DNA from: Spirochaetales bacterium Spiro_02
GTDB taxonomy: Bacteria > Spirochaetota > Spirochaetia > Sphaerochaetales > Sphaerochaetaceae
Length of the DNA: 47,240 bases
NCBI GenBank assembly: GCA_001604275.1
Contig: LVBD01000006.1
Location: 1 to 47,240, forward strand
Direction: 5' to 3'
The translations under genes and the position numbers were made by a program. Position 1 is the first letter of the stretch; every line of letters begins with the position of its first letter. Below the pieces are notes generated by a model. It was not told the origin of the DNA, searched no databases, and saw only the letters and a program-made list of their open reading frames with translations. This document shows positions 1-47,240 of this stretch, one piece after another.

Positions 1-380
1 TTTTTGGATAAACCAGTTATTTGCCTTTCCTCGGCTACTTAACTGCGGAAGACAAGATACAACAAATGATACGCATATTCATCGCTCACGGTCAAATGTA
101 TTCCGTTCGGAAACGCATCGTTTTAGCGCCCTGCAGGACGCTCCCTCCCACCTGTCGCGTTACCGAAAGGCCTTGCCCGATCGTTGGGATTCGGAACAGC
201 GCGAAACCGTATTCCAGCACAAACTTCAGAGTTTTTCACATGACGTAAAGACCGGATTTCGCAACCATCCGTACAGTCATCGTGATAGAAACTCAGTGAT
301 TATGATACTATCAAGTTATTATAATACAATGGTTTAATATGGATATCCAGCTACGTTTCAATACTGCCGGCACATTTATA

Positions 381-418
381 TTGACATGTTGACATAACTT
401 GTAATTATGTAATAATAC
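381..418 (+). promoter_or_regulatory. Sigma-70-type promoter of the fatty-acid operon
   Basis: Two overlapping perfect -35 boxes TTGACA lie at 381-386 and 389-394. The second pairs with TAATAC at 413-418 over an 18-bp spacer, which predicts a start near 425 and a short leader carrying GGAG before the ATG at 450. This would be the main promoter for the roughly 9.5-kb operon, since downstream genes overlap or nearly touch. Confidence 0.55.
392..410. promoter_or_regulatory. Inverted repeat inside the acpP promoter, candidate operator
   Basis: ACATAA (392-397) and TTATGT (405-410) form a perfect 6-bp inverted repeat with a 7-bp centre, lying in the spacer between -35 and -10. A repressor bound here would block RNA polymerase. 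No FabT, FapR or other fatty-acid regulator gene is adjacent, so the binding protein is unknown. Confidence 0.35.
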
Positions 419-449
419 AAAACAAAAGATCACTTTCATGGAGAACAAC

Positions 450-686
450 ATGTCTGAATTCGAAACAAAAGCATTTACGGAAATCGTCGACGTCATCGCG
501 GGACGCCTGGATTGCGACAAGGACACCATTACAGCGGAGAGCCGTTTCGTCGACATCGGGATCGATTCGCTGGACACTGTCGAAATTTTGATGGATCTCG
601 AGGATCGTCTTGAAATGACCATCGAAGTCGACCAGAAGATCGCCACAGTCGGGGAACTCGCCGCATTCATTGCGTCGAAACATTGA
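450..686 (+). CDS. acpP: Acyl carrier protein
   Basis: Encodes a 78-residue acidic carrier protein that holds growing acyl chains on a phosphopantetheine arm during type II fatty-acid synthesis in the cytoplasm. The DSLD motif with the modified Ser at residue 40 is intact, and the length is normal for the family. I chose the ATG at 450 because GGAG sits 6 nt upstream; an in-frame ATG at 438 would only add MENN and has no ribosome-binding site. It is the first gene of the fatty-acid operon, 7 bases before fabK. The identification is secure. Confidence 0.96.
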   Translation: MSEFETKAFTEIVDVIAGRLDCDKDTITAESRFVDIGIDSLDTVEILMDLEDRLEMTIEVDQKIATVGELAAFIASKH

Positions 687-693
687 GGTCGAC

Positions 694-1638
694 ATGATCA
701 GGACCGCCATTACGGAACTGCTGGGAATCCCTCACCCGATTTTCCAGGGGGGGATGGCCTGGATCGCCGATGGACACCTGGCCGCCGCCGTTTCGAACGC
801 GGGAGGGCTGGGTATCATAGCGGCGGGCAATGCGCCGGCCGACTACGTGGAACGGGAAATCGAACAGGCTCGTCAGGAGACCGACCGACCGTTCGGCGTG
901 AACATCATGCTGATGAGTCCGTATGCGGACGACGTGGCCGCACTGGTCGCCCGTCAGCACGTCGAGGTCGTGACGACCGGCGCAGGGAATCCATCGAAAT
1001 ACATGGAGCAGTGGAAGAAGGCGGGGATCAAGGTGATACCCGTCGTCGCATCGGTAGCCATGGCGAAGTTGATGACGCGACTCGGTGCTTCGGCGTTGAT
1101 CGCGGAAGGCGGGGAAAGCGGTGGACATGTGGGGGAACTGACGACGATGGTGCTGGTCCCCCAGATCGTCGACGCAACGTCCCTTCCTGTGGTCGCCGCA
1201 GGCGGTATCGCCGACAGCAGGGGCTTCGTCGCCGCGCTGATGCTCGGCGCCCAGGGCGTGCAGATGGGAACACGATTCCTCTGCGCGACCGAATGTTCCA
1301 TCCATCCCGTCTACAAAGAAAAGATTCTTAAGGCGAGCGACCTGTGCACGATGGTCACAGGCAAGCGGCTGGGGCATCCGGTACGCAGTCTGCGGACGAC
1401 TTTCGCCAGAAACTACGGACAAGCTGAATACAGCCGGATCAGCGACGAAGAACTCGAGGCGATGGCTGTCGGGACGCTTCGCAAAGCAGTGGTCGACGGC
1501 GACACGGAGTGCGGATGCTTCCTCGCCGGGCAGATCGCGGCGATGGTCAGACAAGAGCAAAGCGCCCTCCAGATCGTCGAAGAGGTGATCGGCGGTGTCG
1601 AACCGCTGCTACGAGGTGCAGCCACATGGATAGAATAG
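694..1638 (+). CDS. fabK: Enoyl-ACP reductase II, FMN-dependent (FabK type)
   Basis: A 314-residue TIM-barrel flavoprotein that reduces trans-2-enoyl-ACP, the last step of each elongation cycle. The N-terminus (FQGGMAW), the EGGESGGHVG phosphate-binding loop and the AAGGIAD segment match the FabK/2-nitropropane dioxygenase family. The position between acpP and fabD, as in streptococci and clostridia, supports FabK over a nitronate monooxygenase. The start at 694 follows GAGG; an upstream ATG at 670 lies inside acpP. The 3' end overlaps fabD by 13 bases. FabK enzymes are generally insensitive to triclosan, unlike FabI. Confidence 0.93.
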   Translation: MIRTAITELLGIPHPIFQGGMAWIADGHLAAAVSNAGGLGIIAAGNAPADYVEREIEQARQETDRPFGVNIMLMSPYADDVAALVARQHVEVVTTGAGNPSKYMEQWKKAGIKVIPVVASVAMAKLMTRLGASALIAEGGESGGHVGELTTMVLVPQIVDATSLPVVAAGGIADSRGFVAALMLGAQGVQMGTRFLCATECSIHPVYKEKILKASDLCTMVTGKRLGHPVRSLRTTFARNYGQAEYSRISDEELEAMAVGTLRKAVVDGDTECGCFLAGQIAAMVRQEQSALQIVEEVIGGVEPLLRGAATWIE

Positions 1639-2543
1639 TATTCCTCTTTTCGGGACAAGGCGCCCAATACAGCGGCATGGGGTCGAGGCTCTATGAAACA
1701 TCGGCGGTCGCGAGACATGTGTTCGATACACTGGAACGTTCGTTTCCCGATCTGAAGCGGCTCTGCTTTTCAGGTTCCGAGGAAGAGTTGCGGAGGACGG
1801 AGAATACACAGCCGTGCATGTATGCTGTGGAAAGCGCCATCGCCGAAGATCTGCTGGACCGCGGCATCGCGCCCGATGCGCTCGCAGGATTCTCTCTCGG
1901 GGAAATCGCTGCGCTCGCGTGTTCCCGCGCGGTGGACATCGACTCGGGCTTCCGTCTGGTGAAAGAACGGGCACGTCTCATGCAACGCGACGGAAACCGG
2001 ATCCAGGCCGCGATGACCGCAGTCCTGAAACTCGACGGACCGACGGTCACGGAACTGGCCGACGAAGCCGGCGTCTATCCGGTGAATTTCAATGCTCCCG
2101 GGCAGATCGTGGTATCAGGGGTGTCCGACCGGATCGCGCGATTCGAAGAACAAGTCAAGAATCGGGGCGGAAGAGCGTTGAGGCTGAACGTTTCGGGAGC
2201 GTTCCACAGTCCGTACATGAAGACGGCTGCGGCCGATTTCAGGACCTTCCTCGACCAAGTGGAGTTCTCTCCCTTCCGTGTCCCGCTGTACAGCGATGTC
2301 ACGGGCACCCCCTACGAAGGCGACCCGAGGAACCTGCTGGCAAAACAGATCGCCTCGCCCGTCCACTTTGAAACAATCATCCGCAACCTCATCGGCGCGG
2401 GGGTCGGCACATTCATCGAAATCGGGCCAGGCGCCGTGCTGACGGGACTCGTGAAAAAAATCGACAAGGACGTGCGGGCATATCCCACCGATACTCCGGA
2501 AAATATCGAACGAATCGCCCAGGAGGTACGGCATGCTCACTGA
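1626..2543 (+). CDS. fabD: Malonyl-CoA:ACP transacylase
   Basis: A 305-residue enzyme that moves malonyl groups from CoA to ACP for chain extension. The GQGAQYSGMG start, the nucleophile loop GFSLGE (Ser90, with Phe in place of the usual His of GHSLG) and the catalytic His in SGAFHSPYM are visible. The start at 1626 follows GAGGTG and overlaps the fabK stop, indicating translational coupling. The family length is about 305-310 residues, so the gene is complete. It overlaps fabG by 11 bases. Confidence 0.95.
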   Translation: MDRIVFLFSGQGAQYSGMGSRLYETSAVARHVFDTLERSFPDLKRLCFSGSEEELRRTENTQPCMYAVESAIAEDLLDRGIAPDALAGFSLGEIAALACSRAVDIDSGFRLVKERARLMQRDGNRIQAAMTAVLKLDGPTVTELADEAGVYPVNFNAPGQIVVSGVSDRIARFEEQVKNRGGRALRLNVSGAFHSPYMKTAAADFRTFLDQVEFSPFRVPLYSDVTGTPYEGDPRNLLAKQIASPVHFETIIRNLIGAGVGTFIEIGPGAVLTGLVKKIDKDVRAYPTDTPENIERIAQEVRHAH

Positions 2544-3261
2544 CAAGGTCGCCATCGTCACCGGCGGGTCTCGCGGGATCGGGGAAGCGATCGTTCGGAA
2601 ACTCGCCTCGCTGCATGCAAACGTAGCGCTGGTCTACCAAGGCAGCAAGGAACGGGCGGAACGAATCGCTAATGAAACCGCCGCGACATTCGGAATATCC
2701 TGCGTGGCATACCGGACCGATGTCTCCTCTTTCGCCGCCACAAAGGCCCTGGTACGATGTGTCCGGACGGACTTCGGCAGGCTCGACATCCTGGTCAACA
2801 ACGCGGGGATCACCCGCGACGGGCTGGTCGCGGTCATGGGGGAATCCGATTTCGACGACGTAATCTCGACTAATTTGAAAGGGACGTTCAACATGATCCG
2901 CCATGCCGCTCCCCTCCTGCTCCGGGCAAAGGGGGGAACGATCATCAACATCAGTTCGGTGTCGGGCGTCATGGGCAATCCGGGACAGGCGAACTACGCC
3001 GCATCGAAGGCCGGAATCATCGGTCTGACAAAGACGGTGGCAAAAGAACTCGCCGGCAAGAACATCACCTGCAACGCAGTGGCGCCTGGGTTCATCAAAA
3101 CGGAAATGACACAGGATTTCGACAATGAAGCGATATCGGCGCAGATCCCGCTGAGACGGATGGGTTCGGTCGACGATGTCGCCGACGCCGTCGCCTTTCT
3201 CGCGACCTCCTCGTACATCACCGGAGAAACGCTGAAAGTCGATGGCGGAATCGCAATGTGA
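2533..3261 (+). CDS. fabG: 3-oxoacyl-ACP reductase
   Basis: A 242-residue short-chain dehydrogenase that reduces 3-oxoacyl-ACP with NADPH. It has the Rossmann motif TGGSRGIG at the N-terminus, the NNAG segment, the catalytic YAASK pair with an upstream Ser, and the C-terminal GETLKVDGG typical of FabG. AGGAGG lies just before the ATG at 2533 within the end of fabD. The neighbours leave little doubt about its role. fabF follows after 8 bases. Confidence 0.95.
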   Translation: MLTDKVAIVTGGSRGIGEAIVRKLASLHANVALVYQGSKERAERIANETAATFGISCVAYRTDVSSFAATKALVRCVRTDFGRLDILVNNAGITRDGLVAVMGESDFDDVISTNLKGTFNMIRHAAPLLLRAKGGTIINISSVSGVMGNPGQANYAASKAGIIGLTKTVAKELAGKNITCNAVAPGFIKTEMTQDFDNEAISAQIPLRRMGSVDDVADAVAFLATSSYITGETLKVDGGIAM

Positions 3262-3269
3262 GGTACAAC

Positions 3270-4508
3270 ATGAGTGAGAACAGACGTGTAGTGGTCACCG
3301 GCCTTGGAGCGATTACTCCGATCGGCAACACGGTGGAACAGGCATGGAAGAACATGATCGCCGGCACGAACGGCATCGGCTTCAACACCCGGTTCGACAC
3401 CACCGATTTCAAGGCCAAGCTCGATGCGGAAGTCAAGGGCTTCGATCCAAGGGAGTATATGGAGAAGCAGGACGTCCTGCGTTCCGACCTCTATGCACAG
3501 TTCGCGCTGGCAAGCGCCATTCAAGCCGTCGAGGAAAGCAACATCGTCGGTACGGTGGACAGCGGACGATTCGCCGTCTACTTCGGTTCCGGCATCGGTG
3601 GAATCAACACGTTCACACAAGAGCACGACAAGCTGATCAAGCGAGGCCCGAGCCGGGTTTCACCGTTCTTCATACCAATGATGATCCCCAACATGGCAGC
3701 CGGCATGATCGCGATCCGGTACAACTGCCAAGGGCCCGCCCTGCCGGCCGTCACCGCATGCGCTTCCGGCTCCAACGCCATCGGAGAGGCGCTCCGACTG
3801 ATCAGGCATGGCTATGCGGACGCCGTCGTTACAGGCGGAGCCGAAGCGTCGATCAACGAATGTGGCGTGGCGGGATTCATCAACATGCAGGCACTCAGCA
3901 CGGCGACCGATCCGAATGCCGCTTCGCTTCCGTTCGACAGACGGAGAAGCGGCTTCATCATCGGTGAAGGTGCGGCGGCCCTGGTGCTGGAAGAATATGC
4001 CCATGCGCGTGCCAGAGGGGCGCATATCTATGCGGAACTGGTCGGGTACGGCTCCACGTGCGACGCCTACCATATCACCGCTCCAGCCCCCGATGCCAAC
4101 GGCGGCAAACGGGCGATGGAGCAGGCCATGGCGGAAGCAGGCTATACTGATTCGGATACTGTCTACATCAATGCGCACGGAACAGGAACGCCGCTCAACG
4201 ACACAGGGGAGACCCTGGCGATCAAAGGCGCGCTTGGCGAAGAGGCTGCCCGAAGGGCGCTTGTCAGTTCGACCAAGTCGATGACCGGACACATGCTCGG
4301 GGCCGCGGGTGCGATCGAGGCGATCGCATGCATCAAGGCGCTGGAGACCGGAGTCATCCCTCCGACGATCAACTTGCTGGAACCGGACGAAGCCTGCGAC
4401 CTCGACTATGTTCCCAACGTGACGAGAAACGCGGACATCTCTCTCGCCCTTTCCAATTCGCTCGGGTTCGGCGGGCACAACGCCACGCTGGCGTTCAGGA
4501 GGATATGA
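3270..4508 (+). CDS. fabF: 3-oxoacyl-ACP synthase II (FabF)
   Basis: A 412-residue condensing enzyme that extends acyl-ACP with malonyl-ACP. The active-site Cys164 lies in TACASGSNA, and the two catalytic His residues are in NAHGTGTPLND and TGHMLGAAG, giving the Cys-His-His triad of FabF. FabH-type initiation enzymes have Cys-His-Asn. The start at 3270 has GAGG 6 nt upstream; the in-frame ATG at 3258 lies inside fabG and lacks a site. The stop overlaps the accB ATG as ATGA. It is the only ketosynthase in the window, so chain initiation must rely on a FabH elsewhere or another primer route. Confidence 0.95.
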   Translation: MSENRRVVVTGLGAITPIGNTVEQAWKNMIAGTNGIGFNTRFDTTDFKAKLDAEVKGFDPREYMEKQDVLRSDLYAQFALASAIQAVEESNIVGTVDSGRFAVYFGSGIGGINTFTQEHDKLIKRGPSRVSPFFIPMMIPNMAAGMIAIRYNCQGPALPAVTACASGSNAIGEALRLIRHGYADAVVTGGAEASINECGVAGFINMQALSTATDPNAASLPFDRRRSGFIIGEGAAALVLEEYAHARARGAHIYAELVGYGSTCDAYHITAPAPDANGGKRAMEQAMAEAGYTDSDTVYINAHGTGTPLNDTGETLAIKGALGEEAARRALVSSTKSMTGHMLGAAGAIEAIACIKALETGVIPPTINLLEPDEACDLDYVPNVTRNADISLALSNSLGFGGHNATLAFRRI

Positions 4509-4933
4509 TGGACGAAAGTTCGATCAGAAAGTATGCGAAGCTGATGAAGGAACTTGAGCTCACCGGGTTGGAGATCAAGGGGGATGACCTGGAAATCCGC
4601 CTGGAACGTAACGTAGAACAGCGATCCGCATCGACATTCGTTTCCGAACAGGGAGACGAACGAACGCAACAGCGGCAGGATGCCGGACTACAGACCATCA
4701 CATCCCCGATGGTCGGCGTGTTCTATCAGGCCAGCAGGGAGGATGCCCCGCCGTTCGTATCCATCGGAGATGAAATCGCGGTCGGCGATACACTGTGCAT
4801 CATAGAAGCGATGAAGCTGATGAACGAAGTGAAGGCTGAGATTTCCGGAGTCGTGGAACAAATACTTGTCAAGAACGGGGAGATCGTCGGTTTCGGCGCT
4901 CCGTTGTTCGCAATCAGGAGGAACCATGGATAG
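4505..4933 (+). CDS. accB: Biotin carboxyl carrier protein of acetyl-CoA carboxylase
   Basis: A 142-residue carrier that shuttles carboxybiotin between AccC and AccA/AccD. The C-terminal biotinyl domain has EAMKLMN with the biotinylated Lys near residue 104. A charged N-terminal helix and a Gln/Arg-rich linker (about residues 35-62) precede it, as usual for AccB. ATG codons at 4505 and 4508 are both possible after GGAGG; the first overlaps the fabF stop. The gene overlaps fabZ by 8 bases. Confidence 0.95.
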   Translation: MMDESSIRKYAKLMKELELTGLEIKGDDLEIRLERNVEQRSASTFVSEQGDERTQQRQDAGLQTITSPMVGVFYQASREDAPPFVSIGDEIAVGDTLCIIEAMKLMNEVKAEISGVVEQILVKNGEIVGFGAPLFAIRRNHG

Positions 4934-5363
4934 GCAGGACATCATGGGCATCCTCCCCCACCGCGACAGCATGCTGCTGCTCGATACCGTCGAACAGGTC
5001 GAACAAGAAGCGCATGCCAGCTATACGGTGAAAGGAACGGAATGGTTTCTTGACGGACACTTTCCATCGTTTCCCATCGTCCCCGGGGTGATTCTCTGCG
5101 AGATTCTCGCTCAATCGACCTGCATCCTCCTTTCCGACAAGCTGAACGGACGATTGCCGGTCTATGCGGGGCTCGACAAGGTGAAATTCAAATCACCGGT
5201 GAGACCCGGCGATAGATTCGAAACCCGGTGCCGGATAACCCGGGCGAAAGAACCGTTCTATTTCGCATCCGGCGAAGGGTACGTGGACGGCAAGCTCTGC
5301 ATCAAAGCCGAATACTCGTTCGCATTGGTCGATAAGGGGAGCATATGTTCTCGAAGATCCTGA
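4926..5363 (+). CDS. fabZ: 3-hydroxyacyl-ACP dehydratase FabZ
   Basis: A 145-residue hot-dog-fold dehydratase that removes water from 3-hydroxyacyl-ACP. The catalytic His45 is in LDGHFP and the catalytic Glu59 in GVILCEILAQ, and PHRDSMLLLD at the N-terminus is a family signature. AGGAGG sits 6 nt before the ATG at 4926. The 3' end overlaps accC by 19 bases. In streptococcal-type clusters FabZ occupies the same place between accB and accC. Confidence 0.95.
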   Translation: MDRQDIMGILPHRDSMLLLDTVEQVEQEAHASYTVKGTEWFLDGHFPSFPIVPGVILCEILAQSTCILLSDKLNGRLPVYAGLDKVKFKSPVRPGDRFETRCRITRAKEPFYFASGEGYVDGKLCIKAEYSFALVDKGSICSRRS

Positions 5364-6655
5364 TCGCCAACCGGGGCGAGATCGCGGTGAGGATCATCCG
5401 TACCTGCCGGGAAATGGGAATCCTGACCGTAGCGGTCTATTCCGAGGCCGACAAGGATGCGCTGCACCGCCTTCTCGCCGACGAAAGCGTCTGCATCGGG
5501 CCCTCAGCACCGAAGGAAAGCTATCTCAACAAAGAACGGATCATCAGCGCGGCGCTCGCCACAGGAGCTGTCGCGATCCACCCGGGATACGGCTTTCTGT
5601 CTGAAAACGCCGGTTTCGCTTCCCTTTGCCAGGAAAACGGCATCGCGTTCATCGGCCCGAGAAGCGACGAGATGGAACGCCTCAGCTCGAAGACGGGGAT
5701 CAAGCGCCTCGCGACCGAAGCGGGGCTGCGCACGATCCCGGGCACGGAACCGCTCTCCGATGTCGAACAGGCCGTCCGGCAGGCGACGCGCATCGGCTAT
5801 CCGGTGATGCTCAAAGCCGTTTCAGGCGGCGGCGGGAGAGGAATCCGTCGGATCGATGACGAACAGGCGTTGCGAACGTCGTTCCCGCTGGCAAGCGCGG
5901 AAAGCCAGGCCGCATTCTCCGATCCTTCGCTCTATCTGGAAAAGCTGATCCATCCTGCACGGCACATAGAGTTGCAGATGCTCTCCGATGAAAGCGGCAA
6001 CGTCGTCTGTCTCGGGGAACGGGACTGCTCGATCCAGATCCATCATCAGAAACTGATCGAGGAATCTCCGTCGCCGAAACTGTCGCAGAAGACGAGGAAC
6101 GCGATGGAGGAACGGGCGATCGCCATGATCAGGAATATCGGCTACACGGGGGTCGGAACACTGGAATTCCTCCTCGATGCAGAAGGAAACTACTATTTCA
6201 TGGAGATGAACATCCGGCTGCAGGTGGAGCATGGCGTGACGGAGATCCTGACCGGCATCGATCTGGTCAAATGGCAGATCCGCGTCGCCGCAGGCGTGGA
6301 TCTCGATTTCTCGAAAGAGGACATCAGGCTCCTCGGATCGGCGATCGAATGCAGGATCAATGCGAAAAACGCAGGCAAGGTCACCGCGATCCATGTCCCG
6401 GGAGGTCCGTTCGTCAGATTCGACACGTATCTGGAGCAGGGAACGGACGTGCCGCCCTTCTACGATAGTCTCCTGGCGAAGCTGATCGTCTATGCCAAGC
6501 ATCGGGAGGATGCGCTTCGCAAACTCAGGTCGTATCTGTCGGAAGTCGTCATCGAGGGAATCGAGACGAATATCGACGAGCAAATGGAGATCCTCACCGA
6601 CCCGCTGTTCATAGCAGGGAACCATGACACCGGCTATTTCGAAAGGAGGACATGA
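5345..6655 (+). CDS. accC: Biotin carboxylase subunit of acetyl-CoA carboxylase
   Basis: A 436-residue ATP-grasp enzyme that carboxylates the biotin on AccB using bicarbonate and ATP. It shows the N-terminal FSKILIANRGEIAVR, the glycine-rich ATP-binding loop SGGGGRGIR, and the catalytic segment MEMNIRLQVEHGVTE followed by the C-terminal barrel. It is about ten residues shorter than the Escherichia coli enzyme but has all core motifs. It overlaps fabZ upstream and abuts accD downstream. Confidence 0.95.
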   Translation: MFSKILIANRGEIAVRIIRTCREMGILTVAVYSEADKDALHRLLADESVCIGPSAPKESYLNKERIISAALATGAVAIHPGYGFLSENAGFASLCQENGIAFIGPRSDEMERLSSKTGIKRLATEAGLRTIPGTEPLSDVEQAVRQATRIGYPVMLKAVSGGGGRGIRRIDDEQALRTSFPLASAESQAAFSDPSLYLEKLIHPARHIELQMLSDESGNVVCLGERDCSIQIHHQKLIEESPSPKLSQKTRNAMEERAIAMIRNIGYTGVGTLEFLLDAEGNYYFMEMNIRLQVEHGVTEILTGIDLVKWQIRVAAGVDLDFSKEDIRLLGSAIECRINAKNAGKVTAIHVPGGPFVRFDTYLEQGTDVPPFYDSLLAKLIVYAKHREDALRKLRSYLSEVVIEGIETNIDEQMEILTDPLFIAGNHDTGYFERRT

Positions 6656-6657
6656 AC

Positions 6658-7497
6658 ATGGCACTCAGTTTCCAACTTAAGGCGCAGAACGAACTGGAAC
6701 GGATGGGTCGTTCCAACATCCCGCTTCCAAGCGGTCCCGAAACCAGTTGCCCGAACTGTCACAGAACGCTCAAGATACGGACGCTCGAAGAGAACGCCCA
6801 CACCTGTACCTGCGGACATCATTTCAGGATGCCGGCGCGGCGGCGGATCGCCTTCCTGACGGATAGCGATTCATTCTTCGAGCTCTTCGCGGAAGTGGAG
6901 GCCAATGACCCGCTTGCGTTTCCGACATATCCGGACAAGCTAAGAAAAGCGCGGAGCACCGGGGAACGGGAATCGGTCATCACCGGCTATGCGAAGATAC
7001 ATGGACAGGAATGCTGTCTGTTCGTGATGGAACCCGGCTTCATGATGGGGAGTCTCGGCAGCGGAACCGGTGAAAAGATCACCAGACTGTTCGAGCTGGC
7101 CACCGAAAAACGGCTGCCGGTCGTCGGCGTGACCGTCTCAGGAGGGGCGAGGATGCAGGAAGGGCTCGTCTCGTTGATGCAGATGGCGAAGATTTCCGGT
7201 GCGGTCGCCCGCCACGGCAAGGCGGGGCTGCTGTACCTCGTGCTCCTCTCCGATCCTACCACGGGAGGCGTTACGGCGAGCTTCGCCATGGAGGGGGACA
7301 TCATCCTTGCGGAACCGGGGGCGACCGTTGGATTCGCCGGTGCGAGAGTCATCGAACAGACGACGAAAGAACCCCTGCCCGTAGGATTCCAGACTGCGGA
7401 GTCGATGCTGGAGCATGGCTTCGTCGATGCGATCGTCGAGCGAAAGCGGATGAAGAAGACCATCGGAGCCTTGCTCAAGCTACATAAGAGGATATGA
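6658..7497 (+). CDS. accD: Acetyl-CoA carboxylase carboxyltransferase subunit beta
   Basis: A 279-residue subunit of the carboxyltransferase that moves CO2 from biotin to acetyl-CoA. It has the N-terminal zinc ribbon (Cys31, Cys34, Cys50, Cys52) and the crotonase-like carboxyltransferase core with SGGARMQEG. The ATG at 6658 is 8 nt after AGGAGG. An ATG at 6652 is only 2 nt from that site and would overlap accC, so I prefer 6658. The stop overlaps the accA start (ATGATGG). AccA follows directly, so the two form the usual A2D2 complex. Confidence 0.95.
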
Positions 7498-8258
7498 TGG
7501 AAGCATACGACCGGGTACGAATCGCCAGGAGCAACATGCGCCCGACGGGCATCGATTATATCATGAACATCTTCTCCTCGTTCATGGAGCTTCACGGCGA
7601 CCGTCGTTATGGCGACGATGGTGCGATCATCGGAGGGCTGGCGTATCTAGATAAGAATCCCGTGACGGTCATCGCGATCGAAAAGGGAAAGGATATCAAG
7701 GAACGGACGGAGCGGAGGTTCGGCTCCCCGCACCCCGAAGGATACCGCAAGGCGCTTCGACTGATGCAACAGGCCGAAAAGTTCTTCAGGCCAGTGGTCA
7801 CGTTCATCGATACATCGGGAGCGTACTGCGGCGTCGATGCAGAGGAACGGGGACAGGGACAGGCGATCGCGGAGAACTTGGTGACGATGATGGAACTTTC
7901 CGTTCCGGTCATTGCGATCCTGATCGGTGAAGGGGGGTCTGGCGGTGCGCTGGCTCTTGCGGTGGCCGACCGGGTCTGGATGCTGGAGAATGCCGTATAC
8001 TCGGTCATTTCTCCGGAAGGATGCGCAAGCATTCTGTTCAAGGACATATCGAAAGCCAGAGAGGCCGCCGGATACCTGAAGCTCAGCGCTCAAGATGCGC
8101 TGCAACTGCATATCGTGGAACGGATCATTTCGGAGGACGACCTCGGAACCTCCGCGTTCTTCGACCGTCTGAAACGGATGATTTCGCAGGAACTCAGGAT
8201 CCTGAACGATTGCGAGACTCGCAACGAGGATCGCTACGCCCGATTCCGGGCATTCTAA
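7494..8258 (+). CDS. accA: Acetyl-CoA carboxylase carboxyltransferase subunit alpha
   Basis: A 254-residue alpha subunit that binds carboxybiotin in the carboxyltransferase complex. It has [11 protein letters not shown], the IDTSGAYCG loop and [15 protein letters not shown], all characteristic of AccA. The length matches the short Gram-positive form; proteobacterial AccA is about 319 residues with a longer N-terminus. It is coupled to accD by overlap. The acyl-CoA ligase follows after 11 bases. Confidence 0.94.
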
Positions 8259-8269
8259 GGAATAGAAAC

Positions 8270-9901
8270 ATGGCACTATATGAACGGTTTGTACAGGAGC
8301 GGTTCGATGCGAACGGAGCGCTCGTCGATATCTCGATTTCGTATGATGAGAACTTCAACTACGGCTACGATGTCGTTGATGCCATCGCCTCGGAAACCCC
8401 CGACAAAACGGCGTTGGTCTGGTGCGACACAGCGGGGAATGAACGGATATTCAGTTTCTCTGAGATCAAGGGTCTTTCCGACAGATGCGCCAACGTCCTG
8501 ATGGCCCATGGAATCGGACGGGGGGACAACGTGATGGTATCGCTCAAACGGCATTACGAATACTGGTTCGTCGCAATCGCCATCCACAAGATCGGGGCGG
8601 TGCTGGTTCCGGTGACACACATGCTCACAGCAGCCGACTTCGCCTATCGGTTCAAGGCCGCGCCGTTCAAGGCGGTCATATCGACGACGGATGACGACGT
8701 GACTTCCCGCATCGTGGAGGCAATGGTCGAAACAGAGATGCACCCGTTGCTGTTCTCCGTACAGCGTTCAGTCGATGGCTTCTTCAGGCTGGACGAAGAA
8801 ATGGAGACAGCGGCATCCTCGTTATCCCCAGTAGCGACACGGGTCAGCGATCCGATGCTGATGTACTTTACGTCGGGAACTACCGGTTACCCCAAAGGGG
8901 TGATCCACGACCATTCGTATCCCCTCGCCCATATCGTCACAGCCAGATACTGGCAGCAGGCGGAGGAAGGGGGGCTTCATTTCACCGTATCGGAAACCGG
9001 TTGGGCAAAGGCTTCATGGGGTAAGCTCTACGGACAATGGCTCGTCGGAAGCGCCGTCATGGTGTATGATTTCGACAATTTCGATCCCAAGCAACTTGCG
9101 AATATCATCAATCGGTACGACGTGACATCGTTCTGCGCCCCACCGACCGTCTATCGGTATCTGGTCAAGAAGGGAACTCCTCCGATGCCGAACCTCAAGC
9201 ATGCCTCGACCGCCGGCGAATACCTTTCGCCGGAAGTGTTCAAACATTTTTTCGAAAAGACAGGGCTGCGACTGCACGAGGGATACGGGCAGACGGAAAC
9301 GACGTTGCTGACGGCGAACTATCGCGGCATGGCGGTGGTCGATGGTTCGATGGGCAAACCCTCCCCGCTCTATGATATCGCTCTGGTCGATGCCGACGGG
9401 AATCCCGTCCCCGATGGTGAGATCGGGGAGGTGGTCGTCAAGCCGAAGGATGGCAGACGTCCGCTCGGCGTGTTCTGCGCCTATCTGGACAATCCTCGGA
9501 TGTACGAACAGGCCTGGCGTGGAGGGGTCTACCATACCGGGGATTCTGCGTACAGGGATAAGGATGGGTACTTCTGGTTCCATGGCAGGTTCGACGATAT
9601 CATCAAGAGCGGTGGATTTAGGATCGGTCCGTTCGAGATCGAGAATATCCTCAACAAGCATCCCGCGGTCATGGAATGCTGTGTGATCGGGGTGCCGGAC
9701 CCGCTTCGGGGTCAGGCGGTACGGGCGGTGATTGTCTTGGACAAGGGATTCGAGGCAGGTCCTTCGCTGGACAAGGAGATCAGGGAGTTCTGCAACTGTC
9801 AGCTTGCCGAATACAAGTGGGTCCGCCAGATTTGTTTCGTCGATGCGCTGCCGAAAACCATCAGTGGCAAGATCCACAAAGTGAGGGTAATTGTAGGGTA
9901 A
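8270..9901 (+). CDS. Acyl-CoA synthetase, medium-chain (MACS/ACSM-like) AMP-binding enzyme
   Basis: A 543-residue ANL-superfamily ligase that should activate a carboxylic acid as an acyl-adenylate and then as acyl-CoA. Visible are the P-loop YFTSGTTGYPKG, YGQTET, the TGD motif and the C-terminal KTISGKI with the catalytic Lys. The segment around SETGWAKASWGKLYGQW is typical of medium-chain acyl-CoA synthetases. The ATG at 8270 follows AAGGAA, 11 bases after accA, so it looks like the last gene of the operon. The C-terminus ends within a few residues of KTISGKI, where the stop TAA is formed by the first unit of the 11-bp tandem repeat, so the original end may have been replaced. The true substrate cannot be read from sequence. 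Confidence 0.85.
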   Translation: MALYERFVQERFDANGALVDISISYDENFNYGYDVVDAIASETPDKTALVWCDTAGNERIFSFSEIKGLSDRCANVLMAHGIGRGDNVMVSLKRHYEYWFVAIAIHKIGAVLVPVTHMLTAADFAYRFKAAPFKAVISTTDDDVTSRIVEAMVETEMHPLLFSVQRSVDGFFRLDEEMETAASSLSPVATRVSDPMLMYFTSGTTGYPKGVIHDHSYPLAHIVTARYWQQAEEGGLHFTVSETGWAKASWGKLYGQWLVGSAVMVYDFDNFDPKQLANIINRYDVTSFCAPPTVYRYLVKKGTPPMPNLKHASTAGEYLSPEVFKHFFEKTGLRLHEGYGQTETTLLTANYRGMAVVDGSMGKPSPLYDIALVDADGNPVPDGEIGEVVVKPKDGRRPLGVFCAYLDNPRMYEQAWRGGVYHTGDSAYRDKDGYFWFHGRFDDIIKSGGFRIGPFEIENILNKHPAVMECCVIGVPDPLRGQAVRAVIVLDKGFEAGPSLDKEIREFCNCQLAEYKWVRQICFVDALPKTISGKIHKVRVIVG

Positions 9902-9992
9902 TTGTAGGGTAATTGTAGGGTAATTGTAGGGTAATTGTAGGGTGATTGTAGGGCAATGGGTAGCATTGTAGGGGTATTGTGGGGGTATTGTG
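9885..9992. repeat. 11-bp tandem repeat array at the 3' end of the acyl-CoA ligase
   Basis: Five perfect head-to-tail copies of GGGTAATTGTA (9885-9939) are followed by one copy with a single change (GGGTGATTGTA, 9940-9950) and then degenerate, partly elongated units to about 9992. The unit is not a multiple of three. The stop codon of the ligase lies across the first and second units. There are no unique spacers, so it is not a CRISPR array. It looks like a minisatellite-type expansion by slippage. Confidence 0.9.
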
Positions 9993-10188
9993 GAGCGGAA
10001 CTCACGATATGCTGAAGGTGTCGTCGGCTGGAAGGGGTGAAGTATGGCCGAAGGGGCGTGGTGCCTTCAGGGGGTCGGAATAGCAGATTCAAGAGGCGGA
10101 AAGCCTTTCTGCCGGACACACCAAGAACGAAGGTTTCGTCAGCGCTTCCATCTGTGGGAAAAGTTCTGGAAAGCTCTTGGACGAGATA
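9993..10188. other. Intergenic stretch between the repeat array and the GGDEF gene
   Basis: About 200 bases between two convergent genes. I see no conserved gene, no T-tract terminator and no clear palindrome. An open frame in the antisense of the repeat (9799-10119) is repeat-encoded and not credible. Confidence 0.5.
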
Positions 10189-11184
10189 TTATATCCCGGA
10201 AGCGACCGAGATTCGATTTCTTCCATTTCGTTTGGCTTCATACAGGGCACCGTCCGCCGTTGCGATCAGCCGATGGGACAGAGCATCTGCATCGGTTTCA
10301 TCAAATGGAGGTCGGAGTGTGGAAATCCCCCCACTGATCGTCACGATGCCCTCCGGCGAGCCTCGATGGGGCATCCGCAGAGAAGCGACGGCGCTGCAGG
10401 CGTCTTCGGCTATGCGAAGCACCTCCTGAGCCCCTATGTCCGGAGCTATGACGGAGAATTCTTCTCCACCGTACCGGCACAGCAGAAGTCCGGCAGCGTC
10501 CTTGAACGAATCGGCCAAGGTACTGGCCACATGACGGAGGCATTCGTCCCCGGCCTGATGCCCGTTCATATCGTTGAACGGCTTGAAAAGGTCGATGTCG
10601 AACATGATCAGTGAAAGCTCCTGACGATCGCCGGAAAGGAGTTCCTGAGACATCCGGACCATCGCATCGGAAAAAAACCGACGGTTCCATGAACCGGTCA
10701 GATAATCTTCCAAAGCGAACCGTTCCAGTTTCTCATTCGCAGCCGCCAAGGATTCTTCAATTGTCTTGAGCCTCGAAATGTCCGTCAAGGCGACCAACTC
10801 GCCCACCGCCAGCCCGTTGCCGGAACGTACCGCTTTCACCGAGACGAGATATGTATTTCCGTTAAGCGAGAGTTCATGGTCGGGTACATCCCGTCCGGCA
10901 TCGAATTCCTGAAAATCGCGTCGGATGTTCGCTCCGCTCTGTTCATGAACCTGTTCGACGGGAAGCCCTCTCAGAGCATCGGCCTCAAGGCCGCTGAACG
11001 TCATCAGCTTCTTGTTGAATGCTACATGCCGCCCTTCACGATCGACAAGCGTCATTGCCACCGGCATCGCCTCGAACAAATCGTCCAGGGAAATAGTCTC
11101 CGTCCCCAACGAAAATCTGCTCATCTTCGGTTCCCGTCCATCGAGCCCGGATTTCAGGCCATCAGCTACAGCTTTTCTCTTCAT
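10189..11184 (-). CDS. PAS-GGDEF protein, probable diguanylate cyclase
   Basis: A 331-residue soluble protein. Residues about 30-135 form a PAS sensor domain (SLDDLFEAMPVAMTLVDREGR, ending in DISRLK), followed by a short helix and a GGDEF domain at about 160-325. The active-site motif is RYGGEEF, a functional variant in many cyclases, so c-di-GMP synthesis from two GTP is plausible. I see no RxxD inhibitory site at the usual distance, so product inhibition through that site is unlikely. There is no transmembrane segment. The start is uncertain: the ATG at 11184 has a weak site (AAGGGG about 11 nt upstream), and an in-frame ATG at 11124 would still keep both domains. It stands alone, convergent with the fatty-acid operon. 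Confidence 0.85.
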   Translation of the reverse strand: MKRKAVADGLKSGLDGREPKMSRFSLGTETISLDDLFEAMPVAMTLVDREGRHVAFNKKLMTFSGLEADALRGLPVEQVHEQSGANIRRDFQEFDAGRDVPDHELSLNGNTYLVSVKAVRSGNGLAVGELVALTDISRLKTIEESLAAANEKLERFALEDYLTGSWNRRFFSDAMVRMSQELLSGDRQELSLIMFDIDLFKPFNDMNGHQAGDECLRHVASTLADSFKDAAGLLLCRYGGEEFSVIAPDIGAQEVLRIAEDACSAVASLRMPHRGSPEGIVTISGGISTLRPPFDETDADALSHRLIATADGALYEAKRNGRNRISVASGI

Positions 11185-11307
11185 CCCTGCAACATCCCCT
11201 TCGTGTCAGGTCTCCGGCAGCACTCGTTTCAAAGGCGACCAACCTTCACCTATAGGAATCGATACATATCTGAGGATTCATTCGGCAAGTAATATCTTGA
11301 CCGACAG

Positions 11308-11643
11308 TCAATATTCATTCTCTTTTCGTAGTTTTTCCTGATATGCGGTCCCCCACTCCACTAGGACGTCGAGAACTGGTTTGAGGCTCATCCCCATCTC
11401 CGTGAGGGAATATTCCACCCGTGGCGGCACTTGTGCATACACTTTCCTGCTGACCAATCCGCTCGACTCCATCGAACGAAGATTTGCGGTCAACACCTTT
11501 TGCGTGACTTTTCCGATGGAACGCTTGAGTTCGCTGAAGCGTTTCGTCCCATCCAGCAGATCCCGTATGATCAGCACCTTCCACCTATCGCTGATCAGCG
11601 ACAGCGTCACCTCTACGGGACAAGCAGGGAGCACTCCATCCAT
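11308..11643 (-). CDS. HxlR-family winged-helix transcriptional regulator
   Basis: A 111-residue HxlR/DUF24 regulator. CPVEVTLSLISDRWKVLIIRDL with an N-terminal Cys (residue 8), then the winged helix (RFSELKRSIGKVTQKVLTANLRSMESSGLVSRKVY) and VEYSLTEMG are family signatures. Many HxlR proteins sense electrophiles or oxidants through this Cys; this is family knowledge, not shown here. GGAGG precedes the ATG. It is divergent from the NAD(P)-binding protein at 11782, the usual arrangement of regulator and target oxidoreductase. Confidence 0.9.
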   Translation of the reverse strand: MDGVLPACPVEVTLSLISDRWKVLIIRDLLDGTKRFSELKRSIGKVTQKVLTANLRSMESSGLVSRKVYAQVPPRVEYSLTEMGMSLKPVLDVLVEWGTAYQEKLRKENEY

Positions 11644-11657
11644 GCGATCCTCCTTAG

Positions 11658-11716
11658 ATAGTTTCCTATATGATACTTAGGTACATATTTGTGCGTACTT
11701 TACGATTCGAAACTAT
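11658..11716. promoter_or_regulatory. Divergent regulatory region between the HxlR gene and the NAD(P)-binding protein
   Basis: An 8-bp perfect inverted repeat, ATAGTTTC (11658-11665) and GAAACTAT (11709-11716), brackets this AT-rich interval. Inside it two GTAC half-sites lie 10 bp apart (11681-11684 and 11695-11698). Either could be the operator of the adjacent HxlR regulator. The sites are read directly; their function is inferred from position. Confidence 0.4.
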
Positions 11717-11781
11717 TGAGATAAGTTTACTTCTAGAGACGATGCAAAGCAAGGCATCGCAATACGATTCAGGAGGCATTA

Positions 11782-12417
11782 ATGAAGATAGCTGTCGTAG
11801 GTGCCACGGGAAAAGCCGGAAGCCTGATAGTCAAGGAAGCGGCCGCACGCGGCCATGAAGTAACGGCGATCGTACGGGATCGGTCGAAAATCACCGACGC
11901 CAAGGCCAAGGTATTGGAAAAAAATCTCTTCGACCTCACCTTCGACGATCTCAAAGAAAACGATGTGGTCATCGATGCATTCGGCACGTGGTCGGAAAAA
12001 TCACTGCCGCTTCATCAGACTTCGCTAAAGCATCTGGCCGATATCCTAGCCGGTTCAAACGTCCGCCTGCTGGTAGTCGGAGGTGCGGGAAGCCTCTATG
12101 CGGACCCGACCCATGCTACCCGGATCATGGATCTGCCCGATTTCCCCGAAGCGTATAAACCGCTGGCCACGAACATGGCGAAAGCTTTCGATGCGCTCCG
12201 TGTCCGCACCGACATCCGATGGACATACTTCAGTCCTGCCGCCGATTTTTCGGCAGACGGGCCCAGAACCGGTTCATATGCGCTCGGCGGAGAAGAACCC
12301 GTCGTCGATGGCGACGGGAAAAGCGCGATCAGCTACGCCGACTACGCGGTGGCGATGGTCGATGAAGCGGAAAGCGGAAAACATATCGGAAAGAGGTTCA
12401 CCGCGGCGAGGAAGTAG
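11782..12417 (+). CDS. NAD(P)-binding oxidoreductase (atypical SDR, NmrA/YwnB-like)
   Basis: A 211-residue Rossmann-fold protein with the nucleotide-binding loop VGATGKAGSLIV at the N-terminus, the DVVIDAFGT strand and VVGGAGSLY. It lacks the YxxxK pair of classical SDRs and matches the small NAD(P)H-binding family (PF13460) found next to HxlR/MarR regulators. The substrate is unknown; a quinone or stress-related reductase or sensor is likely from context. AGGAGG lies about 6 nt before the ATG. It is divergent from the HxlR gene and convergent with the LysR gene. Confidence 0.82.
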   Translation: MKIAVVGATGKAGSLIVKEAAARGHEVTAIVRDRSKITDAKAKVLEKNLFDLTFDDLKENDVVIDAFGTWSEKSLPLHQTSLKHLADILAGSNVRLLVVGGAGSLYADPTHATRIMDLPDFPEAYKPLATNMAKAFDALRVRTDIRWTYFSPAADFSADGPRTGSYALGGEEPVVDGDGKSAISYADYAVAMVDEAESGKHIGKRFTAARK

Positions 12418-12513
12418 CGCGGCGTTCCGCCGAGGGGGAGCGTTCCCCGCAGGAAACGGGGAGATCGGTCGTTGCACGACGGATGTGGAGGAGCCGGTAC
12501 TCCCCGCTTTTCA

Positions 12514-13410
12514 TCAGCTTCTCAGCGCGACGAACCGTTCGAACCATGACCGATATTCCCCGATATGCCGGCTTCCCTTCAAGCAGACGAAATGAAACGC
12601 CCGCAGGACAGTGAAATCCTCCATGGCGATGCGTATCAGCGAACCTTCGTCCAATTCTTTTTTCGCAGCGGCTTCGTAGAGGAACGTAATGCCTACGTCG
12701 TCACTCACCAGCGTCTTGATCGCATGCATGTTCCCCACTTCGCAGTATCTGGAAAAACTTTCGACGGAGAGGTTCCGTTCCCACAGAAGACGCTCGAGGA
12801 TATCCCGGGTCCCCGACCCCTGCTCGCGAAGGATCACCCTCCGTCCCAGCAGGTCATCGAATCGGACGGATTTGCCGACAAGATCCGATGTCGGCCCGCA
12901 CACCGCGATGAATGGCTCTTCCGAAAACAGCGACCATTCATAGCGTGCTTTGTCGAAGAACCCCTCGATACAGGCGAAATCGATTTCACCCGCATGCAAC
13001 TTTGCGAGCAACGTCTGCGTGTTGCCCACCTGCATGTGGAATTCCATATCCGGATCCTGACGGATGCATCGGCTGAGGATAGGAGGCATTACGTACTCGC
13101 CGATGCTCAACGTCGCGCCGAACGACACGCTTCGTACGGAATCGTCCATCCTGAGAAGCGCCTGCAGTTCATGGGCGCTGTCCGCCGAAGCCACCGATAC
13201 ATATTCCAGCAGTCGTTCGCCCCGCTCCGTCAACGAAAGCACCCTGCCGTGACGTTCGAACAACCGGCCGCCGTACAGGTCCTCCAAAAACTTGATGTGT
13301 TGGGAGACCGCAGGTTGCGTGATATGCAGATATTCGGCGGTCTTCGTGTAGTGTCCAATCCTGCACAGGGCCAGGAATGTCTCGTGTCTGAAATCGATCA
13401 TTGCAACCAT
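12514..13410 (-). CDS. LysR-family transcriptional regulator (YeiE/CysL-like)
   Basis: A 298-residue LysR regulator with an N-terminal winged helix (TKTAEYLHITQPAVSQHIKFLEDLYGGRLFER) and a substrate-binding effector domain from about residue 90. It is divergently placed next to a YeiH-type transporter, the arrangement seen for YeiE/yeiH and similar pairs, so it probably activates or represses that gene in response to a small anion or metabolite. Start codons at 13410 and 13401 are both possible; neither has a good ribosome-binding site. The C-terminus is complete. Confidence 0.88.
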   Translation of the reverse strand: MVAMIDFRHETFLALCRIGHYTKTAEYLHITQPAVSQHIKFLEDLYGGRLFERHGRVLSLTERGERLLEYVSVASADSAHELQALLRMDDSVRSVSFGATLSIGEYVMPPILSRCIRQDPDMEFHMQVGNTQTLLAKLHAGEIDFACIEGFFDKARYEWSLFSEEPFIAVCGPTSDLVGKSVRFDDLLGRRVILREQGSGTRDILERLLWERNLSVESFSRYCEVGNMHAIKTLVSDDVGITFLYEAAAKKELDEGSLIRIAMEDFTVLRAFHFVCLKGSRHIGEYRSWFERFVALRS

Positions 13411-13419
13411 CCATAAGAT

Positions 13420-13459
13420 TAATTTATCGATTCATAATAATTTATCATTTCAAATTATT
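13420..13459. promoter_or_regulatory. LysR/YeiH divergent operator region
   Basis: AATAATTT (13436-13443) and AAATTATT (13452-13459) form a perfect 8-bp inverted repeat with an 8-bp centre. TAATTTATC occurs twice as a direct repeat (13420-13428 and 13438-13446), 18 bp apart. This matches the usual paired-site layout of LysR regulators at divergent promoters. The function is inferred. Confidence 0.5.
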
Positions 13460-13503
13460 CAAACGATCTGCTATCATCTCCGACGAACCTTCGGAGGAAA
13501 CAG

Positions 13504-14595
13504 ATGAATTCGATCAAAACATATGGCGCAGGGCTTGCGCTGACTGCCGTTCTCGGGATCTTCGCAACGTATATCAGCGATTTCATTCCATATCATCTGA
13601 TCAGCGCAGGGGTGTTCGCGCTGTTGATCGGCATGGCGTTCAACCCGCTCGTCGTGAGAGCTTCCATGCTCCGTACGGGAATCGGTTTCGTTTCGAAACA
13701 GGTGCTTCGTCTTGCCATCATACTGATGGGTGCCACGCTGAGTTTCACACAGGTCCTCGAAGTGGGCAGGTTCTCGCTGTTCGTGATGTGCTTCACGCTG
13801 GCCACGGCGTTCGGAGGCGGGTATCTTCTGGGAAAAGTCTTCAAGATGGACTGGAAACTGTCAGGGTTGATATCGGCGGGGACGGGAATCTGCGGAGGTT
13901 CTGCGATCGCGGCGATCGCACCTGTGATCGATGCCCCGGACAAAGACATAGCCTATGCGATTTCTGCGACATTCCTCTTCGATATCCTCATGGTGATCCT
14001 CTTTCCCATAGCCGGTCGATATTTCGGCATGAGCGACATGGGCTACGGACTGTGGGCGGGGACGGCGGTCAACGATACTTCGAGCGTCGTAGCGGCAGGA
14101 TATGCGTTCTCAGACGCCGCCGGAGCATATTCGGTCATTGTGAAACTGACACGCACGCTGTCGATCATCCCTACGGTCATGGTGTTCTCGTTCATCAACG
14201 CACGGTGCAATGCAAAAGCCGAAATATCGGATATGCAGGTCGTTGCGGAGGCGACGGGAACCGACGGACCGACGGCGATGGCGGATACGGGCGGAATAGG
14301 AGAAAACCGGAAACGAAAAGCGATCGGGCTTAGGAAGATCTTCCCCTACTTCATCCTGTTGTTCCTGCTGATGGTCGCGCTCAAGAGCATGGGGCTGGTC
14401 CCCGCCTCTGCAAGCGGCACGATCTCCTCCATATCGAAATTTCTCATGGTGATGGCCCTCGGAGCCATCGGGTTGAAAACGAATTTCAAAGAAGTAGCGA
14501 CCTCCGGATGGAAACCCATGTTGCACGGATTCCTGATTTCAGCCCTCGTGGTCGTCGTGGCCTTCCTCGTACAGATGATGCTCGGGCAAATGTAA
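13504..14595 (+). CDS. YeiH-family putative sulfate/anion exporter
   Basis: A 363-residue polytopic inner-membrane protein of the YeiH family (PF03601), with about ten hydrophobic segments and the family motifs TGIGFVSKQVLRLAI and SAGTGICGGSAIAAIAP in the core. A hydrophilic loop around residues 235-280 carries Lys/Arg residues. The family is annotated as putative sulfate exporters, and experimental support is limited. GGAGG precedes the ATG by about 6 nt, with an extended -10 (TGCTATCAT) shortly upstream. Regulation is probably by the divergent LysR protein. Confidence 0.85.
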   Translation: MNSIKTYGAGLALTAVLGIFATYISDFIPYHLISAGVFALLIGMAFNPLVVRASMLRTGIGFVSKQVLRLAIILMGATLSFTQVLEVGRFSLFVMCFTLATAFGGGYLLGKVFKMDWKLSGLISAGTGICGGSAIAAIAPVIDAPDKDIAYAISATFLFDILMVILFPIAGRYFGMSDMGYGLWAGTAVNDTSSVVAAGYAFSDAAGAYSVIVKLTRTLSIIPTVMVFSFINARCNAKAEISDMQVVAEATGTDGPTAMADTGGIGENRKRKAIGLRKIFPYFILLFLLMVALKSMGLVPASASGTISSISKFLMVMALGAIGLKTNFKEVATSGWKPMLHGFLISALVVVVAFLVQMMLGQM

Positions 14596-14622
14596 GGGGG
14601 GGCTCGTTCGCTCCCTTTACAT
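14590..14622. terminator. Hairpin between convergent yeiH-type and NusG_II genes
   Basis: Bases 14590-14601 pair with 14611-14622 in a continuous 12-bp stem (two G-T pairs) around a 9-nt loop. The hairpin contains the stop codons of both convergent genes. No T-tract follows on either strand, so it may be a bidirectional barrier or a 3'-end stabiliser rather than a classic intrinsic terminator. Confidence 0.45.
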
Positions 14623-15018
14623 CGCTACGTCGTCCACTTCGCTTTCATCGGTGGCCGACTGCGCGCCCTCTATCGTAACCAGCACCCCGTTGGGAACGCT
14701 GAGCAGCCACTGCCCGGGGGTGCCGACCGCACCCATCTTCATGATGATCCTCTGTTCGCCGGGAGATTCTACCGCACGGATCGTTCCGTCTTCGATCACC
14801 AGCTTCGTAATTCCAACGAGACCCGGGATCTCGATGGCACGGTCGGCGTCGAGCGGGTAGCGCCAAGTATTTTCTCCGCTTCGGATCAATGCGAACCTCG
14901 CGCCGGATCCTCCCGCGATACGAGCGGGAACGATGCCGATGCACGCCACGACGACGCAGGCCAGCGTAATGGCCACTACATCGCCAGCCTTCATTCGTTG
15001 GAAACGACGACCGACCAT
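14617..15018 (-). CDS. NusG domain II-containing protein, membrane-anchored
   Basis: A 133-residue protein with one N-terminal transmembrane segment (about residues 12-33) and an outward-facing NusG_II domain (PF07009). The domain is recognisable from RYPLDADRAIEIPG, LVIEDGTIRAVES and the end LLSVPNGVLVTIEG. The pair of Cys residues often present in this family (as in ADCPDQIC) is absent here; the same stretch reads ESPGEQRIIMKMG. AGGAGG lies 6 nt before the ATG at 15018. It is encoded downstream of the amino-acid ABC genes on the same strand after a 117-bp gap. Its function is not known for the family. Confidence 0.7.
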   Translation of the reverse strand: MVGRRFQRMKAGDVVAITLACVVVACIGIVPARIAGGSGARFALIRSGENTWRYPLDADRAIEIPGLVGITKLVIEDGTIRAVESPGEQRIIMKMGAVGTPGQWLLSVPNGVLVTIEGAQSATDESEVDDVAM

Positions 15019-15135
15019 CGGAGACCTCCTGACAAACTATATCGTCGTACGACGTCCGTTGTCAAAAGATGGCGTATCGGATCTGCGATACCGGGCTGAA
15101 GGCCGGACCCAAGGACTGGTGGCGCCCATACCACG

Positions 15136-15924
15136 CTATGAACGGAGTATCTGCCGAAGGAACTCCTTGGTACGTTCCTGTTCTGGCGCTTCGAACATCT
15201 TTTCGGGAGGTCCCTCTTCAAGGATCACCCCGTCGTCCATGAACACCACACGGTCGGCGACTTCCTTGGCGAACCACATCTCGTGGGTCACCACGACCAT
15301 CGTCATCCCGTCCTTCGCAAGGGAAGTCATGACATTCAGCACCTCCCCCACCAGTTCGGGATCGAGGGCGCTGGTCGGTTCGTCGAACAACATGATCTTC
15401 GGTTCCATCGCCAATGCTCTGGCTATCGCCACGCGTTGCTTCTGGCCACCGGACAACATCGCCGGATAGACATCCGCTTTCTCCTCCAGTCCGACCTTGG
15501 CAAGCAGTTCTTCAGCTCTCTCCCGCGCCCGGGCTTTCGGCATGCCTTTTACGTGCACCAGCCCCTCCATCACGTTCCCGGCGACCGTCATATGGGGAAA
15601 GAGATTGAACTGCTGGAACACCATACCGAGCTCCTGACGGACTTTGTTCAACTGCTTTTCCTGGTTTCTGATCCGCTTCCCTTCGATATGGATTTTGCCG
15701 GCCTTCGCTTTTTCCAGGAAATTGATGCACCTGAGCAACGTGCTCTTGCCGCTTCCGGAAGCGCCGATGATGACCACCACCTCGCCCTGCATCACCTCAA
15801 GATCGATATGTTTCAAAACCTGGAGATCACCGTACCATTTGCTGAGATGTTCGATTCTCAGAATCGGTTCCGTCCGAGGATCGAATTCCTTCGGATCGTT
15901 CTGCGTCACTGTTTGATTATCCAC
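15136..15924 (-). CDS. Polar amino-acid ABC transporter, ATP-binding protein (GlnQ-like)
   Basis: A 262-residue ABC ATPase with Walker [11 protein letters not shown]-loop [13 protein letters not shown], signature LSGGQKQR, Walker [15 protein letters not shown] and the switch His in VVVTHEMWF. The spacing matches GlnQ/HisP-type importers. A 20-residue charged N-terminal extension precedes the core. It overlaps the permease by 8 bases and powers uptake of an amino acid delivered by the adjacent binding protein. Confidence 0.93.
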
Positions 15925-16585
15925 GATCGCTCACCTTCAACTTCCTTTCTATCCTGTGCATCACGAACGACAGCAGACTGGTCATAATCAGATACCAGAT
16001 CCCGACGATCAGGAACATCTCCATGTACATGAACGTGGAAGATCCCATCTGCCTTCCCTTGAGCATCAGCTCAGGCACGGCGATGGTCGATGCCAGCGAA
16101 CTATCCTTCAATGCGATGATCAGCTGGTTGCCCAGCGATGGCACAGCCCGCTTGAACGCCTGTGGCAGGATGATCCGTACCATGGCTTTGCTCCCGGACA
16201 TGCCGAGACTGCGCGCGGCTTCCATCTGTCCGTAATGGATCGACTGGATCGCACCTCTGAAGATCTCGGCGATGTACGCGCCATTGTGCACTCCGAGGGC
16301 GATGACCGCGGACGGAATCGGATCGATCGTCACCACAGTCGTCAGACCATAATAGACGATGAACAGCTGAACCAGCAGCGGAGTGCCCCGGATGAGGAAG
16401 ATGTAGCCTCTGCACAGACCGGATAGCACAGGATTTCTGCCGATGCGGCCGAGGGCGACCAGCAGTCCGACCACCAGCCCGAGGATGATGCCGAAGAACG
16501 TGATCTGCAGCGTATACCCGGCGGCGTCGGCGAACAGGAAGAACTTCTGGGGGATGACGCTCAGATCCCATGGCAATAGCTTCAT
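15917..16585 (-). CDS. Polar amino-acid ABC transporter, permease
   Basis: A 222-residue inner-membrane permease of the HisM/GlnP type with about five hydrophobic segments and the EAA loop [28 protein letters not shown] that contacts the ATPase. There is one permease gene, so it probably works as a homodimer, as in GlnP-type systems. It lies 3 bases after the binding-protein gene and overlaps the ATPase gene. Confidence 0.93.
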
Positions 16586-16588
16586 ACG

Positions 16589-17377
16589 TTACCGAACCGT
16601 AATGTCTTGTCCGTCGAACCACTTTTCGCTGATCGCGCGAAGCGTGCCGTCTTCCCGCATATCACGGAGAATGGCATCGACCTGCGCCCGAAGCGCGTCC
16701 GCATCGTCACGGAATGCGATCCCCATTTCTTCCGAACGGAGAACCGAACCTGCCAGCGTCAGAGCATCGCCCCCTTTCATCTTTCCGATGGCGTTCAGGC
16801 CGACGATTCTATCGGTCAGAACCCCGTCGACACGGCCGTTGAGCAGTTCGATCAACGTCTGGTTGTCGTCTTCGTAGAGCTTGACCTGGACTCCAAGGCG
16901 CTTCGCATCTTCTTCGAAGGTCGTTCCGGTCACTAAGGCGATGACGGAATCGGCGGTCAGTTCGGAAGAATCGGATATTCCGCTGTCGGTCCGTACGATC
17001 AGCTGCGGACCGCTATAATAATATGGAATGGAAAAGTCTACGATCTTTTCACGTTCCTCGGTAATGCCCATGCTTCCGAGGATGCCATCGTACCGTCCGG
17101 CGCGAAGTCCTTCGATGATTCCGTCCCATGCGGTGGTCTTGTATTCCATCGTCTTTCCAAGCCGGTCGGCGATAGCCTGGGCGACATCGACATCGAAACC
17201 GATGACCGCTCCGGTATCGTCGATATAGTTGAACGGAGGATATCCTCCGGATCCGGCGAACGAAATCGTCTGCGAAGCGGATTCCGCCTGCCCTGATGCG
17301 AAAACCATGGAAATCGCCGCAAGGGCGAATACCATGCAAGACAGGGCCGCTCGTCGATACATTCTCATTCTTTTCAT
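16589..17377 (-). CDS. Amino-acid ABC transporter substrate-binding protein
   Basis: A 262-residue periplasmic binding protein of family SBP_bac_3. The N-terminus has a signal peptide with a basic start, a hydrophobic core (ALSCMVFALAAISMVFA) and a cleavage region ASGQ typical of spirochaetes. Family motifs are PPFNYIDDTGAVIGFDVDVAQAIADRLGK and GILGSMGITEEREKIVDFSIPYY. The ligand is probably a polar amino acid; the exact one is not readable. AGGAG precedes the ATG at 17377. It is the first gene of the SBP-permease-ATPase operon. Confidence 0.93.
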   Translation of the reverse strand: MKRMRMYRRAALSCMVFALAAISMVFASGQAESASQTISFAGSGGYPPFNYIDDTGAVIGFDVDVAQAIADRLGKTMEYKTTAWDGIIEGLRAGRYDGILGSMGITEEREKIVDFSIPYYYSGPQLIVRTDSGISDSSELTADSVIALVTGTTFEEDAKRLGVQVKLYEDDNQTLIELLNGRVDGVLTDRIVGLNAIGKMKGGDALTLAGSVLRSEEMGIAFRDDADALRAQVDAILRDMREDGTLRAISEKWFDGQDITVR

Positions 17378-17556
17378 ATATACTCCTTGAAATATTGTGT
17401 CTCTTTCATGGTAATGATTTATATAGCTTTTTTATAGTACTATTGATTTTATATATTTATATATAAATAATTACATACACTCGAAACACAAACAGCAACA
17501 GTATATTAAATCAAAATAACTGACTATAATTCAGATATTTATATAGAATTATCATG
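17378..17556. other. AT-rich divergent intergenic region
   Basis: About 180 bases, far more AT-rich than the rest of the window, with runs of alternating A/T around 17450-17480. It should hold the promoter of the amino-acid transporter operon on the - strand and the upstream region of the transposase-like gene on the + strand. No single promoter stands out from the many AT-rich hexamers. Confidence 0.5.
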
Positions 17557-17589
17557 TTTCTCCATGTTATAATTTATAACATGGAGAAA
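17557..17589. promoter_or_regulatory. 33-bp perfect palindrome containing a promoter and the start codon
   Basis: Bases 17557-17572 (TTTCTCCATGTTATAA) are the exact reverse complement of 17574-17589 around a single central base at 17573. The palindrome contains an extended -10 (TG at 17565-17566, TATAAT at 17568-17573) ending 7 nt before the ATG at 17581, so transcription would begin at the start codon. By symmetry the other strand carries TATAAA 7 nt before an ATG. A 15-16-bp hairpin could also form in any read-through transcript and hide the start codon. The sequence is not repeated at the 3' end of the gene. Confidence 0.8.
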
Positions 17590-19128
17590 AAGAAGACGAA
17601 ACCACGGATCATCACCATCAAAAACCCTCGCAACGGCATTTCCTACCTGTATTCCGACCAGCATTATTGGGATACGGAGAAACAACAGACCCGCCACGAC
17701 CGGGTATGCATCGGCAAAATCGACAGGGTGACGGGGAAGCCTATATACAACCAGCGGTATCTCGCGGCACGAAAGAGCGATGGAACGATGGACGAAGCGC
17801 CGATCTCGACGCAGATCGGGCCGGAACTTGTACTCAAACGTCTCTCGAAAGAGCTCGGATTGGGACGAACGTTGAAACGGATATTCAACGAAACGCACGT
17901 TCCGGCGATCCTTGCCCTCGCATGGTACCAGGTCTGCATGCACACACCGTTGTCGTATGCGCCGCAATGGCTTTCTCAACGGGGGATGGGCAAATCGATC
18001 CGGGATTGTTCGGATATCGCGAAATTGCTCGATGAAATGGACGAAGAACGCATCAGGGGATTCCTCGACCGCTGGGACGCCCAGGCGGCATCGGGGACAG
18101 CGCCGCTGTTCATCGTAGCTCCCTCGTTCTGCACCGACAGGAACAACCGGTTCCTCGACTACGGTAGCAATCATGACCACGAGGCCATGGATGCGAACTC
18201 GCTTTCCATCCTGATCGACTCCCAAGGCATTCCCCGGGATTTCGTCCGGACAGGAAGCAGACTGCAGGCGATTTCGGATCTGGAAGACCGCCTCCGCATG
18301 ATGGAGCGGAACCGGAACCCCACACTGCTTGTCCTTGGCAGGAACTCCTATGACCACTCGCTCCTGCAACCGATGGAGGAGGAGGGAATCGGCTTTCTGG
18401 TCCGGCTTCCATTACGCTCGAAAGCCGGCAGGGAACTGCTGATGACATACCGGAAGGAATTGCTTGAAGCCGAGACGTTCGAAGATTCAGACGGATTCCC
18501 ACTGCGGAGCGTCTCGATAGAGGCAGGTGGAACGACGATGCACCTCTATTACGACGAGACATGGAGGAACCAGCAGGAACGGAACCTTTTCCATCTGCTT
18601 GCGTCGTGCAAGGACGAACTGACACGGGGCCGCATGACTGAAGAACATCAGCGGCTGTATTCGGAATACTTCGAAGTGAAACGCTCAGGACAGAAAAAGC
18701 GGATCGTGCTGAAGAAGGATCCCGCGGAACGATTCGCCTCGTCGCTCGCCGGATTCTGGACAATCCGGAGCAATCTGGAACGGGATGGAAGAAAGGCCGT
18801 GGATATCTACGAGACAGGCAATAGGATCGAACGGTTCTTCGAAGACATCCAGAACGAAACAGACTGCAGACATCTGGATGCACATGTCATGCAACGGAAG
18901 GACGCGCTCGTGTTTCTCAAGTTCATCGCGTTGATTCTCCAGTCCCGGTTCTCGCAACGGATCCGTCCGCTCTATGGATCGGAACACATGCGCGCGATCA
19001 TGGAATTGGATGGAATCAGCCGAGCGCTGTATCCGACTGAGGGAGTCGTCGTCATGTCCCGCAGAACCGAACGCCAGCGACGGATCGCCGACATCCTCGC
19101 CATCGGCGACGAGAACGGACGACGGTGA
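17581..19128 (+). CDS. IS4-superfamily (IS1634-like) transposase-derived protein lacking catalytic Asp residues
   Basis: A 515-residue intact protein. The N-terminal part (GISYLYSDQHYWDTEKQQTRHDRVCIGKID) and the later LIDSQGIPRDF, IGFLVRLP and IERFFEDIQNETDCRHLD...FLKFIALIL segments align with IS1634-type transposases. The first catalytic Asp (normally YDxTS) falls at FIVAPSF near residue 178 and is missing. The second (normally DRGFYS) reads VLGRNSYDHS near 253, with Gly for Asp. The Glu in IERFF near 417 remains. With two of three DDE residues gone it should not transpose. I see no terminal inverted repeats. The intact frame suggests selection for another role, perhaps DNA binding. An in-frame ATG at 17554 lies before the promoter and is less likely. 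Which substitutions are fixed needs an alignment. Confidence 0.8.
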   Translation: MEKKKTKPRIITIKNPRNGISYLYSDQHYWDTEKQQTRHDRVCIGKIDRVTGKPIYNQRYLAARKSDGTMDEAPISTQIGPELVLKRLSKELGLGRTLKRIFNETHVPAILALAWYQVCMHTPLSYAPQWLSQRGMGKSIRDCSDIAKLLDEMDEERIRGFLDRWDAQAASGTAPLFIVAPSFCTDRNNRFLDYGSNHDHEAMDANSLSILIDSQGIPRDFVRTGSRLQAISDLEDRLRMMERNRNPTLLVLGRNSYDHSLLQPMEEEGIGFLVRLPLRSKAGRELLMTYRKELLEAETFEDSDGFPLRSVSIEAGGTTMHLYYDETWRNQQERNLFHLLASCKDELTRGRMTEEHQRLYSEYFEVKRSGQKKRIVLKKDPAERFASSLAGFWTIRSNLERDGRKAVDIYETGNRIERFFEDIQNETDCRHLDAHVMQRKDALVFLKFIALILQSRFSQRIRPLYGSEHMRAIMELDGISRALYPTEGVVVMSRRTERQRRIADILAIGDENGRR

Positions 19129-19146
19129 CTTCCTGTCCGTCACCCT

Positions 19147-19389
19147 TCATCCGGATACCAGCTCCCAGAACACAGGCTTGCCTGTCACGGAATCATCGGA
19201 CGCATCGCAGACGGAGGAGCACGCAAGGCAGCTCTGGTCACATCCGGCGATCCTACGAAGATGACCCGTGCGTTCCAGTTCCTCTACGCAACGGAGCAAA
19301 TCGTCAGGATAGGTATTCAACGCCACTGCAAGTTCCTCGACGGTCCATGCGCGGCCATTCTGCAACAGTTCCAGCAGATCGTGAATCAT
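19147..19389 (-). CDS. FeoC-like winged-helix protein with Cys cluster
   Basis: An 80-residue protein with a winged helix (MIHDLLELLQNGRAWTVEELAVALNTYPDDLLRCVEELERTGHLRRI) followed by CDQSCLACSSVC and an aromatic end VFWELV. This is the layout of FeoC-type regulators (PF09012), whose Cys residues can bind an iron-sulfur cluster. No feoA or feoB gene lies next to it. AGGGAG sits a few bases before the ATG. It follows the DUF6176 gene by 7 bases, so the two are an operon. Identification by fold and Cys pattern is fair, and the role is unknown. Confidence 0.65.
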   Translation of the reverse strand: MIHDLLELLQNGRAWTVEELAVALNTYPDDLLRCVEELERTGHLRRIAGCDQSCLACSSVCDASDDSVTGKPVFWELVSG

Positions 19390-19396
19390 AGGCTCC

Positions 19397-19738
19397 CTAC
19401 CGGCTTCCGGAGAAATCTCCTAAAGCGATTTCTGGACGAAGTTGTACGCAATCATCGGGGTCTACGCAGGCGGACATGTATGCGAAGTGTCGGGCATCGA
19501 TCTCCTTTCCGCTAGTCCCTGCGACATTGTTCGCATATGCGAGGTCATCGGCGACAATGAACAGATATGCGTACATCGCTCCGTCTTCGACATTCAGAAA
19601 GTAGACTTCCTGATGTTCCCGTTCCTGCCGTAGCGTTTCGTTGCCCTCCTCCTCATGATCCTTGAGAAAAGCCATCCATTCCCTGGCAAGATCCTCCTTG
19701 CCTTCCTTGATCCGGCTACGCCACAGCACGATATCCAT
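19397..19738 (-). CDS. DUF6176-family protein
   Basis: A 113-residue soluble protein resembling DUF6176: IVLWRSRIKEGKEDLAREWMAFLKDHEEEGNETLRQE near the start and EIDARHFAYMSACVD near the end. The function of the family is unknown; the fold is probably a small alpha-beta barrel like the antibiotic-biosynthesis monooxygenase dimers. The ATG at 19738 has AGGGGG about 6 nt upstream; a TTG at 19753 is less likely. It is first in an operon with the FeoC-like gene. Confidence 0.65.
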   Translation of the reverse strand: MDIVLWRSRIKEGKEDLAREWMAFLKDHEEEGNETLRQEREHQEVYFLNVEDGAMYAYLFIVADDLAYANNVAGTSGKEIDARHFAYMSACVDPDDCVQLRPEIALGDFSGSR

Positions 19739-19777
19739 GAGCGCCCCCTGCAAAAAAAGTTTCTTAAAACTAACTTA

Positions 19778-19806
19778 ATGATACGCAGGAACCGGCGGCC
19801 GGTCAA
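19778..19806 (-). promoter_or_regulatory. Promoter of the DUF6176-FeoC-like operon
   Basis: On the - strand TTGACC (19801-19806) and TATCAT (19778-19783) are separated by 17 bp. The predicted start leaves a leader of about 30 nt with a Shine-Dalgarno sequence, unlike the leaderless units elsewhere in the window. Confidence 0.55.
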
Positions 19807-19880
19807 GAAACCGTCCTGGGTACAGAAACAAGCGATATATGTGTCAAGAAGGCCTTGCAGCGAGTTCGGACAGGCAGCGG

Positions 19881-20264
19881 CTAGGAACTCCTTGCAAGCC
19901 ATTCCATCTGTCTGTCGATCCAGGCCATGATCAGATCGACGACATACTTCTGCTGCTGGGGAGACAGTTCGACGCCATCTGGAATCCCATGCCATTTGGC
20001 GAGGCATCCCCGACAGCAGGTGGCGGTGGCATGCTGGGCGATGAACACGGGATGCCCCTTCACCGGCGTCTGCTTTCCGTCGTTGGGGATGCGTGCGGGA
20101 GCGAGCCGCTTCGATACGAAATCCCTGGCATGGGACCGGATCGTATCCCTTCCTTTTTCCCTCGCATATCGGATCTCCCGTTTTCCAAGCCTGAAACGGC
20201 TACGGAACGAAGATTCTGCCAAACGGAGGAATACTGCGTCGAACGCGCCATCCAGTTCGGTCAT
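19881..20264 (-). CDS. DUF4186-family protein
   Basis: A 127-residue protein of family DUF4186. Characteristic segments are SSFRSRFRLGKREI, the central LAPARIPNDGKQTPVKGHPVFIAQHATATCCRGCLAKWHGIP and the end VDLIMAWIDRQ. The CCRGC cluster with the nearby His residues suggests a metal or redox site, but the family has no known function. The ATG at 20264 overlaps the stop of the GH3 gene (ATGA) with GGAG upstream, so translation is probably coupled to the glycosidase. Confidence 0.8.
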   Translation of the reverse strand: MTELDGAFDAVFLRLAESSFRSRFRLGKREIRYAREKGRDTIRSHARDFVSKRLAPARIPNDGKQTPVKGHPVFIAQHATATCCRGCLAKWHGIPDGVELSPQQQKYVVDLIMAWIDRQMEWLARSS

Positions 20265-22252
20265 TCGGACAGCTCCACGGGAATGGTCAGGCGGATATCC
20301 CTGCTGCTGGAACCGACGCGAAGCTCGAATATGCCCGGCTTCATCTTCCAACGCATGGCGTCGGCGTCGAACCGGCTGAAAGCATCCTTGCGCAAGGAGA
20401 ACTCGATCCGTTCCGTTTCCCCCGGGGCAAGGAATATCTTGCGAAAGGCTTTGAGTTCCTGTTCGGGACGGAACACAGCGGGTTCAGCTTCATGTACGTA
20501 CAGCTGCGCCGTCTCCGCGCCGGCGGCAGCGCCGACATTGGAGATGGTGCACGACAGGCGGACCAGTTCGTCTCCCTTCGGATCCTCGAGTACCGGACTC
20601 GCATATTCGAACGTCGTATACGACAGCCCATGGCCGAACGGGAAGCGGACGTCCAGCCGCTCCGAATCGAAGTTCCTGTATCCGACCAGCAACGCTTCCC
20701 CGTACCGAATCGGCCAGACGGAACGTTTTCCGGGATCTCCCTGACCTGTATGGATCCTACGGACGCTGATTCTATCCCACCGCTTCGGATAATACGCAGC
20801 CGACCGATAGTCATCGTAGTCGAGCGCCATTGTGAACGGCAGTCTACCCGAGGGATTCACTTCACCTGTCAGAACCTTGGCGATGGCCTGTGACGAGCTT
20901 GTGCCGAGATAGAACGCATGGAGTACCGCTTTGGGGGCATCGATCCACGAGGAGGTTTCCATGTCGCCACCTCCGTGAAGAATGACGACCACATTCCTGT
21001 TGAGCTTTCCTGCGGTGCGGATCTTCCGGGCTTCTCCTTCAGGAAGTTTCCAGATGCGGTCATACGCCTCGCTCTCGTACGCTCTGTCGTAGCCGGTCTC
21101 GAAACAGACCGCATCGGCTGCGGCCACGGCATGCCGCCCCCTCCTGCTGCGCATCCAGCCGTCCTCCAAGACCGACACATCGCAATCCGGCAGCAGATCG
21201 CGCAACGCTTGCGCAAGGGATGGCACCGGAGCGGTCGGCTTGATGTACGACGAGCCGCCTCCCCCTGTCGGAGGGACCTTCGAGTTCCGGCCGATGACGA
21301 CGATCCTTCGCATGGAGCGGGGAGACAGAGGCAACATCGACGATTCGTTCTTCAGCAGGACGATCGCTTCATCCGCGACCGCATCGGCGATCAGTCGATG
21401 ATCCCGGGTGGCCAATGAAGCGCCGGCATCGACGGGAGGCCGATCGAACAGCCCCGCACGGTCATATGCAGTGAGGATGTGGAGAACCTTTCGGTCGATA
21501 TCCGCCACCGTCACGGTCCCTGCTTCCAACGCGGCCTTGAGCCGCTCCGATCCCATCCATCTGCCGCGGGGCATCTCGAGATCCACCCCATGCTTCGCGG
21601 GGCCTTCCGTGGAATAGAGGGAGTCCCAGTCGGAGACGACCATTCCGTCGAACCCCCATTCCCCGCGAAGGATATCTTCGATCAGATACTCGTTTTCGCT
21701 TCCGTACTGCCCGTTGATCTGGTTGTAGCTGGTCATGACCCCGAGGGAACCGGCTTCGACAGCCCGTCTGAAAGCGGGGAGATAGATTTCGCGAAGAGTC
21801 CGTTCATCGACGACGCTGTCGGTCTTATGTCGGTCGTATTCCGAATTATTGCAGGCGAAGTGCTTCACCGTGGCTATGACTCCTTCGCTCTGGACACCCC
21901 GCACATATGCGGCGGCTATCTCACCGGCGAGAAACGGATCTTCGCCGAGGTATTCGAAGTTGCGGCCGCAGACGGGGATCCTTGCGATATTGACGCCAGG
22001 AGCAAGCAATACGCCGATTCCGGTCGCACGGCATTCCGAACCGACCATCGCCGCCGCATCGGCGATGAGCGAGGGGTTCCAAGTCGCCGCCATCGCTATG
22101 TTCGCAGGCAGATCCGTGACGGGAACCGACAGGCCCCGGATGCCGCTCGTTGCGTCGGACGTCCATACCGGGGGAAGCCCCAGTCGCGGAACGCCGGGGA
22201 TGCAGAATTCATCGATGCCGCTGACGAATGAAAGCTTTTCGTCAAGCTCCAT
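20261..22252 (-). CDS. Glycoside hydrolase family 3 (beta-glucosidase-like), enzyme body; start probably frameshifted
   Basis: 663 residues of a GH3 exo-glycosidase. The N-terminal TIM barrel has NFEYLGEDPFLAG, TVKHFACNN and the nucleophile Asp208 in VVSDWDS. The second domain supplies LHGGGDMETSSW, and a C-terminal fibronectin III-like domain begins near residue 545 (FPFGHGLSYTTFEYAS). No signal peptide is seen, so it should be cytoplasmic and act on imported oligosaccharides. The first ATG in this frame, at 22252, has no usable ribosome-binding site and no promoter. The GH3-like sequence continues upstream (RARKLLEAM) to a C8 tract at 22305-22312. With one C fewer, the frame joins an ATG at 22427 that has a good promoter. 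It could be phase-variable, a recent frameshift or a sequencing error. Confidence 0.8.
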   Translation of the reverse strand: MELDEKLSFVSGIDEFCIPGVPRLGLPPVWTSDATSGIRGLSVPVTDLPANIAMAATWNPSLIADAAAMVGSECRATGIGVLLAPGVNIARIPVCGRNFEYLGEDPFLAGEIAAAYVRGVQSEGVIATVKHFACNNSEYDRHKTDSVVDERTLREIYLPAFRRAVEAGSLGVMTSYNQINGQYGSENEYLIEDILRGEWGFDGMVVSDWDSLYSTEGPAKHGVDLEMPRGRWMGSERLKAALEAGTVTVADIDRKVLHILTAYDRAGLFDRPPVDAGASLATRDHRLIADAVADEAIVLLKNESSMLPLSPRSMRRIVVIGRNSKVPPTGGGGSSYIKPTAPVPSLAQALRDLLPDCDVSVLEDGWMRSRRGRHAVAAADAVCFETGYDRAYESEAYDRIWKLPEGEARKIRTAGKLNRNVVVILHGGGDMETSSWIDAPKAVLHAFYLGTSSSQAIAKVLTGEVNPSGRLPFTMALDYDDYRSAAYYPKRWDRISVRRIHTGQGDPGKRSVWPIRYGEALLVGYRNFDSERLDVRFPFGHGLSYTTFEYASPVLEDPKGDELVRLSCTISNVGAAAGAETAQLYVHEAEPAVFRPEQELKAFRKIFLAPGETERIEFSLRKDAFSRFDADAMRWKMKPGIFELRVGSSSRDIRLTIPVELSE

Positions 22253-22304
22253 CGCCTCGAGCAGTTTCCGCGCCCGATTCCGTCCCGTCGCCGGGATTCG
22301 AAGC

Positions 22305-22427
22305 GGGGGGGGAAGTCTTCATGCTCTCGTCGGCGGTCATCGGGCTTCTTGGGGCGAGCATCTCGTCAAGTTTCTTCTGGATGATCTTTCGCAGCGTCCG
22401 GTCGAACATCGCGGCATTTCCTCCCAT
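22305..22427 (-). other. Probable true 5' end of the GH3 gene, out of frame across a C8 tract
   Basis: On the - strand the ATG at 22427 begins MGGNAAMFDRTLRKIIQK and runs in frame to MKTSPP at a run of eight C (8 G on the + strand at 22305-22312). In the present frame it then continues as a short nonsense tail and stops at 22242-22244. Removing one C joins it to the GH3 frame, adding about 58 residues to the enzyme. The ATG lies 6 nt after a -10 box, the same geometry as other genes in this window. Homopolymer runs of this kind are known sites of phase variation. Confidence 0.6.
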
Positions 22428-22433
22428 AAAACC

Positions 22434-22462
22434 ATCATACCCCTCGTCTTGCGCACAGGCAA
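22434..22462 (-). promoter_or_regulatory. Promoter for the GH3 gene (leaderless geometry)
   Basis: On the - strand TTGCCT (22457-22462), a 17-bp spacer and TATGAT (22434-22439) end 6 nt before the ATG at 22427. It diverges from the ymdB-like promoter. Confidence 0.6.
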
Positions 22463-22506
22463 CAGAGAAACAGCCCAATCGTCGCGCTCCGTACAGTCCG
22501 GCGGAC

Positions 22507-22535
22507 TTGCGTCGAACAGGAAATGACGCTACAGT
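22507..22535 (+). promoter_or_regulatory. Promoter for the ymdB-like gene (leaderless geometry)
   Basis: TTGCGT (22507-22512), a 17-bp spacer and TACAGT (22530-22535) end 6 nt before the ATG at 22542. No Shine-Dalgarno sequence lies between them. Confidence 0.6.
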
Positions 22536-22541
22536 GGCTTC

Positions 22542-23369
22542 ATGAGCATTCGAATCCTTTTTCTTGGTGAAATCGTCGGCAAACCGGGGATACAGACGAT
22601 CAAAAGCGCATTGAAGCGCCTGCGTGCGGACAAGCAGGTGGATCTGGTCGTCGCGAACGCGGAGGGAACGACCAACGGGTTCGGAATCGGACGCGCCCAT
22701 GCCATCCAGCTCCAGAAACTTGGCATCGACATCATCACCGGCGGCGAGAAAATATACTACAAGCTCGACATGGTCGATTTCATCGCGAAGAATCCATCGA
22801 TCCTGCGTCCTGCGAACTTTCCGCAGGGAGTGCCCGGAAGAGGCATCCGGTATGCGAGCGTCGGGGACAAGAAAATCGTGGTCATCAATCTGCTGGGCAA
22901 TTCGGAATTCCCGAGGACCCATCTTGCGAATCCGTTCCTCCTCGTCGAGAATCTGGTGGAAAAGGCGAAGGAGGAGACTCCCTTCGTTTTCGTCCAGTTC
23001 CATGCCGCGACGACAGCGGAGAAGAACACGATGGCGTTCCTCCTCGATGGTCGGGTTACCGCGATGGTCGGAACCCATACCAAGGTTCTGTCCGCCGATG
23101 CACGGATTTTTCCCAAGGGTACGGCCATGGTCACGGACAACGGCAGATGCGGCAGCCAGATGAGCGTCGGTGGTTTCGACCCGAATCTCGAGATCACCAA
23201 GTTCGTAACGCAGGTGCCGGCGCGTTCGAGAGAATGCTGGGATTCTCTGGAAATGCAGGGAGTCCTTGTCGAGGCCGGCGACGACGGCAAGGCGCTCTCG
23301 ATCGAAACGATCAGAGTACCGGTGGAAACGCCTGTGAAACCCGGTGAAGAAAACGAGAAGGAAGCATAG
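22542..23369 (+). CDS. YmdB/TIGR00282-family metallophosphoesterase-like protein with altered metal site
   Basis: A 275-residue protein with the fold signatures of YmdB: RILFLGEIVGKPG, VVANAEGTTNGFGI, FVQFHAATTAEK, LDGRVTAMVGTHTK and DNGRCG. YmdB of Bacillus subtilis is a cyclic-nucleotide phosphodiesterase with a two-iron site. Several ligands are changed here: the first Asp (GDIVG) is Glu10, the Asn after Glu (GEN) is Gly42, the GNHTWD motif reads GGEKIY (Asn and His lost), and the second His of GTHTHV is Lys. The His of FHA and the first His of GTH remain. Activity is therefore doubtful, and it may be a regulatory or RNA-binding relative. It is the first gene of a run that continues into rseC-like, 2 bases downstream. 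Confidence 0.85.
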   Translation: MSIRILFLGEIVGKPGIQTIKSALKRLRADKQVDLVVANAEGTTNGFGIGRAHAIQLQKLGIDIITGGEKIYYKLDMVDFIAKNPSILRPANFPQGVPGRGIRYASVGDKKIVVINLLGNSEFPRTHLANPFLLVENLVEKAKEETPFVFVQFHAATTAEKNTMAFLLDGRVTAMVGTHTKVLSADARIFPKGTAMVTDNGRCGSQMSVGGFDPNLEITKFVTQVPARSRECWDSLEMQGVLVEAGDDGKALSIETIRVPVETPVKPGEENEKEA

Positions 23370-23371
23370 CG

Positions 23372-23857
23372 ATGTACGAGCATGTCATAGTGGAAAGCGT
23401 CAATCGGGACGGAACGGTATCCGTCGGCTGCGATGCGAAAGCGTGCGGCAATTGTTCAGGAAATATGTTCTGCAACGTAAAGCACAGGACATTCCCGGCG
23501 AAGAATCCCCAGCGCATCCCGCTTGTCCCCGGCGATGTCGTGGAGGTATTCCTGCCCCCGGGGAAAACAGTATTCAGTACGTTCATGACGCTGATGGTCC
23601 CCCTAGCACTGTTTCCTGCAGGGTATTTCGTGGCCTCCGCACTTGCGCCGCAGGCCGGAGAACTGGTGAAGTTCTTCGCTGGAATCGGCGGGGTCATGGT
23701 CGGATTCTTGATCGCATGGGCGTTCTTCAGAAAGCGGAAGAACTCGTACATTCCGGTGATCGCATCGGTGGTGGCCGACGCTTCGTCGGAATCGGACGCT
23801 TCCGCTTGCGTCGGTTGTTCATCGGAAGGGAACGACGATCCTCCAGCTTCCCGATAA
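23372..23857 (+). CDS. RseC/SoxR-reducing-system family membrane protein
   Basis: A 161-residue inner-membrane protein of the RseC family (PF04246). The N-terminal domain carries four Cys (20, 25, 28, 34; CDAKACGNCSGNMFC), followed by a beta segment (PGDVVEVFLPPGK) and two transmembrane helices (about residues 68-90 and 98-118). RseC relatives take part in SoxR reduction with Rnf complexes or in envelope-stress control. No rnf genes are adjacent, so the role here is open. A Ser/Asp-rich C-terminal tail adds two more Cys. It follows the ymdB-like gene by 2 bases. Confidence 0.8.
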   Translation: MYEHVIVESVNRDGTVSVGCDAKACGNCSGNMFCNVKHRTFPAKNPQRIPLVPGDVVEVFLPPGKTVFSTFMTLMVPLALFPAGYFVASALAPQAGELVKFFAGIGGVMVGFLIAWAFFRKRKNSYIPVIASVVADASSESDASACVGCSSEGNDDPPASR

Positions 23858-23859
23858 GA

Positions 23860-23888
23860 TTGCTCAAACAGGCAAGGGAATGTATACT
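23860..23888 (+). promoter_or_regulatory. Promoter for lptC (leaderless geometry)
   Basis: TTGCTC (23860-23865), a 17-bp spacer and TATACT (23883-23888) end 6 nt before the ATG at 23895. The box lies between the upstream in-frame ATG at 23880 and the preferred start, which argues for 23895. Confidence 0.6.
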
Positions 23889-23894
23889 TTTCCC

Positions 23895-24464
23895 ATGCGT
23901 CTTTTTTGCAGAAACCGCTTGCGTCATTTCGTCTTGTCAAGTCTCGCCGTCGCCCTCGTCTTCGTCTTGGGTTCCTGTTCGTTCGCGCAACCGGAAGGAG
24001 CCGCTGCCGGCAGACCGGCCGACTATCCCGATACATCGATGAAGAACGCGACATATGTTCTCGGACAACCGGAACGCAGACCGTTGAAAATTTCCGGCGA
24101 GACGATCGACATCTACCAGAAAGCGAAAGTCGCATATCTGCACAACATCACGTTCGAGCAACAGAACGACGATGGCTCGATGGTGCTGCGCGGGTCAGCC
24201 GACGATGCAAAGATCGACATGGACACGCACGATGTAGAGATATCGGGGCATGTTCTGCTGGACAAAGTCGACGAAGGTATGACGATTCGCTGCGAATCAC
24301 TGGTCTGGATCGATTCCCTGCAGCGAATCGAGACGGTAGGGGACGACTTGGTCACCGTTTCATACGGCGATGGCAACAGCCTTACCGGCAGAGGGTTCAC
24401 CGGCCAGCTGGACGAAGCTTTGTATGAATTCGCTGAAATCGAGAAAGGATATGTGTTGCCATGA
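23895..24464 (+). CDS. lptC: LptC-like LPS export protein, predicted lipoprotein
   Basis: A 189-residue protein with a lipoprotein signal (MRLFCRNRLRHF, hydrophobic core, LGSC lipobox) and a beta-rich LptC/OstA-type domain (ISGETIDIYQKAKVAYLHNITFEQQNDDGSMVLRGSADDAKID, DVEISGHVLL). Classical LptC has an uncleaved membrane anchor, and a lipid anchor seems to replace it here. It should take lipid from the LptB-driven extractor and pass it to LptA. The start at 23895 is set by the promoter geometry. It overlaps the next gene by ATGA, giving the order lptC-lptA-lptB. LptF/LptG are not in the window. Confidence 0.75.
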   Translation: MRLFCRNRLRHFVLSSLAVALVFVLGSCSFAQPEGAAAGRPADYPDTSMKNATYVLGQPERRPLKISGETIDIYQKAKVAYLHNITFEQQNDDGSMVLRGSADDAKIDMDTHDVEISGHVLLDKVDEGMTIRCESLVWIDSLQRIETVGDDLVTVSYGDGNSLTGRGFTGQLDEALYEFAEIEKGYVLP

Positions 24465-25600
24465 AATATTCCGGACGTACCAAGAATTGGATCTACATGA
24501 CGGCTTGCGTCGCAATCGCGCTGGTTCTGGTCTCCTGCGCATCCGAAGCGCCGTCAGCGGAGGCGCCGCTTCCACCTCCTCTCGAGACCAGCGGAATCGG
24601 AACCGAGGTTCCGGCGGCGGAACTGCCGCCTCCGGTTCCCGGCGAGACCGGTCTTTCTGCGGATGCCGCCAGCCAGCCGGTCGAACAGGTACCTCCGGCC
24701 GAAACCGCGCTGCCGGGCATGACGCAGGACGAATCGGAACCGGAAGTATCGTCCGACGCGCAAGTCGCGGTCGAGCCCATCGAAGTACAGCAGAATGAAA
24801 ACACGACAGACGTAGCGACGGCAGAGGCAGAAGTATCGGACCAGATGGAACTTCCGACGACATCCTCGGAGGAACCGGTCGTCCGGACAACAGCCGTCGA
24901 AACGGAGCAGGACGCTGCCGCGGAAGAACCGGAGGTCGAAGCGCCCGTGAGGGACGAGGAGGGAGCTCTGGAAGCGGAGGAAAACCTGCCGGAGCTTGAG
25001 GCGACGTTCCCGGCGCAGCAGGAACAGTCGGAACAGGAGGCGATTTCGTTTTCCGGAGGCTACACGAAGGTCAAGCTGCAACAGGGACGCGAAGTCATCA
25101 CGCTCTCTGGCGGAGCGACCGTTACCGTCGGAAGCATGACGCTCAAAGCCGACACGATCGAGATTTCCGGCAGCGACTATCGTTATGTGAGGACTTCCGG
25201 CGGGGTTTCCGTCGTAGATCCGGAACGAGGCATCGAACTGTCGACATCCAGTCTTTTCTATGACCGGGTCGACGAACTGATCATCGTGGACGGCTGGGTG
25301 GAAATCCAGGATCTGGAACATGAAGTCGTCGCCTCCGGTTCCTGGCTGGAATTCGCCGTCCAGGAAGGGACTCTCCGGCTCCAGATGATGGTCAGGCTGC
25401 TCAAGCATACCGACAAGGGCGCCATGATCTGTTCCGCGGAAGATGCATTCTATGATCGCGACGGGGAAACTCTTGCGTTGAGCGGCGGTGCATCGGTATA
25501 TTGGAACAAGGATCGCTATGAAGCCTCCATGATCACCGTAGACCTCAAGACGGATGAAATCGTCATGGACGGAGCGATCAAGGGGACGGTCCATGGATGA
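24461..25600 (+). CDS. lptA: LptA/OstA-like periplasmic lipoprotein with long acidic linker
   Basis: A 379-residue protein. A lipobox (VLVSC, Cys near residue 26) is followed by about 165 residues of low-complexity Glu/Pro/Ala/Val-rich sequence and then a C-terminal OstA/LptA domain (about 200-379). This domain has repeated beta strands such as EVITLSGGATVTVG, LKADTIEISG and LALSGGASVYW. Typical LptA is a free periplasmic protein of about 180 residues, so both the lipid anchor and the acidic tether are unusual. They could let the domain reach across the periplasm. It is coupled to lptC and overlaps the start of lptB by 8 bases. Confidence 0.75.
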   Translation: MKYSGRTKNWIYMTACVAIALVLVSCASEAPSAEAPLPPPLETSGIGTEVPAAELPPPVPGETGLSADAASQPVEQVPPAETALPGMTQDESEPEVSSDAQVAVEPIEVQQNENTTDVATAEAEVSDQMELPTTSSEEPVVRTTAVETEQDAAAEEPEVEAPVRDEEGALEAEENLPELEATFPAQQEQSEQEAISFSGGYTKVKLQQGREVITLSGGATVTVGSMTLKADTIEISGSDYRYVRTSGGVSVVDPERGIELSTSSLFYDRVDELIIVDGWVEIQDLEHEVVASGSWLEFAVQEGTLRLQMMVRLLKHTDKGAMICSAEDAFYDRDGETLALSGGASVYWNKDRYEASMITVDLKTDEIVMDGAIKGTVHG

Positions 25601-26330
25601 TTTCAGCACGCTGCGAATCGAGCATCTCGCGAAGGCCTATGGAAAGAAACAGGTAGTCAAGGACATATCGTTCTCCATGCGCAGCGGGCAGATCATCGGA
25701 CTTCTCGGACCGAACGGAGCCGGAAAGACTACGACGTTCTACATGATCGTCGGCTTTCTCAAGGTGAACGGAGGAAGGATATTCCTCGACGGCGAGGACA
25801 TCACGTCGTTGCCTATGTACCAACGTTCCAGAAAAGGCCTCTCCTATCTTCCTCAGGAACCGTCGATCTTCCGCAAGCTCAGCGTCGAGGACAATATCCG
25901 GCTGGTCGTGGAGACCCGGCAGGATCTCGACTCTCGAAAGAAGGACAGTCTGGTGGAACGTCTGCTGAAAGAATTCGGTATCGGGCAGCTGCGCAGGCAG
26001 AAGGGCTACACCCTTTCCGGAGGGGAACGCCGGCGTACGGAGATCGCTAGGGCGCTGGGCTGTTCGCCGAAATTCCTCCTGCTTGACGAGCCGTTCGCAG
26101 GAATCGATCCGAAGGCTGTGTACGAAATCAAGCAGATCATCAAGGCATTGGCGGAAAACGGAATCGGTATCCTGCTGACCGACCACAACGTCAGGGACAC
26201 GCTGGCCATCACCACATGCGCCCATATCATCAACGAGGGGACGATCCTTGTCTCCGGAGGGAAAGAGGAGCTCCTGGCCGATACCGTCGCTCGGGAAATC
26301 TATTTCGGCGAAGGCTTCGAGGAGGAGTGA
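25593..26330 (+). CDS. lptB: LPS export ABC transporter ATP-binding protein
   Basis: A 245-residue ABC ATPase with Walker A GPNGAGKTT, Q-loop YLPQEPSIFRKLSVEDN (an LptB hallmark), signature LSGGERRR, Walker B FLLLDEPFAGIDP and the switch His in LLTDHNVRDTL. It powers extraction of lipopolysaccharide from the inner membrane with LptF/LptG, which must be encoded elsewhere. The start at 25593 follows AGGGGA and lies within the end of the lptA-like gene. The stop overlaps the rpoN ATG. The lptB-rpoN-hpf order is the same as in many proteobacteria. Confidence 0.94.
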   Translation: MDDFSTLRIEHLAKAYGKKQVVKDISFSMRSGQIIGLLGPNGAGKTTTFYMIVGFLKVNGGRIFLDGEDITSLPMYQRSRKGLSYLPQEPSIFRKLSVEDNIRLVVETRQDLDSRKKDSLVERLLKEFGIGQLRRQKGYTLSGGERRRTEIARALGCSPKFLLLDEPFAGIDPKAVYEIKQIIKALAENGIGILLTDHNVRDTLAITTCAHIINEGTILVSGGKEELLADTVAREIYFGEGFEEE

Positions 26331-27805
26331 TGGAGATTTCCGCGGGCCTCAGCCTTTCGCAGAAACAGCAGCTGAAACTCAGTCCCCAGCTCATCCAGTC
26401 CTTCGAGCTGATGACGCTTCCCTTGCAGGAACTGCAGGCCCGCATCCAGACGGAGATCGAGACGAATCCGGCACTCGACATACCGGAAAGCAAAGAGATT
26501 TCCTTCGACGCATATGCCAATGCCCAGCTTCGGGCCGAGAACGCAGGAAAGGACGACGATTATAGCGATTCTTCCAGCTATGGCTCCGATGTATTCCATC
26601 CGGACACTCCTTCGGGACCTGTCTATTCACCCGTATCCGACTATGGCGCGGGCGGAGGGTACGACGAAGAGGCCTCAGACAGGCAACAGCAGTTCATCGA
26701 GGGAGCTCTATCGCGCGAGGAGACGCTGCAGGAACATCTGATGTGGCAGCTGGGATGTTCACGCATCACTGACGAAGAGCGACGGATCGGAGAGCTGGTC
26801 ATCAGCGGCCTCGATGAGAACGGCTTCCATCGCAAGGATCCCGCCACGCTGGTCAAGCAGGGAGAACAAGAAACGCTCAAACGGGTGCTCGCGCTGATCC
26901 AGACCTTCGATCCACCGGGGGTCTGCGCCAAGGATTTCCGGGAGTCGCTGATCATCCAGGCTCGCAACGACGGACTCGAGGGAAAGGATCTCGAGCGTTT
27001 CGCGACGCTCGTCGACGATTATCTGGAGCAGATGCGGGCAGGCAAGACGAAGGAGACCGCCAAGGCCCTCGGAATCAGCGAGGAAGAGCTGGATACGTTG
27101 TACCGGTATCTCAAGACGCTGACGCCCTACCCTGGACAGCTGTTCCGTTCCGGTCCCGATGAATTCGTGATACCGGATATTTCCGTCCATCAGGTAGATG
27201 GGGCGCTGCAGTTCAAGCTGAACGACGATTCGTTGCCGCCGCTGCGGATCAACACCGAATTCACGGAGCTCGGAGATGCGTTGCAGGAGCAGAAGACGGT
27301 GGAAGCGAAGGAGGCGGCCGCTTTCATCCAGCGTTCGATCAAGGATGCGATGAACCTGATCGGACAGGTGCAGCTTCGTAACCAGACACTCCGGAAAGTC
27401 GGTCTTGCGCTGGTAAAGTATCAGAAGGAGTTCTTCCTCTATGGCCCCCGCTATCTCAAGCCGTTGACGCTGAAAGTGATCGCGGACGAGGTCTCGCTGC
27501 ACGAAACGACGATCTCCCGCATTTCCCAGGCGAAGTGGATCGATACCGACTGGGGCATCTTTCCGATCAAGAATCTGTTCAGCAATGCGGTTTCCACGAC
27601 CGAGGGGAGCACGGAGGATCTGTCGAAAAACGCGGTCAAGGAAATTATTCGGGAGATCATCGGGGCCCATGAAGGACCGAAGGCGCTTTCCGACCAGAAG
27701 ATTTCCGACATGCTCAAGGAACGGGGCATTTCCGTGGCCCGCCGCACCGTCGCAAAATATCGAGGGGAGCTGAACATCGATTCGTCGTTCGTCCGCGGGG
27801 TGTGA
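26330..27805 (+). CDS. rpoN: RNA polymerase sigma-54 factor
   Basis: A 491-residue sigma-54. The N-terminal activator-interacting region is Gln/Leu-rich (QKQQLKLSPQLIQSFELMTLPLQEL), followed by an acidic region II, the core-binding domain, and a C-terminal DNA-binding part with the RpoN box ARRTVAKYR. It directs polymerase to -24/-12 promoters and needs an enhancer-binding ATPase, none of which is encoded here. GGAGGAG precedes the ATG, which overlaps the lptB stop. I found no convincing -24/-12 promoter in the window. Confidence 0.95.
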   Translation: MEISAGLSLSQKQQLKLSPQLIQSFELMTLPLQELQARIQTEIETNPALDIPESKEISFDAYANAQLRAENAGKDDDYSDSSSYGSDVFHPDTPSGPVYSPVSDYGAGGGYDEEASDRQQQFIEGALSREETLQEHLMWQLGCSRITDEERRIGELVISGLDENGFHRKDPATLVKQGEQETLKRVLALIQTFDPPGVCAKDFRESLIIQARNDGLEGKDLERFATLVDDYLEQMRAGKTKETAKALGISEEELDTLYRYLKTLTPYPGQLFRSGPDEFVIPDISVHQVDGALQFKLNDDSLPPLRINTEFTELGDALQEQKTVEAKEAAAFIQRSIKDAMNLIGQVQLRNQTLRKVGLALVKYQKEFFLYGPRYLKPLTLKVIADEVSLHETTISRISQAKWIDTDWGIFPIKNLFSNAVSTTEGSTEDLSKNAVKEIIREIIGAHEGPKALSDQKISDMLKERGISVARRTVAKYRGELNIDSSFVRGV

Positions 27806-27875
27806 GGGATATCGTCGTTTTCAACGATCGGCATGTCGCTGTGCGGCTCATCATATGCCTGTTCCATATTCATAT

Positions 27876-27904
27876 TTGACTTTCGCCGGAAGGGGTCTTA
27901 TCCT
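27876..27904 (+). promoter_or_regulatory. Promoter for hpf
   Basis: TTGACT (27876-27881) and TATCCT (27899-27904) are 17 bp apart, giving a leader of about 25 nt that contains GAGGAGG. This lets hpf be expressed separately from rpoN. Confidence 0.5.
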
Positions 27905-27934
27905 GTATATAGACCTTTTATACGAGGAGGACCT

Positions 27935-28231
27935 ATGAATCTAACAATCAGGGGTATCCGGTACAATCCGAGCGATGAAACGAAGGCGTTCCTGGATAAA
28001 AAACTCCAGAAGCTTCAGTTCGCCGAGGATTATCTGCATGACTTGGACATCGTCATCACACGTGAGACGGTCGGCCAGGGATTCCATCTTGATGCGAAGC
28101 TTCATTTCTCATGGGGAGCGGTCAAGATGGTAAGCTACGACTGCTATGAACTATATGAGGGCATCGAAATGCTCGCGGACAAGATAGAGGCGGCGGCCCG
28201 CAAGGAAAAGGGGAAGGTCATCGAACGATAA
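27935..28231 (+). CDS. hpf: Ribosome hibernation-promoting factor, short form
   Basis: A 98-residue HPF/RaiA-family protein that binds the 30S subunit and stops translation in slow growth. MNLTIRGIRYNPSDETKAFLDKKLQKLQF and the mid-protein VITRETVGQGFHLDAKLHF match the family. It lacks the C-terminal dimerisation domain of long HPF, so it is the short type. GAGGAGG lies 6 nt before the ATG at 27935. It has its own promoter and is followed by a strong terminator. Its place after rpoN is conserved in proteobacteria. Confidence 0.9.
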   Translation: MNLTIRGIRYNPSDETKAFLDKKLQKLQFAEDYLHDLDIVITRETVGQGFHLDAKLHFSWGAVKMVSYDCYELYEGIEMLADKIEAAARKEKGKVIER

Positions 28232-28262
28232 CGGATCAGACATCATGGTCATGTCCCTTGCG

Positions 28263-28295
28263 GATGTCCTGCTCGAAAGAGCGGGACATCTTTTT
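28263..28295 (+). terminator. Rho-independent terminator after hpf
   Basis: GATGTCCTGCTC (28263-28274) pairs with GAGCGGGACATC (28279-28290) around a GAAA tetraloop, followed by TTTTT at 28291-28295. It separates the lpt-rpoN-hpf unit from hprK. Confidence 0.9.
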
Positions 28296-28350
28296 ATTTG
28301 TTCTATGGATGCGGAGGAAATGAAATCCAGAGCTATTCGGCGCAAATTCA

Positions 28351-28408
28351 CTTTACAAGCGTAAAGTATCGAAAAAACATTCTCCAGAAAGTTGTGTTAT
28401 GCTATAGT
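28351..28408 (+). promoter_or_regulatory. hprK promoter region with small inverted repeat
   Basis: An extended -10, TG-C-TATAGT (28400-28408), predicts transcription from about 28415, right at the AAGGAG of hprK. No good -35 is seen. Upstream, CTTTAC (28351-28356) and GTAAAG (28361-28366) form a perfect 6-bp inverted repeat with a 4-bp centre at about -55, a possible activator or repressor site. Confidence 0.4.
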
Positions 28409-28427
28409 AGGTTCAAGGAGTCTTTCG

Positions 28428-29408
28428 ATGACCGAATTCACCGTACTCGATCTGCTGGATCTCGACCTGAAGGAGCATAACCATCTGCATCTGACATGCA
28501 TCGCCGGACGCAGCGGGCTGTCACGGAAGATACACAACAGCAAGATCAGCAGACCGGGCTTGCCGCTCAGCGGTTTCTTCGAGGAGTTCAGCAACGACAG
28601 CATCCAGGTGTTCGGGCGGGGGGAGCAACAATATCTGCTCAAGCTGGAGAACGAACACGATTATACGAACGTGGATCAGCTGTTCGGATACAAGATTCCC
28701 GCCTGCGTATTCAGCGACGGGGGAAAACCAAGCGAACGATTCATAGAGCGAGCCGAAGAATCGGGATGCGCCATCCTGCAGACCGACCTGCTTTCTTCCG
28801 ACTTCTCCAGACGGCTCTATCAGGTGCTGGACGAAGTGTTCGCACCCACGCAGACGATCCACGGCGTGCTTGTGGAAGTGTACGGCATCGGCGTGCTGAT
28901 CACCGGAGACAGCGGCGTCGGAAAAAGCGAGACAGCGCTGGAACTGATCGAGCGGGGGCATCGACTGATCAGCGACGACACCGTCAAGCTGAGGAATATC
29001 AGCGATACATACCTGATCGGATCGGGAGAAAACCCGTTGCTCGCCCACCATATGGAGATCAGGGGACTGGGAATCATCAACCTGGCGAATCTATTCGGAG
29101 TCGGATCGATCAGGGACAAGAAGCAGATACAGCTGGTGGTTCACCTCGACGAATGGGACTCGAACAAGAACTACGACCGCGTGGGGGAGAACCTGACAGA
29201 GACGATGCTCGGCATCACCGTGCCGAAAGTGGAAATTCCGGTGAAACCAGGACGTAACGTCCCGATCATCATCGAAACGGCGGCACGGAACGAACGACTG
29301 AAAATGCTCGGATACTACTCGGCGAAGGAATTCGACCAGAGCGTCCTGAAATGGCTGGAAAGCGAAACGGCCAGAAGCATGTACTATAGCAACGAGGAGA
29401 CCTTCTGA
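28428..29408 (+). CDS. hprK: HPr kinase/phosphorylase
   Basis: A 326-residue bifunctional enzyme that phosphorylates Ser46 of HPr with ATP and reverses the reaction. The C-terminal catalytic half has the P-loop GDSGVGKSE and the signature EIRGLGIINLANLFGVGSIRDKKQIQLVVHL. The N-terminal domain (about residues 1-130) is the family's regulatory domain. AAGGAG lies 7 nt before the ATG at 28428. It precedes ptsH by 3 bases, so kinase and substrate are co-expressed. Proteobacteria with this gene order use it in PTS-based control; the output here is unknown because no CcpA is in view. Confidence 0.95.
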   Translation: MTEFTVLDLLDLDLKEHNHLHLTCIAGRSGLSRKIHNSKISRPGLPLSGFFEEFSNDSIQVFGRGEQQYLLKLENEHDYTNVDQLFGYKIPACVFSDGGKPSERFIERAEESGCAILQTDLLSSDFSRRLYQVLDEVFAPTQTIHGVLVEVYGIGVLITGDSGVGKSETALELIERGHRLISDDTVKLRNISDTYLIGSGENPLLAHHMEIRGLGIINLANLFGVGSIRDKKQIQLVVHLDEWDSNKNYDRVGENLTETMLGITVPKVEIPVKPGRNVPIIIETAARNERLKMLGYYSAKEFDQSVLKWLESETARSMYYSNEETF

Positions 29409-29411
29409 ATC

Positions 29412-29675
29412 ATGGTTACACGGGAAGTCGAAGTCAGCAACCGAGCGGGAATCCATGCCAGACCGGCTGCGCTGATCGTCACTACGGCGAACAAATTCAA
29501 GAGCGACCTGTTCCTGGAAAAGGATACGATGAAGGTCAACGGGAAGTCCATCATGGGGATCATTACGCTGGGCGCGGCCTACAAGGCCCGCATCACCATC
29601 ATATGCGAAGGACCGGACGAGCAGGAAATGGCCGCAGCCATCGAGAGCCTGTTCGCCAACCGGTTCGAGACATAG
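29412..29675 (+). CDS. ptsH: Phosphocarrier protein HPr
   Basis: An 87-residue HPr with His15 in GIHARPA, the phosphate acceptor from PTS enzyme I, and Ser46 in GKSIMG, the target of HPr kinase. Both regulatory sites are intact, so it can serve sugar transport and catabolite signalling. It is directly downstream of hprK and 12 bases before lexA. No ptsI or sugar-specific EII gene is in the window. Confidence 0.95.
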   Translation: MVTREVEVSNRAGIHARPAALIVTTANKFKSDLFLEKDTMKVNGKSIMGIITLGAAYKARITIICEGPDEQEMAAAIESLFANRFET

Positions 29676-29687
29676 AGGAAACCAAGC

Positions 29688-30317
29688 ATGAAAGAATTGA
29701 CGGAGAGACAACGGGAGATCGCGACGTTCATCAGCGAATATCTGGAAGAGAACAGCTATGCCCCGTCCGTACGAGATATCGCGGAGCATTTCCAGATATC
29801 GGCGAAAGCCGCCCACGACCATGTGAAGGCGCTGGAACGCAAGCAGGTGATCAGGACAGCGGAAGGACTCTCCCGGTCGATGGAGGTCATCAGCCAGGAT
29901 TTCGCGCCAAACCGCGAGATGGTGGAGGTTCCGTTGCTCGGCGATATCGCCGCCGGAAGCCCTATCATGAGCGAGGAGAACTGGAACGGTTCGATCATGT
30001 TCCCCGCTGCGATGCTGAAAAATACGAAAGATATGTACTACGCCCTCCGGGTCAGGGGGGAAAGCATGATCGGCGTCGGCATCTACGACGGAGACCTGGC
30101 GATCATCCGACATTGCGCGTCAGCCGATCCGGGGGACATCGTCGTAGCCAGCGTCGGCGAAAACAGCGCCATCACCCTCAAACGCTTCTTCCTCAAGAAC
30201 AACATGGTCGAACTTCGGGCGGAAAACCCGGAGATCGGCCCGATCTTCACCAACGACTGTCAGGTGCACGGCAAGCTGTACATGATCGTCCGAAACTACG
30301 AGGAGAAGGCATGGTAG
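29688..30317 (+). CDS. lexA: LexA repressor
   Basis: A 209-residue SOS repressor. The N-terminal winged helix (LTERQREIATFISEYLEENSYAPSVRDIAEHFQIS) is followed by the S24 self-cleaving domain with the cleavage site Ala89-Gly90, Ser126 in GESMIGVGI and Lys164 in AITLKRF. It should be cleaved with RecA filaments after DNA damage. AGGAAA lies upstream of the ATG. It is embedded between ptsH and holA, so its expression is tied to carbon signalling genes unless an internal promoter exists. I could not identify its operator with confidence. Confidence 0.95.
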   Translation: MKELTERQREIATFISEYLEENSYAPSVRDIAEHFQISAKAAHDHVKALERKQVIRTAEGLSRSMEVISQDFAPNREMVEVPLLGDIAAGSPIMSEENWNGSIMFPAAMLKNTKDMYYALRVRGESMIGVGIYDGDLAIIRHCASADPGDIVVASVGENSAITLKRFFLKNNMVELRAENPEIGPIFTNDCQVHGKLYMIVRNYEEKAW

Positions 30318-31363
30318 CTCCCGTTTACCTCCTGCTCGGACCGGAGGCCGGGGACAAAGGCCAACGGATCAAGGACATCAGAGCGGAACTCCGGCAGCAG
30401 ATCGGAGGAGAACCCGAACTCCATCGGTTCTACCCTTTTGAAACGGAAAACGGGGAACTCTTTTCGGCGCTGGACAACAACTCGCTTTTCTCAGACCACC
30501 GATTGGTCATACTCAGCCAGGCGGAAGATCTTTCCGCCGCGTTGACGGCACAACTTGTCGAATACATCGGGCATCCTTCGTCGACCGCGACATTGCTGAT
30601 CGTCAGCAACGAAACCTCGGTATCCTCGAAGCTGATGTCGGCCGTTCCGAAGGCGCAGACCGAGATTTTCTGGGAGATGTTCGAGAACCGGAAGGCGGAC
30701 TGGGTCCGGACCTTTTTTCGCAAAGCCGGCATGATGATCGGCAACAACGCCGTCGACCTGCTGCTCGATCTGGTGGAGAACAACACCCAGGAGCTGAAGA
30801 ACACCTGTTCGCAGCTGATCATGTTCCTCCAGTCCGATCCGCAACGGCAGGACGGACAAGTAACGGAAGACGATGTCGACAGTTACATCTACCATAGCCG
30901 GCAGGAAAGCGTCTTCTCATTATTCGAACACATCGCGCGGGGAGAACTGGAACGATCGCTGGCTACGCTGCACGTACTGGCCAGAAGCGGACAAGGGGAA
31001 CCCGTTCCATTGATCGCCGGCCTGGTATGGCAGTTCAGGCGACTGATGTCCATCCAGATGCAGCGGAAGGAAGGGACGTCGTTCTCCGAAGCGCTGGCCG
31101 GTGCATCGGTGCTCGGACAGAAATCCCCGATCCGAAGGAAAAAGGATCAGGAACTCTATGCGAAAGCGTGCGACAGATATTCTCTGGACGACATCAGACG
31201 GATCATAGCACTGCTGAGCGACTACGATATCAGAACGAGAGAGATGGGAAGCGACATGCAGCAACCGCTGCTCGAGCACTGCCTGTATCTGATCATTGAA
31301 AAAAAGGGGATACGGACGACGATTCCCGTCGGAGCGAGTTTCTCAAGCCTCCGGATCCGCTGA
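30311..31363 (+). CDS. holA: DNA polymerase III, delta subunit
   Basis: A 350-residue clamp-loader subunit that opens the beta clamp. The YLLLGPEAGDKGQRIKDIR start, the middle segment KAGMMIGNNAVDLLLDLVENNTQELKNTCSQLIMF and the C-terminal collar region with GLVWQFRRLM match HolA. The ATG at 30311 follows AGGAGA and overlaps the lexA stop by 7 bases, so the two are translationally coupled. The gene is convergent with the HD-domain gene. Confidence 0.88.
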   Translation: MVAPVYLLLGPEAGDKGQRIKDIRAELRQQIGGEPELHRFYPFETENGELFSALDNNSLFSDHRLVILSQAEDLSAALTAQLVEYIGHPSSTATLLIVSNETSVSSKLMSAVPKAQTEIFWEMFENRKADWVRTFFRKAGMMIGNNAVDLLLDLVENNTQELKNTCSQLIMFLQSDPQRQDGQVTEDDVDSYIYHSRQESVFSLFEHIARGELERSLATLHVLARSGQGEPVPLIAGLVWQFRRLMSIQMQRKEGTSFSEALAGASVLGQKSPIRRKKDQELYAKACDRYSLDDIRRIIALLSDYDIRTREMGSDMQQPLLEHCLYLIIEKKGIRTTIPVGASFSSLRIR

Positions 31364-31378
31364 AACCATTGCGAGGCC

Positions 31379-31885
31379 TCAGATCAGAAAGTCGATCGCA
31401 CCGATGATCGTTTTCATGATCCTGTCGGCGATATGTCTTGAGATTTCCTCCGTTGCGCATAGCTTGTCGGCGACGCACACCACCCAGCCTTCCACGCAAG
31501 ACGGGGGAATCACGGTCAACGGGAACATATGCCTGAGGATGATGATCGACTCCTTTCTCGTGAGCCTGAAATCGGCTTTCGCATTCTTCCATGCGATGTA
31601 CGGATGCCGAAAACCGTGCCATCGATGCCATGGGGCCTTGTCGTGCCAATCATAGAGAAAATAGTCATGCAGCAACGCCCCGCGGACAAGGGAGGCATAA
31701 TCGACGCGAAAATGCAGGCGCTCGGCGATCCTGCAGCCGAGCCTGGCGACAGAGACGCTATGGTCGAATACGCTGATTCCTCCATGCTGGACGAAACAGT
31801 GCGTCCTGCGAAATCGAGGAACCTGGTTCAAACGTCGTATTTCCTCATGGATCAGGTAATCATGGAATGTGGACGGGATATCCAA
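31379..31885 (-). CDS. HD-domain phosphohydrolase-like protein
   Basis: A 168-residue protein with an HD-type metal site: His in HSVSVARLG, the HD pair in ALLHDYFLYDWH, and further His residues in HRWHGFRHP, with a later Asp in VCVADKLCA. The trio of Trp/His-rich segments resembles a family of small HD proteins common in Firmicutes and spirochaetes. The substrate is unknown; nucleotides are likely. The probable start is TTG at 31885 with AAGGAG about 10 nt upstream, because no in-frame ATG lies near the N-terminus. It has its own promoter just downstream of the uvrC stop. A short upstream frame, ATG with stop after five codons (MSFRS), lies in the leader. Confidence 0.75.
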   Translation of the reverse strand: MDIPSTFHDYLIHEEIRRLNQVPRFRRTHCFVQHGGISVFDHSVSVARLGCRIAERLHFRVDYASLVRGALLHDYFLYDWHDKAPWHRWHGFRHPYIAWKNAKADFRLTRKESIIILRHMFPLTVIPPSCVEGWVVCVADKLCATEEISRHIADRIMKTIIGAIDFLI

Positions 31886-31940
31886 TGGACGGCGACTCCT
31901 TCAGCTCCGGAACGACATGGCGCGACCGGACTTTCCGTCG

Positions 31941-31969
31941 ATTATAGTGCGATGCAACATATTGCGCAA
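31941..31969 (-). promoter_or_regulatory. Promoter for the HD-domain gene
   Basis: On the - strand TTGCGC (31964-31969) and a perfect TATAAT (31941-31946) are 17 bp apart, directly after the uvrC stop codon. The leader would be about 50 nt. Confidence 0.6.
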
Positions 31970-31971
31970 TC

Positions 31972-33765
31972 TCATAGGCTGAGTTTCTTCAGTAGCCGTT
32001 CGGCGACGGTGACCGGAATCTTCGCTTCGTCGGCGATTTCCTGCGGAGTATGCTTGAGCAGCTCGTCAATCGTACCGAACCGCTGCATGATCCGCTTGCT
32101 CCGCTCGCCGCCGATCCCCTCCACCGATTCAAGCAAGGCGAACGTAGCGTCGCGTGAACGCAGCAGCTGGTTGGCCGACGTGGCGAATCTGTGGCATTCG
32201 TCCCTGATGGCGATCAACACCCGAAGCGCTTCGGAATGCTCCGGCAGCAACAACGAAGGTCGGTCGTCGGGAAACACGATTTCCTCGACATCCTTCGCCA
32301 ATCCAACCACCGGGATGTCGACAAGCCCCAGAGCATCGAGGATTTCCTTCGCGGCGTTCACCTGCCCTTTCCCTCCGTCGATCATCAACAGTCCGGGGTG
32401 TTCGAGATTCTCGTTCAGCACCCGGGTATACCGACGGGCGACCGCCTCACGCATCGACTCGAAGTCATCGATCTTCCCTTCCAGCGTCTTGATGTTGAAC
32501 CGGCGATAGTTATGCGGATCGGGATTCCCGTCTCGGAAGGAAATGAGCGAGGCTACGGTATATTTGCCGGAAAGCTGGGCGATATCGAACCCCTCGATCA
32601 GATGCGGAGCATCTGGTAGTTCCAGCGCATCGCGCAACTCCTCCAGCGCGGCGGTATTGTCCCGGCTCTTCAAACGTTTCTCAACATCGCGCGAAGCGTT
32701 TTCCGACGCCATCCTCAGGATTCTGAAATGCTTGCCGTCCCTGGGAACGGTCACTTCGACATCGCTGTGCAGTTGTTCGGAGAAGTACCGCTGGACCAGC
32801 TCTACATCGATTTCATGGGAGACATACAGATGCTGGGGAAGCTTATCACCGTCCGCATAGTACTGGATCAAGAAGTTGAGCAGCGTCTCCGTCTCGTCGC
32901 CGAATGTCTCGGCCCGGTAGAGCGCCCTGCCCATCAGCTTGCCGTCCCGCATCTGCATGATCGATACGGTGCACAGCGGAGCACGCATCTCGATGGCGGC
33001 GTAGTCGCGGCTTTCCATGACGAAATCCTCGACCTGCTGAGTCTTGGTCACCGATTCCAGCGCAAGCAGCATATCCCGTTTCGCCGCCGCTACTTCGTAT
33101 TTCATCTCCTTGCTCGCCACCAGCATCTCGTCCTGGATCCGTTTCTTCAGATCTTCGTTCTTCCCTTGGAGCAGGGAGCGGATCTTGTCGATGTAGGTCC
33201 GGTATTCCTCTTCCGTGACGAGGCCGGCGCAAGGACCGCAACAGCGCCCGATATGATGGTACAGACAGGGGCGCTGACGCTTGCGGAGCGGGATGCCGCA
33301 ACGACGGAGCGGAAAGAGCTTTTCGATCAGTTCCAGATATTGGTCGAGCTTCCCCGCATCGGGATACGGTCCGAAATATTCGGAACCGTCCCTGACGATC
33401 CTTCGCGTCTTGAAAACCTTGGGGAACGGCTCATGGGTGATGCGGATCACCGGATAGCTCTTGCCATCTTTCAACGAGATATTGTAGTGGGGGTTGTGGC
33501 GCTTGATAAGATTGTTCTCGAGCACCAGCGCTTCATAGTCGTTTCCGGTGATGATATGGTCGATCGAGACGATCTTCTTGACGAGGGCCGCGGTCTTGGC
33601 GTTCCTTCCCGATAGGAAGTAGCTGGTCACCCGTTTGCGGAGATCCTTCGCCTTTCCGACATAGATGATCGTGCCCGACGCATCCTTCATCAGATACACG
33701 CCGGGAAGGTGGGGCAGTTCACGCGCCTGCTCCTTGGGAGGCAATCCCGTTTTCTCGTCTTTCAT
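31972..33765 (-). CDS. uvrC: UvrABC nucleotide excision repair subunit C
   Basis: A 597-residue nuclease that cuts on both sides of bulky DNA lesions with UvrB. It has the N-terminal GIY-YIG domain (GVYLMKDASGTIIYVGKAKDLRKR), a Cys-rich stretch (KRQRPCLYHHIGRCCGPCAG), a UVR motif for UvrB binding (about 200-235), the RNase H-like nuclease with LLMIDGGKGQ, and C-terminal helix-hairpin-helix motifs. I chose the ATG at 33765 because it gives the normal family length and sits 7 nt after the -10 of a good promoter. Longer frames to 33849 pass through the promoter. It is divergent from another DNA-repair-type gene. Confidence 0.95.
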   Translation of the reverse strand: MKDEKTGLPPKEQARELPHLPGVYLMKDASGTIIYVGKAKDLRKRVTSYFLSGRNAKTAALVKKIVSIDHIITGNDYEALVLENNLIKRHNPHYNISLKDGKSYPVIRITHEPFPKVFKTRRIVRDGSEYFGPYPDAGKLDQYLELIEKLFPLRRCGIPLRKRQRPCLYHHIGRCCGPCAGLVTEEEYRTYIDKIRSLLQGKNEDLKKRIQDEMLVASKEMKYEVAAAKRDMLLALESVTKTQQVEDFVMESRDYAAIEMRAPLCTVSIMQMRDGKLMGRALYRAETFGDETETLLNFLIQYYADGDKLPQHLYVSHEIDVELVQRYFSEQLHSDVEVTVPRDGKHFRILRMASENASRDVEKRLKSRDNTAALEELRDALELPDAPHLIEGFDIAQLSGKYTVASLISFRDGNPDPHNYRRFNIKTLEGKIDDFESMREAVARRYTRVLNENLEHPGLLMIDGGKGQVNAAKEILDALGLVDIPVVGLAKDVEEIVFPDDRPSLLLPEHSEALRVLIAIRDECHRFATSANQLLRSRDATFALLESVEGIGGERSKRIMQRFGTIDELLKHTPQEIADEAKIPVTVAERLLKKLSL

Positions 33766-33772
33766 TGCACAA

Positions 33773-33801
33773 AGCATAGCTATCGGGAAGCGATTTGACA
33801 A
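33773..33801 (-). promoter_or_regulatory. uvrC promoter (leaderless geometry)
   Basis: On the - strand TTGTCA (33796-33801), a 17-bp spacer and TATGCT (33773-33778) end 7 nt before the ATG at 33765. Confidence 0.65.
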
Positions 33802-33809
33802 GCGATAGC
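33779..33809. promoter_or_regulatory. Inverted repeat over the uvrC promoter, candidate operator
   Basis: GCTATCG (33779-33785) and CGATAGC (33803-33809) are perfect inverted repeats flanking the uvrC spacer and -35 box, 22 bp upstream of the -35 of the divergent gene. It could be a damage-responsive operator for both genes. It does not resemble the Escherichia coli or Bacillus LexA boxes closely. Confidence 0.4.
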
Positions 33810-33830
33810 GGAATATCGCACGTCGAGGAT

Positions 33831-33859
33831 TTGACCATCCTCCGTCCACGCCCTACAAT
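33831..33859 (+). promoter_or_regulatory. Promoter of the SPL-like gene (leaderless geometry)
   Basis: TTGACC (33831-33836), a 17-bp spacer and TACAAT (33854-33859) end 8 nt before the ATG at 33868. Confidence 0.6.
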
Positions 33860-33867
33860 GGGGCGGT

Positions 33868-35139
33868 ATGGAACAGGACCCCGATTTCGCTCGCACCTAC
33901 CCGCTATTCGACGCGCTCTCAGAAGATGATCGCAGCTTCATCGAAGCGCTTCATCGTCGATACCGTTTCTCATTCCAGCAGCTGAAACAACTCGTCGACA
34001 CTGCCTTGGACCTCAGGCAATGGCAGGAGGGTCCCCTCCGGAGATGGTGGAGCGACGAAGAGCCTGCCGGAGCATACGGGAAAGCCCTGACGAAACGGCT
34101 GGTCAACTGCTTGTTGAAACGAGTCGGCCAGCTTCGAGAAGCTCCCACGGACTACGAGGCCTTTTCTCCGCCGCAGATACTCCCGGAAAAATTGATTTCC
34201 GTCATCGTCGATAGCGAACCGGTCAAGCTGCTCGGCCGCTGTCCTTGTCCTGTGGAGGGGGAGCGGACCAGATGCTGCAACCTGCGGACGCTCGACGCGG
34301 TGCAGCAATGCGGGTTCGCTTGTTCGTACTGCTCCATACAATCGTTCTATCACAGCAATGCAATCCGATTCATCGGAGACCTCGCCAAACGGCTGGCAGA
34401 CCTCGACATTGGCCCGGAAGTATGGCATATCGGAACAGGCCAGGCGTCGGATTCATTGCTCTGGGGCGACGACCACGGAACGCTCACCGCGATCGCATCC
34501 TTCGCAAGAAAACATCCCCAAGTGGTTGTCGAGCTGAAATCGAAGTCGGCAAGGACCGACTGGCTCGGCGCCATCGACATCCCACGCAACATGATATTCA
34601 CCTGGTCGCTCAACGCCCCGACGATCATCGACAAGGAAGAACATCTGGCCGCGACGCTGGACCAACGGCTCGCAGCGGCACGGCGCGTCGCCGATGCAGG
34701 GCTTCTTGTCGGCTTCCATATCCACCCGATGGTCCATTTCAGGGGCTGGAAGGACGAGTACAAGGCGGTGATCGACGGAATCGTCGATGGATTCTCGCCC
34801 AAGGAGACCGTGATGATCTCCATCGGGACGCTGACGTTCACCAGGCAGGTCGTCAGGCAGCTGAGGACGCAGGGCCGCCCAAGCAGGATCCTCGAGATGA
34901 AACTGACGGAAGCGGCGGGGAAATACTCCTATCCGCTCGAGGTGAAGCGGAAGCTGTTCACCCATGCCTACGAATCCTTTCCGAGATCCTGGAAGGAAGG
35001 AACGGATCACCCGTTCTTCTACTTGTGTATGGAGGATCCCTCGCTCTGGGAACCGACATTCGGCTACGGCTACGGCTCGGACCACGAGTTCGAACAAGCC
35101 ATGAAGGCCGCATATCTTGCGAAAACCGCACATCCCTAG
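33868..35139 (+). CDS. Spore photoproduct lyase-like radical SAM protein
   Basis: A 423-residue radical SAM protein. The cluster motif is Cys148-x3-Cys152-x2-Cys155 (QQCGFACSYCS), the spacing used by spore photoproduct lyase, and the following barrel (GTGQASDSLLWG, VVELKSKS, FTWSLNAP, GFHIHPMVHF) matches the SPL family. SPL repairs spore thymine dimers in endospores. This genome gives no sign of sporulation, so the substrate is probably another DNA or nucleotide lesion, or something unrelated. An N-terminal helical region of about 110 residues and an extra Cys-rich stretch (CPCPVEGERTRCC, 125-137) precede the core. It is divergent from uvrC, which supports a repair role. Confidence 0.82.
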   Translation: MEQDPDFARTYPLFDALSEDDRSFIEALHRRYRFSFQQLKQLVDTALDLRQWQEGPLRRWWSDEEPAGAYGKALTKRLVNCLLKRVGQLREAPTDYEAFSPPQILPEKLISVIVDSEPVKLLGRCPCPVEGERTRCCNLRTLDAVQQCGFACSYCSIQSFYHSNAIRFIGDLAKRLADLDIGPEVWHIGTGQASDSLLWGDDHGTLTAIASFARKHPQVVVELKSKSARTDWLGAIDIPRNMIFTWSLNAPTIIDKEEHLAATLDQRLAAARRVADAGLLVGFHIHPMVHFRGWKDEYKAVIDGIVDGFSPKETVMISIGTLTFTRQVVRQLRTQGRPSRILEMKLTEAAGKYSYPLEVKRKLFTHAYESFPRSWKEGTDHPFFYLCMEDPSLWEPTFGYGYGSDHEFEQAMKAAYLAKTAHP

Positions 35140-35192
35140 TATCGGAAGCTGACATTCGATCTTCAATTGTCAATTATCATTTCGATATGTAC

Positions 35193-35221
35193 TTGCATGC
35201 CCTCCGCAAATCTCATAGAAT
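35193..35221 (+). promoter_or_regulatory. Promoter upstream of the E2-like gene
   Basis: TTGCAT (35193-35198) and TAGAAT (35216-35221) are 17 bp apart. The leader of about 75 nt contains AAAGGAG and a five-codon frame ATG...TGA (35271-35285) whose stop overlaps a TTG in the frame of the next gene. Confidence 0.45.
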
Positions 35222-35302
35222 CAGAACGATACGAAAGGAGAATCAATCTCTCCCGGAGCGATATATACCGATGAGCATCCCTTGAGAAGGAATCTAGCCA
35301 GA

Positions 35303-36244
35303 ATGAGAAGAAACGATGCGACCCTCGTGGTCGATGTGCCCCAGTATCGGAGAATCTTCCCCCATATCATGAAAAAGCGATGCGATTCATTGGTCTATCA
35401 GACGGTGGAGATAGATCTGACGAAAACAGTTCAGTTCGTCAAGCAACAGAATCGGCTTCATCCGGACGAACATCAGTACCGGGTCTTCGAGATCTTCGTG
35501 GCAGCGGTCATGAGGACCATCGCGTTGCGTCCGGAAGTGAACAGGTTCGTCGCACGCTACAACTACTGGCAACGCAAGGAACATTCCCTGACATTCGTCA
35601 TCAAGGAAGATTACACGGACGAAGCGCCGGAACATAGTTCGCCGATCATCATGGATCCGAACATGACGTTGCCGGAAATGGCCGCGATCATCGACCGGAC
35701 GATCCGTGAAGCACGCCAGCCGTCCATCGAAAACTTCACCGATGAAGCGATCGGCTTTTTCCTGCGGTTCCCCCTATGCATCGTACGAGCTGTCATCAAT
35801 CTCGCCAGAATACTCGATTACTTCGGCAAAGCTCCGAAAGCGCTTCGTGAGGCGGACGGGCTGCATACATCGGTCTTCGTAGCGAATCTCGGCAGCATCG
35901 GATTGGCGGGCGGCAGCCCCCATCATCATTTGTACGAATGGGGGACTACGAGCATGTTCGTGACGATGGGGACTTTGCGCAGGACACGGACACGACTCGG
36001 GGACAAGACGACGTTCAAGGATACGATGGAAGTCGGCTTTACCGTCGATGAACGGGTTACCGACGGTTTCTACTTCATGAACACGATCAGATTGTTCCAG
36101 GAACTTCTCAACAATCCCGAGAGATTGCTGGAGCGTCCGGTGCTGCCTCCTCCTCCAAAGACGAAGAAGGAGTACAAGCTGGAGCGGAAAGCGCAGAAAC
36201 GGGCTCGCAGGATCGAACGGAAACAGGCGAAGAAGTCTGCCTGA
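35303..36244 (+). CDS. Solitary 2-oxoacid dehydrogenase E2-type acyltransferase-fold protein
   Basis: A 313-residue protein matching the catalytic domain of dihydrolipoyl acyltransferases (PF00198) from about residue 20 to 270. It has no lipoyl or subunit-binding domain, and no E1/E3 genes are nearby. The E2 active-site motif (DHRxxDG) reads VDERVTDGF, so the catalytic His is Glu; classical acyl transfer to CoA is unlikely by that mechanism. Similar solitary E2-like proteins occur in anaerobes with unknown function. A short hydrophobic stretch (FFLRFPLCIVRAVINLARIL, about 151-170) might touch membranes, and the last 35 residues are very Lys/Arg-rich. The ATG at 35303 follows AAGGAA by 10 nt; a TTG at 35282 is an alternative. 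Confidence 0.72.
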   Translation: MRRNDATLVVDVPQYRRIFPHIMKKRCDSLVYQTVEIDLTKTVQFVKQQNRLHPDEHQYRVFEIFVAAVMRTIALRPEVNRFVARYNYWQRKEHSLTFVIKEDYTDEAPEHSSPIIMDPNMTLPEMAAIIDRTIREARQPSIENFTDEAIGFFLRFPLCIVRAVINLARILDYFGKAPKALREADGLHTSVFVANLGSIGLAGGSPHHHLYEWGTTSMFVTMGTLRRTRTRLGDKTTFKDTMEVGFTVDERVTDGFYFMNTIRLFQELLNNPERLLERPVLPPPPKTKKEYKLERKAQKRARRIERKQAKKSA

Positions 36245-36279
36245 GCATCCTCTGTCGACGGGGACGGAGATCCACGAAA

Positions 36280-36858
36280 CTACATTCTGGAAAAGAACGA
36301 CATGCTCACCCCGGTATCCTGGACCAGTACATCCGGGGGCATTCTCAAGACTGTCCCCGCCAAGAACAGGTCGCCCGCCGACCCAGAGAGATTCACCACC
36401 TGGACAAGATAGAGCGCCCAGAACCATTGGGAGGAAGCCATTGCCAGCCCGATGGTCAGGACGATAGTCCAGACGACGACCGGAGCCAGCGCGATCACGA
36501 GATACGACATGCGGTCGAACCACGCGCGGTCGGTTCCCGCATACAGGTAGGCTCCCGAAACACCGAACGTAGGTTTCACTTTACCGAGAATACGGATGAA
36601 CAGGCCGTGGACGCCTTCGTGGAGAACCAGGTACGCAAGGATGAGACCGATGGTACAGACGATCCGTCGGAGCAGGATGCCGACTCCCGCCTCGACCGAA
36701 AACGTACGCCGGAACGGAACGAGGGCAAGCCCGACGCAGAAACTGACGACGGCGATCGCAACGGAGAGTATGGCAATCTTCCTGGCAGTCGGAAGATCGT
36801 CCGAAAGCTCTATCTTCCCGATCAACCGGTATCCGTCAGGCAACCGTCCGACATTCAT
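36280..36858 (-). CDS. DUF3267 membrane metalloprotease-like protein
   Basis: A 192-residue protein with four or five transmembrane segments and a zinc-protease motif HEGVH in LVLHEGVHGLFIR. A later NLSGSAGDL resembles the third-ligand motif of site-2-protease-like families. DUF3267 proteins are considered putative membrane zinc metalloproteases, with unknown substrates. AAGGA lies about 8 nt before the ATG. It is 27 bases downstream of thyX on the same strand, so probably co-transcribed, although no functional link is evident. Confidence 0.75.
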   Translation of the reverse strand: MNVGRLPDGYRLIGKIELSDDLPTARKIAILSVAIAVVSFCVGLALVPFRRTFSVEAGVGILLRRIVCTIGLILAYLVLHEGVHGLFIRILGKVKPTFGVSGAYLYAGTDRAWFDRMSYLVIALAPVVVWTIVLTIGLAMASSQWFWALYLVQVVNLSGSAGDLFLAGTVLRMPPDVLVQDTGVSMSFFSRM

Positions 36859-36885
36859 TTCCAGCGTCCTTTGCTCCGGCGCATG

Positions 36886-37707
36886 TTATGAGAGTTTCGC
36901 TTCGAACAGCTGACGGTCCCGGTCGCCAAGCGGGCAGGGTTCCCCGGCCAGCATCGCCTTGATCGCCTCGACCTCTTTGCCGCTGAAGCTTCGTCCGTTC
37001 CGCTTATGGTTCTCGAACGCCTCCACGGCTACGGGGCAGACGGTCCTGACGATCTGAAGAACCACCTCGGCGTAGGCCCGTATTTCATACTGCGCATGGG
37101 CGTCCAGCCGCAATGCGAGGAAATGGAACAGATTGTGGAGATCCATCTGCCAATACCATTCAGTGTAGAGACTCAGCGGGAGATCGATACGGGCGATCTC
37201 CCGGGCGATACCCATGTCCAGAAGCCGCCGATAGGTCTCATACGTCTTGCGCTGGTCTTCGGAGAGCAGCGCCCTCACCTGCTCCTGGACCTGCGGATCC
37301 ACGGGCTCAACCGCACGCCCCTGCTTGTTGTCCTCGCTCTGGTAGTTGATCTTGTCGCCGGATGGAATGTAGCATTCGTCGCTCATGACGCTGTATCTGC
37401 CGGATATTTCATTGACCCGTCCCGTTCGATGCCGGATCCATTGCCGAGCCACGAAAATCGGCATCTTGATATGGAAGGTGAAGTTCACCTGTTCGAACGG
37501 GGATGTATGATCGTTGCGAAGCAGATAGTTGATCAAACCCTTGTCCTGACGGTAGGTCTTGGTCCCAGCTCCGTAGGACACCCTCGCAGCCTGGACGATC
37601 CGTTCATCGGAGCCCAGATAGTCCACTAATCGTACGAATCCATGATCCAGAACCGGAAATTCCTTGTCCAGTATCTCTTCCGCGGCGGGTACTATGCAAT
37701 GCGCCAT
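36886..37707 (-). CDS. thyX: Flavin-dependent thymidylate synthase
   Basis: A 273-residue FAD enzyme that makes dTMP from dUMP with methylene-tetrahydrofolate and NADPH. The ThyX motif RHRTGRVNEISGRYS is intact, and further family segments are HTSPFEQVNFTFHIKMP and the C-terminal EWYWQMDLHNLFHFLALRLD. GGGAG precedes the ATG at 37707. ThyX in place of ThyA is common in spirochaetes. It appears first in a two-gene unit with the DUF3267 gene. Confidence 0.95.
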   Translation of the reverse strand: MAHCIVPAAEEILDKEFPVLDHGFVRLVDYLGSDERIVQAARVSYGAGTKTYRQDKGLINYLLRNDHTSPFEQVNFTFHIKMPIFVARQWIRHRTGRVNEISGRYSVMSDECYIPSGDKINYQSEDNKQGRAVEPVDPQVQEQVRALLSEDQRKTYETYRRLLDMGIAREIARIDLPLSLYTEWYWQMDLHNLFHFLALRLDAHAQYEIRAYAEVVLQIVRTVCPVAVEAFENHKRNGRSFSGKEVEAIKAMLAGEPCPLGDRDRQLFEAKLS

Positions 37708-37809
37708 ATCATCTCTCTCCCTTTCGTTGGTTCTTCCATAGGTGCTCCCGAATATCAGCAGGGGTCGGCGATAGAATATCGGGAACTCCGTTCAATTACA
37801 ACACGCAAC

Positions 37810-38538
37810 TTATAACAATCCCATCCGTCCGAGCAGCACGGCGATGCCGGCGCTGCAAGCCGTTTCCGTACGGAGCACCCGTCTGCCGAGCGTCACCGCC
37901 TGGAACCCTGCCGTTGAGAACACTCCCCGTTCCCGATCGGTCCAGCCTCGTTCGGGTCCCACAGCCAGGACAGACTTCCCGGCAGGGATATCCAACGAAG
38001 AAAGCGGTACGCCATCGACCACATTGTCAAGCATGAACCGCATACTGTCTTCCACAGCTAGCGACGCGACGGCGGCGTCCACGCAATCGGCGAACCGGAT
38101 GTCGCTCATTCCGGTCATGGCCGACTGCATCGCGCCATCGAGGAGGTACTTTCGGTATTCACCGGTCTTCCAGAGGCCGGAAACCCGATATGACTTCTCC
38201 GCCGTGTCTGCCCCTGTCACGATCAGGCGACGAACGCCTAGGCTGACAGCTTCGCGAAGGATACGCTTCATGCAGATTGGGCGGACTTGCGCCACCAGCA
38301 GGGTGACGGGATGCATGGAGGCTGCCTCGGACGCAGGAAGTGTCTGCCTCCAGGAAAACGAAATGCCTGTGGGATCGACGGCAGTGAGCGTAGCCTCTCC
38401 CAACGGCCCGTCGACGATTCCGATCGAAAGATGATCTCCGACGGACAGGCGCAACACGTTGCGGATATGCCCGTAACGAAAATCATCGGAAGGAATCCGG
38501 TCTCCTTCGGGCATTCTCTCGAACAGGATGACATTCAT
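37810..38538 (-). CDS. rsmE: 16S rRNA (uracil1498-N3)-methyltransferase
   Basis: A 242-residue SPOUT methyltransferase of the RsmE family that methylates U1498 of 16S rRNA with SAM. The N-terminal PUA-like domain (RYGHIRNVLRLSVGDHLSIG) is followed by the knot region with AVGPERGWTDRE and LGRRVLRTETA, the family's SAM-binding signatures. The ATG at 38538 has no Shine-Dalgarno sequence but lies 7 nt after the -10 of a promoter. A longer frame to 38598 would run through that promoter. Confidence 0.9.
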   Translation of the reverse strand: MNVILFERMPEGDRIPSDDFRYGHIRNVLRLSVGDHLSIGIVDGPLGEATLTAVDPTGISFSWRQTLPASEAASMHPVTLLVAQVRPICMKRILREAVSLGVRRLIVTGADTAEKSYRVSGLWKTGEYRKYLLDGAMQSAMTGMSDIRFADCVDAAVASLAVEDSMRFMLDNVVDGVPLSSLDIPAGKSVLAVGPERGWTDRERGVFSTAGFQAVTLGRRVLRTETACSAGIAVLLGRMGLL

Positions 38539-38545
38539 GCCGAGC

Positions 38546-38574
38546 AGTATAGCATAGGTACGCACATGAAACAA
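38546..38574 (-). promoter_or_regulatory. rsmE promoter (leaderless geometry)
   Basis: On the - strand TTGTTT (38569-38574), a 17-bp spacer and TATACT (38546-38551) end 7 nt before the ATG at 38538. Confidence 0.65.
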
Positions 38575-38625
38575 AGGGAACTGGGGGGGTGAGAACATCT
38601 TCGAACCATGTCTGGAAGAATCCCG

Positions 38626-38655
38626 TTGCGTCGGATCGATACTCTCTGGTACAAT
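38626..38655 (+). promoter_or_regulatory. Promoter of the oligopeptide-binding protein gene (leaderless geometry)
   Basis: TTGCGT (38626-38631), an 18-bp spacer and TACAAT (38650-38655) with an upstream TG (extended -10) end 6 nt before the ATG at 38662. Confidence 0.6.
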
Positions 38656-38661
38656 GCCAAT

Positions 38662-40269
38662 ATGGAATCGATCAAAGGAATGCTCCTGAGAAGATTCAGT
38701 TTGATCCTCTGCATGGTCTGTTTCGCCTTTCCCTTGGTCGCGAAAGGTTCACGGGAGCAAGCCTCGCCGCCCCGGCCGGAACTCTCTATTCTGGATACAA
38801 ACAATACGCTGGTGGTCGCCATCGATCCAGGCGAAGACCTCATCACGATGGATCCTCGTTTCGCCACGGACAGCAATTCGGTCCTCGTCGCATCCAGCGT
38901 CTCGAAAGGACTCTGCGACTACGATCCACGGACCGCGATGCCGATCCCTGAGCTCGCCGATTCCTGGACAGTATCGCCGGACGGTCTTGTCTGGGAATTC
39001 ACCTTGCGGCGGGGAATACGTTTTTCAGACGGCACACCCATCACGGCGACGGATTTCATCGAAAGTTGGCTGTCTTCGTTCGAAGCGAGCAAGGACAGGA
39101 CATCGTTCGCTTCGTTGCTCGATATCGTCCAGGGGATCGAAGAATGGAGAAAAGGGATCGGATCCTTGCGCAAGATCGCGCTGGAAGCCGTCGGCTCCGA
39201 CCGCTTGAGGATCAAGCTGAACTCCCCCGCTCCATACCTTCCGATGATTCTCTGCAACGTGGGGTTTTCCGTCGTGCACCCGGAGGTCAGGAACGGAACG
39301 GCCGCCGCCGGAAAAATCTCCAGTGGACCATATCTCTTGAGAGAGGCTTCGGAAGACAGGCTGGTGCTCGAGCGCAACCCCTATTACTGGAATGCCGCAT
39401 CTTCACGATGCGACTATCTTGAGATCGACATGCGGGGAGAAACGGAAGCTGTGTATGAAGCCTATCGGAACGGCGACATCCAGTGGGCGCAGATGTTCAT
39501 CCCTCGAGAGTACCAGACCGGCGGCGATCTGTTCTTCTCCCCCCAGTTCTCCACCAGTTTCTTCTATTTCAGCGCCGCCAGCGGCCCGTATGCGGATCCG
39601 AAGGTCCGCAAGGCGCTCTATGCGATGGTAGACTGGGATGAGATCCGACGAATCGGTAGCCAACCGTTTCCGACCGAAACCCTCGTGCCGGGAAGCGACG
39701 TGAGACCGACCCGGCTCCCCACATCTCCCCTAGAAAGAAAGGCGCTGGCGCTCGGACTGCTACAGGAGGCGGGATATCCCGACGCAACCGGGCTTCCGCC
39801 GTTGATCATGGCCGTACACCGGGGTTCCCAAGTCGCTACGGCGGCAGAGAGAATCGCCGAAACTTGGAGCGACCAGCTTCACCTGACGGTGATTCTGGAC
39901 ACCGTTCCGCTTACCGTCTATGCGAATCATCCGGAGCAGTCCCCGTATCACTTCGCCTGCCTTACTTGGATCGGAGACTACTACGATCCTTCGGCGTTCC
40001 TGACCATGTGGACATCCGACAGCACGTTCAATCTCGGAAACTATGAAAATGAGACCTATGATGCCCTGGTCCATAGCGCACTAGCGACCATGGAGCCCCA
40101 AGCGCGGCATTTGATGCTCTCCACCGCGGAACAGTACCTGCTGGACGAACGAACCGTCATTCCGACCTCAAACAGCTTCTCCATCAATTTCGTCAGGACC
40201 GATCTGATAGACGGATGGTATGACAATCCGCTGAACATCCATCCGATACAATCGATCGGACGGATCTAG
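38662..40269 (+). CDS. Oligopeptide ABC transporter substrate-binding protein (OppA-like)
   Basis: A 535-residue family 5 solute-binding protein. A signal peptide (basic start, FSLILCMVCFAFPLVA core, cleavage near AKG) directs it to the periplasm, and no clear lipobox is present. Family features are ELADSWTVSPDGLVWEFTLRRGIRFSDGTPITATDF, LVLERNPYYW and HFACLTWIGDYYDPSAFL. It should bind peptides. The permease and ATPase genes are not adjacent, so it is an orphan binding protein. The start at 38662 is set by the promoter; ATG codons at 38608 (before the promoter) and 38680 are less likely. Confidence 0.88.
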   Translation: MESIKGMLLRRFSLILCMVCFAFPLVAKGSREQASPPRPELSILDTNNTLVVAIDPGEDLITMDPRFATDSNSVLVASSVSKGLCDYDPRTAMPIPELADSWTVSPDGLVWEFTLRRGIRFSDGTPITATDFIESWLSSFEASKDRTSFASLLDIVQGIEEWRKGIGSLRKIALEAVGSDRLRIKLNSPAPYLPMILCNVGFSVVHPEVRNGTAAAGKISSGPYLLREASEDRLVLERNPYYWNAASSRCDYLEIDMRGETEAVYEAYRNGDIQWAQMFIPREYQTGGDLFFSPQFSTSFFYFSAASGPYADPKVRKALYAMVDWDEIRRIGSQPFPTETLVPGSDVRPTRLPTSPLERKALALGLLQEAGYPDATGLPPLIMAVHRGSQVATAAERIAETWSDQLHLTVILDTVPLTVYANHPEQSPYHFACLTWIGDYYDPSAFLTMWTSDSTFNLGNYENETYDALVHSALATMEPQARHLMLSTAEQYLLDERTVIPTSNSFSINFVRTDLIDGWYDNPLNIHPIQSIGRI

Positions 40270-40272
40270 CGG

Positions 40273-40306
40273 CGTACCGGACAGCCGGTCATGCCTTTCC
40301 GGTACG
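40273..40306. terminator. Hairpin between convergent oppA-like and malQ genes
   Basis: CGTACCGG (40273-40280) and CCGGTACG (40299-40306) are perfect 8-bp inverted repeats. A nested ACCGG-ACAG-CCGGT hairpin lies at 40276-40289. There is no T-tract, so intrinsic termination is uncertain. Confidence 0.35.
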
Positions 40307-41827
40307 TCCGTACAGTTCGATCATTCCATGCAGGCGGTCCAGCATCCAGTCCTGCACCGCATCGGAACGCATCCGCCAGCTCCAGTTGCCCGTACCGCAT
40401 GTCGCGGGGGTATTCATCCGGGCTTCCGCACCGAGCCCCAGGATATCTTGCATCGGAAATATCGCATACTTGGCATGGCTCATCAGGATCGCACGCATCA
40501 TCTGCCAGACCACTTGGTCATCAGGACATTCGAGATACCGTCTGACGACATCCTTGTATTCTTCGGACAGTGCGTCGTACCAGCCACGGCTCGTGTCATT
40601 GTCGTGCGTTCCCGTATACGCTACAGAATTGTAGGCATAGTTATGGGGAAGATATGCGTTCGCAGCATCCAGCCTGCCATCCTTCAGAGCGAAGGCGAAT
40701 TGCAGGACATTCATCCCCGGGAAACCGTTCTCATCCCTCAACCGCTCGACATCAGGCGTGATGACCCCGAGATCCTCGGCGAATACGGGGAGATCTCCCA
40801 ACCGCTTTCGCATTTCCTGGAACAACTCCTTCCCCGGAGCGGCGACCCACTTGCCGTGCATGGCGGTCGTTTCGCCTGCGGGAACTTCCCAGTAGGCTGC
40901 GAAACCACGGAAATGGTCGATCCTGACGATATCGGTCAGCCGAAGCGAGGCCTGCATCCTGCGGAGCCACCATGCGAAGCGTTCTTTCTCATGTTCAGGC
41001 CAATCATAGACAGGATTCCCCCAGAGCTGTCCCTCCGCGGAAAATCCATCTGGAGGAACTCCGCTGGACGCCTTCTGCCTGCCCTGTGCGTCGATCTTGA
41101 GCAAATGACGGTTGCTCCAAGCATCGACGCTATCCGGTGCGACGAAGATCGGAATATCCCCCACCAACTTGATCGAACGGTCATTCGCATACCGGCGCAA
41201 CGCATCCCATTGTGAGAAGAAGAAGTACTGAAGGACCTTCCACCGGACCATGCCATCGGCTTCCCGTTTTTTCCACGCCTCCAGCGCAGCGGGTTCCCGC
41301 ATCGCGATATCCTTGTCCCATGTCAAAAACCATCGGGAGTCGGAGAAATGGGAGCATAGTACCTGATACAGCGCATAATCATCGAGCCACCAGGAATTCT
41401 CGGAACAGAATTCCTCGAACCGCCGCTTCTCCGCAGCTTTATCCGGCACAGTAGCGGCTTTGGCAAGAAACGCCTCGGCGGCTTTCATCAGCAACGGCTC
41501 CTTCCAAGCCCGGACAGAACCGTAGTCGACACGGTCGGGATCGAACGAAGGCGCGGCGAAAAGATCCCCGACGTCGAGCAATCCGTCGAACAGCAGCGTA
41601 CGCAGGTCGATGAGCAGTTCATTCCCCGCGAACGATGATCTCGCCGCATATGGGGAGTCTCCATAACCCGTCGGGCCAAGAGGAAGCATCTGCCAGAGGG
41701 TGATTCCGGTACGCGCCATCGTATCGATGAAGGTCCTGGCTTCTTCGCCAAGATCCCCGATGCCGTACGGGCTCGGAAAGGATGTAGGGTGCATCAGCAC
41801 GCCGCAATGACGTAGTTGTCTATTCAT
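40289..41827 (-). CDS. malQ: 4-alpha-glucanotransferase (amylomaltase)
   Basis: A 512-residue GH77 enzyme that transfers maltodextrin segments between glucans. MHPTSFPSPYGIGDLG, LPLGPTGYGDSPYAARSSFAGN, the nucleophile Asp in IVRIDHFRGF, the acid Glu in VFAEDLGVI, and GTHDNDTSRGW are all present. The length is normal for bacterial MalQ. The ATG at 41827 lies 7 nt after TATGAT and has no Shine-Dalgarno sequence; an ATG at 41839 lies inside that -10 box. It is divergent from carD and has no other maltose genes beside it. Confidence 0.95.
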   Translation of the reverse strand: MNRQLRHCGVLMHPTSFPSPYGIGDLGEEARTFIDTMARTGITLWQMLPLGPTGYGDSPYAARSSFAGNELLIDLRTLLFDGLLDVGDLFAAPSFDPDRVDYGSVRAWKEPLLMKAAEAFLAKAATVPDKAAEKRRFEEFCSENSWWLDDYALYQVLCSHFSDSRWFLTWDKDIAMREPAALEAWKKREADGMVRWKVLQYFFFSQWDALRRYANDRSIKLVGDIPIFVAPDSVDAWSNRHLLKIDAQGRQKASSGVPPDGFSAEGQLWGNPVYDWPEHEKERFAWWLRRMQASLRLTDIVRIDHFRGFAAYWEVPAGETTAMHGKWVAAPGKELFQEMRKRLGDLPVFAEDLGVITPDVERLRDENGFPGMNVLQFAFALKDGRLDAANAYLPHNYAYNSVAYTGTHDNDTSRGWYDALSEEYKDVVRRYLECPDDQVVWQMMRAILMSHAKYAIFPMQDILGLGAEARMNTPATCGTGNWSWRMRSDAVQDWMLDRLHGMIELYGRTGKA

Positions 41828-41834
41828 GCGAAAA

Positions 41835-41840
41835 ATCATA
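41835..41840 (-). promoter_or_regulatory. malQ -10 box (leaderless geometry)
   Basis: On the - strand TATGAT (41835-41840) ends 7 nt before the ATG at 41827. I see no convincing -35 box, so this is weaker than the others. Confidence 0.4.
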
Positions 41841-41876
41841 CCGCAAACGAAGTATTTTTACTATATAATGCGTACC

Positions 41877-41905
41877 TTGTGTTTACCCCGAATCTGGAGT
41901 ATACT
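41877..41905 (+). promoter_or_regulatory. carD promoter (leaderless geometry)
   Basis: TTGTGT (41877-41882), a 17-bp spacer and TATACT (41900-41905) end 6 nt before the ATG at 41912. A GGAG at 41896-41899 overlaps the promoter and is too far from the ATG to act as a normal Shine-Dalgarno sequence. Confidence 0.65.
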
Positions 41906-41911
41906 CTAGAC

Positions 41912-42415
41912 ATGAATTCTTCCGAGGCGTCCGCACAGTTTTCCGTCAATGACCATGTCGTGTATCCTCTTCAAGGTGTAGGCACCATACAACGCATCGA
42001 GGAAAGAAAGTTCCGAGGTGTGGCGACGTTGTATTATGTCATCTACCTGGAGATTTCCGACATGACGGTCATGATTCCCGTCGACAAAGCGAAGGAAATG
42101 GGAATCCGCGGAATCGTTGCGCAGGAAGAAGCGAAGAAAGCGATCGATTCAATCTCCAGCAAGTACGAACCCATGCCGGTGGACTGGAAGGCACGATATC
42201 AGATGAATGTGGATCTGCTCAAGCAAGGTTCCATCGCTTCGATCGCGAAAGTCGTCCAGACACTCTACCATCGGAGCAAGATCAAGGAACTGCCGGTACA
42301 GGAACGCAAGCTGTACGATAGCGCGCTGCGGCTTCTGATCGACGAATCATCGTTCGCGCTCGGCAAAGACAAAAGCGAGATCGAGATGATGGTCTTCTCC
42401 AGATTGGAGAAATGA
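41912..42415 (+). CDS. carD: CarD-family transcriptional regulator
   Basis: A 167-residue CarD/CdnL-type protein. The N-terminal RNA polymerase-interacting domain (FSVNDHVVYPLQGVGTIQRIEERKFRGVATLYYVIYLE, PVDKAKEMGIRGI) is followed by a helical C-terminal domain with the usual LYHRSK and KLYDSALRLLIDE segments. CarD binds the beta subunit and stabilises open promoter complexes, notably at rRNA promoters, without sequence-specific DNA contacts. It shares an operon with ispD-ispF, an order also seen in Clostridia and spirochaetes. The start at 41912 is supported by the domain edge and the promoter. Confidence 0.93.
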   Translation: MNSSEASAQFSVNDHVVYPLQGVGTIQRIEERKFRGVATLYYVIYLEISDMTVMIPVDKAKEMGIRGIVAQEEAKKAIDSISSKYEPMPVDWKARYQMNVDLLKQGSIASIAKVVQTLYHRSKIKELPVQERKLYDSALRLLIDESSFALGKDKSEIEMMVFSRLEK

Positions 42416-43254
42416 CAGTGGGCTTTCCGTTGCACGCCGCAATCGTCACAGCGGCAGGTTCCAGCATCCGTTTCAACGATGATCAATCCGACGCTCCCGT
42501 AAAGAAAGAGTTCCTTTCTATCGAAGGACATACTGTCTTGTCCCGGGCGGTCAGGCCATTCCTCGCTATCCCCGGATGCACGGCGATAGTTGTTACGTGC
42601 GCCGAAGGGTCCGCGGAGGAGACGGCTGTCGCATTGGAAGATCTGCTCGATCAGAACGAAATACCGATCATGATCATCCAAGGGGGAAGCACCAGGCAGG
42701 AATCGGTCAGGAAAGGGCTGGAGCAACTGGCGACCATGTCGCTTCCGATCCGCTATGTGGCTATCCATGATGGAGCGAGGCCATGGGTGACGCCCGAACT
42801 GATCATCAGCACGCTTGCTACGGCGACGGTCTTCGGAGGGGCCGTACCCGCTATTCCCATCGTCGATGCATTGAAACGGATCGATGAAAACGGAATGGTC
42901 GTCGAACACCTCGTACGATCCGGGATGGTCGCAGTCCAGACCCCGCAGATATTCGAATATCCGAAAATTCTGGAAGCGCATCGCGATGCGGTTCGGCCGG
43001 AGAAACAATATGTCGACGATACGGAAATCTATGCCGATTTCGGCGGTTCGGTCGGAATCAGCGAGGGGGATCCGGAGAATAGGAAAGTGACATGGCTGCA
43101 GGACATTCCGGATGCCCAGCGGCAGATCATCGAATACCGGTTGGTCAGGGAAAAGGCGAAAAGTCAGGCAGGCGCCCAGCATGCGTTCCGTGCGGCGTGG
43201 GCCGAAGCGAAAGCGCAGGCCATCGCCGCACGGACCGTTCCACAGCAGGCATGA
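42412..43254 (+). CDS. ispD: 2-C-methyl-D-erythritol 4-phosphate cytidylyltransferase
   Basis: A 280-residue MEP-pathway enzyme that makes CDP-methylerythritol. AAIVTAAGSSIRF with downstream KKEFL, QGGSTRQESVRKGL, VAIHDGARPWV and VQTPQIF match the IspD family. It is about 50 residues longer than usual because of an Ala/Lys-rich C-terminal helix (from about 240). The ATG overlaps the carD stop (ATGA). ispF follows after 17 bases, so two non-consecutive steps of the pathway are encoded together. Confidence 0.93.
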   Translation: MTVGFPLHAAIVTAAGSSIRFNDDQSDAPVKKEFLSIEGHTVLSRAVRPFLAIPGCTAIVVTCAEGSAEETAVALEDLLDQNEIPIMIIQGGSTRQESVRKGLEQLATMSLPIRYVAIHDGARPWVTPELIISTLATATVFGGAVPAIPIVDALKRIDENGMVVEHLVRSGMVAVQTPQIFEYPKILEAHRDAVRPEKQYVDDTEIYADFGGSVGISEGDPENRKVTWLQDIPDAQRQIIEYRLVREKAKSQAGAQHAFRAAWAEAKAQAIAARTVPQQA

Positions 43255-43271
43255 CAAGGAGATCCAACGGC

Positions 43272-43769
43272 ATGAAGATTGGTACTGGTTGGGACATACA
43301 TAGGCTCGTTCCTGGAAGGCGACTACTGATCGGGGGCGTCGAGGTACCTGCGGAAAAAGGAGAGGATGGACATTCCGATGGAGATGCGTTGATCCATGCG
43401 CTCATCGACGCGCTGTTCGGTGCACTCTCTTTGGGAGATATCGGAAGCCATTTCCCCTCCGACGATGCAAAATGGAAGGATTCCGACAGCATGCATCTCC
43501 TTGCGTCGGCCTTGAAAGAAATCGACGGAAACAGAATCGTCAATATCGATTCTACGGTCATTCTCCAAACTCCGAGGCTTCGAGAATACATCAATGCTAT
43601 CAGGATTTCGATCGCCGAAGCTTGTTCCCTCCCGATCGACCGCGTATCGGTCAAAGCGAAGACCGCCGAACATCTGTTGGGAGAATTGGGAACCGGGGAC
43701 GCCATTTGCGCCCAGGTATCGGTATTGATCGCAGAGGGGCCGGACGTCCCGCAGTCCGACTGGCTATGA
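43272..43769 (+). CDS. ispF: 2-C-methyl-D-erythritol 2,4-cyclodiphosphate synthase
   Basis: A 165-residue trimeric zinc enzyme of the MEP pathway. The metal-binding DIHRL pair at the N-terminus, GHSDGDALIHALIDALFGALSLGDIGSHFPSDD and the later KAKTAEHLLGELG are family signatures. The start reads KIGTGWDIH, where most IspF have GxGYDxH. AAGGAG lies about 10 nt upstream of 43272; an ATG at 43251 overlaps the ispD stop but adds residues outside the family. A terminator follows. Confidence 0.94.
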   Translation: MKIGTGWDIHRLVPGRRLLIGGVEVPAEKGEDGHSDGDALIHALIDALFGALSLGDIGSHFPSDDAKWKDSDSMHLLASALKEIDGNRIVNIDSTVILQTPRLREYINAIRISIAEACSLPIDRVSVKAKTAEHLLGELGTGDAICAQVSVLIAEGPDVPQSDWL

Positions 43770-43788
43770 CGGCAAGCAAAAGCAAAGA

Positions 43789-43829
43789 AAGAAGGATGAC
43801 CGCCCTCCCGGCGGCCTTCCTTCTTTTTT
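43789..43829. terminator. Bidirectional terminator between ispF and the P-loop gene
   Basis: An outer stem AAGAAGG/CCTTCTT and an inner stem CCGCC/GGCGG around CTCCC are separated by a small internal loop. On the + strand TTTTTT follows, and on the - strand a T-rich tract follows. It serves the convergent carD-ispD-ispF unit and the P-loop gene. Confidence 0.85.
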
Positions 43830-43844
43830 CATATTCTCATCGGA

Positions 43845-44552
43845 TTACTCGGAGATGAGCATCGTCTTGGGATCCAATGTCACCCTCATCGGTTTTTCGC
43901 ATACGACGCCATGGTCCTTGACCACTGTCATGATGACTTTATCGTTCTCTTCGCTATACCGAAGTCCGACCAGGACATCGATCATATCGAGATACTTGTT
44001 CATGGTGTTCGGCACCCCATAAACATCATACTCCACATTCGAACGAACTGGAGAGACGGAGAACCAGACTTCGAGGTTCATGTCCTTGGCGAACTGCTTG
44101 ATCTTCCGTACATCGTCTTCGGTGGCGATCGTCAGTTTATATCCGTCGAACAGAATCGTATCCGCCTGGAACGAACCGTGCTGGATCAACGTTGTCAGAC
44201 TGGACAGGACTTTGTCGATGGTGACGTTTTCCTGACTGAAATTCATTACCACCCGATTTGAAAGGATATTGTTGTATACGGATGCGGCGTCGTCGAGAGA
44301 ACGACCTTCGGAAATTTCCCGGAATACCTCCTTGTACCAGTTGATCACATGCTCTACATTGCCGGAGAAAGAGACATGGATGATATGTTCGCCTCTGAAA
44401 AGCTTGTCGGTGGCCAGATGCACGAGGCATGCTGTCTTGCCGACCCCATGACGGGAGACCAGAACGCCGAGATTTCCCCGCCCTAGGCCTCCGTCGATGG
44501 ACTCTTCAAAGACGCGCAACGGGCTTAATTTGTTTAACTCTTGAATTTCCAT
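43845..44552 (-). CDS. P-loop ATPase of the RecA/KaiC-like type, unknown function
   Basis: A 235-residue protein with a nucleotide-binding loop LVSRHGVGKTACLVHLA (Ser replaces the usual first Gly/Ala of Walker A), a Walker B-like strand DTILFDGYKL, and RecA-like segments HIIHVSFSGNVEHVINWYKEVF and IDVLVGLRYSE. It probably hydrolyses or senses ATP, and I do not recognise a named family. The ATG at 44552 is 8 nt after GGAGG; an upstream GTG at 44561 is less likely. It stands alone between two terminators. Confidence 0.65.
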   Translation of the reverse strand: MEIQELNKLSPLRVFEESIDGGLGRGNLGVLVSRHGVGKTACLVHLATDKLFRGEHIIHVSFSGNVEHVINWYKEVFREISEGRSLDDAASVYNNILSNRVVMNFSQENVTIDKVLSSLTTLIQHGSFQADTILFDGYKLTIATEDDVRKIKQFAKDMNLEVWFSVSPVRSNVEYDVYGVPNTMNKYLDMIDVLVGLRYSEENDKVIMTVVKDHGVVCEKPMRVTLDPKTMLISE

Positions 44553-44585
44553 ATGCAGCACCTCCGAGTTATATGCTTGTTCAAG

Positions 44586-44594
44586 ATTATACCA
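44586..44594 (-). promoter_or_regulatory. Extended -10 promoter for the P-loop gene
   Basis: On the - strand TGGTATAAT (44586-44594) is an extended -10 with a perfect hexamer. No clear -35 is seen. The leader of about 30 nt contains GGAGG. Confidence 0.55.
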
Positions 44595-44729
44595 TGAAAC
44601 GCCACGACAAGGAGAAAATGTTTCTGATTCGCAACAAATGAGGATACTGTCAACATTTACAGCCCCGAAACCCGCCGCAGGATACAGAAGAACCGCGAGC
44701 CATCCCTACATGAATAATGGCATTGAATG

Positions 44730-44760
44730 AAAAAAAGGTCTCGCACTTGGCGAGACCTTT
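44730..44760 (-). terminator. Rho-independent terminator of fusA
   Basis: On the - strand AAAGGTCTCG (44760-44751) pairs with CGAGACCTTT (44743-44734) around a 7-nt loop, followed by further T residues from the run at 44730-44736. It lies about 20 bases after the fusA stop. Confidence 0.9.
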
Positions 44761-44780
44761 TCCACTGTCGTGAGGAGAGG

Positions 44781-46895
44781 TTATTTCCCCTGCTCCTTCC
44801 TGCGCTTTTCCTGATACTCTTTCTTGAGTTCGTCGGAAACGCTGGAGGGAACGCGTCCATATTTGGCAAGTTCCATGGTGAACTCCGCCTTGCCTTGGGT
44901 CAACGAACGGAGAACCGTGGAATAGCCGAACATTTCGGAAAGCGGAACCTCGGCATCGACCTGACACATGTTGTGGTCCTCGGTCGAACTGACAATGATG
45001 CCACGGCGCTGGTTGATGCTTCCAAAGATATTTCCTTGGAATTCGGAGGGCCCCTCCACCTCGACCTTCATGATCGGTTCGAGGATCGCAGGCTTCGCTT
45101 TCTCGTACGCATCACGGAACGCACCGATCGCCGCGGTCTGGAACGCCATGTCGGACGAGTCGACCGGATGCCAGGCTCCATCGTTGATGACGCAGCGCAC
45201 GCCGACGACAGGAAAGCCGATCTGGGATCCTTTCTTCATGGCAGCCTGGAAACCCTTGTCGCAGGACGGGATGTACTCATTGGGAATCGCGCCGCCTTTG
45301 ATTTCATCGACGAACTCATATTCCTTCATGTCCTCGCCATCGGCAGGCGGTTCGATCGGCTCGATGTACCCGGCCACACGTGCGTACTGGCCGGAACCTC
45401 CGGTCTGCTTCTTGTGCGTGTAGTTGAAGTCCGCACGCTGAGTGATCGCCTCACGGTACGCCACTTCCGGCTGGCCGACGGTAACCTCCGCCTTGTACTC
45501 TCGCTTCATCCGTTCGATGTAGACATCAAGATGCAACTCGCCCATTCCCTGGATGATCGTCTGGTTCGATTCCGGATCAACATAGGTATGGAACGTCGGA
45601 TCCTCCTTGGAGAAGCGGTTGAGCGCCTTCGCCATGTTGTCGGCGGACTTCTTGTCTACCGGAGAGATCGCCAGACTGATGACCGGATTCGGGACGTACA
45701 TAGAACTCATCGTGTAGTTCAGGCTCGGAGCGCAGAACGTATCGCCGCTGGCGCATTCGATGCCGAACAGAGCGGCGATTTCACCGCATCCGCATTCGGT
45801 GATGTCCTCCATCTCAGAAGCGTGCATCTTGATCAGACGTCCGACCTTGAACTTCTTGCGGGTCCTGGTATTGTACAGCTCATCCCCTTTCTTGATCTTC
45901 CCCTGATAGATGCGGATATATGTCAACTGGCCGTACTGTCCGTCCTCAAGCTTGAACGCAAGGATGACGGGAGGCATGTCTTCGTCCGCCTTTAGGACGA
46001 CAGGCTCTTCGTTCCTGTCGATATCCAGCGCGATGTTCGTGACTTCGGTCGGATCAGGCAGATAGGACAACACGCCGTCGAGCAAGGGCTGGATACCCTT
46101 GTTCTTGTATGCCGACCCCATGAAAACCGGACACAGCTCCAACGCGATGGTTCCCTTGCGGATCGCGGCGCGAATCAAATCCTCGGTGACAGCATCTTCC
46201 AGCATCGCCTCCATCAGCTCATCGCTGAACATGGAAACGGCGTCAAGCATCTCCTCACGCTTCTCCTGAGCCTCATCGAGCAACTCGGCGGGAATCTCGG
46301 TTTCGCGTACCTGATCGCGGTTCGGACCTTCGTCGAAATAGAGAGCCTTCATGGAAATCAAGTCGACGACGCCCTCAAGCCGATCCTCGAGCCCGATGGG
46401 AATCTGCATCAGAACGGCGTTCAGACCGAGCTTGTCGATCAGCTGTTGCTTGACGCGGTATGGATTCGCGCCGGTACGGTCGCATTTGTTGATGAACGCG
46501 ATGCGAGGAACATGATAGCGCTTCATCTGTCGGTCGACGGTAATGGACTGGGACTGTACGCCGCCGACCGAGCACAGGACCAGGATCGCTCCATCAAGAA
46601 CGCGTAGCGACCGTTCGACCTCGATGGTGAAGTCGACGTGTCCCGGAGTGTCGATGACATTGACCTGATAGCCTTTCCACGACACGTTGGTCGCGGCGGA
46701 AGCAATGGTGATTCCACGTTCCCGCTCCAATTCCATGCTGTCCATCGTGGCGCCGACGCCATCTTTGCCACGGACTTCGTGGATTGCATGTATCTTGTTA
46801 CAGTAATACAGGATACGTTCAGAAAGTGTCGTTTTTCCTGAGTCAATATGGGCGCTGATACCGATATTTCTCATTTTGTGCAATTCAGTGATCAT
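44781..46895 (-). CDS. fusA: Elongation factor G, mitochondrial/spirochaete EFG1 type
   Basis: A 704-residue translational GTPase that moves tRNAs and mRNA through the ribosome. G1 is AHIDSGKTT (Ser where canonical EF-G has Ala), G2 lies in RERGIT, G3 is DTPGHVDF and G4 is NKCD. Domains II to V follow with [11 protein letters not shown]. The stretch [35 protein letters not shown] is closer to mitochondrial EFG1 than to Escherichia coli EF-G, as known for spirochaete and planctomycete spdEFG1. In those groups a second EF-G handles recycling, so a partner gene should exist elsewhere. GAGAGG lies 7 nt before the ATG. Confidence 0.93.
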
Positions 46896-47240
46896 CTAGT
46901 AACCTCTCAACAGAAAACTTCTTGTACAGCCGGTAGCGACTGAATCGCATCCGGCACCAATTCACATCTATCTCCAAACCAGGCCTATAGTAACCGTCAC
47001 AGAAGAACAGTCCGGTTCCGAAGCGGAATCATTGACGCATCCGCTATCGCTCCCCTCCGCACCGCTCAGCTACCCTGAGGAAGTCCTTTTGGATCCTTCC
47101 ATGTAATTCAGAGCAAAAATCAATGAATTGCAGGGATTTAGCCGACGGAACACGCTAGTGGCCCAGCGTACAGACCGACATAATAGTACATCGTCCCAAT
47201 TTGTTCAATCCGTTCTGTATGAGATACTTGTGAATTTTTC
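46896..47240 (-). other. 345-bp gene-free region upstream of fusA, possible long leader
   Basis: No open frame of interest is seen. On the - strand a promoter at 47180-47208 would start transcription near 47173, about 275 nt before the fusA ATG. The interval contains short self-complementary stretches such as TTCCG-CTT-CGGAA (near 47015-47027). It could be a structured fusA leader or a small RNA followed by a nearer fusA promoter. It matches no riboswitch or structural RNA that I recognise. Confidence 0.45.
47180..47208 (-). promoter_or_regulatory. Sigma-70-type promoter upstream of fusA
   Basis: On the - strand TTGAAC (47203-47208) and TATTAT (47180-47185) are separated by exactly 17 bp. 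It points toward fusA across a gene-free interval. Confidence 0.55.

Follow-up and report, generated by a model that had tools for sequence, protein, structure and literature searches.

A palindrome over the start codon of a transposase-derived gene as a putative autoregulatory operator in Sphaerochaetaceae

In the spirochaete genome of Spirochaetales bacterium Spiro_02, a perfect 33-bp palindrome covers both the promoter and the start codon of a transposase-like gene. What does such a symmetric sequence do at this place—does it mark the end of a mobile element, hide a start codon in RNA, or serve as a binding site for a protein, perhaps the gene product itself? We addressed this question for the window, a 47,240-nucleotide stretch of contig LVBD01000006.1, and for relatives of the gene in other genomes. 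The features needed below are as follows.

15136..15924, minus strand: ATPase of a polar-amino-acid ABC transporter operon
15917..16585, minus strand: permease of the same operon
16589..17377, minus strand: substrate-binding protein of the polar-amino-acid ABC transporter, the divergent neighbour in all orthologs
17378..17580, no strand: divergent intergenic region of 203 bp, common to the P0001 gene and the ABC operon
17557..17589, no strand: proposed operator, a perfect 33-bp palindrome (16+1+16), TTTCTCCATGTTATAA-T-TTATAACATGGAGAAA
17562..17572, minus strand: left half-site TTATAACATGG, whose complement gives most of the -10 box
17564..17582, no strand: conserved operator core ATGTTATAA-T-TTATAACAT, with the form ATGCTATAAATTATAACAT in 13 orthologs
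17565..17573, plus strand: extended -10 TGTTATAAT of a leaderless promoter, read directly
17574..17584, plus strand: right half-site TTATAACATGG, overlapping the start codon
17581..19128, plus strand: transposase-derived protein P0001, 515 aa, IS1634 family (NF033559 match), Tn5-like fold

A perfect palindrome spanning promoter and start codon

The sequence is exactly as the first-pass annotation had described it, with 16-bp arms around one central base, a T. It is the top inverted repeat of the window. Given a local AT content of 79% and loops of 0-12 nt, the expected number of 16-bp arms is 6e-5 for the 203-bp intergenic region, or about 0.013 for the whole window were all of it equally AT-rich; 300 shuffles of the intergenic sequence gave no arm longer than 10. 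Expected counts and shuffles thus rule out a chance origin. Within the 2.6-Mb genome the palindrome is single-copy; the only site with up to three mismatches to the inverted core is 17564..17582 itself, and the two exact copies of TTATAACATGG are the two palindrome arms.

On the plus strand, the ATG at 17581 follows the extended -10 by 8 nt, which is the right spacing for a leaderless transcript, as had been proposed; no clear -35 was seen for this promoter. The gene has in-frame ATGs at 17554 and 17581, and the ortholog L052 (MEKIFSKPRII vs MEKKKTKPRII) supports a start at the latter. The minus strand does carry the reported TATAAA and ATG (CAT on the plus strand) at equal spacing, though the frame opened there is just eight codons long. 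The symmetric promoter therefore probably follows from the symmetry of the palindrome and nothing more. Also in agreement with the first-pass annotation, the arms are absent from the 3' end of the gene; the reading as a terminal repeat or element end is ruled out, there being neither a second copy nor a terminal inverted repeat (TIR). Beyond the conserved core, the palindrome of the window continues into outer arms (TTTCTCC/GGAGAAA), which may provide extra contacts or be a product of quasi-palindrome correction.

A transposase-derived gene fixed beside an ABC transporter operon

The gene product is transposase-like, as claimed: P0001 matches NF033559 (IS1634 family) with 102.6 bits and its best relative, P0002, with 111 bits (cut-off 100). 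Identity to relatives did not exceed 33% in the first 61 genomes searched; a single-protein query of genome contigs returned none, and it took a scan based on alignments to find them. The predicted structure (pLDDT 81) matches Tn5 transposase across some 320 residues with a Z of about 15; the whole transposase fold appears to be retained in it, and some 80 additional residues at the N-terminus form a beta-rich domain. A search for solved structures related to P0001 by sequence gave no hit.

Where mobile members of the family read FDITS...DRGFYS...E, the aligned P0001 reads FIVAPS...GRNSY...E. The DDE triad is not intact: the first aspartate is replaced by I178 and the second by G253, while E417 is kept. 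At the second position all 16 of 16 relatives carry N and the window protein G; fifteen relatives still have the first aspartate, which L052 and the window protein have lost. Judged from these residues, P0001 is probably catalytically dead. The element ends are likewise gone, as no terminal inverted repeats were detectable: for the window gene, and for nearly all of its orthologs, the best end match did not exceed that of shuffles. Two orthologs (L044, L045) gave matches slightly above their own shuffles, located within the coding sequence and devoid of a TIR tip.

Orthologs occupy an equivalent locus. The best relative, from another genus, is divergent from the same ABC operon, and a search of 139 genomes of the family returned 16 orthologs besides the window gene, or 18 genomes in all when a gene cut by a contig end (in G132) is counted. 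Synteny is strict: 17 of 17 complete orthologs adjoin the operon, while the mobile relatives do not. The operon's binding protein was found in 21 genomes, in 18 of which the transposase-derived gene lies beside the operon, always divergently; three genomes (G123, G032 and G152) have the operon without the gene, and the gene without the operon was not found among the genomes searched. The gene thus shows no sign of mobility, with one copy per genome and a position fixed in 18 genomes.

In a tree with 38 mobile rows, the 17 complete orthologs group together as a single clade (support 100/100). The branch of the window protein is long (1.55), and since that of L052 is long as well, the deep placing of both within the clade is unsure. 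Frames are open in 17 genomes, and dN/dS values of 0.04-0.17 indicate strong purifying selection (pairs with dS of 0.03-3.2, the higher values being near saturation). Catalytic activity thus probably disappeared early while selection maintained the protein, which points to domestication. An immobile single-copy gene in a conserved place, it has probably long been retained by the host, as a domesticated transposase and putative local regulator.

Elsewhere in the window's genome, a further IS1634-like gene (L004, G000 C3:52811-54202) has undetectable TIRs and an altered motif, NMDQEFYS, and may be a second immobile copy. A contig end of the same genome (L003 1-62, contig C20) carries, beside a different IS1634-like gene, 62 bp identical to the left end of L023, an IS1634-family element present in several copies in another genus; this identity suggests a recent between-genus exchange of this insertion sequence.

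Half-sites in orthologs and in mobile IS1634 elements

The first-pass annotation had staked its reading on the palindrome's presence upstream of close homologues, and there it is kept, in imperfect yet recognisable form. In 13 orthologs, GAATGCTATAAATTATAACATG over the start is invariant though protein identity drops to about 52%. These orthologs also carry a second copy of TTATAACATGG at -82, about 60 bp further upstream, at a position that corresponds to the inner part of the left end in mobile elements. Invariant positions amount to 22/22 in the operator—part of these 22 nt being the -10 and the ATG—and to 9/11 in the second upstream half-site, against 58/155 in the rest of the intergenic region. 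More distant orthologs have the imperfect forms CATGTTATATTTTCTAACATG, CATGTTATAAATTGAACCATG and TTGTTACAATTTATAACAT, each with at least one near-perfect half-site. No second upstream half-site was seen in the intergenic region of the window. The ends having been lost in the window lineage, the resemblance of half-site to end is there limited to the TIR-like upstream copy in orthologs.

The half-site is nearly restricted to this locus. In G144, G149 and G127, TTATAACATGG occurs just as the two intergenic copies, in G002 as these two plus one elsewhere, and in G129 as one plus one; the inverted core with at most one mismatch is confined, in the other genomes searched, to the locus of the P0001 ortholog. 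This argues for a site dedicated to one locus rather than for a regulon. At the divergent transporter promoter, AATTGTAACA, located at about -163 relative to the gene start, is invariant in L037-L049 and could be a third half-site or merely an extended -10, TGTTACAATT, on its complement. A TTGTAACA element related to the half-site is conserved at the transporter promoter in most orthologs and degenerate in the window. With the window's upstream sites degenerate, self-control is the safer claim than control of the transporter.

Mobile relatives hint at what the half-sites are. True mobile members of the IS1634 family, found in many phyla, have an inverted repeat across the -10 box of their transposase gene. 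Their ends consist of CCTAAATTCCCG, about 7 nt and an inner block resembling TTATAACTATG, and the promoter repeat varies between lineages together with this inner end block. The sequence shared by inner block and promoter repeat is given here by lineage.

L010: GTTTAGCA
L015: CATAACGAG
L024: TTATAGTTA
L029: TGTACATA
L153: TATGACTA
L154: TAACTAC
L155: AATTGTAACTATG

We compared terminal and promoter repeats in a permutation test over 26 IS lineages with less than 65% protein identity to each other. A lineage's own terminal repeat matched its own promoter with 9.81 matched positions, compared with 7.58 for foreign pairs, a value above all 20,000 permutations (p<=5e-5); the right end alone, more than 1.3 kb away, gave 9.38 for own and 7.10 for foreign pairs. 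Own ends matched no better than foreign ones in L144, L160, L060 and L152. Taken across the 26 mobile lineages, the promoter half-sites resemble the end sequences of the transposase.

A phylum-wide NF033559 search returned mostly another subfamily, which was left out of the statistics except for L071 and L080, poorly defined lineages kept in a set of 28. In 23 of these 28 lineages (about 9 expected) the -10 box lies within the promoter palindrome, and the complement of the half-site, CATAGTTATAA, itself provides TATAA(T); transposase binding would therefore directly block RNA polymerase. Arm spacing among IS lineages ranges from 0 to about 14 nt; a rigid dimer operator does not explain this variability, which is the chief observation at odds with it. 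In the promoter regions of two Bacteroidales IS1634 members (L100 and L102), a single inverted copy of the terminal-repeat block TATGGTTATA overlaps TATATTTG, which resembles the Bacteroidetes -7 promoter box.

That the palindrome might be a dimer operator, perhaps for the gene product itself, had been offered by the first-pass annotation as one candidate. It is now the best-supported reading, because the promoter repeat equals the inner TIR block, a likely transposase-binding site, across the family. We consider it probable that the palindrome is an autoregulatory operator of two half-sites, kept by a domesticated and probably catalytically dead transposase turned local regulator. In the scheme that we propose, mobile IS1634 elements would have a sigma-70 promoter with its -10 within two inverted copies of the inner TIR block, presumably bound by transposase, whose occupancy there would shut its own promoter. 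The window lineage has lost ends and catalytic residues, the gene being retained by the host in single copy and immobile. A P0001 dimer would sit on the palindrome with one subunit per TTATAACATGG half-site and keep RNA polymerase off the -10 and the leaderless start, such that self-repression would hold the P0001 level constant; more speculatively, it might act further on the transporter promoter via upstream sites. Binding, dimerisation, repression and any transporter effect are what we infer from sequence patterns.

Competing explanations and known systems

The main rival is an RNA device of the IS10/IS50 type, likewise raised by the first-pass annotation: in read-through transcripts a hairpin would hide the start codon, while the gene's own leaderless transcript would start inside the repeat and escape. 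The window RNA does form a 15-bp hairpin over the AUG (-19.7 kcal/mol, z -3.0), several mobile relatives have the start codon in the 3' arm, and a variable loop length is compatible with such a device. Arm mismatches (six G.T, two A.C, four other) lean towards RNA, though the excess is not significant. However, the hairpin is strong solely in the window copy and weak in L050 and L051, and in the 13 orthologs of group g3 RNA folding is generally no stronger than that of shuffled sequences despite the invariant DNA, so a start-hiding hairpin is not conserved as RNA. In about half of the IS lineages, read by eye, the start codon and Shine-Dalgarno lie downstream of the repeat. Nor does the device predict arms that copy terminal repeats. 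The suggestion thus stands for the window copy and some mobile relatives and fails for the orthologs and for lineages whose start and Shine-Dalgarno lie outside the repeat. Shuffle-like ortholog folding rules out a pure RNA hairpin as the general explanation, which G.U pairs in a few mobile relatives had favoured; overall we regard the RNA device as improbable, with a dual DNA/RNA role possible in some elements.

Two further readings are less probable still. Repeat and gene could be functionless remnants of a dead insertion, conserved merely as -10 and start codon; absent terminal repeats, two missing catalytic residues and the long branch of the window protein (1.55) would fit. Yet the low dN/dS, the open frames and the strict synteny all speak against decay, and the second half-site is conserved while being neither promoter nor start codon, which leaves this account very unlikely. 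A shade less likely even than this, the palindrome might be the operator of a different dimeric protein that controls the divergent ABC operon, the gene product playing no part. The divergent intergenic location suits that idea, as does the typical use of palindromes by dimeric repressors; on the other hand, the equivalent architecture in mobile relatives tracks each element's own terminal repeats, and a half-site nearly unique to the locus is not the site of a regulon.

An autoregulatory operator of a transposase-derived protein has partial parallels. The P0001 lineage resembles the IS1634 family (IS4-related DDE transposases, NF033559) in protein family and in the position of the promoter inverted repeat, and differs from its elements in having no terminal repeats, two replaced aspartates and a single copy fixed in 18 genomes. 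The closest solved fold is the Tn5/IS50 transposase (Z about 15; 13.2 for Inh, 1b7e). Inh of Tn5/IS50 is a precedent for a non-transposing form with a regulatory role, but it is the N-terminally truncated product of an active element, whereas P0001 is full-length, has its own gene and has lost catalytic residues. With IS10/IS50 read-through protection the locus shares a start codon and own promoter inside an inverted repeat; unlike there, the arms here copy the inner terminal-repeat block and the RNA fold is not conserved in orthologs. Many eukaryotic transcription factors derive from DDE transposases.

Among bacterial cases, TldR proteins are RNA-guided transcription factors related to TnpB, transposon-derived regulators of bacterial genes (PMC13418256). 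Like the P0001 lineage they descend from a transposon and were reused for (here putative) regulation, but P0001 is a DDE transposase and should read DNA directly. Mu Ner/SfsB is a mobile-element DNA-binding protein recruited as a host regulator (PMC8987985); Ner, however, was already a helix-turn-helix repressor, while in the P0001 lineage it would be the transposase itself that was recruited. For co-opted regulators, the same review of prokaryotic mobile-element recruitment turns to helix-turn-helix repressors and antitoxins; the term DDE is absent from its main text (PMC8987985). The accessible portions of two IS1634-family papers cover family definition and beta-clamp binding and mention no operator or self-control (PMC2266710, PMC4549789); in that of the latter, the family is called poorly characterised (PMC4549789). 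The literature searched, which lacked most subscription papers, describes no regulator in bacteria that arose from a DDE transposase.

If P0001 does bind, it would represent a bacterial regulator derived from a DDE transposase with intermediate stages visible, from mobile relatives that already have the operator through a clade without catalysis to a fixed regulatory position. The broader proposition—that a nuclease-dead, full-length DDE transposase acts as a bacterial transcription factor for itself and the transporter through sites descended from its ancestral transposon's ends, and that mobile IS1634 elements self-regulate via operators derived from the inner part of their ends—we hold to be about evenly balanced. 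The rule that the promoter repeat equals the inner end block would predict binding site and self-control in the IS1634 family from sequence alone.

Other parts of the window offer minor observations. No known RNA families or tRNAs were found in it. Its second-best inverted repeat (AAAAGGTCTCGCACTTGGCGAGACCTTTT, 44733-44761) has arms of 12 bp and resembles an intrinsic terminator that works in both directions. The genes of a LysR-type regulator (12514-13410, minus strand) and of a putative sulfate exporter of the YeiH family (13504-14595, plus strand) are divergently oriented.
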